A DNA stretch of 64,000 bases, taken from positions 124,001 through 188,000 of the forward strand of contig NZ_JAAZQK010000005.1 in assembly GCF_012275445.1 (NCBI RefSeq), read 5' to 3'. The notes under the pieces are model-generated. The model did not search any database. It had not been told where the DNA came from and was given only the letters and a program-made list of their open reading frames with translations. Both the position numbers and the translations under genes were made by a program. Positions 1 through 64,000 of the stretch are shown here, one piece after another. Numbering within the stretch: position 1 is the stretch's first letter; each line of letters starts with the position of its first letter. Source of the stretch: Rhizobacter sp. SG703. Lineage in GTDB: Bacteria; Pseudomonadota; Gammaproteobacteria; Burkholderiales; Burkholderiaceae_C.

Positions 1-2
1 TC

Positions 3-131
3 GCGACGCCGGTGCCGACGCGGCGCGTGGTGCTGGCATGGCGCCGCACCTTCACGCGCTACGAGGCGATCGCCGCGCTGCGCAACGCGATCTACGCCTG
101 CCCGCTCGAAGGCGTCAGCAGAGTGTCATGA
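3..131 (+). CDS. oxyR: OxyR-type LysR regulator, C-terminal fragment
   Basis: This is the 3' end of a gene that begins outside the window; 42 codons remain, ending in TGA at 129-131. The tail contains the segment VVLAWRRTFTRYEAIAALR, which matches what I remember of the C-terminus of betaproteobacterial OxyR, the peroxide-sensing LysR-family activator. The sensing cysteines and the DNA-binding domain lie upstream and cannot be seen. dps, a classic OxyR target, follows 74 bp downstream on the same strand and supports the call. Another LysR paralogue is possible. Confidence 0.72.
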   Translation, partial: ATPVPTRRVVLAWRRTFTRYEAIAALRNAIYACPLEGVSRVS

Positions 132-154
132 GGGGCCTTTGTGAGGGGCCTTTG
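129..154. repeat. 13-bp perfect tandem duplication at the oxyR stop
   Basis: TGAGGGGCCTTTG occurs twice head to tail (129-141 and 142-154). The first copy contains the stop codon of the upstream gene, so the duplication adds a second TGA and lengthens the spacer before dps. It is probably a replication-slippage product. Confidence 0.8.
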
Positions 155-205
155 CAGCCTGACTAGACTCGACCCGATTCACCCTTGTTTCCCGGAGATT
201 CCCAG

Positions 206-739
206 ATGGCGAAGAAAACCAAGACCGCAACCGTTCCCGCAGCCTCGACCGCACCGAGCGGTGGCATGGGCATCCACATCGGCATCAGCGACAAGGACCG
301 CGCGGCGATCGCCGGCGGCCTGAGCAAGCTGCTGGCCGACACCTACACGCTGTACCTGACGACGCACAACTTCCACTGGAACGTCACCGGGCCGATGTTC
401 AACACGCTGCACCTGATGTTCATGACGCAGTACACCGAGCTGTGGGCCGCGGTCGATCCGGTCGCCGAGCGCATCCGCTCGTTGGGCCACCCTGCTCCCG
501 GTTCGTACGCGCAGTTCGGCGCGCTGGCCTCGATCCAGGACGCGCCGGCGGTGCCGCCGAAGGCGCTCGAGATGGTGCGCATCCTGGTGCAGGGCCACGA
601 GGCGGTCGCGCGCACCGCGCGCAGCCTGTTCCCGCTGGCCGACAAGGCCGGCGACGAGCCGACCGCCGACCTGCTGACCCAGCGCCTGACGGTGCACGAA
701 CAGACTGCGTGGATGTTGCGCAGCCTGCTCGAAGAGTGA
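206..739 (+). CDS. dps: Dps-family DNA-binding ferritin-like protein
   Basis: Encodes 177 residues, the usual Dps size. Dps forms a hollow dodecamer that oxidises Fe(II) with peroxide, stores the iron and coats DNA under stress. The ferroxidase residues of the family are visible: H57 in FHWNV, H69, D84 and E88 in VDPVAER. A lysine-rich N-terminal tail (MAKKTK) is of the kind used for DNA binding. The start at 206 is chosen because a GGAG Shine-Dalgarno sits about 8 nt upstream and the protein then begins with the Lys-rich tail; a start at 185 would add six unlikely residues. It follows oxyR, so peroxide induction is likely, but no OxyR site was identified. Confidence 0.93.
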
Positions 740-752
740 ACGGGCGGGCACG

Positions 753-1388
753 ATGAACGGCCCCACCGCAGTGCGCGCGGCGATCGTCACCTTCGACGGC
801 TTCAACGAGCTGGATTCGTTCATCGCGCTCGGCCTGATGAACCGGCTGCGGCCGTCCGGCTGGACGGTCGACATCGCCGGCCCGAGCCAGCGGCTCACGT
901 CGATGAACGGCGTGACGATCGAGACGCAGCAGCCGCTCGAGTTCGCGAACGAGGCCGACATCGTGCTGTTCGGCAGCGGCATCTACACCCGGGCGATCGC
1001 CGAGAACAGCGCGTTGCTCGACCGGCTGCAGCTCGACCCGGTGCGCCAGCTGATCGGCGCGCAGTGCTCCGGCACGCTGCTGCTGGCGCGGCTGGGCCTG
1101 CTGGCCGACATCCCGGCGTGCACCGACCTGACGACCAAGCCATGGGTGGTCGAAGCCGGCGTGCGGGTGGTCGATGCGCCGTTCCATGCGCGCGGCCCGA
1201 TCGCGACCGCCGGCGGCTGCATGGCGTCGCAGTACCTCGCCACCTGGGCGATGCTGCGGCGCGCCGGCGTCGATGCGACGTCGAAGGCGCTGCACTACGT
1301 GGCACCGGTCGGCGAGAAGGAGGCCTACGTCGACAAGCTGATCGGCACCGTGCGGGCCTTCATTCCGCCGGACGAGTTGCTGCTGTAG
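753..1388 (+). CDS. DJ-1/PfpI family protein
   Basis: Encodes 211 residues of the class I glutamine-amidotransferase-like DJ-1/PfpI superfamily. The nucleophile-elbow cysteine is C105 in IGAQCSGTLLLA, and an acidic residue near the start (E19 in FNELD) sits where DJ-1 proteins keep the glutamate that tunes the cysteine pKa. Members are glyoxalases, chaperone-like deglycases, isonitrile hydratases or regulators; the substrate here cannot be deduced. It starts 13 bp after dps and is probably co-transcribed, hinting at a role in oxidative or electrophile stress. No AraC-type DNA-binding domain is fused. Confidence 0.85.
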   Translation: MNGPTAVRAAIVTFDGFNELDSFIALGLMNRLRPSGWTVDIAGPSQRLTSMNGVTIETQQPLEFANEADIVLFGSGIYTRAIAENSALLDRLQLDPVRQLIGAQCSGTLLLARLGLLADIPACTDLTTKPWVVEAGVRVVDAPFHARGPIATAGGCMASQYLATWAMLRRAGVDATSKALHYVAPVGEKEAYVDKLIGTVRAFIPPDELLL

Positions 1389-1520
1389 GTTTTTTCGTTC
1401 GCGCCTTGTGCCACTGCCTTGCCTTGGAAAGGTGACAAGCGAACAACTGTGAGTTGATTCCCGGATTGGCATCCAGGCTGCGAGCGCGAACGCACGAGCG
1501 CAGCGAAGTGCCCATCAAGC

Positions 1521-1596
1521 CACTCCCCAGGATCCGGCTCCGCCGGGCCGAGGGGAGGCGCCCCTTGGGGGCAGGAGCGGAGCGACTGGGGGCTCA
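1521..1596. repeat. GC-rich intergenic repeat abutting the spoVR stop (copy A)
   Basis: A stretch with GAGGGGAGGCGCCCCTTGGG and ending GGGGGCTCA, in which TCA is the reversed stop codon of the minus-strand gene. A diverged copy with the same end (GGCAGGAGCG, AGCGAC, GGGGGCTCA) occurs at 51433-51507, again abutting a minus-strand stop. From memory, very similar sequences follow stop codons in many Comamonadaceae. It lies between two convergent genes and could act in termination or mRNA 3'-end stability. Confidence 0.6.
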
Positions 1597-3201
1597 GTGT
1601 GGTGCCGGCACCGACCAGCGCTTCTGCACCTCGCCGGCGCCGTTGACGCTCTCCAGGTGCACGCCGAAGCCCCACAGCCGGGCGGCGTGCTTCAGCACCT
1701 CTTGCGCGTTGTCGTGCAGCGGCCGGTCGTTGTGCTGCGCGTGGCGCAGCGTCAGCGAGCGGTCGCCGCGCAGGTTCACGCTCCAGACCTGGATGTTCGG
1801 TTCGCGGCTGCCCAGGTCGTACTGGTGCGACAAGGCCTCGCGCACTCGGCGGTAGCCGCTCTCGTCGTGGATGGCCGAGACCTCCAGCTCCTTGTCCTTC
1901 TCGTCGTCGACGATCGCGAACAGCCGGAACTCGCGCATCAGGTTCGGCGACAGGTACTGGCCGATGAAGCTCTCGTCCTTGAAGTTGCGCATCGCATGGT
2001 CGATCGATTCGAGCCAGTCGGTGCCGGCGAGCTGCGGGAACCAGCGACGGTCTTCGTCGGTCGGGTTCTGGCAGATGCGCTTGATGTCGGTGTACATCGC
2101 GAAGCCGAGCGCATACGGGTTGATGCCGTTGTAGCCACGGTCGCCGACACGCGGCTGGTACACCACGTTGGTGTGCGACTTCAGCCACTCGATCATCATG
2201 CCGTCGCTCAGGTGGCCGTCGTCGTACATGGTGTTCAGCAGCGAGTGGTGCCAGAACGTGGCCCAACCCTCGTTCATCACCTGCGTCTGGCGCTGCGGGT
2301 AGAAGTATTGCGCGACCTTGCGCACGATGCGCACGATCTCGCGCTGCCACGGCTCCAGCAGCGGTGCGTGCTTCTCGATGAAGTACAGCAGGTTCTCCTG
2401 CGGCTCTTCCGGGAAACGCCGCGACTCGGCTTCTTCGAGCGTGGCCTTGTCGGCCTTGCGCGGCAGCGTGCGCCACATCTCGTTGATCTGGCGCTGCGCA
2501 TAGGCCTCGCGGTCCTTCGCGTCGGCCAGCTCCTGCGCGAGCGACTTGCGGCTCGGCCGGCGGTAGCGGTCGACGCCGTGGTTCATCAGCGCGTGGCAGC
2601 TGTCGAGGAAGTTCTCGACCGCGTCGAGCCCGTGGCGCTCCTCGCACTCGGTGACGTAGTTCTTCGCGTAGACCAGGTAGTCGATGATCGACGACGCATC
2701 GGTCCACATGCGGAACAGGTAGTTGCCCTTGAAGAAGCTGTTGTGCCCGTAGGCCGCATGCGCGATGACCAGCGCCTGCATCGCCATCGTGTTCTCCTCC
2801 ATCAGGTAGCTGATGCAGGGGTCGGAGTTGATGACGATCTCGTAGGCCAGGCCCATGTGGCCGCGGCGGTAGTTCTTCTCGGTCGAGATGAACTCCTTGC
2901 CGTAGCTCCAGTGGCGGTAGTTCACCGGCATGCCGACCGATGCGTAGGCGTCCATCATCTGCTCGGCGGTGATGATCTCGAGCTGGTTCGGGTAGGTGTC
3001 CAGGCCGTAGCGCTCGGCGGTGGCCTTGATCACCTCGTGGTAGCGCTCGACCAGCTCGAACGACCAGTCGGTGGGCGACGGCAGCGGCTCGTGAGCGCGT
3101 TTGGGCGCCGTCACGTCGGAGGCGCGGCGTTTCGGGGAAGCGGTCAGCATCTGTTTCTTGCGCCTCTCGGCGCCCCACGGTGGAGTGACTTGGAGGTTCA
3201 T
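1594..3201 (-). CDS. spoVR: SpoVR family protein (YcgB-like)
   Basis: Encodes 535 residues, close to E. coli YcgB (about 510). SpoVR proteins were named for a role in Bacillus spore cortex formation; in non-sporulating bacteria they accompany PrkA and YeaH in stationary-phase stress, and the biochemical activity is not established. Family segments include PTDWSFELVERYHEVIKATAE near residue 40 (quoted in part), RGHMGLAYEIVINSDPCISY and NEGWATFWHHSLLN. The start at 3201 is preferred because its ATG overlaps the upstream yeaH stop as ATGA; a second ATG at 3150 would give 518 residues. It is the last gene of prkA-yeaH-spoVR. Confidence 0.9.
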   Translation of the reverse strand: MNLQVTPPWGAERRKKQMLTASPKRRASDVTAPKRAHEPLPSPTDWSFELVERYHEVIKATAERYGLDTYPNQLEIITAEQMMDAYASVGMPVNYRHWSYGKEFISTEKNYRRGHMGLAYEIVINSDPCISYLMEENTMAMQALVIAHAAYGHNSFFKGNYLFRMWTDASSIIDYLVYAKNYVTECEERHGLDAVENFLDSCHALMNHGVDRYRRPSRKSLAQELADAKDREAYAQRQINEMWRTLPRKADKATLEEAESRRFPEEPQENLLYFIEKHAPLLEPWQREIVRIVRKVAQYFYPQRQTQVMNEGWATFWHHSLLNTMYDDGHLSDGMMIEWLKSHTNVVYQPRVGDRGYNGINPYALGFAMYTDIKRICQNPTDEDRRWFPQLAGTDWLESIDHAMRNFKDESFIGQYLSPNLMREFRLFAIVDDEKDKELEVSAIHDESGYRRVREALSHQYDLGSREPNIQVWSVNLRGDRSLTLRHAQHNDRPLHDNAQEVLKHAARLWGFGVHLESVNGAGEVQKRWSVPAPH

Positions 3202-4475
3202 GTCGGCGCACCCTCCTTCTTGAACAGCTCGCGGAACACCGGGTAGATCTGCGAAGCCTCGGTCACCTTGCGGATCGCGAAGGCCTTCGCGTCGGCGGCC
3301 AGCGCCGAGTACTCGTCCCACAGGTTCTGCTCTTCCTCGGCCACCTGCACATAGGCGAAGTAGCGGCACAGCGGCAGGATGTTGTTGGCCAGCAGCTCGC
3401 GGCAGCGTCCGCTGTCGTGGTGCCAGTTGTCGCCATCGCTCGCCTGCGCGCCGTAGATGTTCCATTCGCTGGTCGGGTAGCGGGCCCGCGCGATCTCTTC
3501 CATCAGCACCAGCGCGCTCGACACCACGGTGCCGCCGGTCTCGGTCGAGTGGAAGAAGTTCTGCTCGTCGACCTCTTGCGCCTGCGTGTGGTGACGGATG
3601 AAGACGATGTCGATCTTCTCGTAGTGCCGCGTCAGGAACAGGTACAGCAGGATGAAGAAGCGCTTCGCGAGGTCCTTGCGTGCCTCGTCCATCGAGCCGG
3701 ACACGTCCATCAGGCAGAACATCACCGCCTTCGAGGTCGGCACCGGCACGCGCACGCGGCTGCGGTAGCGCAGGTCGATCGGGTCGAGGTACGGGATGCG
3801 CTTCAGGCGGGCGCGCAGCGCTTCGATCTGCAGCTCGAGCGGCGGGATCTCGTGCGCGAACGGGTTCGGGTGCGGGTGGCGCTTCAGCTGCACCAGCTGT
3901 GCCTCGAGCTCGGCCAGTTCGTGCCGCGATTCGGCGCCGAGCGCGATGCGCCGGCCGATCGCGCCGCGCATCGAGCGCACCACGTGCAGGTTGTTCGGCG
4001 TGCCGTCGCTGCTGTAGCCGGCGCGGTGGGTCTTGAACTCGGGCGTCTCGGCAAGCGTCGTGCGCGCGAGGTTGGGCAGCGCCAGGTCGTCGAAGAAGAC
4101 CTGCATGAACTCTTCCTTGCTGAGGTGGAAGACGAAGTCGTCGTCCCCCTCGCCCGAATCGCTCGCCTGCCCGCCACCGCCGCCGCCCGCGCCGCCCTTC
4201 GGCCGTTCGATGCGGTCGCCGCGCACGTAGTCCTGGTTGCCCGGGTGGACCATCTCGCGCTTGCCGCCCTGGCCGTGGCCGAACACCGGCTCGGCGATGT
4301 CGCGCTTCGGGATGTGGATGTCTTCGCCCTGCGCGATGTCGCGGATGCCGCGCCCATCGACCGCGCGCTTGACCGCCTCGCGGATCTGGTCCTTGTGGCG
4401 GCGCAGGAAGCGCTCGCGGTTGCCGATGGACTTGTTCTTGCCCGCCAGCCGCCTGTCAATGATCTGCTGGAGCAT
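3198..4475 (-). CDS. yeaH: YeaH/YhbH family protein (DUF444), VWA-like
   Basis: Encodes 425 residues. The N-terminal part is charged, with a glycine-rich linker (about 94-102). The C-terminal half has a von Willebrand A-like domain with a MIDAS-type signature DVSGSMD (257-263), which in the fold binds a divalent metal. The family is always found with PrkA and is part of its stress/nutrient-limitation module; its molecular role is unknown. A good AGGAAAGG ribosome-binding site precedes ATG 4475. It is separated from prkA by 117 bp holding a palindrome and overlaps spoVR by 4 nt, implying translational coupling with spoVR. Confidence 0.92.
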   Translation of the reverse strand: MLQQIIDRRLAGKNKSIGNRERFLRRHKDQIREAVKRAVDGRGIRDIAQGEDIHIPKRDIAEPVFGHGQGGKREMVHPGNQDYVRGDRIERPKGGAGGGGGGQASDSGEGDDDFVFHLSKEEFMQVFFDDLALPNLARTTLAETPEFKTHRAGYSSDGTPNNLHVVRSMRGAIGRRIALGAESRHELAELEAQLVQLKRHPHPNPFAHEIPPLELQIEALRARLKRIPYLDPIDLRYRSRVRVPVPTSKAVMFCLMDVSGSMDEARKDLAKRFFILLYLFLTRHYEKIDIVFIRHHTQAQEVDEQNFFHSTETGGTVVSSALVLMEEIARARYPTSEWNIYGAQASDGDNWHHDSGRCRELLANNILPLCRYFAYVQVAEEEQNLWDEYSALAADAKAFAIRKVTEASQIYPVFRELFKKEGAPT

Positions 4476-4507
4476 TGGGGCCTTTCCTGGAACGAGTGCC
4501 GGTTCAG

Positions 4508-4582
4508 CCCGTTCGCACCGAGCTTGTCGAAGTGCCTGCAGCGAGGTGCGCGCCGGCTTCGACAGGCTCAGCTCGAACGGAG
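4508..4582. repeat. Inverted repeat in the prkA-yeaH spacer
   Basis: Two arms, 4508-4532 (CCCGTTCGCACCGAGCTTGT...) and 4557-4582 (CTTCGACAGGCTCAGCTCGA...), are imperfect reverse complements around a 24-nt loop. The core TTCGACAGGCTCAG is the hallmark of a dispersed palindrome that I remember from many Burkholderiales and Xanthomonadales genomes. Transcribed between prkA and yeaH, it would form a long hairpin that could protect the upstream prkA message or lower downstream expression. Confidence 0.75.
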
Positions 4583-4592
4583 TCAGGTGTCA

Positions 4593-6515
4593 TCACGAAC
4601 TCTTCCTGACCCGCAGGTACCACTCGCAGAGCAGCCGCACCTGCTTCGACGTGTAGCCCTTCGCGACCATCCGCGTGACGAAGTCCTCGTGCTTCTTCGC
4701 CTCGTCGGCGCTCGCCTTCGCATTGAAGCTGATCACCGGCAGCAGCTCCTCGGTGTTCGAGAACATCTTCTTCTCGATCACGGTGCGCAGCTTCTCGTAG
4801 CTCGTCCAGACCGGGTTGTTGCCGGCGTTGTTGGCGCGCGCACGCAGCACGAAGTTGACGATCTCGTTGCGGAAATCCTTCGGGTTCGCGATGCCGGCCG
4901 GCTTCTCGATCTTCTCGAGCTCGGCGTTCAGCGAGCCTCGGTCGAACACCTCGCCGGTGTCGGTGTCGCGGTATTCGTGGTCCTGGATCCAGTAGTCGGC
5001 ATAGGTGACGTAGCGGTCGAAGATGTTCTGGCCGTACTCGCTGTAGCTCTCGAGGTACGCGGTCTGGATCTCCTTGCCGATGAACTCGGCGTAGCGCACC
5101 GCCAGGTGCTCCTTGATGAACGCGAGGTACTTCTGCTCGGTCTCGGCCGGGAACTGCTCGCGCTCGATCTGCTGCTCGAGCACGTACATCAGGTGCACCG
5201 GGTTCGCGGCCACCTCGGTGCTGTCGAAGTTGAAGACCTTCGACAGGATCTTGAACGCGAAGCGCGTCGAGATGCCGCTCATGCCCTCGTCGACACCGGC
5301 GTAGTCGCGGTACTCCTGGAAGCTCTTCGCGCGCGGGTCGGTGTCCTTCAGGTTCTCGCCGTCGTACACCAGCATCTTCGAATAGAGGCTGCTGTTCTCG
5401 GGTTCCTTCAGGCGCGTGAGGATCGCGAACTGCGACATCATCTTCAGCGTGCCCGGCGCGCAGGTGGCCTGCGCGAGCGACGAGCCGCGCAGCAGCTTCT
5501 CGTAGATCTTCACCTCTTCGCTGACGCGCAGGCAGTACGGCACCTTGACGATGTAGATCCGGTCGAGGAAGGCCTCGTTGTTCTTGTTGTTGCGGAACGC
5601 CTTCCACTCGCTCTCGTTGCTGTGCGCGAGCACGATGCCGTCGAACGGGATCGCCCCGAAGCCTTCGGTGCCCTTGTAGTTGCCTTCCTGCGTCGCGGTC
5701 AGCAGCGGGTGCAGCACCTTGATCGGCGCCTTGAACATCTCGACGAACTCGAGCAGGCCCTGGTTCGACAGGCACAGGCCGCCGGAGTAGCTGTAGGCAT
5801 CGGGGTCGTCCTGCGCATAGGTCTCGAGCTTGCGGATATCGACCTTGCCGACCAGCGACGAGATGTCCTGGTTGTTCTCGTCGCCCGGTTCGGTCTTCGC
5901 GATGCCCACCTGCTTCAGCACCGACGGGAAGCGCTTGACGATGCGGAACTTGCGGATGTCGCCGCCGAATTCTTCGAGCCGCTTGACAGCCCACGGCGAC
6001 AGGATGCGCTGCAGGTAGCGGCGCGGAATGCCGTATTCCTTCTCGAGGATGGGGCCGTCCTCGACCGCATCGAACAGCCCAAGCGGCGATTCGTTCACCG
6101 GCGAACCCTTGATCGCGTAGAACGGCACCTCCTGCATCAGCGCCTTCAGCCGCTCGGCGATCGACGACTTGCCGCCGCCCACCGGGCCGAGCAGATACAG
6201 GATCTGCTTCTTTTCCTCCAACCCCTGCGCGGCATGCCGGAAATACGACACCACCTGCTCGATGGAGTCTTCCATGCCGTAGAACTCGGCGAAGGCGGGG
6301 TAGATCTTGATGACCTTGTTCGCGAACAGACGGGACAGCCGCGGGTCGTTGCGCGTGTCGATGGTCTGTGGATCCCCGATCGCCTTGAGCATGCGCTCGG
6401 CGGCAGTGGCGTAGGCCACGGGGTTGCGCTTGCATTCGGCGAGGTACTCTTCCAGCGAGAGTTCCTCTTCACGCGTGCGCTCGAAGCGTGCTGCGAAATG
6501 GCTGATCACGTCCAT
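4593..6515 (-). CDS. prkA: PrkA family serine protein kinase / AAA+ protein (YeaG)
   Basis: Encodes 640 residues, the standard length for YeaG/PrkA. An N-terminal AAA domain carries the Walker A motif GPVGGGKSS (110-118); the C-terminal part holds the region called kinase-like in this family. PrkA proteins are reported as serine kinases (and in Bacillus as an AAA+ protease) acting in stationary-phase and nitrogen-starvation responses. A perfect AGGAGG Shine-Dalgarno lies 5 nt before ATG 6515. First gene of prkA-yeaH-spoVR, with its promoter presumably in the 373-bp gap to parB; no sigma-54 or sigma-S promoter could be recognised confidently. Confidence 0.95.
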   Translation of the reverse strand: MDVISHFAARFERTREEELSLEEYLAECKRNPVAYATAAERMLKAIGDPQTIDTRNDPRLSRLFANKVIKIYPAFAEFYGMEDSIEQVVSYFRHAAQGLEEKKQILYLLGPVGGGKSSIAERLKALMQEVPFYAIKGSPVNESPLGLFDAVEDGPILEKEYGIPRRYLQRILSPWAVKRLEEFGGDIRKFRIVKRFPSVLKQVGIAKTEPGDENNQDISSLVGKVDIRKLETYAQDDPDAYSYSGGLCLSNQGLLEFVEMFKAPIKVLHPLLTATQEGNYKGTEGFGAIPFDGIVLAHSNESEWKAFRNNKNNEAFLDRIYIVKVPYCLRVSEEVKIYEKLLRGSSLAQATCAPGTLKMMSQFAILTRLKEPENSSLYSKMLVYDGENLKDTDPRAKSFQEYRDYAGVDEGMSGISTRFAFKILSKVFNFDSTEVAANPVHLMYVLEQQIEREQFPAETEQKYLAFIKEHLAVRYAEFIGKEIQTAYLESYSEYGQNIFDRYVTYADYWIQDHEYRDTDTGEVFDRGSLNAELEKIEKPAGIANPKDFRNEIVNFVLRARANNAGNNPVWTSYEKLRTVIEKKMFSNTEELLPVISFNAKASADEAKKHEDFVTRMVAKGYTSKQVRLLCEWYLRVRKSS

Positions 6516-6888
6516 GCTGACCTCCTAAGACATCGGGATGGCGACAGCGAAGGGGCCACCTTCGCTGCCGTCTGGGGAAGTTCTGATGAAGTCCCGGGTC
6601 GAGGGCTCCATCAGAGCTTTCCTTTGAAAGGTCAGCGCGTCACGTGATTCAAGCTTGCGTCATTTCGAGGTGTCGTGTGTGTGGAGATGTGGAGGAAAAC
6701 GACCGCTGTTCAACGCTTCGATGGGATGAAGGTGTACAGCAAATAGTGTGCCCCCGTCTGTTGCCGCATGTCACCCACCTGAGTGGATGATGCATGCAAT
6801 GAGCCGTTTGCGGCGGGGGAAGTTCCTGATGCGCGCCTCAGGGATTGTGAGGACAACGGAATACGGATCGGCATGTCGGGGGCTGCTC
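6516..6888. other. 373-bp intergenic region upstream of prkA
   Basis: No convincing gene is present. It contains the prkA ribosome-binding site (6521-6526) and a short dyad CCTTTGAAAGG around 6621-6631. It must hold the prkA promoter on the minus strand; weak -35/-10-like strings exist but none is convincing. parB ends at its right edge. Confidence 0.6.
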
Positions 6889-7782
6889 TCAGGTGTTGGT
6901 CAATCCGAGCTTGTCGAGCAACCCATTCAACTCCTCCAGCGAGCCGAAGGCAATGGCGACTTCGCCTTGTTCGCCGCGCTTGGTGCGTTTCTTGACGCGA
7001 ATCTCGACCTGCGCCGTCAGTGCGTCGGAGAGTTCTTCCTCGATGCGGGCGATGTCGCGCGGCTTTTCTTTCGGCACGCGCAGCAGCGGTTGCTGGCGCG
7101 ATGAACCCATCTTCGTCACGAGCTTCTCGGCCTCGCGCACGCTGAGTTTCTTCGCGACGATCTCGCCGGCACCGAGGATCTGGTGCGCGCCATCGAGCGG
7201 CAGCAACGCGCGCGCATGGCCCATGTCGAGGTCGCCGGCCATCAGCATCTGCTGCACCGGCTCGGCCAGGTTCAGCAGGCGCAGCAGGTTGCTCGCCGCA
7301 CTGCGCGAGCGGCCGACGGCCTGGGCCGCCTGCTCGTGCGTCAGGTGGAATTCGTTGACCAGGCGCGCGATGCCTTGCGCCTCTTCGAGCGGGTTCAGGT
7401 CTTCGCGCTGGATGTTCTCGATCAGCGCCATCGCCGCAGCGGCTTCGTCGGGCACCTCGCGCACCAGCACCGGCACCTCGTCGAGGCCGGCCAGCTTCGC
7501 GGCGCGCGTGCGGCGTTCGCCGGCGATGATCTCGTAGCGGTTCGGCGCGACCGGTCGCACCAGCACCGGCTGCATGATGCCCTGCGCCTTGATGCTTTCG
7601 GCGAGCTCGTACAGCGAGCCCTCGTCCATGCGCGTGCGCGGCTGGTACTTGCCGGGCTGCAGCTGCGTCAGCTTCAGCGTGCGCGGCGTGCCGTCGTTGG
7701 CCGGAACGGGGGTGTCGCTGACCGTGGGGCCGAGCAGTGCTTCGAGGCCGAGGCCGAGGCCTTTGGGTTTCTTGGTTGCCAT
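6889..7782 (-). CDS. parB: Chromosome-partitioning protein ParB
   Basis: Encodes 297 residues. ParB binds parS centromere sites, spreads as a CTP-dependent clamp and works with ParA to segregate origins. Visible motifs: the N-terminal ParA-interaction sequence [13 protein letters not shown] (5-17), the CTP-binding GERR (88-91) and [10 protein letters not shown] (122-131), and a helix-turn-helix at about 148-170. The start [10 protein letters not shown] at 7782 matches the family; the frame is open far upstream only because of base composition. parA lies about 1.6 kb away, separated by a hydrolase and argC on the other strand, and three parS-like sites lie within 3.1-5.9 kb. Confidence 0.96.
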
Positions 7783-7799
7783 CGGGGCATTTTCCCCGA

Positions 7800-8390
7800 T
7801 CAATCGGCGCGGGCCGTCGGCGGTGGTTGCAGGGATTGCAGCAGCGCGCGTCCGTCGGGCCAGGCGCCGAGTCCCGAGTCGCCGTTGATGTGGCCGCGCG
7901 GACCGATGTCGACCTGCCGGCTGCCCCATGCGCGGGTCATCTGGGCGGCGCGTTCGGGGGCGCAGTACGGGTCGTCGCTGCTGACCACCGCGATGCTCGC
8001 GAAGGGCAGGGCCTGGCGCGCGATGGGGCGCCACGGCGTCAGCTGGGGCGGCATGTCCGCACGCTCGATGTCGGGCGGCGCCACCAGCAGGGCGCCGCGC
8101 ACGCGGTGCGTGTGGCGAGAGTGCGCGGCCCAGGCCGCCACCAGCTGGCAGCCCAGGCTGTGCGCGGCCAGCAGCGCGGGGCGCTCGTCCTGCAGCAGCA
8201 CCTCTTCGAGGCGGGCCATCCAGTCGCCGCGCTTCGGCCACAGCCAGTCGGCCTGCTCGACGCGGAGGTCGCCGTGTTCGCGTTCCCAGAGGGTCTGCCA
8301 ATGGCCGGGGCCGGAATTCTCCCAACCGGGGAGCAGCAGCACCCGCACGTCGTGCAGGGCCAGCGATTCTTGCGAATGGGCGTTTGTCAT
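7800..8390 (-). CDS. RBBP9/YdeN-type alpha/beta hydrolase
   Basis: Encodes 196 residues of the small serine hydrolase family RBBP9/YdeN. The N-terminal signature [20 protein letters not shown] (17-36) is characteristic. The likely catalytic triad is S78 in AAHSLGC, D139 or D140 in SSDDPYC, and H167 in GPRGHING. No signal peptide, so cytoplasmic. The physiological substrate is unknown. It ends 17 bp before the parB start on the same strand, so it may be co-transcribed with parB. Confidence 0.88.
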
Positions 8391-8444
8391 GCAGGTGGCT
8401 TATCCTCGCGGTCCGAGTTCTTTTTTGGGCAGGTGGACGATTCA

Positions 8445-9386
8445 ATGAAGCATCGCGTGTTTGTCGACGGCCAGGAAGGCACGACCGGTCTGCGCATCAA
8501 CGAATACCTGGCGGCGCGCAGCGACGTCGAAGTGTTGCGCATCGATGCCGACCGGCGCAAGGATGCTGCCGAACGCGCCCGCCTGCTGAATGCCGCCGAC
8601 GTTGCTTTCCTGTGCCTGCCGGATGCGGCCTCGCGCGAGGCAGCGGCGATGGTGACGAACCCGAACACCTGCCTGATCGACGCCAGCACGGCCCATCGCA
8701 CGGTGCCAGGCTGGGTGTTCGGCCTGCCGGAGCTGGCAGCTGACCAACGCGAGCGGCTGCGCGGCAGCAAGCGGATCGCCAACCCGGGCTGCCATGCCAG
8801 CGCCTTCATCCTGCTGATGCGGCCGCTGGTGGATGCCGGTCTCGTACCGGCCTCGCTCGGCGTCAGCGCGACGTCGATCACCGGTTACTCCGGCGGCGGC
8901 AAGAAGATGATCGAGCAGTACGAAGCGGGCGGTGATGCCCGCCTCGACGCGCCCCGGCCCTACGGGCTGACGTTGACGCACAAGCACCTGCCCGAGATGA
9001 TGGCGCACACCGGGCTGACGACCAAGCCGGTGTTCATGCCGATCGTGGGTAGCTTCTACAAGGGCTTGGCGGTGAGTGTGCCCTTGCACTTGTCGAGCTT
9101 GTCGGCGGGTGCGAGCGCCGAATCGGTGCATGCGGCGCTGAGCCGGCGCTACGACGGCGAGCGCTTCGTGCGCGTGATGCCGCTGCGCGATGCGCCGACG
9201 CTCGAAGATGGCTTCTTCGATGTGCAGGCTTGCAACGACAGCAACCGCGTCGACCTGTTCGTGTTCGCGAACGACGACCAGGTGCTGCTGATGTCGCGCC
9301 TCGACAACCTCGGCAAAGGCGCCAGCGGCGCGGCGGTGCAGTCGATGAACGTGCACCTCGGTCTCGACGAAGGCCTGGGGCTGTAA
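8445..9386 (+). CDS. argC: N-acetyl-gamma-glutamyl-phosphate reductase (short form)
   Basis: Encodes 313 residues. ArgC reduces N-acetylglutamyl phosphate to the semialdehyde with NADPH in arginine biosynthesis. The length and the sequence [14 protein letters not shown] at the N-terminus fit the shorter type-2 ArgC rather than the roughly 345-residue type 1. The catalytic cysteine is C116 in [11 protein letters not shown], and THKHLPEM supplies a conserved histidine. It is transcribed opposite to its parA and parB neighbours, and no other arginine gene is nearby. The start at 8445 gives the family N-terminus [10 protein letters not shown]. Confidence 0.93.
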
Positions 9387-9402
9387 GGCTGCGGATCGGG
9401 CT

Positions 9403-10182
9403 TCAGGCCGCGACGGCCTGGTTGGCCCGCGCGACCATCTCGGTTGCGAATTCGACGAAGGCCTGCGCTCCGCGCGACGCCGGATCGAACACCACGCCCG
9501 GCAGGCCGTAGCTCGGCGCCTCGGCCAGGCGCACGTTGCGCGGGATCACGCTGTTGAAGACCTTGTCGCCGAAGTGAACCTTCAGCTGGTCGCTGACCTG
9601 CTGCTGCAGCGTGATGCGCGGATCGAACATCACGCGCAGCAGGCCGATCAGCTGCAGGTCGGGATTCAGGTTGGCATGCACCTGCTTGATGGTGTTGACC
9701 AGGTCCGACAGCCCTTCGAGCGCGAAGTACTCGCACTGCATCGGCACCACCACGCCGTGGGCGCTGCACAGCCCGTTCAGTGTCAGCAGGCTCAGCGACG
9801 GCGGGCAGTCGATCAGCACGAAGTCGTAGTCGGACGCCACCGCCTCGAGGGCCAGCTTCAGCCGCTTGTCGCGCCGCTCCAAGCTGACCAGTTCGACCTC
9901 GGCACCGGCGAGTTCGCGGTTCGCGCCCAGCACGTCGTAGCCGACCTTCTCGCTGCGCTGGCGGGCTTCGGCGATCGTCGCCGATTCCAGCAGCACGTCG
10001 TAGATGCTCAGTGACATCGCCCGCTTGTCGATGCCCGAGCCCATGGTCGCGTTGCCCTGGGGGTCGAGGTCGACGACCAGCACGCGCTGGCCGATCTGCG
10101 CCAGGCCGGCGGCCAGGTTGACGGTGGTCGTCGTCTTGCCGACGCCGCCTTTTTGGTTCGCGATGCAGAAGATGCGGGTCAT
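9403..10182 (-). CDS. parA: Chromosome-partitioning ATPase ParA
   Basis: Encodes 259 residues, the short chromosomal ParA/Soj type without an N-terminal DNA-binding extension. The deviant Walker A motif is KGGVGKTT (11-18), with signature lysine K11; Walker B is in FVLIDCPPSL. ParA dimers bind nucleoid DNA non-specifically and are released by ParB, moving parS-bound origins. It sits downstream of mnmG, rsmG and lysE on the same strand, the usual Burkholderiales order, and is convergent with argC. Confidence 0.96.
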   Translation of the reverse strand: MTRIFCIANQKGGVGKTTTTVNLAAGLAQIGQRVLVVDLDPQGNATMGSGIDKRAMSLSIYDVLLESATIAEARQRSEKVGYDVLGANRELAGAEVELVSLERRDKRLKLALEAVASDYDFVLIDCPPSLSLLTLNGLCSAHGVVVPMQCEYFALEGLSDLVNTIKQVHANLNPDLQLIGLLRVMFDPRITLQQQVSDQLKVHFGDKVFNSVIPRNVRLAEAPSYGLPGVVFDPASRGAQAFVEFATEMVARANQAVAA

Positions 10183-10208
10183 GGAGGAGGGCGCTGCTGG
10201 AAGGGGGA

Positions 10209-10826
10209 TCAGTTGCTGCCGAGGCGGATGCCGAAGCCGATCAGGAAGATACCAGCCGCCTTCTGCATCCACGCTGCCAATCGCCGGTGCCGGCGCACTT
10301 TGTTCGACACCGACTGCGCGAACGCGCACAGCGTCAGGCAGTAGGCGAGGGTGATCAGTGCGATCGTCGCGGCCATCGCGCTGAAGGTGATCGCACCGCG
10401 GTGGGTGGCCGGGTTGATGAACAGCGGGAAGAAGGCCATGTAGAACACAATGGCCTTCGGGTTCAGCAAGGTGATCAGGAAGGCTTGGCGCGCATAGCCG
10501 CGCGGCTCGATGCGGACCGGCGAGGCATCGCCGGGCTTGGCCAGCAGCAGCCGCAGGCCGATCCAGACCAGGTAGGCGGCACCACCGTATTGCACCAGCC
10601 GGAACGCGGCGGGGTGCGAGGCAAGCAGCGCGGCCACGCCCCCGACGGCAAACCACAGCAGCACCTGGTCGCCGGCGATCACGCCGAAGGTGGCGGCCGC
10701 GCCGGCGCGGAATCCGCCTTTCGCGGTCGACGTGAGCAAGGCCAGCGTGCCCGGACCGGGGAGCGCCAGGAACAGCACGATGGCCAGGCAGAACGACCCG
10801 TAGTCGGGGATGCCGAGGACGGTCAT
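10209..10826 (-). CDS. LysE/RhtB family amino-acid exporter
   Basis: Encodes 205 residues with about six hydrophobic segments and the family signature LALPGPGTLALLTSTAKGGF (20-39), plus LLNPKAIVFYMAFFPLFI in the second half. These inner-membrane proteins export amino acids (lysine, arginine, threonine, homoserine lactone and others); the substrate here is not known. Its ATG overlaps the rsmG stop by 4 nt and it ends 26 bp before parA, so it appears co-transcribed in mnmG-rsmG-lysE-parA. Confidence 0.9.
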   Translation of the reverse strand: MTVLGIPDYGSFCLAIVLFLALPGPGTLALLTSTAKGGFRAGAAATFGVIAGDQVLLWFAVGGVAALLASHPAAFRLVQYGGAAYLVWIGLRLLLAKPGDASPVRIEPRGYARQAFLITLLNPKAIVFYMAFFPLFINPATHRGAITFSAMAATIALITLAYCLTLCAFAQSVSNKVRRHRRLAAWMQKAAGIFLIGFGIRLGSN

Positions 10827-11485
10827 TCGGCAGCCCGGGGTCGGATCCAGACCAGACAGCGCTCGGCGTCAAGAGCGGGCACCTGTAACGGTTCCACGTG
10901 AAACACATCGAGATCGACCGGCAGGTCGGCGATCTCGGTCATGGGGGGCTTGCCCTTCATCGCCATCCAGGTACCGCCGGACCGAGCGAGGTGCTTCGCG
11001 GTCAGTCGCGTGAAGTCGCCCAGCGACGCGAAGGCGCGGGAGGTGACCACATCGGCCCCGGCGGGCGGCAGTTCTTCGACACGGGCATGCTGCGACCGCA
11101 GCTGGCGCAGCCCCAGCTCGGCTGCGGCCTGCTGGATGAAGCTGGCCTTCTTGCCGACGGTGTCGACGCAGGTGATCTGCCAGCTGGGCTCGGCGATGGC
11201 GATCACGACCCCGGGCAGGCCCGCGCCACTGCCGACATCGAGCAAGCGCAGCGGCTGACCAGCCGCATGCCGGCGCAGCGGCAGCACGACCGACAGGCTG
11301 TCGAGCAGATGGTGGGTCAGCATCTCAGCCGGATCGCGGACGGCTGTCAGGTTGTAGACGCGATTCCACTTCGCGATGAGGTCCTGGTAGGCGAGCAGGC
11401 GCGCCTGCTGGTCGGCGTCGAGCGCCAGCCCGAGCCGTTCCAGCCCGCGGGCGAGGACGAGCTCGCGGGCCTCAGGCGGCTGCAT
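10823..11485 (-). CDS. rsmG: 16S rRNA (guanine527-N7)-methyltransferase RsmG
   Basis: Encodes 220 residues. RsmG (GidB) methylates G527 of 16S rRNA using S-adenosylmethionine. The SAM-binding motif is [14 protein letters not shown] (81-94); [14 protein letters not shown] (39-52) and THHLLDSL (57-64) are family blocks. It overlaps mnmG by 14 bp and the lysE-type gene by 4 bp. A parS-like site lies inside the 3' part of the coding sequence (10890-10905). Confidence 0.95.
10890..10905. promoter_or_regulatory. parS-like ParB-binding site 1
   Basis: GGTTCCACGTGAAACA matches the parS consensus TGTTTCACGTGAAACA at 14 of 16 positions. It lies in rsmG, 3.1 kb from parB. Confidence 0.78.
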
Positions 11486-13454
11486 CGGTCGGGGTGGTGT
11501 CGTTGCCTGCGCGGTCTGCCGCCATGAACTCCTTGAAGCGGCCTTTCTTCAAGTGGATCAGCAACAGCGAGATGGCGGCCGGGGTGATACCGGAGATGCG
11601 AGAAGCCTGGCCCAGCGTCTCCGGCCGATGCTTCGCCAGCTTTTGCCGGGCCTCGAAACTGAGCGCGGTGACCTGGGCGTAGTCGAGCTCGGCCGGCAGC
11701 CGCAGGCTTTCGAAATGGGCGGCGCGCTCGACTTCATCGTTCTGCTTGGTGATGTAGCCGGCGTACTTGATGCTGATCTCGGCCTGCTCGATCACCGTGT
11801 CGGCGAGCGTCAGGCCCAGTTCGGCTTGCAGCGCGGCACGTGAGACGCCCAGCTCCGGTTTGGCGATGGCGGCGACTTCGGCAATGGCGTCGAAGCCGAC
11901 CCCCGGCCGCCGAAGCAGGTCGGCCAAGCTGTATTCGTGCTCGATGGCCTTGCCCAGCAGCCGTTCGGCGTCGGCCGCGCGCAGCAGGTTCGGGTGGACC
12001 CAGGTCGAGCGCAGCCGCTCGGTTTCACGTGAAACAGCATCACGCTTGCGGTTGAAAGCATTCCAGCGCGCGTCGTCCACCAAGCCCATCTCGCGGCCGA
12101 CCTCGGTGAGCCGCAAGTCGGCATTGTCTTCACGCAGCTGCAGCCGGAATTCGGCGCGGCTGGTGAACATGCGGTACGGCTCGGTCACGCCCTTGGTGAT
12201 CAGGTCGTCAACGAGGACGCCGAGGTAGGCCTGGTCGCGGCGGGGGGTCCAGGCCTCGTGCCCCTGCACTTGGCGAGCGGCGTTGATGCCAGCGAACAGG
12301 CCTTGAGCCGCGGCCTCTTCATAGCCGGTCGTGCCATTGATCTGGCCGGCGAAGAACAGGCCGCCGATCGACTTGGTCTCGAAGCTGCCCTTCAGGCCGC
12401 GCGGATCGAAGTAGTCGTACTCGATCGCATAGCCGGGCCGGAGGATGTGGGCATTCTCCAGTCCCGGCATCGAGCGCACGGCTGCCAGCTGGATGTCGAA
12501 CGGCAGGCTTGTGCTGATGCCGTTCGGGTAGAACTCGTGTGTCGTCAGGCCTTCCGGCTCGAGGAAGATCTGGTGCGAGTCCTTGTCGGCGAAGCGGTTG
12601 ATCTTGTCTTCGATGCTCGGGCAGTACCTCGGGCCGACGCCTTCGATCACGCCGGTGAACATCGGGCTGCGGTCGAAGCCGCCGCGGATGATCTCGTGCG
12701 TGCGCTCATTGGTGTGGGTGATCCAGCAGGGCAGCTGGCGCGGGTGCTGCGATGCATGGCCCATGAAGCTGAACACCGGCATCGGATCGAGGTCGCCGGG
12801 CTGCTCGGTGAGCTTCGAGAAGTCGATGGTGCGGCCGTCCAGGCGCGGCGGGGTGCCGGTCTTCAGCCTGCCTTGTGGCAGCTTCAGTTCCTTCAGCCGC
12901 GCGGACAGCGACACGGCGGGTGGATCGCCGGCCCGGCCGCCCGCATGGTTCTGCAGCCCGACATGGATGCGCCCGTCGAGGAAGGTGCCGGCTGTCAGCA
13001 CGACGGCCCGGGCCCGAAAGCGGATGCCGACCTGCGTGACGGCACCGACGACGCGATCGCCTTCGACGATCAGATCGTCGACCGCCTGCTGGAACAGCGT
13101 CAGGTTCGGCTGGTTTTCCAGCCGGTGGCGAATGGCTGCTTTGTAGAGAATGCGATCCGCCTGCGCGCGGGTGGCCCGAACGGCCGGGCCTTTCGAGCCG
13201 TTGAGGATTCGGAACTGGATGCCGGATTCATCGGTGGCCGCCGCCATCGCGCCCCCGAGCGCATCGACTTCCTTGACCAGGTGCCCCTTGCCGATGCCGC
13301 CGATCGACGGGTTGCAGCTCATCTGGCCCAGTGTTTCGATGTTGTGCGTCAGCAGCAAGGTTCCGCAGCCCATGCGGGCGGCGGCGAGTGCGGCCTCGGT
13401 GCCGGCATGGCCGCCGCCGACGACAATCACGTCGAATTCATGGGGGAACAACAT
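11472..13454 (-). CDS. mnmG: tRNA uridine-5-carboxymethylaminomethyl modification enzyme MnmG
   Basis: Encodes 660 residues, normal for MnmG (GidA). With MnmE it installs carboxymethylaminomethyl groups at the wobble U34 of tRNAs using FAD and methylene-THF. The Rossmann motif [12 protein letters not shown] (11-22) binds [22 protein letters not shown] and the C-terminal [10 protein letters not shown] are family blocks. ATG 13454 is chosen because the protein then begins [15 protein letters not shown] and a GGAG precedes it; a longer frame to 13511 adds a low-complexity Ala-rich tail. It contains a parS-like site at 12021-12036. Confidence 0.97.
12021..12036. promoter_or_regulatory. parS-like ParB-binding site 2 (best match)
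   Basis: GGTTTCACGTGAAACA matches the consensus parS at 15 of 16 positions. It is embedded in the mnmG reading frame, where it encodes part of AVSRETE. Confidence 0.9.
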
Positions 13455-13608
13455 GGGGGCTCCGGTTGGGGTCGCAGCGGCGGCTTTCCGCGCTGCAGTC
13501 GCAGGGCGCAAGGGGCGCCGGCGAGGGCCGAATTTTAGGCGTGGCCCGCATTCCCGTCACCCGTTGTTGCGGCCTGCCGCGCTTGCAGCGTGGTTTCGTC
13601 GACACCTT

Positions 13609-13624
13609 GGTTTCACGTGGAACA
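13609..13624. promoter_or_regulatory. parS-like ParB-binding site 3
   Basis: GGTTTCACGTGGAACA matches the consensus parS at 14 of 16 positions. It ends 4 nt before the start codon of the Cys-cluster protein at 13629 and overlaps its translation-initiation region. Confidence 0.78.
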
Positions 13625-13628
13625 GCCG

Positions 13629-13904
13629 ATGAACGCCGCTTTGGCCTGCCGACCCGGCTGTGGCGCCTGCTGCACCGCGCCGTCGATCAGCACGCCGATT
13701 CCCGGCATGCCCGATGGCAAACCCGCAGGCGTGCCGTGTGTGCAACTCGATGCCGAGCGGCGCTGCAAGATCTTCGGCCAGGCGGATCGGCCCGCGGTCT
13801 GCGGTTCGCTGCAGCCAAGTGCCGAGATGTGCGGCACCGACGCCGAGCATGCGATACGTTGGCTGACGCAGCTTGAGCGCCGGACCTGCCCGGCATCGCG
13901 CTGA
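13629..13904 (+). CDS. YkgJ-type cysteine-cluster protein
   Basis: Encodes 91 residues with a cluster C7, C11, C14, C15 (CRPGCGACC) and further cysteines at roughly 37, 46, 58, 68 and 87. This is the arrangement of the YkgJ/UPF0153 Zn- or Fe-S-binding family, whose function is not established. The start at 13629 gives the family N-terminus; an upstream in-frame ATG at 13590 would put the parS site inside the gene. It is divergent from mnmG. Because parS site 3 covers the leader, ParB binding might repress it, which is an inference. Confidence 0.78.
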
Positions 13905-13983
13905 CACCGCTGCGGCTACCCCCAATGCCGAACGGGAGGCCGCTCTCTAGACTGGTACACCCTGACAGAGCGGAGACCTCGAC

Positions 13984-14967
13984 ATGCAATTCGATTCCAT
14001 CACCCGCCGCACTTGGCTGGCCGCCGCTGCGGCCGGCAGTCTTCCGTCGATCGGTTGGGGGCAGGGTGCTGCCTGGCCGACCAAGCCGATCCGCTTCGTC
14101 GTGCCGTTCGCACCGGGCGGCAGCTCGGAGATCGTCGCTCGCTCCACCGCCGTCGAGCTTGGCAAGGGTCTGGGCCAGACGGTCTATGTCGAGAACAAGC
14201 CCGGCGGCAGCGGCAACATCGCGATGGCCGACGTCGCGCACGCCGACGATCAGCACACGGTGATCCTGGGCCACATCGGCACGCTGGCGGTGAACCCGTT
14301 CATGTACGACAAGCTGCCGTACGACCCGATCAAGGATTTCCGCCCGATCACCTTGCTGGCGAAGGTGCCCAGCCTCTATGTCGTCCACCCGGATGTGCCG
14401 GCGAAGAACTTGAAGGAGTTCATCGCGCTGGTGCGCAGCAAACCCGGGCAGTTGAACTTCGGTTCCGCCGGCAACGGCAGTGCCGGGCATCTGGCGATGG
14501 AGTACCTGAAGGCTGCGGCCAACCTGTTCATCGTTCATGTACCGTACCGCGGCACCGGGCCTCAGCTGACGGACCTGCTGGCTGGCCGTCTCGATGCGGC
14601 CTCGGTCGGTGCGCCGGCCATCCTGCAGTTCATCAAGGCCGGGAAGCTGCGCTGCCTGGCCACAGGGTCGAAGCAGCGCCTGGCGCAACTGCCCGACGTG
14701 CCGACCGTCGCTGAACAAGGATTCCCGAACTTCGAGATGACGCAGTGGTACGGGTTGATGGCCCCGTCCAGCCTCGCGCAAACGTATGCGGACCGCCTCG
14801 CGGTGGAGGCGGCGAAGGCCATCCGCTCGCAGGCCGCCAAGGAGCGCCTGGAAGGCGACGCGGCCGAGGCGATCGGCAACACGCCGGCGCAGTTCGCGCA
14901 GTTCATCGCGCAGGAGCAGGCGCGCTGGAAGCCGGTGATCACGCGGGCGCGCATCAAACCGGACTGA
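13984..14967 (+). CDS. Bug-family tripartite-tricarboxylate-type solute-binding protein
   Basis: Encodes 327 residues. The N-terminus has a twin-arginine-like element TRRTWLAAAAAG and a likely cleavage after residue 27, so it is periplasmic. Family blocks are KPIRFVVPFAPGGSSEIVAR, VENKPGGSGNIAM, LNFGSAGNGSAGHLAMEY and VPYRGTGP. Bug proteins bind carboxylates, amino acids or aromatic compounds; most are orphans without TctAB transport partners in the same locus, as here. The ligand is unknown. Confidence 0.92.
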   Translation: MQFDSITRRTWLAAAAAGSLPSIGWGQGAAWPTKPIRFVVPFAPGGSSEIVARSTAVELGKGLGQTVYVENKPGGSGNIAMADVAHADDQHTVILGHIGTLAVNPFMYDKLPYDPIKDFRPITLLAKVPSLYVVHPDVPAKNLKEFIALVRSKPGQLNFGSAGNGSAGHLAMEYLKAAANLFIVHVPYRGTGPQLTDLLAGRLDAASVGAPAILQFIKAGKLRCLATGSKQRLAQLPDVPTVAEQGFPNFEMTQWYGLMAPSSLAQTYADRLAVEAAKAIRSQAAKERLEGDAAEAIGNTPAQFAQFIAQEQARWKPVITRARIKPD

Positions 14968-15126
14968 GCGGCCAACGGAGCGCCGCCCATCCGGCAACGA
15001 CTGAACTGAGCCGCGATCGACGCGCTTCCCGGCGCTTTGCCGGCGGCGCGGCCATGGGAGCATCCGCCGACACGGACGATCGGGCGGCGCTGGGTTGCCG
15101 CCGGCACCGTGGCGGGATCGTCGTCC

Positions 15127-17154
15127 ATGGTGTTGAAGTTCCGTCAACTGCTGCGTCGGGTTGCTGCTTCGGTCAAGTTCAAGATCGTCGCGGCCGGGGT
15201 GGTCACGGCCGTCGGTGCGACCGCGGTCACGACGCACTTCGTGTTGTCGACCACGCAAAGCCGTTCGCGGCAGCAGTTGCTGCTGCAAAGCGCCAACGAC
15301 GTGGAGCGCACGGCCAACCTGTTGTCGAGCAAGCTCGAGCTCCTGCAGACGGCGCTGCAGGGCGTCGCGAACCAGGTGCGGCCCGAGATGTTGCAAGACC
15401 GTCCGGCGCTGACGCGATTCCTGATCGACAAGCCGTCCGCTGGCCTGCTCTTCGATTCGGTCTTCATCGCGGCGCCGAACGGCGACCTGCTGGTGCGGCT
15501 CGAGAAGGGGGTGCCGAACACGACGCTGCCGAGCCTGGGAGGCCGCGAGTACTTCCAGCGCGTGATGCGCGAGAAGCTGCCAGTGGTGTCGAGCCCGCTG
15601 GTCGGCGCGATCAGCCATGCTGCGGTCCTCGTCTTCGCTGTTCCGGTGCGGCAGGTCGATGGCCAGGTCACGGCCGTCGTCGGCGGATCGCTGCGGCTCG
15701 ACAAGACCGGGCTGCTGTCGTTCCTGCGCGATTCATCCGGCCGCGACAACTCGCGCGACCTGGTGATCGATCGAAGCGGGCAGATCCTCGCGCATGCCGA
15801 TCCGCAGCGCATCCTGCGCAATGCGCGCGAGGAGGTCGGCCTGAGCGCCGAGTTCCAGCGCTGGGTCCTCGACGGCAGCACGATCCACGTGGAGGGCACG
15901 GCCTCGGTGGGTCATGGCTACCTGGTTGCGCTGGCCGGCGTGCCGGCCGCCGAGTGGATGCTGGTTCACGTCACGCCCGAAGCCGATGCGATGCAATCGC
16001 TGGCCGCGGCGCGCGACACCGCATGGCGGGTCGGGGCGCTGGTGGGGCTTGCGGCCGCGCTGCTCGCGGGCTTGCTCGCCTGGTTCATCACGCGGCCGAT
16101 CTCGCGTCTGCATGCGAGGGCCATGAGCCTGCTGGATGACGATGCGCCGATTCGCGGCGACTGGCCGCGTGGCGGGGGCGAGATCGGCGCCTTGTCGCGC
16201 GTGTTCCAGCATGTCGTCGAACAGCGGTCGCTGCGCGACCGGGAGACCCAACGCTTGCTGATGCAGCTGCAAGCTGTCCTGGATGCGGCGCACGCCGGTA
16301 TCGCGCTGACGCGCGATGGACAGTTCGAACTGGTGAGCCGGCATTTCTGCGAGCTGTTCGGGCGCGACAAGACCGAACTGCTGAGGCACGACACGCGGCA
16401 GCTCTTCACGAGCGAACTGCAGCACCAGCTGCTGAGCCAGCAGTCGCGCGATGCGTTGGGCGCGACCGGCATGTTCGAGGTCGAGAGCCAACTCGCGCGG
16501 CGCGATGGCAGCATCTTCTGGGGCCACATCCGCGGCAGCCTGTTGCCCGACAGCGATCGGCGCGCCGGCATCATCTGGATCGTCGAGGACGTGACCGAGG
16601 CGCATGAACGCAACGCGCGGCTGTCGTGGTCGGCGACGCATGACGCGATGACGCGCCTGGCCAACAGGGTGCAGTTCGAGAAGGTTCTCGACGAGGCGAC
16701 GCTGAGGGCCGCCGAGCAGCCGTTCTGTGCGCTGTTCATCGACCTCGATCGCTTCAAGGCGGTCAACGACAGTGCAGGGCACGCGGCCGGCGACGCGCTG
16801 CTGCGCGACATCGCCGCGCAACTGCAGGACCGCGTGCGCCCATCGGACACGGTGGCACGGCTGGGCGGCGACGAGTTCGCGGTGCTGTTGCCGCACTGCC
16901 CGGTCAAGCGCGCGGTGGACTTGGCCGACACGTTGCGGGCGGCGATCAACGGCTATCGCCTGGCCTGGGAGGGCCGCAACTTCAGCGTGGGGGCGAGCAT
17001 CGGGCTCGTGCATGTCGACGCCGGCTTCGCGAATGCGGCCGAGGTGCTGCGGGCCGCCGACACGGCCTGCTACGCCGCGAAGCGCGACGGACGCAACCAG
17101 GTGGTGGTCTATACCACTGCGATGGCAGCGGCTCAGAATCTGGTGGGAGTTTGA
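15127..17154 (+). CDS. Membrane diguanylate cyclase with Cache and PAS sensor domains
   Basis: Encodes 675 residues from ATG 15127; the frame is open to 15037 but the added residues look non-coding. Order: a membrane segment at about 17-39, a periplasmic double-Cache-like domain, a second membrane segment at about 298-321, a HAMP-like linker, a PAS domain at about 370-500, and a GGDEF domain with intact GGDEF at 580-584. The inhibitory I-site RPSD lies five residues before it. No EAL domain, so it should make cyclic di-GMP in response to an external and perhaps a cytoplasmic signal. It stands alone and its signal is unknown. Confidence 0.9.
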   Translation: MVLKFRQLLRRVAASVKFKIVAAGVVTAVGATAVTTHFVLSTTQSRSRQQLLLQSANDVERTANLLSSKLELLQTALQGVANQVRPEMLQDRPALTRFLIDKPSAGLLFDSVFIAAPNGDLLVRLEKGVPNTTLPSLGGREYFQRVMREKLPVVSSPLVGAISHAAVLVFAVPVRQVDGQVTAVVGGSLRLDKTGLLSFLRDSSGRDNSRDLVIDRSGQILAHADPQRILRNAREEVGLSAEFQRWVLDGSTIHVEGTASVGHGYLVALAGVPAAEWMLVHVTPEADAMQSLAAARDTAWRVGALVGLAAALLAGLLAWFITRPISRLHARAMSLLDDDAPIRGDWPRGGGEIGALSRVFQHVVEQRSLRDRETQRLLMQLQAVLDAAHAGIALTRDGQFELVSRHFCELFGRDKTELLRHDTRQLFTSELQHQLLSQQSRDALGATGMFEVESQLARRDGSIFWGHIRGSLLPDSDRRAGIIWIVEDVTEAHERNARLSWSATHDAMTRLANRVQFEKVLDEATLRAAEQPFCALFIDLDRFKAVNDSAGHAAGDALLRDIAAQLQDRVRPSDTVARLGGDEFAVLLPHCPVKRAVDLADTLRAAINGYRLAWEGRNFSVGASIGLVHVDAGFANAAEVLRAADTACYAAKRDGRNQVVVYTTAMAAAQNLVGV

Positions 17155-17427
17155 CGGGCCGGCCTCGCGGGAGCTGAGGCGGCCGGGCCAAGCCTGTTGG
17201 CACTTCGACAGTTCGAAACGCAACAGACCTGGCTTGGCACGACTGACATTGACGAGATCAGGGACACCCCTGTCTCTTCGAGGGAACCTCGCTGCGGTGA
17301 CAGCCGCTCACGGGTTCCTCTTCGATTTACTACTTCCTCCGCTGAGTTCGTTGCAGTGATCCCGGGAATCTGGAGCGCCCGATCACTGCTCGATCAACTT
17401 TTACTACTACCGCTCAGATACGCAGTC
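17155..17427. other. Non-coding region between diguanylate cyclase and peptide gene
   Basis: No supported gene. It holds two hairpins: an imperfect one at 17280-17320 (GAGGGAACC paired with GGTTCCTC, with inner GCGG/CCGC) and a perfect one at 17353-17389. The base composition is clearly less G+C-rich than the flanking genes and continues so through luxR. It lies downstream of two convergent genes, so terminator function is plausible. Confidence 0.55.
17353..17389. terminator. Perfect 9-bp inverted repeat downstream of the peptide gene
   Basis: GCAGTGATC (17353-17361) and GATCACTGC (17381-17389) pair perfectly around a 19-nt loop. On the plus strand a short CTTTT follows at about 17398-17402, giving at best a weak intrinsic terminator for the cyclase message. 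For the minus-strand peptide mRNA it would form a 3' hairpin about 40 nt after the stop codon. Confidence 0.45.
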
Positions 17428-17586
17428 TCACCAGCCCTTGTTCGGCAAATCCGTTCCGCCGCTGATCAGGCGCAGCAGCTGTGCATCGAGAACGACAGGC
17501 TCGTTGCGCACTGCTGCCGGCTCCATCTCGAACAGAACTTCGTTCTTCGAGTCAGCCATCGGGATCACGGAGATTGCTTGTTGCAT
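17428..17586 (-). CDS. 52-residue peptide with double-glycine-type leader
   Basis: I do not recognise a named family. ATG 17586 is preceded by AGGAG with a 6-nt spacer, a strong initiation site. The C-terminus reads LDAQLLRLISGGTDLPNKGW (33-52). Counting back from the second Gly, Leu is at -12 and -7, Ile at -4 and Gly at -2 and -1, which is the pattern of double-glycine leaders cut by C39 peptidase transporters; cleavage would free the octapeptide TDLPNKGW. No cysteines, so no disulfide or lanthionine in the core. It lies 127 bp downstream of luxR on the same strand, has a lux-box-like site at 17662-17681 and a 5'-UTR hairpin. No transporter is in the window. A non-secreted small protein is the main alternative. 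Confidence 0.66.
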   Translation of the reverse strand: MQQAISVIPMADSKNEVLFEMEPAAVRNEPVVLDAQLLRLISGGTDLPNKGW

Positions 17587-17607
17587 GAGGGGCTCCTGGC
17601 TTGCTGC

Positions 17608-17627
17608 GTGCACGCCAACTCGTGCAC
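17608..17627. promoter_or_regulatory. Hairpin in the peptide mRNA leader
   Basis: GTGCACG (17608-17614) and CGTGCAC (17621-17627) form a perfect 7-bp stem with a 6-nt loop, ending 10 nt upstream of the AGGAG of the peptide gene. It could affect translation or mRNA stability. Confidence 0.45.
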
Positions 17628-17661
17628 TGGCTCTATTGCAGCAGCCCCCCTCGTTCGCGGT

Positions 17662-17681
17662 AACTGTCAGCTCTTACAGGT
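17662..17681 (-). promoter_or_regulatory. lux-box-like site upstream of the peptide gene
   Basis: Read on the minus strand the 20-mer is ACCTGTAAGAGCTGACAGTT, close to the Vibrio lux box ACCTGTAGGATCGTACAGGT. The outer dyad ACCTGT/ACAGTT differs from perfect symmetry at one position. Its centre is 85 bp before the peptide ATG; a possible -10 (CAATAG, 17633-17638) lies about 36 bp from the centre, near the spacing expected for LuxR-type activation. Confidence 0.68.
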
Positions 17682-17713
17682 ATCGCTGCACGCCAAGTTC
17701 GGGCAGTGAAAAC

Positions 17714-18427
17714 TCAACGAATCAGCCCCATGCGCAAGGCCTTCAGAACGGCCTGATGCTTGTTGACGCAACCCAGTTTGTGCATCGCATTGTTCACATG
17801 TAGTACAGCGGTTCGTTCACTGATACCAAGGATGTTTCCCACTTCCCATGCAGTCTTACCGTCCATGGTCCAGCGCAAGGTTTCCACCTCCCGTGGCGTG
17901 AGCGGTGACATGCCAGGTTCTTGTGCGGCGGGGATGAGAATGCGAGACGCGCTCTCATAGGCGTGCACGGCGAAGAGTTGCAAGTCCGCGACGATGCGTG
18001 TGAGTTCTTGGCGGTCCATCGGCAACGGTTGATCACGCTCGACCCCCAGCACGAAGTGCTTTCCGTCGGGCAGATGAAGCGCCAATCCAATTCCGCAGTG
18101 GTAGCCGAAGCGGGCTTGCTGCTCCCATTTTTCGCCTTGGCCGGAGGTCGTGTAAGTCCCTTGGTTCCAGATGATGGGCACGCTCTGGCGCTTGCAATGC
18201 TGCATCACCGGATCAGCCCGGAAATTGGCCGGATCTTCAAAGGACTCGCGGTACGCAACCGGCGCGTTGTCGACGGCGATGAACTCGGGCTCACCCAGGA
18301 AATGGTCGATCACCGTGGTGGCGCTGACCTTCTCGAAGCCGAGTTGCTGGGCGAAGCGAACGATCTCGCCCTGGAACTCGTCACGGGTTCCAGCCTGCAG
18401 CACCGACATGTACCCACCTTGCAGCAT
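17714..18427 (-). CDS. LuxR-type quorum-sensing regulator (no luxI nearby)
   Basis: Encodes 237 residues, typical of acyl-homoserine-lactone receptors. An N-terminal autoinducer-binding domain (about 15-165) is followed by a GerE/LuxR helix-turn-helix (174-237) starting LTPREVETL with the conserved E180, L184 and G190. Aligned to TraR, D72, P73 and W87 match D70, P71 and W85, but positions 57 and 61 are Y59 and F63 instead of Trp and Tyr. AAGGTGAG precedes ATG 18427; an internal ATG at 18409 is the alternative. No synthase gene is in the window, so it is a solo here. Three overlapping lux-box-like dyads lie 50-101 bp upstream, suggesting autoregulation. Lower G+C than its neighbours suggests transfer. 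Confidence 0.93.
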   Translation of the reverse strand: MLQGGYMSVLQAGTRDEFQGEIVRFAQQLGFEKVSATTVIDHFLGEPEFIAVDNAPVAYRESFEDPANFRADPVMQHCKRQSVPIIWNQGTYTTSGQGEKWEQQARFGYHCGIGLALHLPDGKHFVLGVERDQPLPMDRQELTRIVADLQLFAVHAYESASRILIPAAQEPGMSPLTPREVETLRWTMDGKTAWEVGNILGISERTAVLHVNNAMHKLGCVNKHQAVLKALRMGLIR

Positions 18428-18476
18428 GGTCCTCTCACCTTCGCAACCGATTGCGTCTGCCTCACTACCTCAAGCG

Positions 18477-18528
18477 ACCTGACAGGTCTTACAGCTGACA
18501 GAGATTACAGCTGGCAAGGTTTACAGCT
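18477..18528. promoter_or_regulatory. Three overlapping lux-box-like dyads (16-bp period)
   Basis: ACCTGACAGGTCTTACAGCT (18477-18496), AGCTGACAGAGATTACAGCT (18493-18512) and AGCTGGCAAGGTTTACAGCT (18509-18528) are each 20 bp with CTG/CAG half-sites. Neighbours share the 4-bp AGCT, giving an exact 16-bp repeat. They lie between luxR (minus strand) and the hypothetical gene at 18598 (plus strand). Confidence 0.72.
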
Positions 18529-18597
18529 AGGCGAGACCGTGACTTGACCACATTATTGGCCAATCACAAAACTCAGGGATCAACACGATCAACCGCT

Positions 18598-18969
18598 ATG
18601 ACGCCTGCATGGACCATCTACGCCTGGCCACCCGTCAAGTGGCAAGCGGACAGCACCCCCGATCTTCACTTCGTTCACCTGGGCACCCGGGTGCTGAATC
18701 CCGGCGATGAGGACGGACCCAGCACCGGCCAGACGCTGTGGGGTGGTCCACTCTCCGAAGGCGCGGCCGGCGTGGCCTGGGACTGGGTGCAGCTGGAGCA
18801 GGGCATCGTCGCGATGGCCGACCCGCTCGGGTTGATCACCAACCTGCAGCTGCTGGGTGCCGGCGGCGAGAAGCTCACCGGCATGGAAGTGGCGCTGCGG
18901 CTCAACGAGATCGTGCACACGCTGCCGTGGCAATCGGAAGTTCAACGCGCGCTGGACCGCGCGGCCTGA
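18598..18969 (+). CDS. Conserved-looking hypothetical protein
   Basis: Encodes 123 residues from ATG 18598; a TTG at 18544 in frame would add 18 residues. I do not recognise the family. It is soluble, rich in Trp near the N-terminus (WTIYAWPPVKW) and has no signal peptide, cysteines or membrane segment. No clear Shine-Dalgarno lies at normal spacing before ATG 18598. It is divergent from luxR, with the lux-box-like array 70-121 bp upstream, so it may be part of the LuxR regulon. Codon use resembles the surrounding high-G+C genes rather than luxR. Confidence 0.62.
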   Translation: MTPAWTIYAWPPVKWQADSTPDLHFVHLGTRVLNPGDEDGPSTGQTLWGGPLSEGAAGVAWDWVQLEQGIVAMADPLGLITNLQLLGAGGEKLTGMEVALRLNEIVHTLPWQSEVQRALDRAA

Positions 18970-18998
18970 GCACCACGGGCATTACACCCGCTCCGCGT

Positions 18999-19481
18999 TC
19001 ACCCCGCCGCGAGCACCATCTCGGTGTGCGGGATCCCGTCTTCCATGTAGCGCTCGCCGACCACCTCGAACCCGAAGCCGGCGTAGAACGTCTCCAGCCG
19101 CGACTGCGCCGAGATGCGGATGCCATGGCCGGGCAACACCTCGCGCGCATGCGCGATCGCACGCCGCACCAGCTCGCGGCCCAGGCCCAGCCCGCGCGCC
19201 GCCTCGCTGGTGATCACCCGGCCGATCGACGGCTCGACATACTTGGCGCCCGGCGGCAGCACGCGTGCATAAGCGAACGGCTGGCGCTGTGCCGGCAGCC
19301 ACGCCGCCAGGTGCCATGCCGCTTCGTCATGGCCGTCGACATCGAGGTACGCACAGTTCTGTTCGACCGAGAAGACCTGCTGGCGCGTCATGTAGATGTC
19401 GTGCAACTCGCGCAGCGACAGCTCGTCGAAGCGGCAGAAGCGCCATTGCAGCGCATCGAGGGAGAGAGGAGGAGTGCTCAT
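18999..19481 (-). CDS. ElaA-like GNAT N-acetyltransferase
   Basis: Encodes 160 residues. GNAT enzymes transfer acetyl groups from acetyl-CoA to amines. The N-terminal block YMTRQQVFSVEQNCAYLDVDG is typical of the ElaA subfamily, and SEAARGLGLGRELVRRAI contains the acetyl-CoA-binding (Q/R)GxG(x)G/A-type loop. ATG 19481 is chosen since it follows a purine-rich AGGAGG-like stretch read on the minus strand poorly but gives the family N-terminus; the longer frame to 19532 adds 17 unconvincing residues. Substrate unknown. LuxI synthases also have a GNAT fold, but this sequence follows ElaA, not LuxI. Confidence 0.86.
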   Translation of the reverse strand: MSTPPLSLDALQWRFCRFDELSLRELHDIYMTRQQVFSVEQNCAYLDVDGHDEAAWHLAAWLPAQRQPFAYARVLPPGAKYVEPSIGRVITSEAARGLGLGRELVRRAIAHAREVLPGHGIRISAQSRLETFYAGFGFEVVGERYMEDGIPHTEMVLAAG

Positions 19482-19497
19482 CCCGACATGATGCCCG

Positions 19498-20666
19498 CTA
19501 GCGAACGGCCGCAGCGCGCAGGTGCCGCGCAACGAACACGACGCTCGCCACCGTCAGCACGGTGCAGACGCCGAGCGAGATCGCGATCGGCTGCGCCGCC
19601 AGCGCCTCGCCCTTCAGCACGCGCGTCATCAGCGTGAACTGTGCGAGCCCCGGCACCCACGCATGCCACCAGGCTTCGCCGCCCTGGTTGAACAGGGTCA
19701 TCAGCGGCAGCAGCGAGGCCGCCAGCACCACCACCGTGCTGTTGGCCTGCGCTTCCTTGAAGGTCTTGCAGCGGATCGCCACCGCCATCAGCACCGCCGA
19801 CAGCGCCGCGGCCAGCGGCGACAACACCGCGATGAACCGCAGCGCCTCGGCCCAGCCGAACTGGAACATCGCCTGCAGCGTGTCGCTGCGCAGCAGCCAC
19901 TGCGCCGGCAGGAAGCTCAGGCAGCACAGCACCGCGATCAGCATCGCGAGCGCAAACACCGCGCCCCACTTGCCGCCGACCAGCGCCCAGCGCGGCGCCG
20001 GGTTGGCCAGCAGCGGCTCCAGCGACCCGCGCTCGCGCTCGCCGGCCGTGGTGTCGAGCGCGGCGTTCAGCGCGCCGTAGACCACGGCCATGATCACGAA
20101 GAACGGCAGCATGCCGGTCAACTGGGCGGCACGGCCTTGCGCACTCGCGAGGTCGTGCTCTTCCACCTGCATCGGCTCCAGCAGCTGAGGCGACACGCCG
20201 CGCAGCGCCAGGCTCAACGTGCCGCGCTCGCGCGCGTACGCCGCCAGCAGCCGTTGCACCCGCCCGGCGCCGGCCTCGGCCGCCTTGTTGCCGGTGTCGG
20301 AGACGACCTGCAGCACCGGCTGCTCGCCGCGCACCAGCGCGGCCTCGAAGCCGGCCGGAATCACCAGCACCGGGTCGCCGAGCTTCTGCGCCCGCAGCTT
20401 CGCTTCGTAGTCGGCCGGCGCGGGCGTCACGACGTAGCTCTGCCGCTCGATGAAGTTGCGCAGCGCCGGGGCATGCTCGATGCCCACCACGACGAGCTCG
20501 CGCTTCTCGGCCTGCGCCTCCAGTGTCGCGATCAGCCCCGACAGCGCGACCAGCAGCAGCGGCCCGAGCAGCACGCTCGACACCAGCACGACGATGAGCG
20601 TGCGCCGGTCGCGCAGCGCGTCGGCCAGTTCCTTGCGCAGCACGATCAACAGCAACGGCAGGCCGC

Positions 20667-20670
<4 letters not shown>
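19498..20670 (-). CDS. ABC-2 type permease (NatB-like)
   Basis: Encodes 390 residues. One N-terminal membrane segment (about 25-48), a large extracytoplasmic region of about 130 residues, then five hydrophobic segments in the C-terminal half; TTAGERERGSLEPLLANP is the family signature of ABC-2/NatB-like exporters. It would form the channel for the ATPase encoded immediately upstream, whose stop overlaps its ATG by 4 nt. Substrate (Na+, drug, lipid or peptide) unknown. I see no C39 peptidase domain, so it is not an obvious exporter for the peptide at 17428. Confidence 0.88.
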
Positions 20671-21442
<772 letters not shown>

Positions 21443-21446
<4 letters not shown>

Positions 21447-22936
21447 GTCGGCGCTTCCGGTTGCAGCGGCACGAAGGCCGGCGGACGCGGCACCGCGACC
21501 AGGCAGGTCGTGTCGAGCGCCAGCGCCGCGGCGTCGTCGGCCGCATCGATGAAGCGCTGGATCAGGTCGCGCGCGCAGCCGACGCCCATCACGCCATGCC
21601 CCGCGTTCGGCACCACCACCGAGCGCGCCCGCGCCCCGAGTGCACGCGCGACGCGGTCGGCATGGCGCGGCGGCGTGATCGGGTCCAGCCCGCCGCTCAG
21701 CAGCAGCACCGGTGTCGTGCTGGCCGACAGGCGGTAGAACGCGTCGGGTACCGCGCCGCGCGGCCAGTCGGCGCAGACGCGTGCGTACAGCGCGCCCAGC
21801 GAGCGACCGAAATCGGCCCCCGGCGGGTCGCTCGCCTGCGCCATCCGCGGAGCGTCTTCCGCGCAGACGACGCTGAAGTGCATGCCCATCGCGAGCCCCA
21901 TGCCCTTGCGCGCGCTCAGCAATCCGCCGAGCCCGACCAGTCCCTCGAAGCGGCCCTGCGCCGCATCGTGCAGCGCGGTCGGCAGCGCCGCGGCGATCCA
22001 CGGCGCGTACAGCGTACCTCGCACCGCGCCCAGCACCATCTCGCGCGTCAGCGTGAAACGCTCGATGCGTCCGCTCAGCGGGTGCGCGGCGCTGACCTCG
22101 CGCGGCAGGCCGGCCAGCAACGCCTTCCAGTCGGCACGCAGCGTCGGGTGCGCGCGCGTGCAGGCGGCCTCGGCTTCGCAGGCGGCCAGCAGCGCATCGA
22201 ACGCCTGCTGGCCGTCGGTCGAGAAGCTGACCGGCAGCACCATGTCCGGCGGCGCGACGCCGTCGAGCACGCTGCGTCGCACGCGATCCGGGAACTGCCG
22301 CTGGTACTCCAGCGCGGCCCGCGTGCCGTACGACGCGCCGACCAGGTCGATGCGTGGAGCGCCGAGGCGCGCGCGCACCGCGTCGAGGTCCTGCATCGCG
22401 AGCGTCGTCGTGAAGAAGCCGAGGTCGGCCGGCACGGCCAGCGGGGCGCGCGCGGCGAGGCGGTCGCGGCAGGCGGCCATGCGGGCGAACTGCCGGGCCG
22501 GGTCGGCCTCGTCGGCCAGCGTTTCGCGGCCCCCGTCGGTCGCGCTCCCAGGCCCGTCGTCGCAGGCCAGCGGCGCCGAGCGGCCAGTGCCGCGCTGGTC
22601 GACGAACACGATGTCGCGCCGGTTGTTCAGGCGCTGGAACAGCGGCATCACGCTGCCGGCCAGCGAGATCGCGCTCTGGCCCGGCCCGCCGGCCAGCAGG
22701 AACACCGGGTCGGGCAGCTTGCGGCGGGCCATCGCCGGCACGACGACGTAGTGCACGTCGATCTGCGGCCCCGTCGGGCGGACCGGGTCGAGCGGGCGCC
22801 GCAGCTGGCCGCACAGCACCTCGTTGCGCAGGCCGGCGACGCGGCAGGGCGTGAGCGCTTCGTCGGCTCCCCACGCCGGCAACGCCGGGCCAGCCAACAC
22901 GGCGCCCACCAACGCCGCAAGCAACGAGCGCGTCAT
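21443..22936 (-). CDS. Secreted TAP-like alpha/beta hydrolase
   Basis: Encodes 497 residues with an N-terminal signal peptide (cleavage likely after AWG, residue 23). The oxyanion segment is FLLAGGPGQSA (79-89); the triad is S202 in VGASYGTRAA, D418 in SGGLDPITPP and H447 in NAGHGVMG. It resembles tripeptidyl aminopeptidases and proline iminopeptidase-like exopeptidases (TAP C-terminal region). Periplasmic or secreted peptide hydrolysis is the best guess; esterase activity is possible. It overlaps its neighbours by 4 nt on both sides. Confidence 0.88.
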
Positions 22937-23301
22937 TCGCCCAGCAACCGCTTCAGTTCGCCGCTGGCGATCAGCCGCTGCACGTCGGAGTCGCCGCCGA
23001 CCAGCGAGCCCTTGACGAACACCATCGGAAAGGTCGGCCAGCCGGTCCACATCTTCAACGCGGCGCGGCGTCGCCACAGGCTGAAGTAGCTGCCGAACTC
23101 GAGGTAGTGGTGCGCGACGCCGGCGCCCTCGAGCGCCCGGCGGACGCGGCGGCAGTGCGGGTTCTGCGCCATGCCGACCACCAGCACCGGGTTCGATGCG
23201 GCCGCCGCCTGCACGTTGTGGACGATGTCGGCATGCAGCGTGGCGACCTTCTCGCGGATCGCCGGATGCAATCGGGATTCTTCAAGGACTTGGCGCGGCA
23301 T
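22933..23301 (-). CDS. Glutaredoxin-fold protein with NPHC site
   Basis: Encodes 122 residues. The region 37-122 matches glutaredoxins: strand VLVVGM, active-site turn, cis-Pro segment WPTFPMVFVKG (P92) and GGDSDVQRL. The CxxC motif is reduced to a single cysteine, C50, in QNPHCRR, so it is monothiol and not of the usual CGFS type. A 36-residue N-terminal extension precedes the domain. Monothiol glutaredoxins handle glutathione mixed disulfides or Fe-S clusters; which applies is unclear. Start 23301 is chosen over 23355. Stop overlaps the hydrolase start by 4 nt. Confidence 0.82.
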   Translation of the reverse strand: MPRQVLEESRLHPAIREKVATLHADIVHNVQAAAASNPVLVVGMAQNPHCRRVRRALEGAGVAHHYLEFGSYFSLWRRRAALKMWTGWPTFPMVFVKGSLVGGDSDVQRLIASGELKRLLGE

Positions 23302-23420
23302 GCGGGCTCCAATGCAAAGGCGGGAGATTAGCCGACGTGCAGCCCGCTTTCGCACCCGATGGCGCCGGCCACGCGCCCGCTGTGTAATACCGGGTCCGCC
23401 ACTTCCGACGAAGGCCCACC

Positions 23421-24026
23421 ATGAAGCTCTACTACAGCCCCGGCGCCTGTTCGCTGTCGCCCCACATCGTGCTGCGCGAGGCCGGCCTGGCGTTCGAGCC
23501 GGTGCTGGCCAGCACCAAGACGCACCAGCTGGCCGACGGCACCGACTACTACACGATCAACCCGAAGGGCTACGTGCCGATGCTGGAGCTGGACACCGGC
23601 GAGCGGCTCAGCGAAGGCCCGGCGATCCTGCAGTACATCGCCGACCAGGTGCCGACGAAGAACCTGGTGCCGGCCAACGGCACGATGCTGCGCTACCGGG
23701 TGCAGGAATGGCTGAACTTCATCACCAGCGAGCTGCACAAGGGCTTCGGCGTGCTGTTCAACCCGGCGATGCCGGAAGAGGCGAAGGCGGTGATGCGCAG
23801 CAAGGTGCAGGGCCGCTTCGCCTGGCTCGACGGCCAGCTGAGCGGCAAGGCCTACCTGATGGGCGAGCACTTCAGCATTGCCGATGCCTACCTGTTCACC
23901 GTGTGCCGCTGGGCGCCGCGCGTCGGCATCGACCTGGGCGGGCTGGCGAACCTGTCGGCGTATGTGGAACGGGTCGGCGCGCGCCCGGCGGTGCAGGATG
24001 CGATGAAAGTCGAAGGATTGACGTGA
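23421..24026 (+). CDS. gstA: Glutathione S-transferase, beta-class-like
   Basis: Encodes 201 residues, the size of bacterial beta-class GST. The N-terminus MKLYYSPGACSLSPHIVLRE carries C10, which in beta GSTs forms a mixed disulfide with glutathione. The thioredoxin-fold domain (1-80) contains YVPMLELDTGERLSEGPAI, the glutathione-binding segment, and is followed by the all-helical domain. Cytoplasmic detoxification or redox function. The next gene starts with GTG overlapping the stop. Confidence 0.9.
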   Translation: MKLYYSPGACSLSPHIVLREAGLAFEPVLASTKTHQLADGTDYYTINPKGYVPMLELDTGERLSEGPAILQYIADQVPTKNLVPANGTMLRYRVQEWLNFITSELHKGFGVLFNPAMPEEAKAVMRSKVQGRFAWLDGQLSGKAYLMGEHFSIADAYLFTVCRWAPRVGIDLGGLANLSAYVERVGARPAVQDAMKVEGLT

Positions 24027-24391
24027 CCCATTCTCGAAGCGCGTTGGCGGCCTGTGCCGTGCTGGCCCTGCTGGGATCGGCCAGTGCGAACGCCGCCCCG
24101 GCGCCCGGGCACTACGACGCCCGGCTGTGCGTGGCCACCTCCGACGCGGCGCCCAGCTGCGGCCCGGCCCGGGTCGACTGGCGCAGCGGCCAGCGCGTGC
24201 AGGTGCAGATCAGCGATGTCGTCTACCGGTTGAAGCTGCACAGCAGCCAGCTCGACGTGGTGCTGATGCAGGGCAGCATGCAACTCGACGAGTTCAGCGC
24301 CGACTACGCCTGGCAGGGCGACACGCTGCAGTTCGCCGACCGCGACAAGGGCGCGCGCTACGAGCTGCAGCTCGGCGCCCGCAAGCGCTGA
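24023..24391 (+). CDS. Small secreted hypothetical protein
   Basis: Encodes 122 residues from GTG 24023, which overlaps the GST stop as GTGA. The N-terminus is a signal peptide with a likely cleavage after residue 25 (SANAAP). The mature part of about 97 residues is mostly beta-prone with two cysteines (about 36 and 46) that could form a disulfide in the periplasm. I do not recognise the family. It ends 2 nt before the stop of the convergent thioredoxin-like gene. Confidence 0.72.
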   Translation: MTHSRSALAACAVLALLGSASANAAPAPGHYDARLCVATSDAAPSCGPARVDWRSGQRVQVQISDVVYRLKLHSSQLDVVLMQGSMQLDEFSADYAWQGDTLQFADRDKGARYELQLGARKR

Positions 24392-24392
24392 A

Positions 24393-26009
24393 TCAGGCGG
24401 TCTTCTTCGGCGCTGGCTTCAGCAGCGCATCGCAGGTGGCGCGCTGGCTGTCGCCATCGGGCAGCTGCCGGCAGGCGGCGTCGAGCTGCGCCTGCAGCCG
24501 CTTGACCGTCGCGCGCTGGGCGGGCGTGTGCTGCCAGGCCAGCAGCTTGTCGCTGGCGCGCTGCAGCGAGCGGCCGCTGCGCTCGTAGAAGGCGCCGGGT
24601 TGCCCGGCCGCTTCGGTGAACAGCTGCTGCGCGGCGCGTTCGATGCGCGCATCGTCCTGCGGCGACAGGTCGACCAGTGCCGCCAGGTAGCGCGCCCCCC
24701 ATTGCAGCCGCGTCGCCGGGCCCTCGCTCTTGTCGAACGAGGCCTCGTACCAGTTGAGCGCGCCGGCCGTGTCGCCGCGCTTCTTCGCGTTGGCGGCCAG
24801 CCCGAGCATCAGGTAGTACGGCGAATGGCTCTTCGCGAGGTTGGCCTTCAGCAACGCGTCCGATTCGTCCAGCAGCCCGGCCATCTCCAGCAGGTCGGCC
24901 GCACTGGTGATCACCGCCTGGCGTTCGTAGCCGTCGGTGATCTCGCGGTCGAGACGGGCCGACTGTTCGCGCACCTCGGCCAGCAGCGCGTCGGGCAGCG
25001 CCGGCGTCGCGTCCTTCGCGAGATCGATGCGGGCCAGGTCGACGCGCGCGATCAGCGCGGTCAGCCGGTCGGCGCGCGACAGCGTGGCATCGGCCTGCAA
25101 GCCCTTCAGCGCGCTGTCGAAGGCGGCCAGCAACTGCGGGCGCTGCGGCGTCTTCGGCGCCGCCAGCACCCGCACCAGGTCGGCGGCGCTGACGGTCAGC
25201 ACGTCCATCTGCGCGCGGGCGGCGGCCGGGTCGGCCAGCAGCGCGAGCGCGCGTTCGCGGTCGGCCGGCGTCGCCTTCACCTGCGCCGCGTCGCCGGCGG
25301 TCAGCGCCTTCAGCAGCAGGCGCTGCGAGGTCTCACGCTGGTCGGCCGGGCAGCCCTGCGCGAGCTGGCGCAGCGCCGCGACCGACTGCGCCTTCGGCAG
25401 CACCTGCTGCTCGTCGGTCTCCCAGGAGTAGAACGCCAGCAGCTTCCAGTCGTTGGCCGACAACCCGGCGCCACCGGCGCGCGCCTCGGCGAGCACCGCC
25501 TTCACCGGCCGCTGCGCGCTGATGCCCAGCGTCAGCACCTGCGTGTACTGCGCGGCGTCGACCTCGCCGGGCAGGCGCGTCACTTCGGCGCCAGCCGGGT
25601 TGAACAGCAGCATCGTCGGATACCCGCGCACCGCGAAGCGGCTGCCGAGCTTCTGTGCCCCGGGGCTGTCGCCGTCGATGTAGACCGGCACGAAGGCGCG
25701 CGAGCGCTCGATGAAATCCTGCCGGTTGAAGAGCGTGGCCTTGACCTGGTTGCACGGCGGGCACCACTTCGCGCCCCAGTAGACGAAGACCGGCTTGTTC
25801 GCGGCCTTCGCGTCGGCGAACGCGGCATCGACGTCGGCGTCGCTGGCGGCCTGGCGCCACGCGATCCCGGGCGCGTCGTGCGGCGCGCTGGCCGCAGCGG
25901 CGGCGGTGACGACTGGGGCGGCGGCGGGGGCGGGCGGCGCTTCCTGTCGGGAGCAGGCGGCCAGCAGGGCCAGCAGGGTCAGGATCGCGAAGGGCGGGTG
26001 GGTTCTCAT
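24393..26009 (-). CDS. Thioredoxin-like lipoprotein with helical repeat C-terminus
   Basis: Encodes 538 residues. Lipobox LLAAC with C19 indicates membrane anchoring in the envelope. A thioredoxin domain (about 50-165) has the active site WCPPC (82-86) and a cis-Pro in RGYPTML. The remaining about 370 residues are helical and tetratricopeptide-like. It may reduce or form disulfides in periplasmic partners held by the helical part. ATG 26009 is preferred over ATG 26015 because GGGAG lies 6 nt before it. Convergent with the small secreted protein gene. Confidence 0.86.
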   Translation of the reverse strand: MRTHPPFAILTLLALLAACSRQEAPPAPAAAPVVTAAAAASAPHDAPGIAWRQAASDADVDAAFADAKAANKPVFVYWGAKWCPPCNQVKATLFNRQDFIERSRAFVPVYIDGDSPGAQKLGSRFAVRGYPTMLLFNPAGAEVTRLPGEVDAAQYTQVLTLGISAQRPVKAVLAEARAGGAGLSANDWKLLAFYSWETDEQQVLPKAQSVAALRQLAQGCPADQRETSQRLLLKALTAGDAAQVKATPADRERALALLADPAAARAQMDVLTVSAADLVRVLAAPKTPQRPQLLAAFDSALKGLQADATLSRADRLTALIARVDLARIDLAKDATPALPDALLAEVREQSARLDREITDGYERQAVITSAADLLEMAGLLDESDALLKANLAKSHSPYYLMLGLAANAKKRGDTAGALNWYEASFDKSEGPATRLQWGARYLAALVDLSPQDDARIERAAQQLFTEAAGQPGAFYERSGRSLQRASDKLLAWQHTPAQRATVKRLQAQLDAACRQLPDGDSQRATCDALLKPAPKKTA

Positions 26010-26081
26010 CGGCATCTCCCGGGGCGCAAGGCAGCCAGTGTGGCGCATCCGCGAAGGACGATCTTCGAAAACCGATCGACC

Positions 26082-26798
26082 TTATTCGCCTGGCGACGAA
26101 GGCTCGCCGCCCAGGTGCCCCTGCGCATCGTCGTCGTGCCAGCCGTCCAGCGGCGTCGCGCGCGCGAGCGCCATCCACAGGTGGAAGGGCATGCGCATCG
26201 GCCGCCGCGGTGCCGCGCGTTCGACGTCGAGCGTGCCGCTGCGCGCCACCAGCACGCCGCATTCGGGCGGGATCTCGTCGGCGCGCGCGATGCCCTCGGC
26301 CAGCACGTACCAGCACTCGCTGCTCAGCTGCAGGTAGGCCGCGCGCTTGGCGGCGCGGCGCAGGTCCGACAGCAGGTCGCTGCGCTGCACCTTGACCTCG
26401 TGCACGATCGGTTCGAGGTAGGCCTCGACGGTGGTGTGGCGGATCGAGAACACGTCCGGCATCGCCATCACCCAGCCGTCGTCGACCTTCGCACGCACCG
26501 ACAGCCCGCGCCAAGCCAGGCGGCCGGCGCGCGTCATCTCGCGGGCCACGCGCTCCACCAGCTGCTCGTGCGCGTCGCGGCGCGCACGGTTGCGCTGCAG
26601 CGTCTCGGCCAGCACCGCGATGCCGGCCTCGGTGACGCGCAAGGTCTCGTGGCCCGAGGCCTGCAGCACCCGTTCGAGCAGGCCGAGGAACAGCAGTTCG
26701 ACCTCGACCAGGTCCTGGCACGGCCAGCCGGCCGAGCGCCAGACCTCGCGCAGGCGGCGGCGGTGCACGGCGGTCAGCAGGTGGGCGGCCTGGTTCAT
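26082..26798 (-). CDS. PD-(D/E)XK nuclease-like protein (MmcB-like)
   Basis: Encodes 238 residues. The middle part has MPDVFSI (113-119) and HEVKVQRSDLLSDLR (133-147): an aspartate after Pro (D115) followed by E134-V-K136 fits the PD-(D/E)XK nuclease core, and the sequence after it resembles MmcB-type DNA-repair proteins. The N-terminal 100 residues look helical and basic. A DNA-processing role is inferred only. It starts 22 bp after pabB on the same strand and is probably translated from the same message. No signal peptide. Confidence 0.6.
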   Translation of the reverse strand: MNQAAHLLTAVHRRRLREVWRSAGWPCQDLVEVELLFLGLLERVLQASGHETLRVTEAGIAVLAETLQRNRARRDAHEQLVERVAREMTRAGRLAWRGLSVRAKVDDGWVMAMPDVFSIRHTTVEAYLEPIVHEVKVQRSDLLSDLRRAAKRAAYLQLSSECWYVLAEGIARADEIPPECGVLVARSGTLDVERAAPRRPMRMPFHLWMALARATPLDGWHDDDAQGHLGGEPSSPGE

Positions 26799-26820
26799 GG
26801 CAACTTCGTCATTGGCAGGG

Positions 26821-28230
<1,410 letters not shown>

Positions 28231-28257
28231 GCAGTACACGCACAGGACACAGGGCGC

Positions 28258-28785
28258 ATGAGTGTAGAGCGGCAACTTTTCCCTCCGACGGCGCGGCACG
28301 AGTCGCTGCGCCGCCTGCTGCTGGCGCAGGACGGCTCCACCACCCGCACCTGCTCGGCGATGTGCGGCCTGCCGGTGCAGGTGCTGCTGCACCACCAGCA
28401 CCGCACGGCCGAGGTGCCGCGCACGGTGGCCGAGCAGCTTGGCGGCACGTCGTGGCTGGAGCGGGTGACGAGCCTGGTGGCCGGCGGCCAGGTGTTGATG
28501 GACAACCTGTCGTACACCCGCCTCGACGCGGTGCCCGACTGGTTCCTGAGCGGCCTCGACGAAGGCGCGGCGCCGATCGGTCACCTGCTGGCACGGCTGT
28601 TCGTGCAGCGCCAGGCCATCGAGAGCGAACCGGCGCTCGAAGCCGGGCTGTGGAGGGTGGTCGGGCTGCCGGACTCGCGGGCGAGCCGGGCCTACCGCAT
28701 CGTCACGCCCGAGGGCCCGCTGATGCTGATCTTCGAGGTGTTCCGCGGCGGACTGGTGCCGCAGCCCGAGCCGGCGCTCAGCTGA
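28258..28785 (+). CDS. UbiC/DUF98-like chorismate lyase family protein
   Basis: Encodes 175 residues. Blocks such as GQVLMDNLSYTRLDAVPDWF, GAAPIGHLLARLF and PLMLIFEVF fit the chorismate pyruvate-lyase fold (UbiC/DUF98), where the last glutamate is the catalytic base in E. coli UbiC. Such enzymes remove pyruvate from chorismate to give 4-hydroxybenzoate for ubiquinone. Divergence is high, so another product or a UTRA-type sensor role is possible. It lies head-to-head with pabB, which uses the same substrate, and shares a 27-bp promoter gap. Confidence 0.68.
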   Translation: MSVERQLFPPTARHESLRRLLLAQDGSTTRTCSAMCGLPVQVLLHHQHRTAEVPRTVAEQLGGTSWLERVTSLVAGGQVLMDNLSYTRLDAVPDWFLSGLDEGAAPIGHLLARLFVQRQAIESEPALEAGLWRVVGLPDSRASRAYRIVTPEGPLMLIFEVFRGGLVPQPEPALS

Positions 28786-28797
28786 TCGCTCAGCGCC

Positions 28798-29664
28798 TCA
28801 CAGGCTGATGAACGGCCGCTCGCGCATCCACTTCGTCGCGACCCACTTCTCGCCGGCCCGCACCGGCCGGCTCGCATGCAGCGAGCGCTCGTCGGCCCCG
28901 TCGTACTCGAAGACCACTGCGTTGCCGCGCTGCGGCGTGACCTGCCAGCCGCGTTCCGGAAAGTCGGTCTCGCCGCCGTCCGCCACGTCGTTCAGGTAGC
29001 ACACCAGCGTGCTGATGCGCTGGCCGCTGCGGGCGATCGACGCGCGGTTGGCGTCGTTCGACGGCTGCAGGAAGTCGAAGTGCGGCGCACTGCCGGCGCC
29101 CACCGGATAGTGCAGCAGCTGCAGCCCTTCGCCGTGCGACACCGGCAGCCCCATCAGCTCGGCCAGCCGCCGGTCGATCTGCGCGATCAGCGGCGTCTCG
29201 GCCGGCCGGAAGAACATGCCGAGGCTGCCGCGCAGGCCGCTGGCCACGTCGCGGCCGCTCACCGGGTCGACCAGCGTCGACGGCTTCAGCCGCGGGCGCG
29301 CCAGCGCGATCAGCGCCTCGCATTCGGCGCCGTCCAGCACGTCCTGCAGCACCGCGAGCAGCGGCGCGCCGGTGCGCATCGCGACGCGGATGCGGCGGTC
29401 GTGGGTCTGGACCGCCGGGCCCTCGGCCAGCCGCGCACCGGGCACGACCGTGCCGACCTCGACCGTGTCGACAGGGAAGGGCTCGCCGCGTTCGCGTGCC
29501 CGCACGAACGCGTCGACGATGGCCTGCGCAGCCGCCGGTGCCACCTGCCGCTCGCGCATCGCGTCGACCAGCGCGGCCGGCGGCTGCCCCTGCGCCAGGT
29601 GCTGCGCGACCCATTCGCCGAGCGCCGGCGCAAAGCGCAGCTGTGACGTCATCAGTGCCGTCAT
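28798..29664 (-). CDS. Prolyl 4-hydroxylase-like 2-oxoglutarate/Fe(II) dioxygenase
   Basis: Encodes 288 residues. The C-terminal half is a P4Hc domain: iron ligands H195 and D197 in APHFDFL and H263 in SLHASRPV, and K273 in GEKWV for the 2-oxoglutarate carboxylate. The N-terminal about 100 residues are helical and of unknown role. It may hydroxylate prolines in proteins or peptides; the substrate is unknown. It is the last gene of a four-gene run and overlaps the upstream lipoprotein gene by 4 nt. ATG 29664 is supported by that overlap; ATG 29652 is also possible. Confidence 0.88.
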   Translation of the reverse strand: MTALMTSQLRFAPALGEWVAQHLAQGQPPAALVDAMRERQVAPAAAQAIVDAFVRARERGEPFPVDTVEVGTVVPGARLAEGPAVQTHDRRIRVAMRTGAPLLAVLQDVLDGAECEALIALARPRLKPSTLVDPVSGRDVASGLRGSLGMFFRPAETPLIAQIDRRLAELMGLPVSHGEGLQLLHYPVGAGSAPHFDFLQPSNDANRASIARSGQRISTLVCYLNDVADGGETDFPERGWQVTPQRGNAVVFEYDGADERSLHASRPVRAGEKWVATKWMRERPFISL

Positions 29665-30278
29665 GGGCCCGGCAGGTCCACCGCGACCCAGCCCTGTTCG
29701 GTGCGCACGAAGTTCTCCTCGAGCTGCGCGGTGCCGGCCCCGCGCACCACGCCGGCGACGACCGGGAACACTTTCTGGATCTCGCCGTCGCGCGTCCACG
29801 GCGCCGCGTCGACTTGGTAGGTGTAAGTCACGCGGGCGTGCGTGTCCGGCCCGCGCTCGCCCCGGTCGAGCGTCCAGCCGACGACGCGGTCCAGCGACAG
29901 GTGCGCGGCGCAGAAGTCGCGCGTCTTCGCGTCGCGCTGCACCAGGTAGCGCTGGCCGGCCTCGGTGAGCTCGAAGCGGCGCACCTTCATCGCGTGCTTC
30001 GTGCCTTCGTCGTCGACCACGACCTCGGCCACGCCGGAGCGGACCAGCCCGAGCCGTTCCAGCGCCGGCATCTGCAGCGCGTTGCGGCCGCCGACGTCGA
30101 TCTCGTGCTGCGTCACGTCGATCGGCCAGGCGGACTTGCCCAGGCACAGGTCGCCGCGCTTGGCCAGGTAGGTGGTCATTGCGGCGGTGAACGTGGCCTG
30201 GTCGGGCGCCGGGTGGCAGCCGGCAATGGCGAGCACGGCGCCCATCAGCGCGATCAGTCGACAGGTGAGCGGGTTCAT
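29661..30278 (-). CDS. Small lipoprotein, unknown function
   Basis: Encodes 205 residues with a lipoprotein signal (AIAGC, C21). The mature part is mixed alpha/beta with no recognised domain; its repeated short segments such as RRFELTEAGQRYLVQ resemble uncharacterised Burkholderiales lipoproteins. It overlaps both neighbours by 4 nt, so it is translated with the peroxidase upstream and the hydroxylase downstream. Confidence 0.72.
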   Translation of the reverse strand: MNPLTCRLIALMGAVLAIAGCHPAPDQATFTAAMTTYLAKRGDLCLGKSAWPIDVTQHEIDVGGRNALQMPALERLGLVRSGVAEVVVDDEGTKHAMKVRRFELTEAGQRYLVQRDAKTRDFCAAHLSLDRVVGWTLDRGERGPDTHARVTYTYQVDAAPWTRDGEIQKVFPVVAGVVRGAGTAQLEENFVRTEQGWVAVDLPGP

Positions 30279-31633
30279 TGCGTGCAGGGTCCGGTGGAAG
30301 CGGGCGCCGCCGGCGGCTGGTAGCCGTCGGTCAGCGTGTTCAGGAAGCAGATCAGGTCGGCGATGTTCTGCTCGCTCATCGGCGGCGCGCTGTGCGCCTT
30401 GCGGCCGTCCAGCGGCATCTGGGTGTCGATGTTGGCGACGAACTGCGGCGGCAGGTCGTCGTATTTCTTCACCTGGCCGCCAACGTACTGCGTCTTCACG
30501 AGGCCGTAGCTCGGGAAACCGGCGTCCGGCACGGCCTTCGGCCGGCCGCCGACGGTCGGGTACCAGATCTCCGGCAGCGTGTCGCGCGTGTTGTAGAAGC
30601 GGATCACCTGCTCCAGCGAATGCATCACGCCGTTGTGGAAGAAGGCCTGGCGCGTGGCCACGTTGCGCAGCGTCGGCGCCTTCACCATGCCGCAGAAGGT
30701 GTTGCCGGCGGCCGGCGGGTGGTCGGTGCGCAGCGGCCCGCACAAGCCGGTGTCCGCATAGGCCGGGTCGGCATTGGCCGGGATCGCCGGGTTGCGCGGC
30801 ACGCCGATCGCCTCGTACGAGAAGTCGGTGAACAGCGCCGAGCTGCCGTTCAGGCCCGCGCCCTGGTAGTGGCACGACGCGCAGTTGCCCACCTGCGGGT
30901 CGGCGAACACCTTGAAGCCGCGCACCTCGGCCGGCGTCAGCGTGCCGCCGATCTTGTTGCCGGCGTACAGGTCGTACTTGCTGGAGTACGGGTGGAAGCT
31001 GCGGTCTTCGAGCTGGTAGGCCTGCAACGCAAGGCCGGCCTTCGCGAATGCGCTGGTCGGGTCGGCAAACGCGTCGGCGCCGAAGGCCTGGCGGAACAGG
31101 TCGGCATACGCGCCGGCCTTCAGCTTCGCGACGACGGCGGCGCCGTCGGCATTGGCCATCTCGTTGGCGGCCAGCAGCGGCATGGTCGCCTGCTCGGCGA
31201 GCGTCGCCGCGCGGCCGTCCCATGCGAAGCCGCCGCCCGGGCCGGGCACGCTGATGCCGTCGGGGTTGTCGAGCAGGTCGGCATACGGCGGCGTCACCTC
31301 CTTGTAGCGAAGCGACGGCACCGCGCGGGTGCCGGCGGCCTTCAGGTCGGCGCCGCCGAACTGCACCGCCAGGTCGTTGGCCGGTGCGTGCGCATGCCGC
31401 GGGTCGTGGCAGCTCGCGCAGGCGAGCTGGCCGGAGCCGGACAGCGTCGTGTCGAAGAACATCTTCTCGCCGACCTGCGCGGCCAGGCTGAGGGAGGAGG
31501 GCGGGCTGGCGGTGCTCGGGGTCGCGGCGGCGCCCCGGGCCGGGCCGGCATTCGGCGCGCCGCCGTCGCCGCAGGCGGCCAGCGCGAGGGCCGCGGCCCA
31601 TGCCGCGGCCCGGTGGAACGAGGTGATCTGCAT
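30275..31633 (-). CDS. Di-haem cytochrome c peroxidase family lipoprotein
   Basis: Encodes 452 residues. Signal with LAAC (C21) suggests lipidation. Two c-type haem sites are visible: CASCH at 72-76 and CASCH at 251-255, the layout of the CcpA/MauG family. Methionine and histidine axial candidates lie between and after them (for example NEMAN and MVKAPTLRN). Activities in the family include H2O2 reduction and MauG-like protein oxidation. It starts 50 bp after the phosphoesterase gene and overlaps the next gene by 4 nt. The C-terminal PMSEQNIADLICFLNTLTDGY is typical of the family. Confidence 0.9.
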   Translation of the reverse strand: MQITSFHRAAAWAAALALAACGDGGAPNAGPARGAAATPSTASPPSSLSLAAQVGEKMFFDTTLSGSGQLACASCHDPRHAHAPANDLAVQFGGADLKAAGTRAVPSLRYKEVTPPYADLLDNPDGISVPGPGGGFAWDGRAATLAEQATMPLLAANEMANADGAAVVAKLKAGAYADLFRQAFGADAFADPTSAFAKAGLALQAYQLEDRSFHPYSSKYDLYAGNKIGGTLTPAEVRGFKVFADPQVGNCASCHYQGAGLNGSSALFTDFSYEAIGVPRNPAIPANADPAYADTGLCGPLRTDHPPAAGNTFCGMVKAPTLRNVATRQAFFHNGVMHSLEQVIRFYNTRDTLPEIWYPTVGGRPKAVPDAGFPSYGLVKTQYVGGQVKKYDDLPPQFVANIDTQMPLDGRKAHSAPPMSEQNIADLICFLNTLTDGYQPPAAPASTGPCTQ

Positions 31634-31683
31634 GATGACGGTGCCGCCGGCCACGGGGCGTCCCGCGGCCGGCGGCTTCGGCC

Positions 31684-34005
31684 TTATTTCAGCGACCAGA
31701 CGTTGGTCTGCACGGCATCCGGGCCGATCTGGGCCGCGGTCGTCACGTCCGCCGACTGCTTCGCGGTGTAGCCGGCCGGCGCGACGAAGGCGTGGTTGAT
31801 CGGGCGCACCGCGTCGAAGTGGGTGTCGGCGCTGCCCGCGAATTCCGGCAGGTTCATGATGTTCGCCGCGATGAACCGCTCGGTGTACTTCGAGCGGTTC
31901 ATGTACGACGCATCGACCGCCGGGTCGGCCAGCTGGAACATGTCCTGGAAGGTCCGCACCAGCGAGAAGTGGCTGTACGCGTCGTTGTCGCTGACGCCCT
32001 TCGGGGCCGACGCCTGGTTGCTCAGGATGCCGAAGATGCTCTGGCCGTGCCCGCGGTTGCCGCGCGTGTAGTTGTTGATCGTCGCATCGGGCGTGAAGCT
32101 GCCGTCGGCGTTCTGCTTCAGCGGCTTGGCCACCGTGCTGTTCGCCACGTTCCAGCCGCAGCAGGAGTTGAAGCCGCTGGTCGCATTGCCCTCGTCGAAC
32201 ATCAGCACGATGGCCACCCGCTTGGCCGGGTTCTTCCAGACCGGCGAGTCCTGGATGCGCTTGACCAGCGCGTCGACGTAGTTGTCGCCGCGCGCGATGA
32301 TCGCGCCGCCGGTCGCGGTCGGCACGTTGTTGGCGACGCTGCTGCAGTCGCTCGCGGTGACGCCGGTGGCGCCGCCGGCCACGCTGCCCTTGACCGTGAT
32401 GCCGTGCATGTCGTCGCACTGGTCGGGCACCAGGAAGTTCAGCGTGCCGATGTGGCCACTGGCGAGGTCGGTGCCGAGCTGGTCGACGTCGTAGTTCGCC
32501 GGCACGGCGTAGGCGGTGCTGTTCTTCATCACCGCATCCCACTGGCCGCCGCCCATCGTGCGGTTGCTGTACTTCCATTCCGGCGCGCTGCGCACGTTCT
32601 GGTAGGCCATGCCCGGGTGGTGCTTGGTCTTGTACAGGCCGGCCGGCAGCGGCAGCGCGAGGCCGGCAGTGCCGATCTGCGCGGTGTTGTTGGCGAGCGT
32701 GCCCGGTGCGTAGACGTGGTCGGCCGCGATCACCGCGGCATCGGCGACGCTGTCGGTGCGGTAGTCCTGGCCCGGGTTGATCGACTCGTTGTAGGTGCGC
32801 CAGGTCAGGCCGGCCGCGCTCAGCGCGTTGAACAGGTTCGGCGCGGTGATGTTGTGGTTGACGCCGACGGCCTGCGTGCAGGTCGCGGCGAACGGCGAGT
32901 TCTGCAGGCCGGTCTGGGTCTTGTCCGGCAGCGGCAGGTCCTTGACGGCGTTGTCGCCGGTGGCGTCGCAGTTCCACTGGCTGTCGTCGGTGATGCCGAA
33001 GTCGTCGGCGCCGCCGAGCGCGGTGTAGTTCGGCTCGCTCGGGTTGCCGGTCGCGTAGTACGAGGTCAGCTGGTTGCCGGCCTTCAGCAGCGCGTTGATC
33101 TTCGGCGCGAACGGCGAGCCGGCGATCGACAGCGTGGCCTTGTTCTCGAGCATCACGACGAACACGTGGTCGTAGCGCGGCACGCCTTCGAGGTTGAAGG
33201 CGGCCTGCTCGGCCTGCGCGAAGGTGATCTTCGCGCGGGTGTCGTCGCCGGCCGGGGCGGTGGCCTGCGTCACGTTGGCGGCGCCCTTCAGGCGCGGGTC
33301 GCCGCCCGGCACGGCCAGCGCGTCGGGGTACAGGTCGCCGCGGTCGAGCTTGGTGATCGCGAAGGTGAAGCGGTTGTCGAGCACCTTCGATTCGGCCAGC
33401 ATCGCGGCCTGGTCGGCGCCGGTCACGACGTTGACGTCGGCCAGCAGGTTCGCGGCGGTCACGCCGATGCGGCCGGCGAGGTTCTGCTTCTCGGCGGCAT
33501 AGGTGCTGCCGTTGGCTTCCATCGTGCGCAGCACTTCGGACGACAGCGGGCTGATGACGATGCTGCCGGCGGCCTGCTCGATCACCTGGTCGAGCGACGC
33601 GCGCAGCACGTCGCGGCTGGCGACCTTGGCGCCGCTGGCGGTGTTGGTGGCATCGGTGCCGATGTCGGCGATCAGCGCCGCCTGGGTGGCCATCGGGATC
33701 GTGAACCTGCCGTTCGCGTCGGTGGTGACCGGGTTCTCGCCGGCATCGCAGACGCCGTTGGCATTGGCGTCGACGCAGACCTTGGCACCCTGGTAGTACG
33801 AGGCCTTGATGGTCGGGTCGGTGGCGCTGCCGGCGACGAACTGCGTCGCGGTGACGACGCCGCTGACGGTGGGCGTCGGTGCGGGCGCGGGCGCCGGCGA
33901 CGAGCTGTCGCTGCCGCCGCAGGCCGCGAGCACGGCGGCGGCGAGCAGGGTCAGGGAGGCGGTGCGGGACGTCGAGAAGGCTGGTGCGGTGATGATGCTT
34001 CGCAT
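31684..34005 (-). CDS. Phosphoesterase-family lipoprotein (PF04185-like)
   Basis: Encodes 773 residues. Lipobox LAACG near residue 29, followed by a Ser/Pro linker, then a beta-domain with the Ca-binding-like loop CVDANANGVCDAGE (about 77-90), then a long phosphoesterase domain starting RYDHVFVVMLENKATLS and continuing through SYYATGNPSEPNYTALGGADDFG, LNFLVPDQCDDMHG and VLMFDEGN. This is the fold of acid phosphatases and phospholipase C-like enzymes acting in the envelope. First gene of the run ending with the hydroxylase. Phosphate regulation is plausible, but no convincing Pho box was found. Confidence 0.86.
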   Translation of the reverse strand: MRSIITAPAFSTSRTASLTLLAAAVLAACGGSDSSSPAPAPAPTPTVSGVVTATQFVAGSATDPTIKASYYQGAKVCVDANANGVCDAGENPVTTDANGRFTIPMATQAALIADIGTDATNTASGAKVASRDVLRASLDQVIEQAAGSIVISPLSSEVLRTMEANGSTYAAEKQNLAGRIGVTAANLLADVNVVTGADQAAMLAESKVLDNRFTFAITKLDRGDLYPDALAVPGGDPRLKGAANVTQATAPAGDDTRAKITFAQAEQAAFNLEGVPRYDHVFVVMLENKATLSIAGSPFAPKINALLKAGNQLTSYYATGNPSEPNYTALGGADDFGITDDSQWNCDATGDNAVKDLPLPDKTQTGLQNSPFAATCTQAVGVNHNITAPNLFNALSAAGLTWRTYNESINPGQDYRTDSVADAAVIAADHVYAPGTLANNTAQIGTAGLALPLPAGLYKTKHHPGMAYQNVRSAPEWKYSNRTMGGGQWDAVMKNSTAYAVPANYDVDQLGTDLASGHIGTLNFLVPDQCDDMHGITVKGSVAGGATGVTASDCSSVANNVPTATGGAIIARGDNYVDALVKRIQDSPVWKNPAKRVAIVLMFDEGNATSGFNSCCGWNVANSTVAKPLKQNADGSFTPDATINNYTRGNRGHGQSIFGILSNQASAPKGVSDNDAYSHFSLVRTFQDMFQLADPAVDASYMNRSKYTERFIAANIMNLPEFAGSADTHFDAVRPINHAFVAPAGYTAKQSADVTTAAQIGPDAVQTNVWSLK

Positions 34006-37954
<3,949 letters not shown>

Positions 37955-38080
37955 ACACGGGAATCCGCGGCCGAAATTCACGCTGACTTCACGACCGCAT
38001 CACCTGTCCCGCTTGCGGCACTGAGATGATGCCGCCCGTGCGCCGTCGACGGCATGGCGCGGATGGGCGAGGGGGAACCC

Positions 38081-39703
38081 GTGGGATTGAATCGAAAACA
38101 GTGGGCCGGCATCGCCGTGGCCACGGTGCTGGTGGCCGGCGGGATCGTCGCCGCGACGATCGGCTGGGGACGCTACGGCGGCAGCATCAATGCGCTGAAC
38201 GTCGACCTGGAGCACCCGCAGGCCTATGTGTCGACGCCGGCGCTGTCGAAGCTGCCGCGCGACCTGATCAAGGCGCCGGTGCTGCGCGACGTGCTGACCG
38301 AGGACTTCGCGTTCTACTACGAGGAGCATGAAAGCCGGCTCGGCCTGCAGGGCGCGCTGAAGCGCATCGCGTTCGAGCACGACACCACGCTCGGCGACAA
38401 GCTGATCGCGCTGGCGCTCGACGAGCCGGCCGAGATGGCCTTCTGGACCGATGCCAAGGGCGCGCCGCGCCACTGGGTGATCGCGATGACGCGCGGCGTG
38501 CTGGCCCGCACGCTGCAGGGCGCGGCCGCGCTCGCCACCAACGACCGCCAGTTCAGCGTGATCGACCAGGTCCGCGTCAACGGCGACACGCTGCCGGTCT
38601 ACGCGCTGACGCTGTCGTCGCGCCGCACGCTGGCGCTGGTCGCGCAGGGCAACCGCGTCGTCGTGCTGAGCGACCCCGGCCTGCTGTTCGACGCCGAGCG
38701 CAAGGCCGATGCGCATTCGCGCGACATCGTCGGCGCGCTGCTGTCGGCCGATGCGCAGGCGCAGGCGGTGTACCGCCGCGGCTTCGGGCTCGGCGACGCG
38801 ACCGCCAGCGGCAACGGGCACACCCTGGTCGCCGACGCGCGGCTGATGTCGTTCGGCTACCAGCACTTCTTCCCCGGCCTGCGGGCCCTGCGCTTCGACA
38901 TCGCGCCCGGCGGCGCGGTGCTGTCGACGAAGCTGCGCGTCGACGGCCTGGCGGCGCTGCCGGCCGCACCGGCCGATCGCCAGCTGTGGTCCGCGCTGCC
39001 GGCCAACCCGGCCGCCTGCACGCTGCTGCCGGCCGACTGGACGCGTGCGCGGGCGGTGTCCGGCGCGGCCGGCTGGCCCGCGCTGGCCGACCAGCTCGAC
39101 GGGCCGGCGGCGATCTGCTGGTACCCGCGTTCGCAGTTCCACACGCCGCTGGTCGTCGCGCAGTTGAGGGAAGGCGCGGCCGACCCGTCGGCCTCGCTCG
39201 ATGCGCTGACCGGCTGGCTGCTGCCCGCCAAGGCGGCCGCGCTGACGCCGGCCGCGCGCACCGGCGCGCAGCGCTGGCAGCGCGAGGTCGCCGCACCGTG
39301 GGGCCCGCATGGCGACGCGGCCGCGACCACCTACCGGCCGACGCTCGCGCGCCAGGGCCGCTGGCTCACGTTCTCGCCCGACGAGGCGCTGGTCGAGCAG
39401 GCGCTCGATGCGCAGGCGCGCCGCTTCCCGAGCGTCGCCGACAGCCTGCCGGCCGGGCCGGCGACGCTGGCGGTGGTCGCGCCGCGCCAGGTGGCCGAGC
39501 TGGCCCGGCGCGAGGCCTTCGAGGTGCTGCCGCCGGAGCAGGAGCTGTTCCGCCGCGCCGCCGAACGCCAGCTGGTGCCACGCCTCGACGCGCTCGGCAA
39601 GCTGCCGACGGCGCGCGCGGTGGCCGCCGGCAAGCCCGACGCCGAAGGCTGGGTCGCGCTCGACTGGCAGCCGTTCCCGTTGGCGGCTGCGAAGGCCCGC
39701 TGA
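38081..39703 (+). CDS. yfaA: DUF2138 protein (YfaA-like)
   Basis: Encodes 540 residues from GTG 38081, chosen because GAGGGGGAA lies 5 nt upstream; ATGs at 38054 and 38063 lack a ribosome-binding site. One N-terminal membrane anchor (about 8-28) is followed by a large extracytoplasmic region of unknown fold. Similarity to E. coli YfaA is judged from the gene order yfaA-T-S-Q-P and from the length. Function unknown; it opens the alpha-2-macroglobulin operon. Its TGA shares a base with the yfaT ATG. Confidence 0.8.
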   Translation: MGLNRKQWAGIAVATVLVAGGIVAATIGWGRYGGSINALNVDLEHPQAYVSTPALSKLPRDLIKAPVLRDVLTEDFAFYYEEHESRLGLQGALKRIAFEHDTTLGDKLIALALDEPAEMAFWTDAKGAPRHWVIAMTRGVLARTLQGAAALATNDRQFSVIDQVRVNGDTLPVYALTLSSRRTLALVAQGNRVVVLSDPGLLFDAERKADAHSRDIVGALLSADAQAQAVYRRGFGLGDATASGNGHTLVADARLMSFGYQHFFPGLRALRFDIAPGGAVLSTKLRVDGLAALPAAPADRQLWSALPANPAACTLLPADWTRARAVSGAAGWPALADQLDGPAAICWYPRSQFHTPLVVAQLREGAADPSASLDALTGWLLPAKAAALTPAARTGAQRWQREVAAPWGPHGDAAATTYRPTLARQGRWLTFSPDEALVEQALDAQARRFPSVADSLPAGPATLAVVAPRQVAELARREAFEVLPPEQELFRRAAERQLVPRLDALGKLPTARAVAAGKPDAEGWVALDWQPFPLAAAKAR

Positions 39704-40341
39704 TGGACGCCGCCCCGTTCACCCGGCGTGCGCTGCTGCTGGCCGGTGCGCTGCTCGCGACCGGCAGCCGCGCGGCGCCGGCGCGCCTCGACCGCGCGCA
39801 GTCGCAGCGCTTTCGCGACTGGATGACGCTGCTGATCCACGCGCAGATCGAGCGCGGCCCGACGCCGCGCTGGACGCACCGCGACTGCGCCGGGCTGGTG
39901 CGCTTCGCGGTCGCCGAATCGCTGCGCGAGCACGACCTGGCCTGGCGACGCGCCAACGGCCTGCTCGGCATGCGCTTGCCGCCGGACCTCGAGGCCGGCG
40001 ACGCGCAGCCGCTGCGCCATGCCTGGCGGCGCGTCGACGGCACGCGCGACGCCTTCGTCGGAGCGCTCGAACTGGTGCAGGAGAACACCCGCCCGGTCGC
40101 ACGCCAGCTGACGCAGGCGGTGGCCGGCGACCTGCTGTTCTACGACTTCGGCGACGAGCAGCACCTGATGGTCTGGATGGGCCGCTACATCGCGTACCAC
40201 ACCGGCCGCATCGAAGCCCACGACAACGGCCTGCGCGCGGTGCGCGCCGACCAGCTCCTCGGATGGAAGGACACGCGCTGGCGGCCTTCCGACGACAACC
40301 CCAACTTCTCGGGCGTCCATCGACTGGCGTTCCTCGCATGA
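39703..40341 (+). CDS. yfaT: DUF1175 protein (YfaT-like), NlpC/P60-like features
   Basis: Encodes 212 residues with an RR-containing signal peptide (TRRALLLAGALLATGSRAA). In the mature part HRDCAGLVRFAV (59-70) resembles the catalytic Cys motif of NlpC/P60 cysteine peptidases, and GDLLFYDFGDEQHLMVWMGRYIAYHTG (split: 142-152 and 153-168) resembles the strand with the catalytic His; candidates are C62 and H154 or H166. NlpC/P60 enzymes cut peptidoglycan stems. This is an inference from motifs. Overlaps yfaA by 1 nt and yfaS by 4 nt. Confidence 0.78.
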   Translation: MDAAPFTRRALLLAGALLATGSRAAPARLDRAQSQRFRDWMTLLIHAQIERGPTPRWTHRDCAGLVRFAVAESLREHDLAWRRANGLLGMRLPPDLEAGDAQPLRHAWRRVDGTRDAFVGALELVQENTRPVARQLTQAVAGDLLFYDFGDEQHLMVWMGRYIAYHTGRIEAHDNGLRAVRADQLLGWKDTRWRPSDDNPNFSGVHRLAFLA

Positions 40342-43300
40342 AGCACCTGCACAAGATCTCCTGGCCCGCCTTCGCTCTGGCGGCGTTGCTCGCGTTGGCG
40401 CCGGTGGCGCCGGCCGCGCCGCCGGCCGGCCCGGTGCCGCTGCCCAATGCCTGGGCGCCGTTCGCCGGCGAGCCGTTCTTCCTGCTGTCGGACGCGACCT
40501 TCGGCAGCGCCGATGTCGCGAAGGTGCGGCTCGAGGTGAACTCGCCACAGATGCTGGAGCAGGCCGGCGGCGTCGACGTGCTGGTCTACCGGATCCCGCA
40601 GCCGCTCGAGTTCCTGCAGCGCCAGAAGAACCTGCACCGCGTGCAGGTCGATGCGCGGCCGGCCGAGCCGGGGCTGTCGAACACGCTGACCCACCTGTGG
40701 GACAACTGGGCCGTCAAGTCGCGCCTCGCGTGGCAGAAGCTGTTCTCCAGCGACGCACGCCAGGCCGTCACCGCGCAGGCGCCGGCGCTGAAGACGCCGC
40801 CGGCGCTGACGAAGCCGTCGAGCTTCGAGGAGCCGCCGCAGTTCAAGCCGATCGCCGGGCTGGCGGTCATCGAGCGCTTCCGCTACCCGGTGCAGGCGGC
40901 CAAGCCGATCGAGCCGCCGAAGGACCTGAAGCTCGCCGGCAGCAGCAGCGAATTCATCAACCCGTCGCAGGGCAACGTCTGGGTGCCGATCGGCCAGCGC
41001 GCGCCGGGGCTGTACCTGGTCGAGGCGATCGCCGGCCAGCACCGCGCGACGACGCTGCTGTTCGTCAGCGACACCGTCGCGCTGACCAAGGTGTCGGGCG
41101 AGCAAATGCTGGTGTGGGCCGCGCAGCGCGGCGACGGCGCCGCGGTGCCGAAGACCCGCGTCGTGTGGACCGACGGAATCGGCGTGCTGAAGAGCGGCGC
41201 GGCCGATGCGCAGGGGCTGGTGCGGCTCGACCGCAAGGCGCCGGAGCAGACCTATGTGTTCGGCGAAGACCCGGCCGGCGGCGTCTTCATCTCCGAGAAC
41301 TTCTACTACGACAGCGAGATCTATGCGGCCAAGGTCTATGCCGTGACCGACCGCCCGCTGTACCGCCCGGGCGACTGGGTGCAGGTCAAGGTGACCGGCC
41401 GCGAATTCCGCAGCGCGCGCGAATCGGTGAGCCTGAAGGATGGCCCGCTGGCGCTGCAGGCGCTGGACCCGGCCGGCCAGGTGATCGCGACGCAGTCGCT
41501 GCGCTTCAGCGGCACGCAGGGCGCCGACACCCGCTTCGCGCTGCCCGACAACGCGGCGGCCGGCGGCTACGAGCTGCGCCTGGCGATGGGCGACGATGTC
41601 TACACCGCGGCCTTCCGCGTCGCCGACTACCAGAAGCCGCATTTCGAGATCACGCTGCTGGCCGACAAGCCCGGCTTCGCGACCGGCGAGCGCGTCAGCG
41701 GCAAGCTGCAGCTGAACTACCCGGACGGCAAGCCGGTCGCCCATGCCCGCGTCAGCCTGACGGCGCGCGCGCAGAAGCTGACGATGGTCGAAGGCGAACT
41801 CGACTACGGCGGCCAGTTCCCGCTGAAGTTGACGCAGGACGAGCTGCAGACCGACGGCAGCGGCGTCGCGAGCTTCTCGCTGCCGCCGGCCGACCAGCCG
41901 AGCCGCTACATCCTGACCGCGCTCGCGACCGACGGCGCCGCTTGGCGCGTGCGCACGTCGAAGGAGATCCTGGTCGAGCGCGGCAGCGGGTCGTTCAGGC
42001 TGACGCCGGACCGCCAGTTCTCGAAGCCCACCGAGCCGGTCGCGTTCACCGTCAGCGCCGGCGCGCAGTCGTCGGCCGATGCGAAGCGCCCGGCGCGCTG
42101 GGAATGGCTGCGTCTCGAGAACCGCGCGAAGGAATCGGGGGCGATGCCGTCGGGCGACGTGCTGACGCTGCGCTTCCCGCAGCCCGGCGCGTACACCGTG
42201 TCGCTGCGCGATGAACAGGGCCGCCTGGTCGGCGCCGCCAGCCACTGGGTCAGTGGCGACGGGCTGAAGGCGCCCGCGGGCAGCATCACGATGGTGTTCA
42301 ACCGCGCCGCCTACCGCGCGGGCGACACCGCCGAGCTGCTGCTGAGCTTTCCGGAGCCGATCGACCACGCGCTGCTGACGCTGGAGCGCGACCGCGTCGA
42401 AGCGACCGCGGTGCTCGGCGAAGCGGCCGACTGGGTCAGGAGCGAACGCCTCGGCCCGACGCAATGGAAGCTGACGCTGCCGGTGCGCGAGGAGATGAGC
42501 CCGAACATGACGGTGTCGGTCGCCTACGTGAAGAACGGCGACTACGTGTTCCAGAACCAGGGGCTGCTGGTCGAGCAGCCGCGCGTCGCGCTGGCGCTGC
42601 GCACCGACAAGCCGGTCTACGCGCCGGGCGAGCTGGTCACGGTCGACATCGACACGCGGCTCGGCGGCAAGCCGGTGGCGGCCGAGGTCGCGGTCGGCGT
42701 GGTCGACGAGATGATTTACGTGCTGCAGCCGGAGATCGCGCCGGGCATCGAGGATTTCTTCTACCACCCGCGCCGCAACAACGTGCGCACCAGCGCGAGC
42801 CTGTCCTTCATCGGCTACGACCTCGCGACCAGCAAGCTCGGCGTGCTGCCATCGTCGCGCCAGGTGAACCAGCGCGCGGTGAAGGTGCTGGAGCGGCCGC
42901 GCCGCGACAACGTCGACACGGCGGCCTGGGAGCCGAAGCTGTCGACCGATGCGGGCGGCCATGCGCGCTTCACGTTCCGCATGCCCGATTCGCTGACGCG
43001 CTGGCGCATCACCGCGCGGGCGATGCAGGCCGGCGGCGCGGTCGGCCAGCAGGTCGGCTGGGTGCGCTCGGACAAGCCGTTCTACGCGAAGTGGACCAGC
43101 CCCGACTGGCAGCGCGAGGGCGACCGCGCGCAGGCGTCGATCGCGCTGTTCAACCAGACCGGCCAGCCGGCGCGCGTCGACTGGGAAGCGCGCGGCGCCG
43201 GCGTCGAGCGCAAGGACACGCTGAGCGTGCAGCCGGGCATCAACTTCATCGCGCTGCCGATCGCGGCCGACCGCGTCGGCGCGGCCGGCGTCAGCCTGGT

Positions 43301-44948
43301 GTTGAAGCAGGACGGCCGCGTCGTCGACCAGCTCGACACCACGCTGCAGCGCCTGCCGGTGGCCTGGCGCGCGCCGCGCGAGCAAGTGCTGGACATGGCG
43401 GCCGGCAGCGCGCCGCTGAAGCTGCCGGCGGATGCGACCCGCGTGCGGGTGGCCTTCGCGCAGGACCCGGCGGCCGGTGCGTTCAACCGCTGGATGGAGG
43501 AGTTGATCGACTTCCCGTACGGCTGCGTCGAGCAGACGGCGAGCCGCATGCTGCCGCTGTCGATCGCGCTGCAGTCGCTGTCGCCGGCGCAGCAGCCGCT
43601 GGCGCCGCAGCTGGTGCAGCGGCTGTCGACGGCGCGCTTGTCGCTCGCGCAGATGGCCGGGCCGCAGGCGCGCTTCGGCTGGTGGGGCCGCGGCATGAGC
43701 GACGACGCCTTCCTGACCGCGTATGCGTACTACGCCGACTGGCGTGCGACGCAGGCGCTGCGCACCAGCCTGCCCGACGATCACTGGGAGCGGCTGCTCG
43801 ACGTGTACGCGAAGGAGGGCAGTGCACTGCCGCCGATCCAGCGCGCGCTGGCGTTGTCGTGGATGCAGGAGATGGGTTTGCCGGTCGGCGCGATGAACGC
43901 GAGCCTGGTCGAGCAGCTGGTGGCCGCGAAGGCGCCCGAGGCGGGCCCGGGCGACGCGCAGCGCGGCAGCTGGGCGATGGCCGACGGCGAGGCGGGCGGC
44001 GCGCGCGACATCGCGCTGGTGCTCGCCGTCGACACCGCGCAGCGGACCAAGGGCGCGGTCGCTGCCGACCAGCGCGCCGCGGCCGATGCGGCGGCGGCGC
44101 GCCTCGGGGTGTCGCCGTCGCCGTTCGTGCAAGCACTGTTGATGGCGACGCGCCGCAGCGGCACCGAGAAGGCCGGCGAGCTGCTCGGCCAGGTGGGCAG
44201 TGCGATGCCGACCTTCGACCGCTCGCAGACGCTGTTGTGGCTGCAGCGCGCGCTCGGCCGCAAGCCCGACGGCGCGGCCGATGGCGTCGCGCTGGCTGCG
44301 CCGTGGCAGCGCAGCGTCGGCAGCAGCGGCGACGTGGTGTGGACGCTGCCCGCCGGTGCGGCGCTGCCCGAGACGCTGGCCTTGCCGGCCGGCGCGAAGG
44401 CGGCCTGGGCCTACGTCAGCTACGAGAGCAGCGAGGCGCAGGCGCCGGTGCTGCCGGTGAGCATCCAGCGCACGCTGTGGCGCGTGGTGACGGCAGCGAA
44501 GCCGGCCGCGGCGTCGCAACCCGCCGGCGCGCAGGCCTCCGCCGACAACGCCCGCATGAACGTCACGCTGGAGCGGGTCGAGACCGGCACGCCGCTGGAC
44601 ACCAACACGCTGTACCTGGACCAGGTCACCGTCGGTGCACCGAAGGCGATGCGCTGGGCGCTGCTCGAGGTCGCGTTGCCGCCCGGCGCGGCGGTCGAGG
44701 GCAGCACCTGGGGCCTGGACCTGAGCGGCAAGCCGCTGGAGCGCGCGCAGCATGAGCCGACCGCGCAGGGCTATGCGGTGCCGGTCGAGAAGCTGGACGC
44801 CGGCGGCTCGGTCACGCTGCGTCACCTGGTGCGCTTTGCGCAGCGCGGCCAGTTCAAGCTGCCGCCGGCGCGCGTGCACCGCATGTACCAGCCCGAGGCG
44901 AAGGGCGTCGACACGAGCGGCGCCTGGACGTCCATCGAGGTCCGCTGA
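40338..44948 (+). CDS. yfaS: Bacterial alpha-2-macroglobulin, YfaS type with thioester motif
   Basis: Encodes 1536 residues, the usual bacterial alpha-2-macroglobulin size. N-terminal signal peptide (cleavage near APAAPPAG); unlike ECAM/YfhM no clear lipobox. Macroglobulin-like domains contain RPLYRPGDWVQVKVTGREF; the bait region cannot be placed. A thioester motif G-C1063-V-E-Q1066 lies in FPYGCVEQTASRMLP, followed by the thioester domain helices. Such proteins trap attacking proteases by covalent capture in the periplasm. Sits between yfaT and yfaQ and lacks a pbpC partner. I recall that YfaS/MagD-type proteins often lack the thioester. Confidence 0.92.
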   Translation: MKHLHKISWPAFALAALLALAPVAPAAPPAGPVPLPNAWAPFAGEPFFLLSDATFGSADVAKVRLEVNSPQMLEQAGGVDVLVYRIPQPLEFLQRQKNLHRVQVDARPAEPGLSNTLTHLWDNWAVKSRLAWQKLFSSDARQAVTAQAPALKTPPALTKPSSFEEPPQFKPIAGLAVIERFRYPVQAAKPIEPPKDLKLAGSSSEFINPSQGNVWVPIGQRAPGLYLVEAIAGQHRATTLLFVSDTVALTKVSGEQMLVWAAQRGDGAAVPKTRVVWTDGIGVLKSGAADAQGLVRLDRKAPEQTYVFGEDPAGGVFISENFYYDSEIYAAKVYAVTDRPLYRPGDWVQVKVTGREFRSARESVSLKDGPLALQALDPAGQVIATQSLRFSGTQGADTRFALPDNAAAGGYELRLAMGDDVYTAAFRVADYQKPHFEITLLADKPGFATGERVSGKLQLNYPDGKPVAHARVSLTARAQKLTMVEGELDYGGQFPLKLTQDELQTDGSGVASFSLPPADQPSRYILTALATDGAAWRVRTSKEILVERGSGSFRLTPDRQFSKPTEPVAFTVSAGAQSSADAKRPARWEWLRLENRAKESGAMPSGDVLTLRFPQPGAYTVSLRDEQGRLVGAASHWVSGDGLKAPAGSITMVFNRAAYRAGDTAELLLSFPEPIDHALLTLERDRVEATAVLGEAADWVRSERLGPTQWKLTLPVREEMSPNMTVSVAYVKNGDYVFQNQGLLVEQPRVALALRTDKPVYAPGELVTVDIDTRLGGKPVAAEVAVGVVDEMIYVLQPEIAPGIEDFFYHPRRNNVRTSASLSFIGYDLATSKLGVLPSSRQVNQRAVKVLERPRRDNVDTAAWEPKLSTDAGGHARFTFRMPDSLTRWRITARAMQAGGAVGQQVGWVRSDKPFYAKWTSPDWQREGDRAQASIALFNQTGQPARVDWEARGAGVERKDTLSVQPGINFIALPIAADRVGAAGVSLVLKQDGRVVDQLDTTLQRLPVAWRAPREQVLDMAAGSAPLKLPADATRVRVAFAQDPAAGAFNRWMEELIDFPYGCVEQTASRMLPLSIALQSLSPAQQPLAPQLVQRLSTARLSLAQMAGPQARFGWWGRGMSDDAFLTAYAYYADWRATQALRTSLPDDHWERLLDVYAKEGSALPPIQRALALSWMQEMGLPVGAMNASLVEQLVAAKAPEAGPGDAQRGSWAMADGEAGGARDIALVLAVDTAQRTKGAVAADQRAAADAAAARLGVSPSPFVQALLMATRRSGTEKAGELLGQVGSAMPTFDRSQTLLWLQRALGRKPDGAADGVALAAPWQRSVGSSGDVVWTLPAGAALPETLALPAGAKAAWAYVSYESSEAQAPVLPVSIQRTLWRVVTAAKPAAASQPAGAQASADNARMNVTLERVETGTPLDTNTLYLDQVTVGAPKAMRWALLEVALPPGAAVEGSTWGLDLSGKPLERAQHEPTAQGYAVPVEKLDAGGSVTLRHLVRFAQRGQFKLPPARVHRMYQPEAKGVDTSGAWTSIEVR

Positions 44949-44956
44949 AGGCTGCC

Positions 44957-46615
44957 ATGTTCGCGCGTCTGTGCTTCGTCATCGCGTTGTCGTCGGCCGG
45001 CGGCGTGCAGGCCGCGCCGGCCGCGCGGCTGGCCTGGCTGCAGGGCGACGCGCTGGTCGCGCTGCAGCGCAGCGGCGACGGCGCGCTGCCGCTCGCATCG
45101 GTGCCGCGCACGCCGCTCGGCAGCCTGTGGAAGCTGTTCGTCCACGGCTACCTGGAGGCGCGCGGCGTGCAGGAGCCGGCCTACCGCTGCGAAGCGGCAC
45201 AGCGCCTGCCGGATGACGACTACTGCTGCGACCCGGGGGTGTCGATCGGGCGCGACGAGGCGCTGGCGCGCTCCTGCGGCCCGTACTTCGAACCGAAGCG
45301 GCTGGCGCTGTCGGCCGACGACTGGTCGCGCTTCTGGCGCGACCACGGCGCGCCGGCCTGGCTGCAGCGGCTCGACGCGATGCAGCCCGCCACCGAGCTG
45401 GCGGTGCCCGATCTGCTGCACGCGCTGCGCCAGGTGCCGGCGCCGTCGCGCCTCGCGGCACGGCAGGCGCTGCTGCCGCTGGCCACGCGCGACGGCCCGG
45501 TGCTGGCCGCGCTCGGCAGCGGGCCGCGCTTCAAGACCTGGTCGTGGCGCATCGACGGCGAACGCGCCGGCGGTGCCGCCGGCTGGCTGGCCGACGGCAC
45601 GCCGTTCTGGTTCGGCGCGGCCGGCACCAGCCGCACGGCCTTGCGCGCGCAGGCGCCGTGGATCGCGCGGCAGTGGTCGGCGCACGGCCTGGCGGCGCCG
45701 CAGGACGATGCCGATGCGCTGGCCGCGCAGCCTTGCATCGACGTGCGCTTCTTCCAGCGCTACCCGATCCAGGCGGTGCTGCGCGCCGACGGCAGCGCGG
45801 CGCCGGCCGGTGCATTGATCGGCCGCCACCTGGTGGTGTTCCGCAACGGCACGCAGCTGCCGGTCGACGCACTGCCGGCCCTGCAGCTGCGCCTGGAACG
45901 CGATGGCCCGGCGATCGACGCGCGCCTGCCGCTCGAAGACTACGTGGCCCGCGTCGTCGACCGCGAAGGCCGCGCGACGGAGGTCGAGGCGGCCCGTGCG
46001 CTGGCCATCGCGGCGCGCAGCTACGTGCTGCAGAACGCACCGCAGGCCGAGGCCTGCCGGCAGATCGCCGACGACAGCCGCACGCAGCGCGTCAGCCCGA
46101 ACCCGCCGAGCGAGGCGGCTCGCGCCGCGGCGGCCTTCACCGACGGCCTGGTGATCCGCGGCGCCGAGGTGCGCTACCACCTCGACCAGGCCTCGCCCGG
46201 CGTGCTGTCGTGGCAGGCCGCGGTCGCCGCGAGCCGGCGCGGCGACGGCTTCGAGACCATCCTGCGCGCCACCTGGCCCGGCATGTCGCTCGCCGGCGCG
46301 CAGGCCGCGGCCGACTGCGAGGCGCTGCCGCAGGCCCACGCCTGGCTGCTGCAGCGCCAGCAGCGCTGGCGCGAGCTGCTGCGCCGCGAGGCCGGCTACC
46401 AGCCGCTCGGCCCGGCGCTGCGGGTGTGCCAGCTCGCGATGGGCACGCCGCACTCCGACCAGCGGCGGCTCGAGATCCGCGTGCGCGAATGGCTGAGCCG
46501 CGAAGGCCGCGTGACGCTGATCCACGAATACCTGCACCTCGCCTTCCGCGACCACCCGCGCGGACAGGACGAGGCCTACATCGAACAACTCGCACAGCGA
46601 TTGGCCGACTCATGA
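44957..46615 (+). CDS. yfaQ: DUF2300 protein (YfaQ-like): PBP-like, SpoIID-like and HEXXH features
   Basis: Encodes 552 residues with a signal peptide (about 1-20). The N-terminal part has S56-L-W-K59, then SCGPYF at 106-111 and FKTW at 192-195, in the order and spacing style of penicillin-binding transpeptidases (SxxK, SxN, KTG). The middle has LPLEDYVARVV...ARALAIAARSY (about 324-356), the SpoIID/LytB glycan-binding signature. Near the end HEYLH (523-527) is an HExxH zinc-protease motif. Together they point to peptidoglycan work. Overlaps yfaP by 4 nt. Confidence 0.8.
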   Translation: MFARLCFVIALSSAGGVQAAPAARLAWLQGDALVALQRSGDGALPLASVPRTPLGSLWKLFVHGYLEARGVQEPAYRCEAAQRLPDDDYCCDPGVSIGRDEALARSCGPYFEPKRLALSADDWSRFWRDHGAPAWLQRLDAMQPATELAVPDLLHALRQVPAPSRLAARQALLPLATRDGPVLAALGSGPRFKTWSWRIDGERAGGAAGWLADGTPFWFGAAGTSRTALRAQAPWIARQWSAHGLAAPQDDADALAAQPCIDVRFFQRYPIQAVLRADGSAAPAGALIGRHLVVFRNGTQLPVDALPALQLRLERDGPAIDARLPLEDYVARVVDREGRATEVEAARALAIAARSYVLQNAPQAEACRQIADDSRTQRVSPNPPSEAARAAAAFTDGLVIRGAEVRYHLDQASPGVLSWQAAVAASRRGDGFETILRATWPGMSLAGAQAAADCEALPQAHAWLLQRQQRWRELLRREAGYQPLGPALRVCQLAMGTPHSDQRRLEIRVREWLSREGRVTLIHEYLHLAFRDHPRGQDEAYIEQLAQRLADS

Positions 46616-47382
46616 AGAAGCTCCTCCCCCTGATCCTGGCCGCGGCCGCCACCGGCGCCGCGGCGCAATCCGCGATCGACGCCCCGACCTCCGGCTGGCG
46701 CAGCGCACCGCCGCGCCAGCAGGATTTCGTGCAGGAGGTGCACTACCCGGCCGCCAGCGTCAACGTGAACGGCCGCTCGGCCAGCGCGCTGATCCGCGGG
46801 CACATCGACGGCGCCGCGAAGCCGCGGGCCGACGGCGCGCGCCAGCCGGCGCGGCTGGTGGTCGACGGCGTCGCGATGCCGCTGTCGGTCGACGAGAGCG
46901 GCGGCTTCGCGCGGCCCTGGTCGTTCGGCAGCGGCAGCCACGGTGTCGAGGTGCGCTCGCCCGGCGGCGGCGCCGGCAGGCGCACCCAGTTCTACGAGGC
47001 GCAGGCCGGCCGCGTGCCGACGCGGCTGCGCGTCGTGCTGAGCTGGGACAGCGACAACACCGACCTCGACCTGCACGTCGTCTCGCCCGACGGCGAGCAT
47101 GTGTTCTACGGGTCCCGCGTGGCCGGCAACGGCGGCGCGCTCGACGTCGACGTGACGACCGGCTTCGGCCCCGAGATCTTCGCGACGCCGAGCCCGGTGC
47201 GCGGGGCGTACCACGTGTTCGTCAACTACTACGGCGCCGGCGAGCAGCGCGACGTGATCACCACCGCGCAGGTCGCGATCGTCGAGGACGAGGGCACGCC
47301 GCGCGAGAAGCAGCAGGTGTTCCGCGTGCCGATGCGCAAGCCCGGCGAGCTGACGCTGGTGCGGTCGTTCCTCGTGCCATGA
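46612..47382 (+). CDS. yfaP: DUF2135 secreted protein (YfaP-like)
   Basis: Encodes 256 residues with a signal peptide (MKKLLPLILAAAATGAAA). The C-terminal DUF2135 domain holds VVLSWDSDNTDLDLHVVSPD and the following YHVFVNYYG strands, a beta-sandwich seen in YfaP and in some adhesion-like proteins; the acidic SWDSDNTDLDLH may bind Ca. Last gene of yfaA-T-S-Q-P; its start overlaps the yfaQ stop. Function unknown, probably accessory to the macroglobulin. Confidence 0.84.
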   Translation: MKKLLPLILAAAATGAAAQSAIDAPTSGWRSAPPRQQDFVQEVHYPAASVNVNGRSASALIRGHIDGAAKPRADGARQPARLVVDGVAMPLSVDESGGFARPWSFGSGSHGVEVRSPGGGAGRRTQFYEAQAGRVPTRLRVVLSWDSDNTDLDLHVVSPDGEHVFYGSRVAGNGGALDVDVTTGFGPEIFATPSPVRGAYHVFVNYYGAGEQRDVITTAQVAIVEDEGTPREKQQVFRVPMRKPGELTLVRSFLVP

Positions 47383-47426
47383 GGCGCCTCCGCTGAAGCG
47401 CCGGCGCGGGCGATACTGCCGTTGCC

Positions 47427-48332
47427 ATGCGCATCAAGCACGTCGAGGTCTTCAACGCCGTCATGCTGACCGGCACCGTCAGCGGTGCCGCGCGGCTGCT
47501 GCACGTGACGCAGCCGGCCGTCACGCAGACGCTGCAGCATGCCGAGTTGCAGCTCGGCTATGCCCTCTTCACCCGCCAGCGCAACCGGCTGGTGCCCACG
47601 CGCGAAGCGCAGGCGCTGTACCCCGAGGTGCAGCGGCTGGTGTCGCAGCTCGAATCGGTGCGGCGGCTGGCCGGGGCGCTGCGCGGCGGCCAGCAGGCGG
47701 CGCTGCGCATCCTGGTCGTGCCGTCGCTCGCGGTGCATGCCTTGCCGCAGGCGCTCGCGCTGTTCCGCAAGCGGCACCCGTCGCTGCCGGTGGCGATCCG
47801 CACGCTGCATTCGCCGGAGATCGCGCAGGCCATCGCGCTGCGGGAGGGCGATGTCGGGATCGTGTTCGGCCACAGCCCGCATCCGGCGGTGCAGCAGGTG
47901 CCGGTGGCGCAGGGCCGCCTGGTCTGCGTGTCTCCGGCGCCGCCCACCCGGGCGGGTCGGCGCGGCACTGCCGGCACCGTGGGCACGGTCGAACTGGCCG
48001 AGGTGCTGCGCAGCAGCTTCATCCGCATCGACGAACGCGACCCGATCGGCGCGATGCTGGCCGAGCAGTGCACCCGCGAAGGCCTGGCGCCCGAAGGCGG
48101 CATCACGGTGCAGACGCACCACATCGCGATGACGCTGGCGGCCCAGGGCTTCGGGCCGGCGCTGGTCGATTCGTTCACCGCGGCTGCCGCCGACGACACG
48201 CTGCAGGTGCGCACGCTGGTGCCCGAGGTGCCGGTCGGCATCAGCGCGCTGCTGCCGCAGGGCGAGCGCTCGCCGCAACCGGCCGACGACCTGATCGACG
48301 CGTTCCGCCGGGTCGTCAGCTCGCCAGCTTGA
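47427..48332 (+). CDS. LysR-family transcriptional regulator
   Basis: Encodes 301 residues. Winged helix-turn-helix at 1-65 (FNAVMLTGTVSGAARLLHVTQPAVTQTLQHAE) split over the recognition helix, followed by the periplasmic-binding-fold effector domain. It is convergent with, and overlaps by 17 bp, the D-amino-acid dehydrogenase gene, so it probably regulates the dadA-racemase-binding protein genes next to it, although it is not in the usual divergent arrangement. Effector unknown. Confidence 0.92.
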   Translation: MRIKHVEVFNAVMLTGTVSGAARLLHVTQPAVTQTLQHAELQLGYALFTRQRNRLVPTREAQALYPEVQRLVSQLESVRRLAGALRGGQQAALRILVVPSLAVHALPQALALFRKRHPSLPVAIRTLHSPEIAQAIALREGDVGIVFGHSPHPAVQQVPVAQGRLVCVSPAPPTRAGRRGTAGTVGTVELAEVLRSSFIRIDERDPIGAMLAEQCTREGLAPEGGITVQTHHIAMTLAAQGFGPALVDSFTAAAADDTLQVRTLVPEVPVGISALLPQGERSPQPADDLIDAFRRVVSSPA

Positions 48333-49572
48333 ATGGCGACGCGTCGATCGGCACGCTCCGCCCCTGCATCAGCTGCGCGAGCAGCCACGCGCTGCCGCAA
48401 GCGAGCGTCAGGCCGAGTGCGCCGTGGCCGGTGTTCAGCCACAGGCCGCCGACGCGGGTCGGGCCGATCAGCGGCCGCGACCCCGGTGTCGCCGGCCGCA
48501 GGCCGGCCCAGGGCTGCGGGTCGCCGGTCTGGAACGCGCCGGGAAAGGTGTCGGTCGCGGCCTGCAGCATCGCGGCGATGCGGCGCGGGTCGATGCGCAG
48601 GTCGGCGCCGCGCAGCTCGGCGAAGCCCGCGATGCGCACCTGCTCGCCGAGCCGCGCATAGACCAGCTTGCGCGCCGCATCGGTCACGCTGACCTGCGGC
48701 GCGCGCGCGGCATTCGCGACCTGCAGGCTGATGCTGTAGCCCTTGATCGGCTCGATCGGCAGCTGGATGCCGAGCGGCTGCAGCAGCGCGGCCGCGCCGG
48801 GGCCGGCCGCCACGACGAAGGCATCGGCCTCGATCTCGCGCTCGGCACCGCCGGCCGACACGCAGCGCAGCGCCTGCACGCGGCCGTCGCGCTGCACGAA
48901 GCCGGCGACGCGGGTGTCCATGCGCCAGCGCGCGCGGCTTGCCTCGGCCAGCGCGCGGCTCAGCTGCTGCGCATCGGTGACGGCCTCGTCCGGCGTCCAG
49001 ATGCCGAACGCGATCGGCGCGCGGTCGTGCGCGAGCGCCGGCTCGCGCTGCCGGCAGGCGTCGGCGTCCAGCAGCAGCTGCCGGCAGCCGAAGCGGGCCT
49101 GCCAGTCGACCTGCCGCTGCGCCGCGTCGCGCTTCGCGGGGTCGCGGTGGATCACCAGCTTGCCGGCCTGGCGCACCTGCACGCCGAGCGGGTGCTCATG
49201 CTGCCAGCGCGCCAGCACGTCGCGGCTCAGGAACGACAGGCGCAGCAGCACCTCGGTGGTCTGCTGCACGCGCGCCTGCGAGCAGGCGCCGATGAACGCG
49301 GCCAGCCAGCGCCAGTGCGACGCCTGCCAGCGCGGCTGCCACGACAGCGGGCTGTCGCGCGACAGCAGCCAGCCCGGCAGCGCGCGCAGTGCGGCCGGCG
49401 TGGCCAGCGGCTCCACATAGCTGTAGCTCAGCTGCGCTCCGTTGGCGCGGCTTGCGCCCTGGCCGGGGCGGTCGGCGGCGTCGACCAGCGTGACCTCGAT
49501 GCCCTCGCGCGCGAGGGCCAGCGCGGTCGCACTGCCGATCACGCCGGCGCCGACCACGCAGACGTGCTTCAT
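48316..49572 (-). CDS. dadA: D-amino-acid dehydrogenase (DadA-like)
   Basis: Encodes 418 residues. FAD motif CVVGAGVIGSATALALAREG (5-24) and the C-terminal GGLWLNTGHGALGLTLACGS are typical of DadA. It oxidatively deaminates D-amino acids and passes electrons to the respiratory chain. Downstream partner of an Asp/Glu racemase (4-nt overlap) and an acidic amino-acid binding protein, so D-Glu or D-Asp is a likely substrate. Paralogues with other specificities exist, so the symbol is tentative. Confidence 0.88.
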   Translation of the reverse strand: MKHVCVVGAGVIGSATALALAREGIEVTLVDAADRPGQGASRANGAQLSYSYVEPLATPAALRALPGWLLSRDSPLSWQPRWQASHWRWLAAFIGACSQARVQQTTEVLLRLSFLSRDVLARWQHEHPLGVQVRQAGKLVIHRDPAKRDAAQRQVDWQARFGCRQLLLDADACRQREPALAHDRAPIAFGIWTPDEAVTDAQQLSRALAEASRARWRMDTRVAGFVQRDGRVQALRCVSAGGAEREIEADAFVVAAGPGAAALLQPLGIQLPIEPIKGYSISLQVANAARAPQVSVTDAARKLVYARLGEQVRIAGFAELRGADLRIDPRRIAAMLQAATDTFPGAFQTGDPQPWAGLRPATPGSRPLIGPTRVGGLWLNTGHGALGLTLACGSAWLLAQLMQGRSVPIDASPFKLAS

Positions 49573-50366
49573 GCGGGCACCGCCGCGCCGGGCTCGGCCG
49601 CGCGCTGCGCCTGCGACCACGCAACGACGGCGCGCGCCAGCGCATCGGTCGCATCGATCACCGGCAGGCCGAGCGCCGCTTCGTCGAGCACCAGCGGCAG
49701 CTCGGTGCAACCGAGCAGCAGCGCGTCGGCACCGCGCCGCTGCAGGGCCTGCGCCGCCTGCAGCAGCAGGCGGCGGCCCTGCTCCGGCGCGCCGGCCTTC
49801 ACCGCGGCGATGCCGGGCATCACCCAGTCGAGCATCTCGGGCGCGGTCGGCAGCACCCAGTGCGGCGGACGGGGGTGCAGCGGCGGGCGGTTCAGGTACA
49901 GACCCGAGGCCAGCGTCGCATCGGTGGCCAGCAGCCCGACGCGGGCGCCGGGCGCGCGCCGCGCCAGTTCGGCCAGCGCGGCGTCGGCCAGGTGCAGCAT
50001 CGGCAACCCGAGCGCCGACTGCAGCGCATCGAACCACAGGTGCGCGGTGTTGCACGGCAGCACGACCAGCCCGGCGCCGGCGGCCGCCAGCCGCTCGCCG
50101 CAGGCGCGCAGCGCCGGCAATGGCGATTCGCCTTCGCCGCGGAACGCCGCGGTGCGGTCGGGCACCTGCGGGATGCTGCTGACGATCATCGGCACGTGGT
50201 CCTGGTCGCATTGCGCCGGCGTCGCGGCCAGCACCTTGTGCAGGAAATCGAGCGTCGCGAGCGGGCCCATGCCGCCGAGCACGCCGACCAAGCCGGGGGC
50301 GGCGGCCGGCGACAGCGACGGCGCGAACGCGTCCGTGCCGCGTGCGTGGCACGCTGCATCGTTCAT
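49569..50366 (-). CDS. Aspartate/glutamate racemase family protein
   Basis: Encodes 265 residues. The two catalytic cysteines of cofactor-independent racemases are visible: VLPCNTAHLWF near residue 104 and LLGCTELPLV near 216, and VGVLGGMGPLATLDF is the N-terminal substrate loop. It interconverts L- and D-aspartate or glutamate. It is not a cell-wall MurI by sequence style (YgeA/RacX type). It overlaps dadA by 4 nt, so L-to-D conversion followed by oxidation, or D use, is likely. Confidence 0.9.
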   Translation of the reverse strand: MNDAACHARGTDAFAPSLSPAAAPGLVGVLGGMGPLATLDFLHKVLAATPAQCDQDHVPMIVSSIPQVPDRTAAFRGEGESPLPALRACGERLAAAGAGLVVLPCNTAHLWFDALQSALGLPMLHLADAALAELARRAPGARVGLLATDATLASGLYLNRPPLHPRPPHWVLPTAPEMLDWVMPGIAAVKAGAPEQGRRLLLQAAQALQRRGADALLLGCTELPLVLDEAALGLPVIDATDALARAVVAWSQAQRAAEPGAAVPA

Positions 50367-50406
50367 GGCTGTGTCTTGTCGAGAAGTGAGGGGAGGGCGG
50401 GGCCGC

Positions 50407-51300
50407 TCAGGTCGCCGGCTTGTCGCTCAGCGCCTTCAGGTTGTCGCGCAGTTCCTGGCTCATCGGCGCCTGCAGGTTGATGCCCTTCGGCGGGATCGGC
50501 GACTGGAACCACTTCTTGTAGAGCGTCTCGAATTCGCCGCTTTGGATCAGCCCGGCGATCGTGTCGTCGACCAGCTTCTTGAACGCCGGGTCCTCGCGCC
50601 GCACCATGATGGCGTACGGCTCGACCTGGATCGGGTCGCCGACCACCGCCAGCTCGGCCGGGTTGGCGGCACTCGCCTTCAGGCCGTACAGCAGGATGTC
50701 GTCCATGCCGAACGCGACCGCGCGGCCGGTCTGCACCATCAGCGCCGATTCGGCATGGTCCTTCGCGCCGAGCAGCTCGATGCCCAGCTTCTTCTCTTCG
50801 TTCAGGTTGCGCAGGATCTTGTAGTTGGTGGTGCCGGTGGTCGACACGACCGGCTTGCCGGCCAGGTCGGCCAGCGACTTCACCGAGGTGCCGGCCTTCA
50901 CCAGGAAGCGGGTGCCGGTGTAGAAGTAGTTGGTCGCGAACGCGACCTGCTTGCCGCGCTCGCTGTTGTTGGTGGTGGAACCGCACTCGATGTCGATGGT
51001 GCCGTTCTGCAGCAGCGGGATCCGGTTGGCCGAGGTCACCGCCTGCAGCTGCACCTTCAGGTCGGCGCGGCCGGTGGTCTTCTTCACCGCGTCGACCACC
51101 TTGTTGCAGATGTCGACGCCGAAGCCGACCGGCTGCGCCTTGTCGTCGAGGTACGAGAACGGGATCGACGACTCGCGGTACGCGACGCCGATCACGCCGC
51201 TCTGTTTGACCTTCTCGAGCGTGGTCTGCGCCTGCGCGAGCAGCGGACCGGCCAGCGAGACGGCCAGCAGCGACAGTGCACCAACGGATTTCAGCGACAT
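50407..51300 (-). CDS. gltI: Glutamate/aspartate-type ABC substrate-binding protein
   Basis: Encodes 297 residues with a signal peptide (cleavage after ALAQAQ, about residue 25). Periplasmic binding fold: GVIGVAYRESSIPFSYLD, VGFGVDICNKVVDAVKK, NRIPLLQNGTIDIECGSTTN and ERGKQVAFA match E. coli GltI. It would deliver Glu/Asp to a permease-ATPase not in this window. Starts the minus-strand cluster with the racemase and dadA. The symbol rests on family resemblance. Confidence 0.88.
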   Translation of the reverse strand: MSLKSVGALSLLAVSLAGPLLAQAQTTLEKVKQSGVIGVAYRESSIPFSYLDDKAQPVGFGVDICNKVVDAVKKTTGRADLKVQLQAVTSANRIPLLQNGTIDIECGSTTNNSERGKQVAFATNYFYTGTRFLVKAGTSVKSLADLAGKPVVSTTGTTNYKILRNLNEEKKLGIELLGAKDHAESALMVQTGRAVAFGMDDILLYGLKASAANPAELAVVGDPIQVEPYAIMVRREDPAFKKLVDDTIAGLIQSGEFETLYKKWFQSPIPPKGINLQAPMSQELRDNLKALSDKPAT

Positions 51301-51432
51301 GGGAACATCCTCGGACAGCGGTTGCGGTAAGCGGATGCTAGCCAGCTTCGTGCCTGCCCGGGCATCGGAACTTCCCCACAGACCATAAGCCCCGCTGATG
51401 CATACGCACAGGCTTGCCTCGTGCAGATCAAG

Positions 51433-51507
51433 CAACTCCCGCGGAACCGGCTTGGCCTCTGGCCCAGCGCGGCCTGCAAGGCAGGAGCGCCAGCGACGGG
51501 GGGCTCA
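51433..51507. repeat. GC-rich intergenic repeat abutting the DUF427 stop (copy B)
   Basis: Shares GGCAGGAGCG, AGCGAC and the terminal GGGGGCTCA with copy A at 1521-1596. The final TCA is again the reversed stop codon of a minus-strand gene. More degenerate than copy A at the far end. Confidence 0.55.
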
Positions 51508-51783
51508 GGTCACTTGCACGCCCTTCCAGAACGCGACGCGGCCCTTGATCTGCGCCGCCGCCTCGCTCGGCTCCGGGTAGTACCAGACGGCGTCCGGGTT
51601 CGCTTCGCCGTTCACCAGCAGGCTGTAGTAGTGCGCCTGCCCCTTCCACGGGCAACTGGTACGGTGGTTGCTGAAGCTGACGTACTCGCGCTTCAGGCTG
51701 CTCTCCGGAAAATAGTGGTTGCCCTCGACGACCACCGTGTCGTCGCTCTCGGCGATGGTCACGCCGTTCCACACTGCTTTCAT
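51505..51783 (-). CDS. DUF427 domain protein
   Basis: Encodes 92 residues. The sequence AESDDTVVVEGNHYFPESSL and TSCPWKGQAHYYSL are hallmarks of the DUF427 family of small beta-barrel proteins, of unknown function. Whole gene is one domain. Its stop codon is the end of repeat copy B. Upstream, 173 bp separate it from the divergent diguanylate cyclase. Confidence 0.88.
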   Translation of the reverse strand: MKAVWNGVTIAESDDTVVVEGNHYFPESSLKREYVSFSNHRTSCPWKGQAHYYSLLVNGEANPDAVWYYPEPSEAAAQIKGRVAFWKGVQVT

Positions 51784-51955
51784 CGCATTCCCCTCGTGTT
51801 GCCGACGCCGACGATGGTAGCGGCGGGCCTGCCGACCCCCTCGACTGAAGGAAAAGCCCGCTGTCGTGCCAAGGCCGTTTGGGCTTATCGTGGGTGCGAC
51901 CGCTCGACCGGCCCGCATGGGGGGACGACACCATCGCGAAAGAGAGTCGTTGAAC

Positions 51956-53797
51956 ATGCTCACGGCGCAGGCCCGTTTCCGCCGACGCAGCCTGGCCTGG
52001 ATCGCCTGGGTCCTGCCGGCCGTCGGCCTGCTGGTGATCGGTTTCATGTGGGCTTTCGTGCTGCACGGGCTGCAAGCCGAGCGCACCCGGGTGATCGCCG
52101 ACGCCTACGCGAAGGCGCGCAACCTGACCCGCGCGTTCGAGGAGTACACCGAACGCGCACTGACGCAGGTCGACCAGATCAGCGGCTTCGTCGCCTACAG
52201 CGTCGAGCAGCCGGGGCGTGCGGTCGACCTGCCGGGCCTGTTGCGCCAGAGCCTCGCCCGCCAGCCCGGGTTGATCGCGCTGTATGTGACGGATGCCGCC
52301 GGCCGCGTGATTGCATCGACCGGGCAGGGCGTCGGGCTCAGCGTGGCCGATCGCGATCACTTCAAGGTGCATGCCGACGGCACGGCGCAGGGGCTCTACA
52401 TCAGCAAGCCGCTGGTCAGCCGCGTCAGCCAGGCCTGGACCATCCACCTGAGCCGGCGGCTGCAGACCGCGCAAGGCGCGTTCGCCGGCGTCGTGGTGGT
52501 GCTGACCGACCCGTCGTACTTCACCCGCTTCTACGACGAGCAGCAATTCGGCCGCCAGGGCGTCATCAGCTTCGTCGGGCTCGACTGGACGGTGCGGGCG
52601 CGGCGCTCCGGCGACCGCCTGTGGTTCGGCGAGACGGCCGGCAACAACTTCCTGGTCCACGAGCTGGCGCGCGCCCCCGAGGGCACCTACCGCGCGACCA
52701 GCCGGCTCGACGACGTGCCGCGCCTGCTCGCTTACAAGCAGCTCGCCGACCGGCCCTTCGTCGTGTTCACCGGGTTGGCCGAAGCAGAGGTGCTGGCCGA
52801 GCACGAGGCGCGCCGCGCCGCCGAGCTGGCGCTGGCCGCGGTGGCCAGCGCGGTGCTGCTGATCGTGTTCGGTGCGCTGAGCGTGCTGGTGCAGTGGCTG
52901 CGGCGCAGCGAGGTGCAACGCCACCTCGCCGACCGGCGGCTGCGCGAGGTCACCGACAACCTGCCGGCGCTGGTCGCCTACATCGACACCGCGCAGTGCT
53001 TCCAGTTCTGCAACGCGACCTTCCACCACTGGCTCGGGCTCGATCCGGCGGCCCAGGCCGGCCGGCCGATGGCCGAGGTGCTCGGCCCGGCGATGTACGA
53101 GGCGCGGCGCGGCGCGGTGGAGCGGGCGCTGGCCGGCGAGCGCGTCGAGTTCGACGTCGAGACGCCGGTGCACGGCGAGATCCGCTGCCTGCACAACGTC
53201 TACATCCCCGACCGTGCGCATGACGGCCGCATCCGCGGGCTGTACGCGCTCAGCAGCGACGTGTCGGCGCAGAAGTCGGTGGAGCGGCAGCTGTCGGCGC
53301 TGGCCCGCGTCGACGCGCTGACCGGGCTGCCGAACCGCCGCGCGCTGAACGAGCGGCTGCACGAGGCGCTGGCGCGTGCCGAGCGCAGCGGCGACCTGCT
53401 CGCGCTGATGTTCCTCGACGTCGACCGCTTCAAGGACATCAACGACCGGCTCGGCCATGGCATCGGCGACCGGGTGCTGAAGGAGTTCGCCGACCGGCTG
53501 CGCGGCAGCGTGCGGGCGACCGACACCGTCGCACGTCTGGCCGGCGACGAGTTCGTGATCGTGCTCGAAGGGCTGGGCACCGACGTCGAGCCGACCGCGG
53601 TGGCGCAGAAGATCGTCGCGCAGATGAACCGGCCGTTCGAGGTCGACGGCCACACGCTGCTGGTGACGACCAGCATCGGCGTCGCGTTCCACCGGCACGG
53701 CAACCTCGACCCGGCCGCGCTGCTGGCGCGGGCCGACGGCGCGCTCTATGCGGCGAAGACGGCCGGGCGCAACACCTTCCAGCTGTCGTTGCTGTAG
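51956..53797 (+). CDS. Membrane diguanylate cyclase with Cache-like and PAS domains, AGDEF
   Basis: Encodes 613 residues. Membrane segments at about 13-35 and 288-311 enclose a Cache-like sensor; a PAS domain (about 325-440) precedes the GGDEF domain. The active-site loop reads AGDEF (529-533), a variant found in active enzymes, with the I-site RATD five residues before. No EAL. ATG 51956 is preferred over 51866 because the first membrane segment then starts normally. Its TAG lies inside the hairpin 53794-53819. Confidence 0.9.
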   Translation: MLTAQARFRRRSLAWIAWVLPAVGLLVIGFMWAFVLHGLQAERTRVIADAYAKARNLTRAFEEYTERALTQVDQISGFVAYSVEQPGRAVDLPGLLRQSLARQPGLIALYVTDAAGRVIASTGQGVGLSVADRDHFKVHADGTAQGLYISKPLVSRVSQAWTIHLSRRLQTAQGAFAGVVVVLTDPSYFTRFYDEQQFGRQGVISFVGLDWTVRARRSGDRLWFGETAGNNFLVHELARAPEGTYRATSRLDDVPRLLAYKQLADRPFVVFTGLAEAEVLAEHEARRAAELALAAVASAVLLIVFGALSVLVQWLRRSEVQRHLADRRLREVTDNLPALVAYIDTAQCFQFCNATFHHWLGLDPAAQAGRPMAEVLGPAMYEARRGAVERALAGERVEFDVETPVHGEIRCLHNVYIPDRAHDGRIRGLYALSSDVSAQKSVERQLSALARVDALTGLPNRRALNERLHEALARAERSGDLLALMFLDVDRFKDINDRLGHGIGDRVLKEFADRLRGSVRATDTVARLAGDEFVIVLEGLGTDVEPTAVAQKIVAQMNRPFEVDGHTLLVTTSIGVAFHRHGNLDPAALLARADGALYAAKTAGRNTFQLSLL

Positions 53798-53819
53798 CCC
53801 GGATGCGAATCCGGGCTAC
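53794..53819. terminator. Perfect palindrome holding both convergent stop codons
   Basis: GTAGCCCGGAT (53794-53804) and ATCCGGGCTAC (53809-53819) pair perfectly around GCGA. The TAG of the diguanylate cyclase (53795-53797) lies in one arm and the TAG of the minus-strand WYL gene (53816-53818) in the other. Likely a bidirectional hairpin at both mRNA ends; no T-run follows. Confidence 0.75.
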
Positions 53820-54805
53820 GCGTAGCGTGCCGCGGCTTTCGCAAGCCTGGCCGCGATGGCCGTGGCCAGCGCCTTGTCGCCGGTCACGACGACGCTGTCG
53901 CCGTGGCGCAGGATGTCCATCGTCAGCTCGGTCGGGTCGCTGTACGGCACCTGCAGTTCGTAGCGGCCGTCGTCCAGCCAGCGCGCCTTCTGCTGCGGAT
54001 GCCATTCCTCGTTGGCGACCCACTGCGCCGCATCGGCCTGGAACACCAGCGTCGCCCATTTCAGCGTGCTGCCGGCGCCGCTGTAGATGCCGTAGCCGGC
54101 ATCGAGCTCGGCCTCGAGGTCCTTCACCGCGACATGGCGGGCCCGGGTGTCGAGCGGCCGTGCCTCCTGCACCGCATCGAGCGCGAAGCGGCGCAGGCCT
54201 TCGCTCGCATGGCACCAGGCGTCGAGGTACCAGGTGTTGCGGTAGTTCACCAGCCGCTGCGGCGAGACCTCGCGCTCGCTGGTGCTGCGGTCGGTGCGCT
54301 TGAAGTAGCGCAGCCAGATGCGCTTGCGCTGCACCAGCGCGCTGCCCAGCAGCTCGAAATGGCGGCTCGGCGTGCGGCGGCGCGCGGTGGCGATCATCTT
54401 GACGCGCCGCATCAGCTCGCGCGCCTCGCTCTCGTCGGCGCCCAGCATGCCCTGCAGCTTGTCGACCATCGGCTGCAGGTGGCGCGACAGCACGCCGTCG
54501 TCGTCGAGCCCGGCCATCAGCTGGTGCATCGTCAGCAGCGCATGGATCTCCTTCTCGCTGAACCAGACGCCCGGCAGCTCGTGGCGCGCGCCCGGCAGCG
54601 CGTGGGTGTCGGCATGCTCGAAGCGGTAGCCGTTCTCGAAACGGTCGTAGACGATCGGCGCGCTGAGCCGGTCGCGCAGGTACTGCAGGTCGCGCTTCAG
54701 CGTGGCCGGCGAGATGTCGAGCTCATCGAGCAGCGCATCGAAGCCGACGCAGCCGCGGCTGCGCAGCAGCAGTTCGATCTTGTAGAAGCGTTCGGTGCGG
54801 TCCAT
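53816..54805 (-). CDS. WYL-domain transcriptional regulator
   Basis: Encodes 329 residues. DeoR-like winged helix at 1-65 (FDALLDELDISPATLKRDLQYL), a WYL domain at about 150-215 (LVNYRNTWYLDAWCHASEGLRRF) that binds ligands or nucleic acids, and a C-terminal WCX-like region. This is the layout of PafBC/BrxR/CapW-type regulators. Two inverted operator copies lie 29-110 bp upstream of ATG 54805, between it and the divergent HNH-like gene. Likely an autorepressor also controlling that gene. Confidence 0.9.
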   Translation of the reverse strand: MDRTERFYKIELLLRSRGCVGFDALLDELDISPATLKRDLQYLRDRLSAPIVYDRFENGYRFEHADTHALPGARHELPGVWFSEKEIHALLTMHQLMAGLDDDGVLSRHLQPMVDKLQGMLGADESEARELMRRVKMIATARRRTPSRHFELLGSALVQRKRIWLRYFKRTDRSTSEREVSPQRLVNYRNTWYLDAWCHASEGLRRFALDAVQEARPLDTRARHVAVKDLEAELDAGYGIYSGAGSTLKWATLVFQADAAQWVANEEWHPQQKARWLDDGRYELQVPYSDPTELTMDILRHGDSVVVTGDKALATAIAARLAKAAARYA

Positions 54806-54833
54806 CGGCGGCGGGGGCGGTTAGCAGTCGGGT

Positions 54834-54850
54834 GGCTCACCAGATGAGCC
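54834..54850. promoter_or_regulatory. Operator-like dyad 1 (WYL/HNH intergenic)
   Basis: GGCTCACCAGATGAGCC: arms GGCTCA/TGAGCC around 5 bp. It is the exact reverse complement of the copy at 54899-54915. Confidence 0.8.
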
Positions 54851-54898
54851 AGCCGCGCGAGCATACCTGGATGTCTTTTCGGGGCCACGCGACCCGGT

Positions 54899-54915
54899 GG
54901 CTCATCTGGTGAGCC
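54899..54915. promoter_or_regulatory. Operator-like dyad 2 (WYL/HNH intergenic)
   Basis: GGCTCATCTGGTGAGCC, extended by GGT and ACC to a 23-bp dyad (54896-54918). Centre is 65 bp from dyad 1, about six helical turns. Confidence 0.82.
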
Positions 54916-54976
54916 ACCCGGCCGCAACACTTCGCTCCATTGCTGCATCGCGCAGCGGAACCCACGGAGCCGAACG

Positions 54977-56149
54977 ATGACGCTTTCACTGCCGACCCCC
55001 GCCCTGCCGTCCCCCGCGCTGCCGAACAGCCTGACTGCGCACGAGCACATCGGCTTCGAACTGGGCTGGGACTACGGCCACTACGCCGTCGTGCCGCCGG
55101 CGCCGTATGCCAACGAACCTTCGCCGCTGCGCAATGGCTGGTTGTCCGGCCAGGCCGCGTTCGGCACGCGCACGCTGCAGGCCACACCGCAGGTGCGCAA
55201 GTGGCTGCAGCTGCGGCTGCATGCCTGGCTGCGCGGCCGCAGCGTCGAGCTGGTGCAGGTGACGCCGCACTACCTGCAGCAGATCGACGTGAGCCACTGC
55301 CCGGTGACTCGCCAGCCGCTGTCGTCCGACACGTCCGACGGCACCGAGTCGACCGAAACATCGATGTTGGCGACCGCATCGGTCGACCGCGTGCGCAGCG
55401 ATGCCGGCTATGCCGCCGGCAACCTGGTGGTGATGAGCACCAAGGCCAACCATGCGAAGGCGGCGCACGGGTATCGCGATGCGCTGCAGTTCGTCAAGCT
55501 GATCGAAGGCGGGCCGCTCGGCGGGCTCAACGGGCTGACGGCCGAGCAGTGGTCGCGCGTCGCGGTGCTGTGCAGCTTCGTCGAGCCGCTGACGCATGAA
55601 GAAGCCAGCGCGTTGCCGCTGCTGGTGCTGCCGCCGAACCGGCTGCGGCTGTTCAACCCGGTGCAGGCGCTGCAGGCCTTCATCAGCCAGCAGCTCACCG
55701 CGCCGGGCTGGAGCCACCGCATGACGCGGCTCGAAGACCTGCTGCCGGGCAAGCTGCTGCGGCGCGCGTTCCAGACCTTCTTCCATGCGCTGCTGCCGCG
55801 CGTGCTCGAGGCCGGCCGCAACAGCACGCCACAGGCGTTGCGCTGGGCGATCGAAGACGCCTGGCGGCAGCCGCTGGTGCAGCAGCGCTGGACGCTGTTC
55901 GCGCGCCAGCTGACGGCGGCGCAGTGCGAAGCGCTGGTGCAACGGGCGAGCGCCCGCCAGCTCGGCACGGTGCGCATCGAATGCGTCAGCGACGAACAGG
56001 CCATCGACGGCTGGCAGATCGATTCGCGCGGCTACGTGCCGCATGCGGTGCTGATGCGCCGCAGTGCCGGCGGCGTGCCGCGCCGGCTGCGGCCCGACGC
56101 ATTCCCGCCGGCCGGCGACCCGCGCCAGGCGAGCCTGCCGCTGCAGTGA
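54977..56149 (+). CDS. HNH-like protein of unknown function
   Basis: Encodes 390 residues. The segment SHCPVTRQPL (106-115), ASVDRVRSDAGYAAGNLVVM (134-153) and KANHAK (156-161) fits the diverged HNH type in which Asp replaces the first His (as in SLDRIDxxxGYxxGN proteins). The rest, about 230 C-terminal residues, is unrecognised. GGAG precedes ATG 54977. It is divergent from the WYL regulator across two operator-like dyads. A DNA- or RNA-nuclease role in defence is possible but unproven; catalytic competence is uncertain. Confidence 0.62.
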   Translation: MTLSLPTPALPSPALPNSLTAHEHIGFELGWDYGHYAVVPPAPYANEPSPLRNGWLSGQAAFGTRTLQATPQVRKWLQLRLHAWLRGRSVELVQVTPHYLQQIDVSHCPVTRQPLSSDTSDGTESTETSMLATASVDRVRSDAGYAAGNLVVMSTKANHAKAAHGYRDALQFVKLIEGGPLGGLNGLTAEQWSRVAVLCSFVEPLTHEEASALPLLVLPPNRLRLFNPVQALQAFISQQLTAPGWSHRMTRLEDLLPGKLLRRAFQTFFHALLPRVLEAGRNSTPQALRWAIEDAWRQPLVQQRWTLFARQLTAAQCEALVQRASARQLGTVRIECVSDEQAIDGWQIDSRGYVPHAVLMRRSAGGVPRRLRPDAFPPAGDPRQASLPLQ

Positions 56150-56233
56150 GCTGCACGGGGCGTGGGGACGGGTTCTCGGGGAGGAAGCGGAGCGCCGCCG
56201 GGGTGGGCGGGAAGCGCAGGGAGCACGGCGGTC

Positions 56234-56251
56234 TGTAAAAGGTGCTTTACA
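56234..56251. promoter_or_regulatory. Dyad TGTAAA-N6-TTTACA upstream of the membrane protein gene
   Basis: TGTAAAAGGTGCTTTACA forms a perfect 6-bp inverted repeat around 6 bp; a further TTTACA half-site is at 56291-56296. Likely operator for the XRE regulator encoded downstream. Confidence 0.6.
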
Positions 56252-56306
56252 TCGACGGACCTCGGTCCTAAGATGGCATGGAAAGCAACCTTTACATGGC
56301 CAGCCG

Positions 56307-56702
56307 ATGATGAAATGCTTCTCGCCCATCCCCCGCCGCTATCTGATCGAGCTCGGTGCCGCGATGCTGGTCTACGCGCTGGTGCTGTGCCTGTCGATCT
56401 TCCTGCTGAAGACCGGCTACTTCGACGGCCCGTTCGCGACGCTGGTGGCCTTGCTGCCGACGCTGCCGTGCATCGCCGCCTGCTGGGCGGTCCTGCGGCA
56501 GTTCCGCCGGCTCGACGAACTGCAGATGCGCGTGCAGCTCGAAGCGCTCGGCTTCGCGTTCGCCGGCACCGCGCTGCTGAGCTTCAGCTACGGCTTTCTC
56601 GAAGGGGTCGGCTGGCGGCCGCTGTCGATGTTCACCGTGTGGCCGGTGATGGCGGTGCTGTGGGTGGTCGGCGGCGTGATCGCTGCACGGCGCTACCGGT
56701 AG
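56307..56702 (+). CDS. Four-segment integral membrane protein
   Basis: Encodes 131 residues with four hydrophobic segments (about 12-33, 40-60, 75-95, 105-126). Short family found next to a small XRE regulator. ATG 56307 has an immediate second ATG (56310). The function is unknown; membrane sensor or anchor for the adjacent regulator is a guess. Followed 38 bp later by the XRE gene. Confidence 0.78.
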   Translation: MMKCFSPIPRRYLIELGAAMLVYALVLCLSIFLLKTGYFDGPFATLVALLPTLPCIAACWAVLRQFRRLDELQMRVQLEALGFAFAGTALLSFSYGFLEGVGWRPLSMFTVWPVMAVLWVVGGVIAARRYR

Positions 56703-56707
56703 GAACG

Positions 56708-56751
56708 GGTAAGAAACCGGTAAGAACAGGCGAAGAACAATTGAAGAACCA
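56708..56751. repeat. 11-bp tandem repeat (4 units) spanning the XRE start
   Basis: GGTAAGAAACC, GGTAAGAACAG, GCGAAGAACAA and TTGAAGAACCA follow each other without gaps. The TTG start codon of the XRE gene is the first triplet of unit 4. The 11-bp period is close to one helical turn. Confidence 0.7.
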
Positions 56752-56932
56752 CCTGAAGGCACTGCGCGCCGAGCGGGGCTGGTCGCAGACCGAGCTGGCC
56801 GAGCGGCTGCAGGTGTCGCGCCAGACGGTCAATGCAATCGAGAACGAGCGCTACGACCCGAGCCTGCCGCTGGCCTTCCGGATCGCCCGCACCTTCGGCG
56901 TGCCGATCGAGGACATCTTCGAAGCGCCGTGA
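56741..56932 (+). CDS. Small XRE-family transcriptional regulator
   Basis: Encodes 63 residues from TTG 56741, giving LKNHLKALRAERGWSQTELAERLQVSRQTVNAIENERYDPSLPLAFRI (split in family blocks); the helix-turn-helix covers about 13-40. No ATG or GTG is available in frame and no clear Shine-Dalgarno exists, so translation may depend on the tandem repeat region. Pairs with the membrane protein. Regulated genes unknown. Confidence 0.88.
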   Translation: MKNHLKALRAERGWSQTELAERLQVSRQTVNAIENERYDPSLPLAFRIARTFGVPIEDIFEAP

Positions 56933-56950
56933 ACCGACCCCTGAAAACTC

Positions 56951-56966
56951 AATCAATCGTTTGATT
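56951..56966. promoter_or_regulatory. TetR-type operator AATCAA-N4-TTGATT
   Basis: AATCAATCGTTTGATT has perfect 6-bp arms around 4 bp. It lies 21 bp before ATG 56987 of the TetR gene and is AT-rich, so it probably overlaps its promoter; autorepression is likely. Confidence 0.72.
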
Positions 56967-56986
56967 TATTTGATAGAGTGCCGGCC

Positions 56987-57733
56987 ATGTCGGCCCGCCC
57001 CCCTGAAACCGCCCGTGACACCCCGCGCGCACCGCGCAGCGATGGCGAGCAGTCGCGCATGCGCCTGCTGCTGGCCGGGCTGCGGCTGTTCGCGCAGCAC
57101 GGCTACAACAAGACCTCCACCCGCGAGATCGCCGAGGCGGCGCAGGTCAACATCGCCGCCATCAGCTACTACTTCGGCGACAAGGCAGGGCTGTACCGCG
57201 CGGTGTTCGCCGGCCCGCTCAGCACGCCGCACGACGACATCGCCCGCTACGACGACCCGGCGATGACGCTGCCCGACGCGCTGCACGGCCTGTATGCCGG
57301 CTTCATCGAGCCGCTGAAGCATGGCGACATGACGCAGCAGTGCATGCGGCTGCATGTGCGCGAGATGCTGGAGCCGACCGGTGTGTGGCAGGACGAGATC
57401 GTCAACGGCATCAAGCCGCGCCATGAGGCGCTGGTCGCGTTGCTGGCGCGACACCTCGGGCTGCGCCGCGCCGACGACGAGCTGCACCGGCTGGCGATCT
57501 GCATCGCGGCGCTCGGCGTGCACCTGCAGATCGCGCAGGACGTGACTGACGCGCTGGCGCCGCGCCTGAACAGCCACCCGCGCGCGCTCGACCTGTGGTC
57601 CGAGCGGCTGGTGACGTATGCGCTGGCGATGGTCGGTGCCGAAGGGGCGCGCCGCGCGGCGCTGAAGCGGGCAGGCCGGAGAGCAGACAAGAAAGCAGAC
57701 AAGACAGCAGACAAGAGAGAGGACAGGACATGA
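56987..57733 (+). CDS. TetR-family regulator of the efflux operon
   Basis: Encodes 248 residues. TetR helix-turn-helix at about 25-70 (RLFAQHGYNKTSTREIAEAAQ, NIAAISYYFGDKAGLYRAVF) and a ligand domain of the CerR/DUF1956 type. The C-terminus ADKKADKTADKRE is low complexity and encoded by three 12-bp repeats. ATG 56987 is chosen over GTG 56978. Its TGA overlaps the next ATG by 4 nt, so it is the first gene of the efflux operon. Likely represses it until drugs bind. Confidence 0.88.
   Translation: MSARPPETARDTPRAPRSDGEQSRMRLLLAGLRLFAQHGYNKTSTREIAEAAQVNIAAISYYFGDKAGLYRAVFAGPLSTPHDDIARYDDPAMTLPDALHGLYAGFIEPLKHGDMTQQCMRLHVREMLEPTGVWQDEIVNGIKPRHEALVALLARHLGLRRADDELHRLAICIAALGVHLQIAQDVTDALAPRLNSHPRALDLWSERLVTYALAMVGAEGARRAALKRAGRRADKKADKTADKREDRT
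57682..57717. repeat. 12-bp tandem repeat at the 3' end of tetR
   Basis: AGCAGACAAGAA, AGCAGACAAGAC and AGCAGACAAGAG follow in tandem, in frame, encoding Ala-Asp-Lys-containing units. A fourth partial unit follows. Slippage-prone: length changes stay in frame. Confidence 0.8.
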
Positions 57734-59190
57734 CGACACCGACCCGCCGCGCGCTGCTGGCCGCCACGCTGGCCACCGCGGCCGCCCTGGCCGGCTGCGC
57801 GAGCGCGCCGCCCGAGCCGGCCGCCGACCCCGCCCTGCTGCCGGCGCAGTGGTACGCCCCGCTGCCGCACAACGGTCGCCTCGCCGACCTGAGCGGCTGG
57901 TGGCAGCAGTTCGACGACCCGGTGTTGTCGCAGCTGATCGACGCCGCGCAGGCCGTCAGCCCGACGCTGGCGAGCGCGCGCTCGCGCGTTGCGCAATCGC
58001 AGGCCACGCGCACCGGCGCCGGCGCGGCGCTGCTGCCGACGCTCGATGCCAGCGCCAGCGCATCGCGCGGCCGCAGCGATTTCGTCACGCCGCTGTCCAC
58101 CACCACGTCGGCAGGCCTGCAGACCGCGTGGGAGATCGACGTGTTCGGCGCCGGCCGGGCCGGCCGCGATGCGGCGCAGTACCGGCTCGAAGGCGCCGAA
58201 GCGTCGTGGCACGACGCCCGCGTGTCGGTCGCCGCCGAGACCGCGAACGCCTACCTCGGGCTGCGCGCCTGCGAGGCGCAGCTGGTGCAGACCGAGGCCG
58301 ACGCCGGCTCGCGCGCCGAGACCGCGCGCCTGACCGGGCTCAGCGCGCAGGCCGGCTTCGAGCCGCCGGCCACCGCGGCTTTGTCTCGCGCCAGTGCCGC
58401 GCAGGGCGCGAGCCTGCTGACCGCGCAGCGCGCGCAGTGCGACATCGCCGTCAAGGGCCTGGTCGCGCTGACGGCGATCGACGAGCCCACGCTGCGCGCG
58501 ACGCTGGCCGCCGGCACCGCCCGCATCCCGCAGCCGGCCGAGCTGGCGATCGACAGCGTGCCGGCCGAGGTGCTGAACCAGCGGCCCGATGTGTTCAACG
58601 CGGCGCGCGAACTCGGCGCGGCCAGCGCCGAGGTGTCGCAGGCCCGTGCGAAGCGCTTGCCGCGCGTCACGCTGGCCGGGTCGATTTCGCGGCTCCGCGT
58701 CGACACCGGCGACGCCGCGCAGAGCGGCACCGTCTGGTCGGTCGGGCCGCTGGCGGTCACGCTGCCGATCTTCGACGCCGGCGTGCGCCGTGCCAATGTC
58801 GACGCCGCCCGCGCCCGCTACGACGAGGCCGCGTCGCTGTACCGCGCGAAGCTGCGCACCGCGGTGCAGGAGGTCGAGCAGGCGCTGGTGCAGCTCGACA
58901 GCAGCGCGGCGCGCAACGAGAACGCCCGCATCGCCGACGAAGGCTTCGAGCAATCGTTTCGCGCCACCGAGGCCCGCTTCAAGGGCGGCCTGGCCAGCCT
59001 GTTCGAGCTGGAAGACGCCCGCCGCAGCGCGGTGCAGGCGCACGGCACGCTGATCGACCTGCAGCGCGAACGCGTCGCGGCCTGGATCACGCTGTACCGC
59101 GCGCTCGGTGGCGGCTGGCGCACCGGCACGCCGGTGGCCGATGCCGCCGCGGCCGGCAACCCCTCGGGCCCGACGAAGGCCACCCCCTGA
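57730..59190 (+). CDS. Outer-membrane efflux lipoprotein (OprM/NodT family)
   Basis: Encodes 486 residues. Lipobox LAGCAS (C23). Two repeats of the TolC-like coiled-coil barrel contain SWWQQFDDPVLSQLIDAA and YLGLRACEAQLV, and the second half has PAEVLNQRPDVFNAAREL. It forms the outer-membrane duct for the RND pump. Overlaps tetR by 4 nt; the adaptor gene starts 43 bp later. Confidence 0.93.
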   Translation: MTTPTRRALLAATLATAAALAGCASAPPEPAADPALLPAQWYAPLPHNGRLADLSGWWQQFDDPVLSQLIDAAQAVSPTLASARSRVAQSQATRTGAGAALLPTLDASASASRGRSDFVTPLSTTTSAGLQTAWEIDVFGAGRAGRDAAQYRLEGAEASWHDARVSVAAETANAYLGLRACEAQLVQTEADAGSRAETARLTGLSAQAGFEPPATAALSRASAAQGASLLTAQRAQCDIAVKGLVALTAIDEPTLRATLAAGTARIPQPAELAIDSVPAEVLNQRPDVFNAARELGAASAEVSQARAKRLPRVTLAGSISRLRVDTGDAAQSGTVWSVGPLAVTLPIFDAGVRRANVDAARARYDEAASLYRAKLRTAVQEVEQALVQLDSSAARNENARIADEGFEQSFRATEARFKGGLASLFELEDARRSAVQAHGTLIDLQRERVAAWITLYRALGGGWRTGTPVADAAAAGNPSGPTKATP

Positions 59191-59233
59191 ACACGGTCCA
59201 CACGACCCACACGATCCACCGATCAAGCCCACC

Positions 59234-60385
59234 ATGACCCCACGACTGAAGCCCCTGCTGCTGTCCCTCGCCGCCGCCGGCGTGCTGGCCGCGCTGCTCG
59301 CCGTCTCGGTGACGAGCACCGTGCGCGCCGCCGACGACAAGAAGCCCGCCGCCGCGAAAGCCGCGCTGACCGTCACCGTGACGCAGCTGCAGCCGGCCAG
59401 CCTGCCGACGCTGCTGGCCGCCAACGGCAGCATCGCCCCCTGGCAGGAGGCGATCGTCGGCACCGAAGCCAACGGCCTGCGCCTGGCCGACGTGAAGGTG
59501 AACGTCGGCGACGTGGTCAAGCGCGGCCAGGTGCTCGCGACCTTTGCGTCCGACACCATCCACGCCGACCTCGCGCAGACCCGTGCCGCGGTGGCCGAAG
59601 CCGAGGCGACGGCCGCCGAGGCGGCCGCGAATGCGCAGCGCGCGCGCGACCTGCAGCCCACCGGCGCGCTGAGCGCGCAGCAGACCACGCAGTACCTGAC
59701 CGCCGAGCGCACCGCGCAGGCCCGGCTCGAAGCCCAGCGCGCTGCCGCCAAGGTGCAGCAGCTGCGGCTGCAGCAGACCCAGGTGCTGGCGCCCGACAAC
59801 GGCGTGATCTCGTCGCGCAGCGCCACCGTCGGCGCGGTGCTGCCGGCCGGCCAGGAGCTGTTCCGGCTGATCCGCGGCGGCCGGCTCGAATGGCGCGCCG
59901 AGGTGCCGTCGTCCGAGATCGGGCCGCTGAAGCCCGGCATGGCGGTGCGCGTGCTGCCGGCCAGCGGCGAGCCGGTGACCGGCAAGCTGCGCATCGTCGC
60001 GCCGACCGTCGACGCGCAGACGCGCAACGGCATCGTCTACGTCGACCTGCCGGGCGGCAGCAGCACCGCGAAGGCCGGCATGTTCGCGCGCGGCGAGTTC
60101 GAGATCGGCTCGCAGCAGGGCATGACGCTGCCGCAGAGCGCGGTGCTGCTGCGCGAAGGCTTCAGCTACGTGCTGCGCGTCGGCGCCGACAACAAGGTCA
60201 CGCTGGTCAAGGTGAAGGTCGGCCAGCGGGTGGGCGATCGCATCCAGATCCTCGGCGGCGTGCAGCCGGCCGACCGCGTCGTCGCCACCGGCGGCGGCTT
60301 CCTGGGCGACGGCGACACGGTGCACGTGGTCGACGCGCTGCCGGTGCCGGCCGCCGCCTCTGCCGCCGCCACGGCCTCGCGCTGA
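59234..60385 (+). CDS. RND periplasmic adaptor (membrane fusion protein)
   Basis: Encodes 383 residues with an N-terminal signal/anchor (about 8-32). HlyD-like order: beta-barrel and lipoyl halves flanking an alpha-hairpin (about 112-170) rich in Ala/Glu/Gln; GSIAPWQEAIVGTEANGL and VLAPDNGVISSRSATVGAVL are the lipoyl signatures. It links the RND pump to the outer-membrane duct. No lipobox. Confidence 0.92.
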   Translation: MTPRLKPLLLSLAAAGVLAALLAVSVTSTVRAADDKKPAAAKAALTVTVTQLQPASLPTLLAANGSIAPWQEAIVGTEANGLRLADVKVNVGDVVKRGQVLATFASDTIHADLAQTRAAVAEAEATAAEAAANAQRARDLQPTGALSAQQTTQYLTAERTAQARLEAQRAAAKVQQLRLQQTQVLAPDNGVISSRSATVGAVLPAGQELFRLIRGGRLEWRAEVPSSEIGPLKPGMAVRVLPASGEPVTGKLRIVAPTVDAQTRNGIVYVDLPGGSSTAKAGMFARGEFEIGSQQGMTLPQSAVLLREGFSYVLRVGADNKVTLVKVKVGQRVGDRIQILGGVQPADRVVATGGGFLGDGDTVHVVDALPVPAAASAAATASR

Positions 60386-60419
60386 GCGCGCGCCGGCAAC
60401 TGCTGAAGGACGACGCCCC

Positions 60420-63400
60420 ATGAACATCAACGTCTCCGCCTGGTCGATCCGCAACCCGATCCCCGCGGTGCTGCTCTTCATCCTGCTGACCCTGCTCGGG
60501 CTGTACAGCTTCAAGAGCATGAAGGTGCAGAACTTCCCGGACATCGAGCTGCCGACGGTCACGATCTCGGCCGCGCTGCCGGGTGCGTCGCCGTCGCAGC
60601 TCGAGACCGACGTCGCGCGCAAGATCGAGAACTCGGTCGCGACGCTGCAGGGCCTGAAGCACGTCTACACCTCGGTGACCGACGGCCTGGTCACGATCAC
60701 CGGCGAGTTCCGGCTCGAGAAGCCGGTGCAGGAGGCGGTCGACGACATGCGCGCCGCCGTCTCGCGGGTGCGCGCCGACCTGCCGGCCGACCTGCGCGAC
60801 CCGGTGGTCACGAAGATGGAGCTGTCGGGCTCGCCGATCCTGACCTACACCGTCGCGTCGGACCGGCTCGACGAGGAATCGCTGTCGTGGTTCGTCGACA
60901 ACACGGTGGGCAAGCAGATGCTCAGCGTGCGCGGCGTCGGTGCCGTCGCGCGGGTCGGCGGCGTCACGCGCGAGGTGCGCGTCGAGCTCGACCCGGCCAG
61001 GCTGCTGGCGCTGAACGCGACCGCGGCCGACATCTCGCACCAGCTCAGCAAGATCCAGCAGGAAGCCTCGGGCGGCCGCACCGATGTCGGCGGCGCCGAG
61101 CAGTCGGTGCGCACCATCGCGACCGTGCGCTCGGCCGAAGAGCTCGCGAAGATGGAGATCTCGCTGGCCGACGGCCGGCGGCTGCGGCTGGAGCAGGTCG
61201 CGCGCGTCAGCGACACGGTGGCCGAGCAGCGCTCGACCGCGCTCCTGAACGGCAAGCCGGTGGTCGGCTTCGAGATCACGCGCACCCGCGGCGCCGGCGA
61301 GACCGAGGTGGCGGCCGGCGTGCGCGCCGAGATCGAGGCGATGAAGGCGGCCCACCCCGAGGTGAAGTTCGAGGAGGCCTTCAACTTCGTCGACAACGTG
61401 CAGGAGGACTTCGACAGCTCGATGGCGATGCTGTACGAAGGTGCCGCGCTGGCGGTGCTGGTGGTGTGGCTGTTCCTGCGCAACTGGCGCGCGACGCTGG
61501 TGTCGGCGCTCGCGCTGCCGCTGTCGGTGATCCCGGCCTTCGCGTTCATGGCGCTGGCCGGCTTCACGCTGAACGGCGTGACGCTGCTGTCGCTGTCTCT
61601 GGTGGTCGGCATCCTGGTCGACGATGCGATCGTCGAGATCGAGAACATCATGCGGCACCTGCGCATGGGCAAGACGCCGATGCAGGCGGCGATGGAGGCG
61701 GCCGACGAAATCGGCCTGGCGGTGATCGCGACCACCTTCACGCTGATCGCGGTGTTCCTGCCGACGGCCTTCATGAGCGGCGTGGTCGGCCGCTTCTTCG
61801 TGCAGTTCGGCTGGACCGCGGCGATCGCGGTGTTCATGTCGCTGGTGGTCGCGCGCATGCTGACGCCGATGATGGCCGCGTACCTGCTGAAGCCGCCGAA
61901 GGGCGATCACCACGAAGGCCGCTGGATCGACGTCTACATGCGCTGGGTCACCGCCGCGCTGCACCACCGGGTGATCACGACGGTTGCGGTGGTGGTGTTC
62001 TTCGTCGGCTCGATCTTCCTCGCCGCCATCCTCGAGAAGGGCTTCATCCCGCCGGACGACCTGTCGAAGTCGCAGGTCTCGATCTCGCTGCCGCCGGGCG
62101 CGACCTTCGCACAGACGCTGGCGGTGGCCGAGCAGGCGCGCGAGATCGTGCAGAAGAATCAGTACGTGAAGCTGGTCTACACCGCGGTCGGCGGCGGCAA
62201 CACCGGTGCCGATCCGTTCGCCGGCGCCGGCGCCGCCGAGGTGCGCAAGGCCTCGCTCAGCATCAACCTGACCGAGCGCGGCCACCGGCCGAAGAAGCAG
62301 GTGATCGAGCAGCAGCTGCGCGACGCGCTGGCCGGGCTGCCGGGCGCGCGGGTCGCGGTCGGCTTCGGCGGCTCGGGCGAGAAGTACGTGGTGGTGCTGG
62401 CCGGCGAGGACGGCGACGTGCTGCTCGCGCATTCGAAGCAGGTCGAGCGCGAGCTGCGCACGATCCCCGGCATCGGCGCGGTCACGTCCACGTCGAGCTT
62501 GGTGCGCCCGGAGCTGATCGTGCGGCCCGACTTCGCGCGCGCGGCCGACCTGGGCGTCACGTCGGCGGCGATCGCCGACACGCTGCGCATCGCGACCGCC
62601 GGCGACTACGACCAGAGCCTGCCGAAGCTGAACCTGTCGCAGCGCCAGGTGCCGATCGTCGTCAAGCTGGCGGCCGATGCGCGCACCGACCTGGAGCTGC
62701 TGTCGCGGCTCGCGGTGCCGGGCGCGAAGGGGCCGGTGATGCTGGCCAACGTCGCGACGCTGTCGATCGACAGCGGCCCGGCGCAGATCGCGCGCTTCGA
62801 CCGCAAGCGCAACATCAACTTCGAGATCGAGCTGAACGGCCAGTCGCTGGAGCATGTGCAGAGCACCGCCGAGCAGCTGCCCAGCCTGCGCAGCCTGCCG
62901 GCCGGCGTGTCGCTGGCCGGTGTCGGCGATGCCGAGGCGATGCAGGAGCTGTTCTCCGGCTTCGGCCTCGCGATGCTGACCGGCGTGCTGTGCATCTACA
63001 TCGTGCTGGTGCTGCTGTTCCACGACTTCGTGCAGCCGGTCACCATCCTCGCGGCGCTGGTGCTGTCGGTGCCGGGCGCGTTCCTCGCGCTGTTCGTCAC
63101 GCACACCGCGTTGTCGATGCCGTCGATGATCGGCCTGATCATGCTGATGGGCATCGCGACCAAGAACTCGATCCTGCTGGTCGAGTACGCGATCATGGCG
63201 CGCCGCGAGCACGGGCTGTCGCGCTGGGACGCGGTGCTCGATGCCTGCCACAAGCGGGCCCGCCCGATCGTGATGACGACGATCGCGATGGGCGCCGGCA
63301 TGTTGCCGATCGCGTTGGGCATCGGCGTCGATTCGAGCTTCCGCGCGCCGATGGCGATCGTCGTGATCGGCGGGCTGATCACGTCGACCTTCCTGAGCCT

Positions 63401-63518
63401 GCTGGTGATCCCGGTGCTGTTCACCTTCGTCGACGACGTGGTGCAGTGGACGTCGGGCAAGTTCCGGCGCCCGCACCACGCGAGCGGCGACGCGCCGCCC
63501 GCGGTGGTCGCGAAGTAG
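60420..63518 (+). CDS. RND multidrug efflux pump
   Basis: Encodes 1032 residues, standard for HAE-type RND pumps. Proton-relay residues are visible: the two Asp in SLVVGILVDDAIVEIEN (TM4) and Lys in MGIATKNSILLVEYA (TM10). Twelve membrane segments and two large periplasmic loops are expected. ATG 60420 follows a short gap after the adaptor. Substrates unknown; the sequence is nearer to MdtB/OqxB-like pumps than to heavy-metal pumps, as it lacks their metal motifs. Confidence 0.94.
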   Translation: MNINVSAWSIRNPIPAVLLFILLTLLGLYSFKSMKVQNFPDIELPTVTISAALPGASPSQLETDVARKIENSVATLQGLKHVYTSVTDGLVTITGEFRLEKPVQEAVDDMRAAVSRVRADLPADLRDPVVTKMELSGSPILTYTVASDRLDEESLSWFVDNTVGKQMLSVRGVGAVARVGGVTREVRVELDPARLLALNATAADISHQLSKIQQEASGGRTDVGGAEQSVRTIATVRSAEELAKMEISLADGRRLRLEQVARVSDTVAEQRSTALLNGKPVVGFEITRTRGAGETEVAAGVRAEIEAMKAAHPEVKFEEAFNFVDNVQEDFDSSMAMLYEGAALAVLVVWLFLRNWRATLVSALALPLSVIPAFAFMALAGFTLNGVTLLSLSLVVGILVDDAIVEIENIMRHLRMGKTPMQAAMEAADEIGLAVIATTFTLIAVFLPTAFMSGVVGRFFVQFGWTAAIAVFMSLVVARMLTPMMAAYLLKPPKGDHHEGRWIDVYMRWVTAALHHRVITTVAVVVFFVGSIFLAAILEKGFIPPDDLSKSQVSISLPPGATFAQTLAVAEQAREIVQKNQYVKLVYTAVGGGNTGADPFAGAGAAEVRKASLSINLTERGHRPKKQVIEQQLRDALAGLPGARVAVGFGGSGEKYVVVLAGEDGDVLLAHSKQVERELRTIPGIGAVTSTSSLVRPELIVRPDFARAADLGVTSAAIADTLRIATAGDYDQSLPKLNLSQRQVPIVVKLAADARTDLELLSRLAVPGAKGPVMLANVATLSIDSGPAQIARFDRKRNINFEIELNGQSLEHVQSTAEQLPSLRSLPAGVSLAGVGDAEAMQELFSGFGLAMLTGVLCIYIVLVLLFHDFVQPVTILAALVLSVPGAFLALFVTHTALSMPSMIGLIMLMGIATKNSILLVEYAIMARREHGLSRWDAVLDACHKRARPIVMTTIAMGAGMLPIALGIGVDSSFRAPMAIVVIGGLITSTFLSLLVIPVLFTFVDDVVQWTSGKFRRPHHASGDAPPAVVAK

Positions 63519-63565
63519 CCCTTCGGGCCGGTGCGGCGCACCGGCCCGGTACACTGCCGCCTTCC

Positions 63566-63925
63566 ATGATCTCCCGCGGCCTCGTCCTCGTCCTGACGCT
63601 CTTCCTGCTGGCAGCCGGCCTGATGGCCCGCCCGCAGGCGAGCACGGTGCCGTCCTCGGCACAGGCCGTGGCGGCGATCGACGATGCGTCGACCGAGGAC
63701 CGCAATCCCCAGGACCGAGACAGCCCGGAGCATGAGCTCGACGACCGCATCCAGTCGGCCGGCGAAACCGTCGCCGACGTGCAAGACCTGCTGACCGGCA
63801 CGCTGCCGGTGCCGGACCCCGGCTTCTCGCTGGCCCGGCCGCACCGGCACGCCGAACCCGCGCGCCAGCCGCCCTGGCTGGACGGCCTGCGCCGCCCGCC
63901 GAAGGCGCCCGCCCTGCGCGCCTGA
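63566..63925 (+). CDS. Small exported hypothetical protein
   Basis: Encodes 119 residues. Signal-like N-terminus (about 5-21, ISRGLVLVLTLFLLAAGLM), then an acidic middle (DDASTEDRNPQDRDSPEHELDD) and a Pro/Arg-rich end. Not recognised. It starts 47 bp after the RND gene and may be an independent gene; the composition is unusual for a folded domain. Confidence 0.55.
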   Translation: MISRGLVLVLTLFLLAAGLMARPQASTVPSSAQAVAAIDDASTEDRNPQDRDSPEHELDDRIQSAGETVADVQDLLTGTLPVPDPGFSLARPHRHAEPARQPPWLDGLRRPPKAPALRA

Positions 63926-64000
63926 GAACCCTGCCGCGGCGCGTCCGCGGCCTGCGGTTCCGTCTCGATCCCCGCTCGTCTTCGCCCCCGTGCGTCCGCG

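What the first reader, a model, noticed from the sequence alone, without database searches (positions are those of the whole stretch)
17428..17586. Possible quorum-sensing-controlled secreted octapeptide
The 52-residue peptide ends ISGGTDLPNKGW with hydrophobic residues at -4, -7 and -12 before a double glycine, the pattern recognised by C39 peptidase exporters. It sits directly downstream of a LuxR-type gene and behind a lux-box-like site. A freed 8-residue tail would be very short for a bacteriocin and would suit a signal. I know of no described family with this combination.
Basis: partly seen in the sequence, partly recalled or inferred. Interest (0 to 1): 0.85.

Follow-up and report, generated by a model that had tools for sequence, protein, structure and literature searches.

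The report
LuxR receptor paired with peptide pheromone
Next to a quorum-sensing receptor gene that has no partner enzyme, this bacterium encodes a tiny, probably exported peptide whose last six letters look like the receptor's own signal, which would be a new kind of bacterial peptide language if binding is confirmed.

Summary
The 52-codon gene is real and belongs to a pair found described in none of my searches: a LuxR-type solo and a small precursor whose C-terminus is x-P-x-x-x-W, usually with a double-glycine leader. Exact CTGTAAN4TGNCAG lux boxes occur four times in the 6.5-Mb genome, all here. Of 86 luxR-orthologue loci examined in one bacterial family, 83 have such a precursor (77 end in PxxxW; control ORFs 47 of 12,217) and 66 have HlyD plus a C39 ABC exporter downstream. 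25 precursors carry 2-5 copies, identical within the precursor in 21 yet different between species: a pheromone-like pattern. The hexapeptide covaries with the LuxR ligand pocket; the leader does not. Where the residue matching LasR Ala70 is Gly, the residue before Trp is not Gly (29 of 29); where bulky, it is Gly (28 of 28); 17 of 17 untied independent pairs agree. The window holds one such switch. Best reading: the peptide is LuxR's own autoinducer. Shown: architecture, motif, covariation. Inferred: cleavage, export, uptake, binding. In this genome no exporter lies at the locus, so export would act in trans.

The parts
17428..17586 (-). Pheromone precursor gene (52 codons + stop): leader MQQAISV...LLRLISGG, then TDLPNKGW
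   Evidence: ORF with RBS; orthologues; pN/pS 0.31 over 14 close pairs
17455..17586 (-). C39-type double-glycine leader (hydrophobic at -4, -7, -12)
   Evidence: sequence; strict pattern in 75 of 83 precursors
17431..17448 (-). Conserved C-terminal hexapeptide LPNKGW (motif x-P-x-x-x-W)
   Evidence: 77 of 86 loci end in PxxxW; control 47 of 12,217 ORFs
17593..17597 (-). Ribosome-binding site AGGAG
   Evidence: sequence
17664..17679 (-). lux box CTGTAAGAGCTGACAG upstream of the precursor gene
   Evidence: one of only 4 exact matches in the genome; box within 2 mismatches of CTGTAAN4TGACAG after luxR in 85 of 86 loci, exact in 63; control 14 and 0 of 1,322 windows
17714..18427 (-). LuxR-type solo, proposed receptor (Autoind_bind + GerE)
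   Evidence: Pfam; LasR in the PDB, E 7.1e-24; orthologues 53-90% identical
18221..18223 (-). Codon of LuxR Phe69 (LasR Ala70 equivalent), proposed contact of the peptide residue before Trp
   Evidence: 17 of 17 untied independent pairs
18128..18130 (-). Codon of LuxR Lys100 (LasR Phe101 equivalent), proposed contact of peptide position 3
   Evidence: 7 of 7 untied independent pairs, p 0.016
18479..18526 (-). Three abutting 16-bp lux boxes in the luxR / rsaM-like intergenic region
18598..18969 (+). Divergent RsaM-like (DUF4902-like) gene, conserved beside this luxR
   Evidence: 7 of 8 members of alignment A3 match DUF4902 at E<=1, best 3.8e-5, but the window's copy scores 14.4 bits against a cut-off of 25; best PDB profile match 4o2h (BCAM1869), E 0.016

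Best explanation
A self-contained peptide quorum-sensing pair. The precursor is cut after GG by a C39 ABC exporter with its HlyD partner (usually encoded next; in this genome one elsewhere) and a small peptide ending in LPNKGW is released. It returns to the cytoplasm by an unidentified route, binds the ligand pocket of the adjacent LuxR solo, and the complex acts at the lux boxes before the precursor gene and in the luxR / rsaM-like region, closing a loop; the RsaM-like protein may damp it. Specificity is set by contacts between peptide and pocket: the residue before Trp fits against LuxR position 69 (LasR 70), and peptide position 3 against position 100 (LasR 101). Shown here by sequence: gene pair, boxes, leader, exporter linkage, motif, copies, covariation. 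Inferred: cleavage, export, uptake, binding, activation, sign of the loop.
For: Linkage: of 86 luxR-orthologue loci 83 have a precursor with the motif, 85 a box within 2 mismatches (control 14 of 1,322 windows), 66 HlyD and C39 downstream. Motif: 77 of 86 end in PxxxW, control 47 of 12,217. Copies: 25 precursors with 2-5 copies, identical hexapeptides in 21; in 18 of these 21 the DNA copies differ synonymously. Receptor: over 60 loci hexapeptide distance follows the LuxR ligand-binding domain (r 0.30) more than its DNA-binding domain (0.10), C39 (0.10) or HlyD (0.14); given LBD, the partial values of C39 and HlyD are below zero. Per column the signal lies in LasR pocket positions (67 loci, p 2e-4, 0 of 500 permutations; 40 loci under 75% identity, p 0.001, 0 of 500); the leader shows none (p 0.33-0.36; 250 and 205 of 500). 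Size rule at the LasR70 equivalent 29/29 and 28/28 of 79 loci, the other 22 mixed; 17 of 17 untied independent pairs; next best of 237 columns 10 against 2, in the other direction. Pocket unlike AHL receptors: LasR W60 equivalent is not W in 79 of 85, Y56 equivalent not Y in 85 of 85. No LuxI at the locus; 7 of 85 locus genomes in the draw have a clear LuxI (75 bits or more), on another contig or about 195 kb or more away.
Against: No expression, binding or mass data. No uptake route found: a TonB-dependent receptor gene behind an exact box was seen in G005 and G106, but only 2 of 13 such genes with upstream sequence in hand have a box within 1 mismatch, and none was found in this genome at E 1e-60. 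The window's locus lacks HlyD/C39, as do 16 of the other 85 loci within the stretch held. Leaderless precursors in one genus (5 genomes) leave their export unexplained. 3 of 86 loci have no motif: G277 has no box or precursor, G396 and G204 a leader followed by LPRVGGLGG. LuxR keeps AHL-receptor residues D73 (83), W88 (84) and G113 (84 of 85), and 6 of 85 keep the AHL Trp. After thinning to 67 loci the whole-domain correlation is 0.157, and 0.085 for pairs with LBD distance above 0.30. Peptide position 1 alone shows no clear pocket enrichment (p 0.20, 8 of 500). Column 70 and the size classes were chosen after scanning; permutations are not phylogeny-aware (the pair test is).
Confidence: 0.83

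Rival explanations
1. An AHL-type or eavesdropping LuxR solo that merely switches on a secreted effector peptide; the peptide is output, not ligand.
For: LuxR keeps D73, P74, W88 and G113 equivalents in 83-85 of 85; clear LuxI genes exist in 7 of 85 locus genomes and partial over-cut-off matches in 3 more, G113, G189, G404; off-locus boxes suggest further targets in some genomes.
Against: No LuxI here; AHL-lactone Trp replaced in 79 of 85; hexapeptide and ligand pocket covary, leader and exporter do not.
Confidence: 0.1
2. A very small bacteriocin or microcin under quorum control, made by a CvaA/CvaB-like exporter operon.
For: HlyD + C39 ABC exporter genes downstream, the layout recalled for class II microcins.
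Against: A six-residue unit, repeated exactly and matched to the LuxR pocket; it persists without leader and exporter in one genus. Immunity genes were not tested: one search called no ORF under 90 codons.
Confidence: 0.04
3. A host-directed peptide (RaxX-like plant-hormone mimic) exported by a RaxB-like transporter.
For: Two of 22 precursors give weak NCBIfam RaxX matches, best E 0.031.
Against: Covariation is with the bacterium's own LuxR; no further gene recurred inside the operon in the clusters, though not every cluster was annotated.
Confidence: 0.02

Closest known systems
RRNPP peptide systems of Firmicutes (Rap, Rgg, NprR, PlcR, PrgX; PMC10075063 search listing, PMC13220807 passages)
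   Same: Adjacent genes for a small pro-peptide and its intracellular receptor; short signal peptide
   Different: Receptor of LuxR kind by sequence; Gram-negative host; GG leader with C39/HlyD export genes; multi-copy precursors
LuxI/LuxR AHL quorum sensing
   Same: Receptor family, lux boxes, divergent RsaM-like gene
   Different: No synthase at the locus; ribosomal precursor instead; AHL-lactone residues replaced
OryR/PipR LuxR solos (PMC4981722: abstract and outline; PMC10134790: passages)
   Same: LuxR solo; PipR reported to respond to a tripeptide with an ABC peptide transporter needed
   Different: Signal described as plant-derived, with proline iminopeptidase neighbours; W57M/Y61W, here mostly Y or F at W57; PMC10134790 lists an ethanolamine derivative as PipR ligand
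RsaM 'type 6' loci: divergent rsaM and luxR solo in Pelomonas, Thauera, Kinneretia, Albitalea, Xenophilus (PMC10710839, section 4 read)
   Same: Probably the same rsaM-luxR pair, seen from the other side (inference)
   Different: The word peptide does not occur in its main text
Streptococcal GG pheromones (recalled)
   Same: GG leader, C39 ABC exporter
   Different: There the receptor is a histidine kinase (recalled; kinases were not searched here); here the covarying partner is LuxR

Membership tests
C39-exported double-glycine peptides | GG/GA leader with hydrophobic -4, -7, -12 | tested here: met
   Window and 75 of 83 precursors in all
C39-exported double-glycine peptides | C39 ABC exporter encoded with the peptide | tested here: inconclusive
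   HlyD and C39 in 66 of 86 loci; not at the window's locus, though its genome has 5 C39 matches
LuxI/LuxR AHL systems | LuxR with Autoind_bind + GerE | tested here: met
LuxI/LuxR AHL systems | Cognate LuxI | tested here: not met
   none in the own genome; the same search gives 33 matches of 75 bits or more in the 399-genome draw
LuxI/LuxR AHL systems | Conserved AHL residue W57 (TraR) | tested here: not met
   Tyr in the window; not W in 79 of 85
OryR/PipR plant-responsive solos | W57M and Y61W | tested here: not met
   Y and F in the window
OryR/PipR plant-responsive solos | Adjacent proline iminopeptidase | not tested
   neighbours were clustered but not searched for this family
RRNPP | Adjacent small pro-peptide and intracellular receptor-regulator | tested here: met
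   83 of 86 loci by gene order
RRNPP | Receptor of RRNPP kind | tested here: not met
   LuxR by sequence, LasR E 7.1e-24
RRNPP | Signal re-imported and bound by the receptor | not testable with these tools
   binding supported only by covariation
RaxX RiPP | Matches NF038382 above cut-off | tested here: not met
   2 of 22 members, best E 0.031
RsaM (neighbour gene) | DUF4902 at gathering score | tested here: inconclusive
   14.4 bits against 25 for the window; best of 8 members E 3.8e-5

The most novel reading that the evidence does not exclude
A new class of quorum sensing: LuxR-type receptors whose cognate autoinducer is a ribosomally made hexapeptide x-P-x-x-x-W, with a readable specificity code (bulky pocket residue 69 with Gly before Trp; Gly at 69 with Thr, Ser, Asn, Tyr or Val before Trp; basic residue 100 with non-basic peptide position 3). 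It extends to leaderless micro-genes of roughly 10-31 codons (for example MQVLLPRNAW) that would encode the signal almost directly, and perhaps to more distant LuxR paralogues (MICLPRVGW).
Probability: 0.78. Interest if true: 0.97.

Novelty: categorically new. Interest (0 to 1): 0.93.

Why it matters
LuxR receptors are the textbook sensors of acyl-homoserine lactones, and many LuxR solos have no known ligand. If this is right, one large group of solos has a gene-encoded peptide ligand that can be read from the genome, with a receptor-ligand code derived from sequence and testable with synthetic hexapeptides. It would bring RRNPP-like peptide communication to Gram-negative bacteria through an unrelated receptor, and offer orthogonal receptor-signal pairs for engineering.

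Tried and rejected
Chance ORF: rejected. The Ruminococcus hit L011: rejected, its translation has no GG. Displaced operon exporter in the window genome: the contig-8 C39 is 52-59% identical to the 66 operon C39s, whose median pairwise identity is 67%, so it is a relative, not the moved operon copy. TonB-dependent receptor as conserved importer: weak, 2 of 13 (one search had counted 14, of which one has only 25 nt upstream). Larger regulon: off-locus boxes beside HD-domain, receiver, GGDEF and other genes in some genomes, none exact in the window genome. A first pN/pS split used wrong leader boundaries and was replaced, where the pairs overlap in part and the G192/G088 motif was counted as spacer. 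A first leader control misplaced some leaders and was repeated with a strict pattern. Wider range at E 1e-50: of 349 genomes drawn from the order only the own genome, G101 (same family) and G515 (41%, no motif found) matched; of 350 from the class only the own genome. Plasmids: no match. More distant luxR paralogues: 3 of 21 carry a strict PxxxW ORF (control 29 of 1,661 windows); of these one fits the size rule and two fall in the mixed class; two looser ends (L226 ...PRGGWLC, L237 ...PTWPTW) also fit. Dropped before counts: 13 of 38 matches judged spurious or unclear; of the matches I did not fetch G180 (contig edge), G169 and G218 (partial), second paralogues of the same genomes, or those under about 53% identity apart from 20 fetched as the distant set; 2 of 88 loci cut by contig ends; loci without exact hexamer or full-length LuxR (79 used, 67 after thinning at 90%, 60 with exporter proteins). 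In one search two peptides (G362, G235) were assigned by eye because the script had picked another ORF; start codons are predictions. The size classes were set after seeing the table. The pocket list is a table of docking contacts (PMC11231148, passage). Literature: ten searches of an open PMC library, being for the LasR pocket; I saw only the listed rows (at most 20 of up to 350 papers) and none described this system; subscription papers and most preprints were not searched.

Full report
What is there. On the minus strand at 17428-17586 lies a 52-codon gene with AGGAG 6 nt before its ATG. Its product has a C39-type leader (L-12, L-7, I-4, GG) and ends TDLPNKGW. Upstream on the same strand is luxR, 17714-18427, with Autoind_bind (9.6e-19) and GerE (2.1e-15) domains. 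Between them is CTGTAAGAGCTGACAG, and three abutting boxes lie between luxR and a divergent RsaM-like gene. Exact CTGTAAN4TGNCAG occurs four times in this 6.5-Mb genome, all here. The genome belongs to the genus of Rhizobacter sp. OV335: its contig has the same length and match position as same-genus genome G010.

Homologues. Four precursors gave an alignment that matched 37 of 399 family genomes at E 0.05; 25 of the 38 matches were kept after reading, plus G005. They share one architecture: RsaM-like < > luxR, box, precursor, HlyD, C39 ABC, the exporter being absent from the locus in the window and its two nearest relatives. A luxR search in the same draw (115 genomes at 1e-25) added 62 loci down to about 53% identity (omissions are listed under Tried and rejected). 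Of 88 loci 2 were cut by contig ends. Of the other 86, 85 have a box within 2 mismatches of CTGTAAN4TGACAG just after luxR, 63 exact; control windows give 14 and 0 of 1,322. HlyD and C39 both lie downstream in 66, HlyD within 600 nt of luxR in 63 of these; 17 have neither in the stretch held, 3 only one, two of those because the stretch was short.

The peptide. 83 of the 86 have a precursor with the motif: 77 end in PxxxW (at most one residue after W), 2 in PxxxxW, 4 hold it before a tail; 3 have none. Among 12,217 other small ORFs of the same stretches 47 end in PxxxW. 75 of 83 have the strict leader. 25 precursors carry two to five copies, for example five GPNGGW in G056 and four SPKGTW in G163, G038 and G244. 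In 21 of the 25 all copies within the precursor are identical although species differ (APKNTW, APKSTW, APKSGW, TPRGGW, LPYRGW); in 18 of these 21 the DNA copies differ synonymously. pN/pS over 14 close pairs is 0.32 in leaders, 0.37 in spacers and 0.19 in the motif. One genus (five genomes) has neither leader nor HlyD/C39 in the 5 kb held, yet short ORFs of 10-31 codons still end in PRAGW, PKGGW or PRNAW.

The receptor. LasR is the best match among solved structures. In 85 LuxRs of sufficient length, the residue at the AHL-lactone Trp (LasR W60, TraR W57) is Y, F, M or A in 79, and LasR Y56 is replaced in 85, while D73 (83), P74 (85) and W88 (84) are kept. No LuxI was found in this genome; 7 of the 85 locus genomes in the 399-genome draw have a clear LuxI, on another contig or about 195 kb or more away, and 3 more have partial matches. 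G005 was not in that draw.

Covariation. Across 60 loci, differences between hexapeptides (last copy) follow the LuxR ligand-binding domain (r 0.303) more than the DNA-binding domain (0.099), C39 (0.095) or HlyD (0.144); partial correlations with LBD given each stay at 0.27-0.30 (0 of 999 permutations), those of C39 and HlyD given LBD are negative. After thinning to 67 loci the whole-domain value is 0.157, and 0.085 for pairs farther than 0.30, but per column the signal concentrates in the LasR pocket (contacts from PMC11231148 Table 3, a docking table, passage read): 67 loci, p 2e-4, 0 of 500 permutations; 40 loci under 75% identity, p 0.001, 0 of 500. The leader shows none (59 loci, p 0.33, 250 of 500), nor clearly does peptide position 1 alone (p 0.20, 8 of 500). 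The top column is LasR 70: Gly there goes with a non-Gly residue before Trp in 29 of 29, a bulky residue with Gly in 28 of 28, the remaining 22 of 79 mixed (10 Gly, 12 other). On a tree made without columns 70 and 101, 19 independent pairs differing before Trp give 17 consistent, 0 inconsistent, 2 ties (p 1.5e-5, not corrected for having chosen the column); the next best of 237 columns has 10 against 2 in the other direction. For LasR 101, a basic residue goes with a non-basic peptide position 3 in 16 of 16, an aliphatic one with a basic position 3 in 51 of 61; 7 of 7 untied pairs agree, p 0.016. The window itself holds a switch: F69 with KGW, against Gly with KTW in G010 and G004, whose LuxRs are 90 and 88% identical to it. 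Among distant paralogues not used for the fit, one strict case fits (W with PGW), two are in the mixed class, and two looser ends fit (Gly with PTW, Tyr with PRGGWLC).

Mechanism. The simplest reading is that LuxR binds the C-terminal hexapeptide. Export by C39/HlyD is supported by leader and linkage, and by their joint absence in one genus. In the window genome export must be in trans; a HlyD/C39 pair stands on contig 8 beyond a microcin-like ORF. Uptake is unknown; a hexapeptide might pass porins and a peptide permease (general knowledge, not tested). The three boxes at luxR suggest autoregulation; its sign is not known.

Known or new. Bez et al. 2023 (PMC10134790: abstract, passages, section 10) group LuxR solos by neighbours; the parts I read name no such precursor. 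The RsaM review (PMC10710839: section 4) names a divergent rsaM-luxR solo topology in Pelomonas, Kinneretia, Albitalea and others, probably this locus, and its main text does not hold the word peptide. PipR (PMC4981722: abstract) responded to a tripeptide; PMC10134790 lists an ethanolamine derivative as its ligand. A 2026 review (PMC13220807: passages) places RRNPP in Gram-positive bacteria; PMC13043044 does not hold the word peptide. PMC4338825 was seen in passages only. None of the rows I saw in ten searches described this system. I rate the pairing categorically new, built of known parts, with binding still to be shown.

Noticed in passing
L033:3442-3630 (+), own genome contig 8: A 62-residue microcin-like ORF with a VSGA leader lies about 0.9 kb before a HlyD/C39 exporter pair.
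   Followed up: partly
L095, L103, L110; L099, L106; L101; L096, L104: Exact lux boxes away from the locus lie before receiver-domain, HD-domain, GGDEF-like and TonB-receptor genes in some relatives: perhaps a larger, cyclic-di-GMP-linked regulon.
   Followed up: partly
L079, L067, L167, L161: Several luxR paralogues in a row beside the same precursor in some genomes.
   Followed up: no
L229, L231: Leaderless micro-ORFs MICLPRVGW and MSQAAIAVRTSFPRTGW just after more distant luxR paralogues.
   Followed up: partly
window 17250-17430 (-): Stable hairpins downstream of the precursor gene (z -2.5), where most relatives carry exporter genes.
   Followed up: partly
L204 and L216 (G396, G204): Precursor with a leader but LPRVGGLGG... 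in place of PxxxW: a possibly decaying or altered signal.
   Followed up: no
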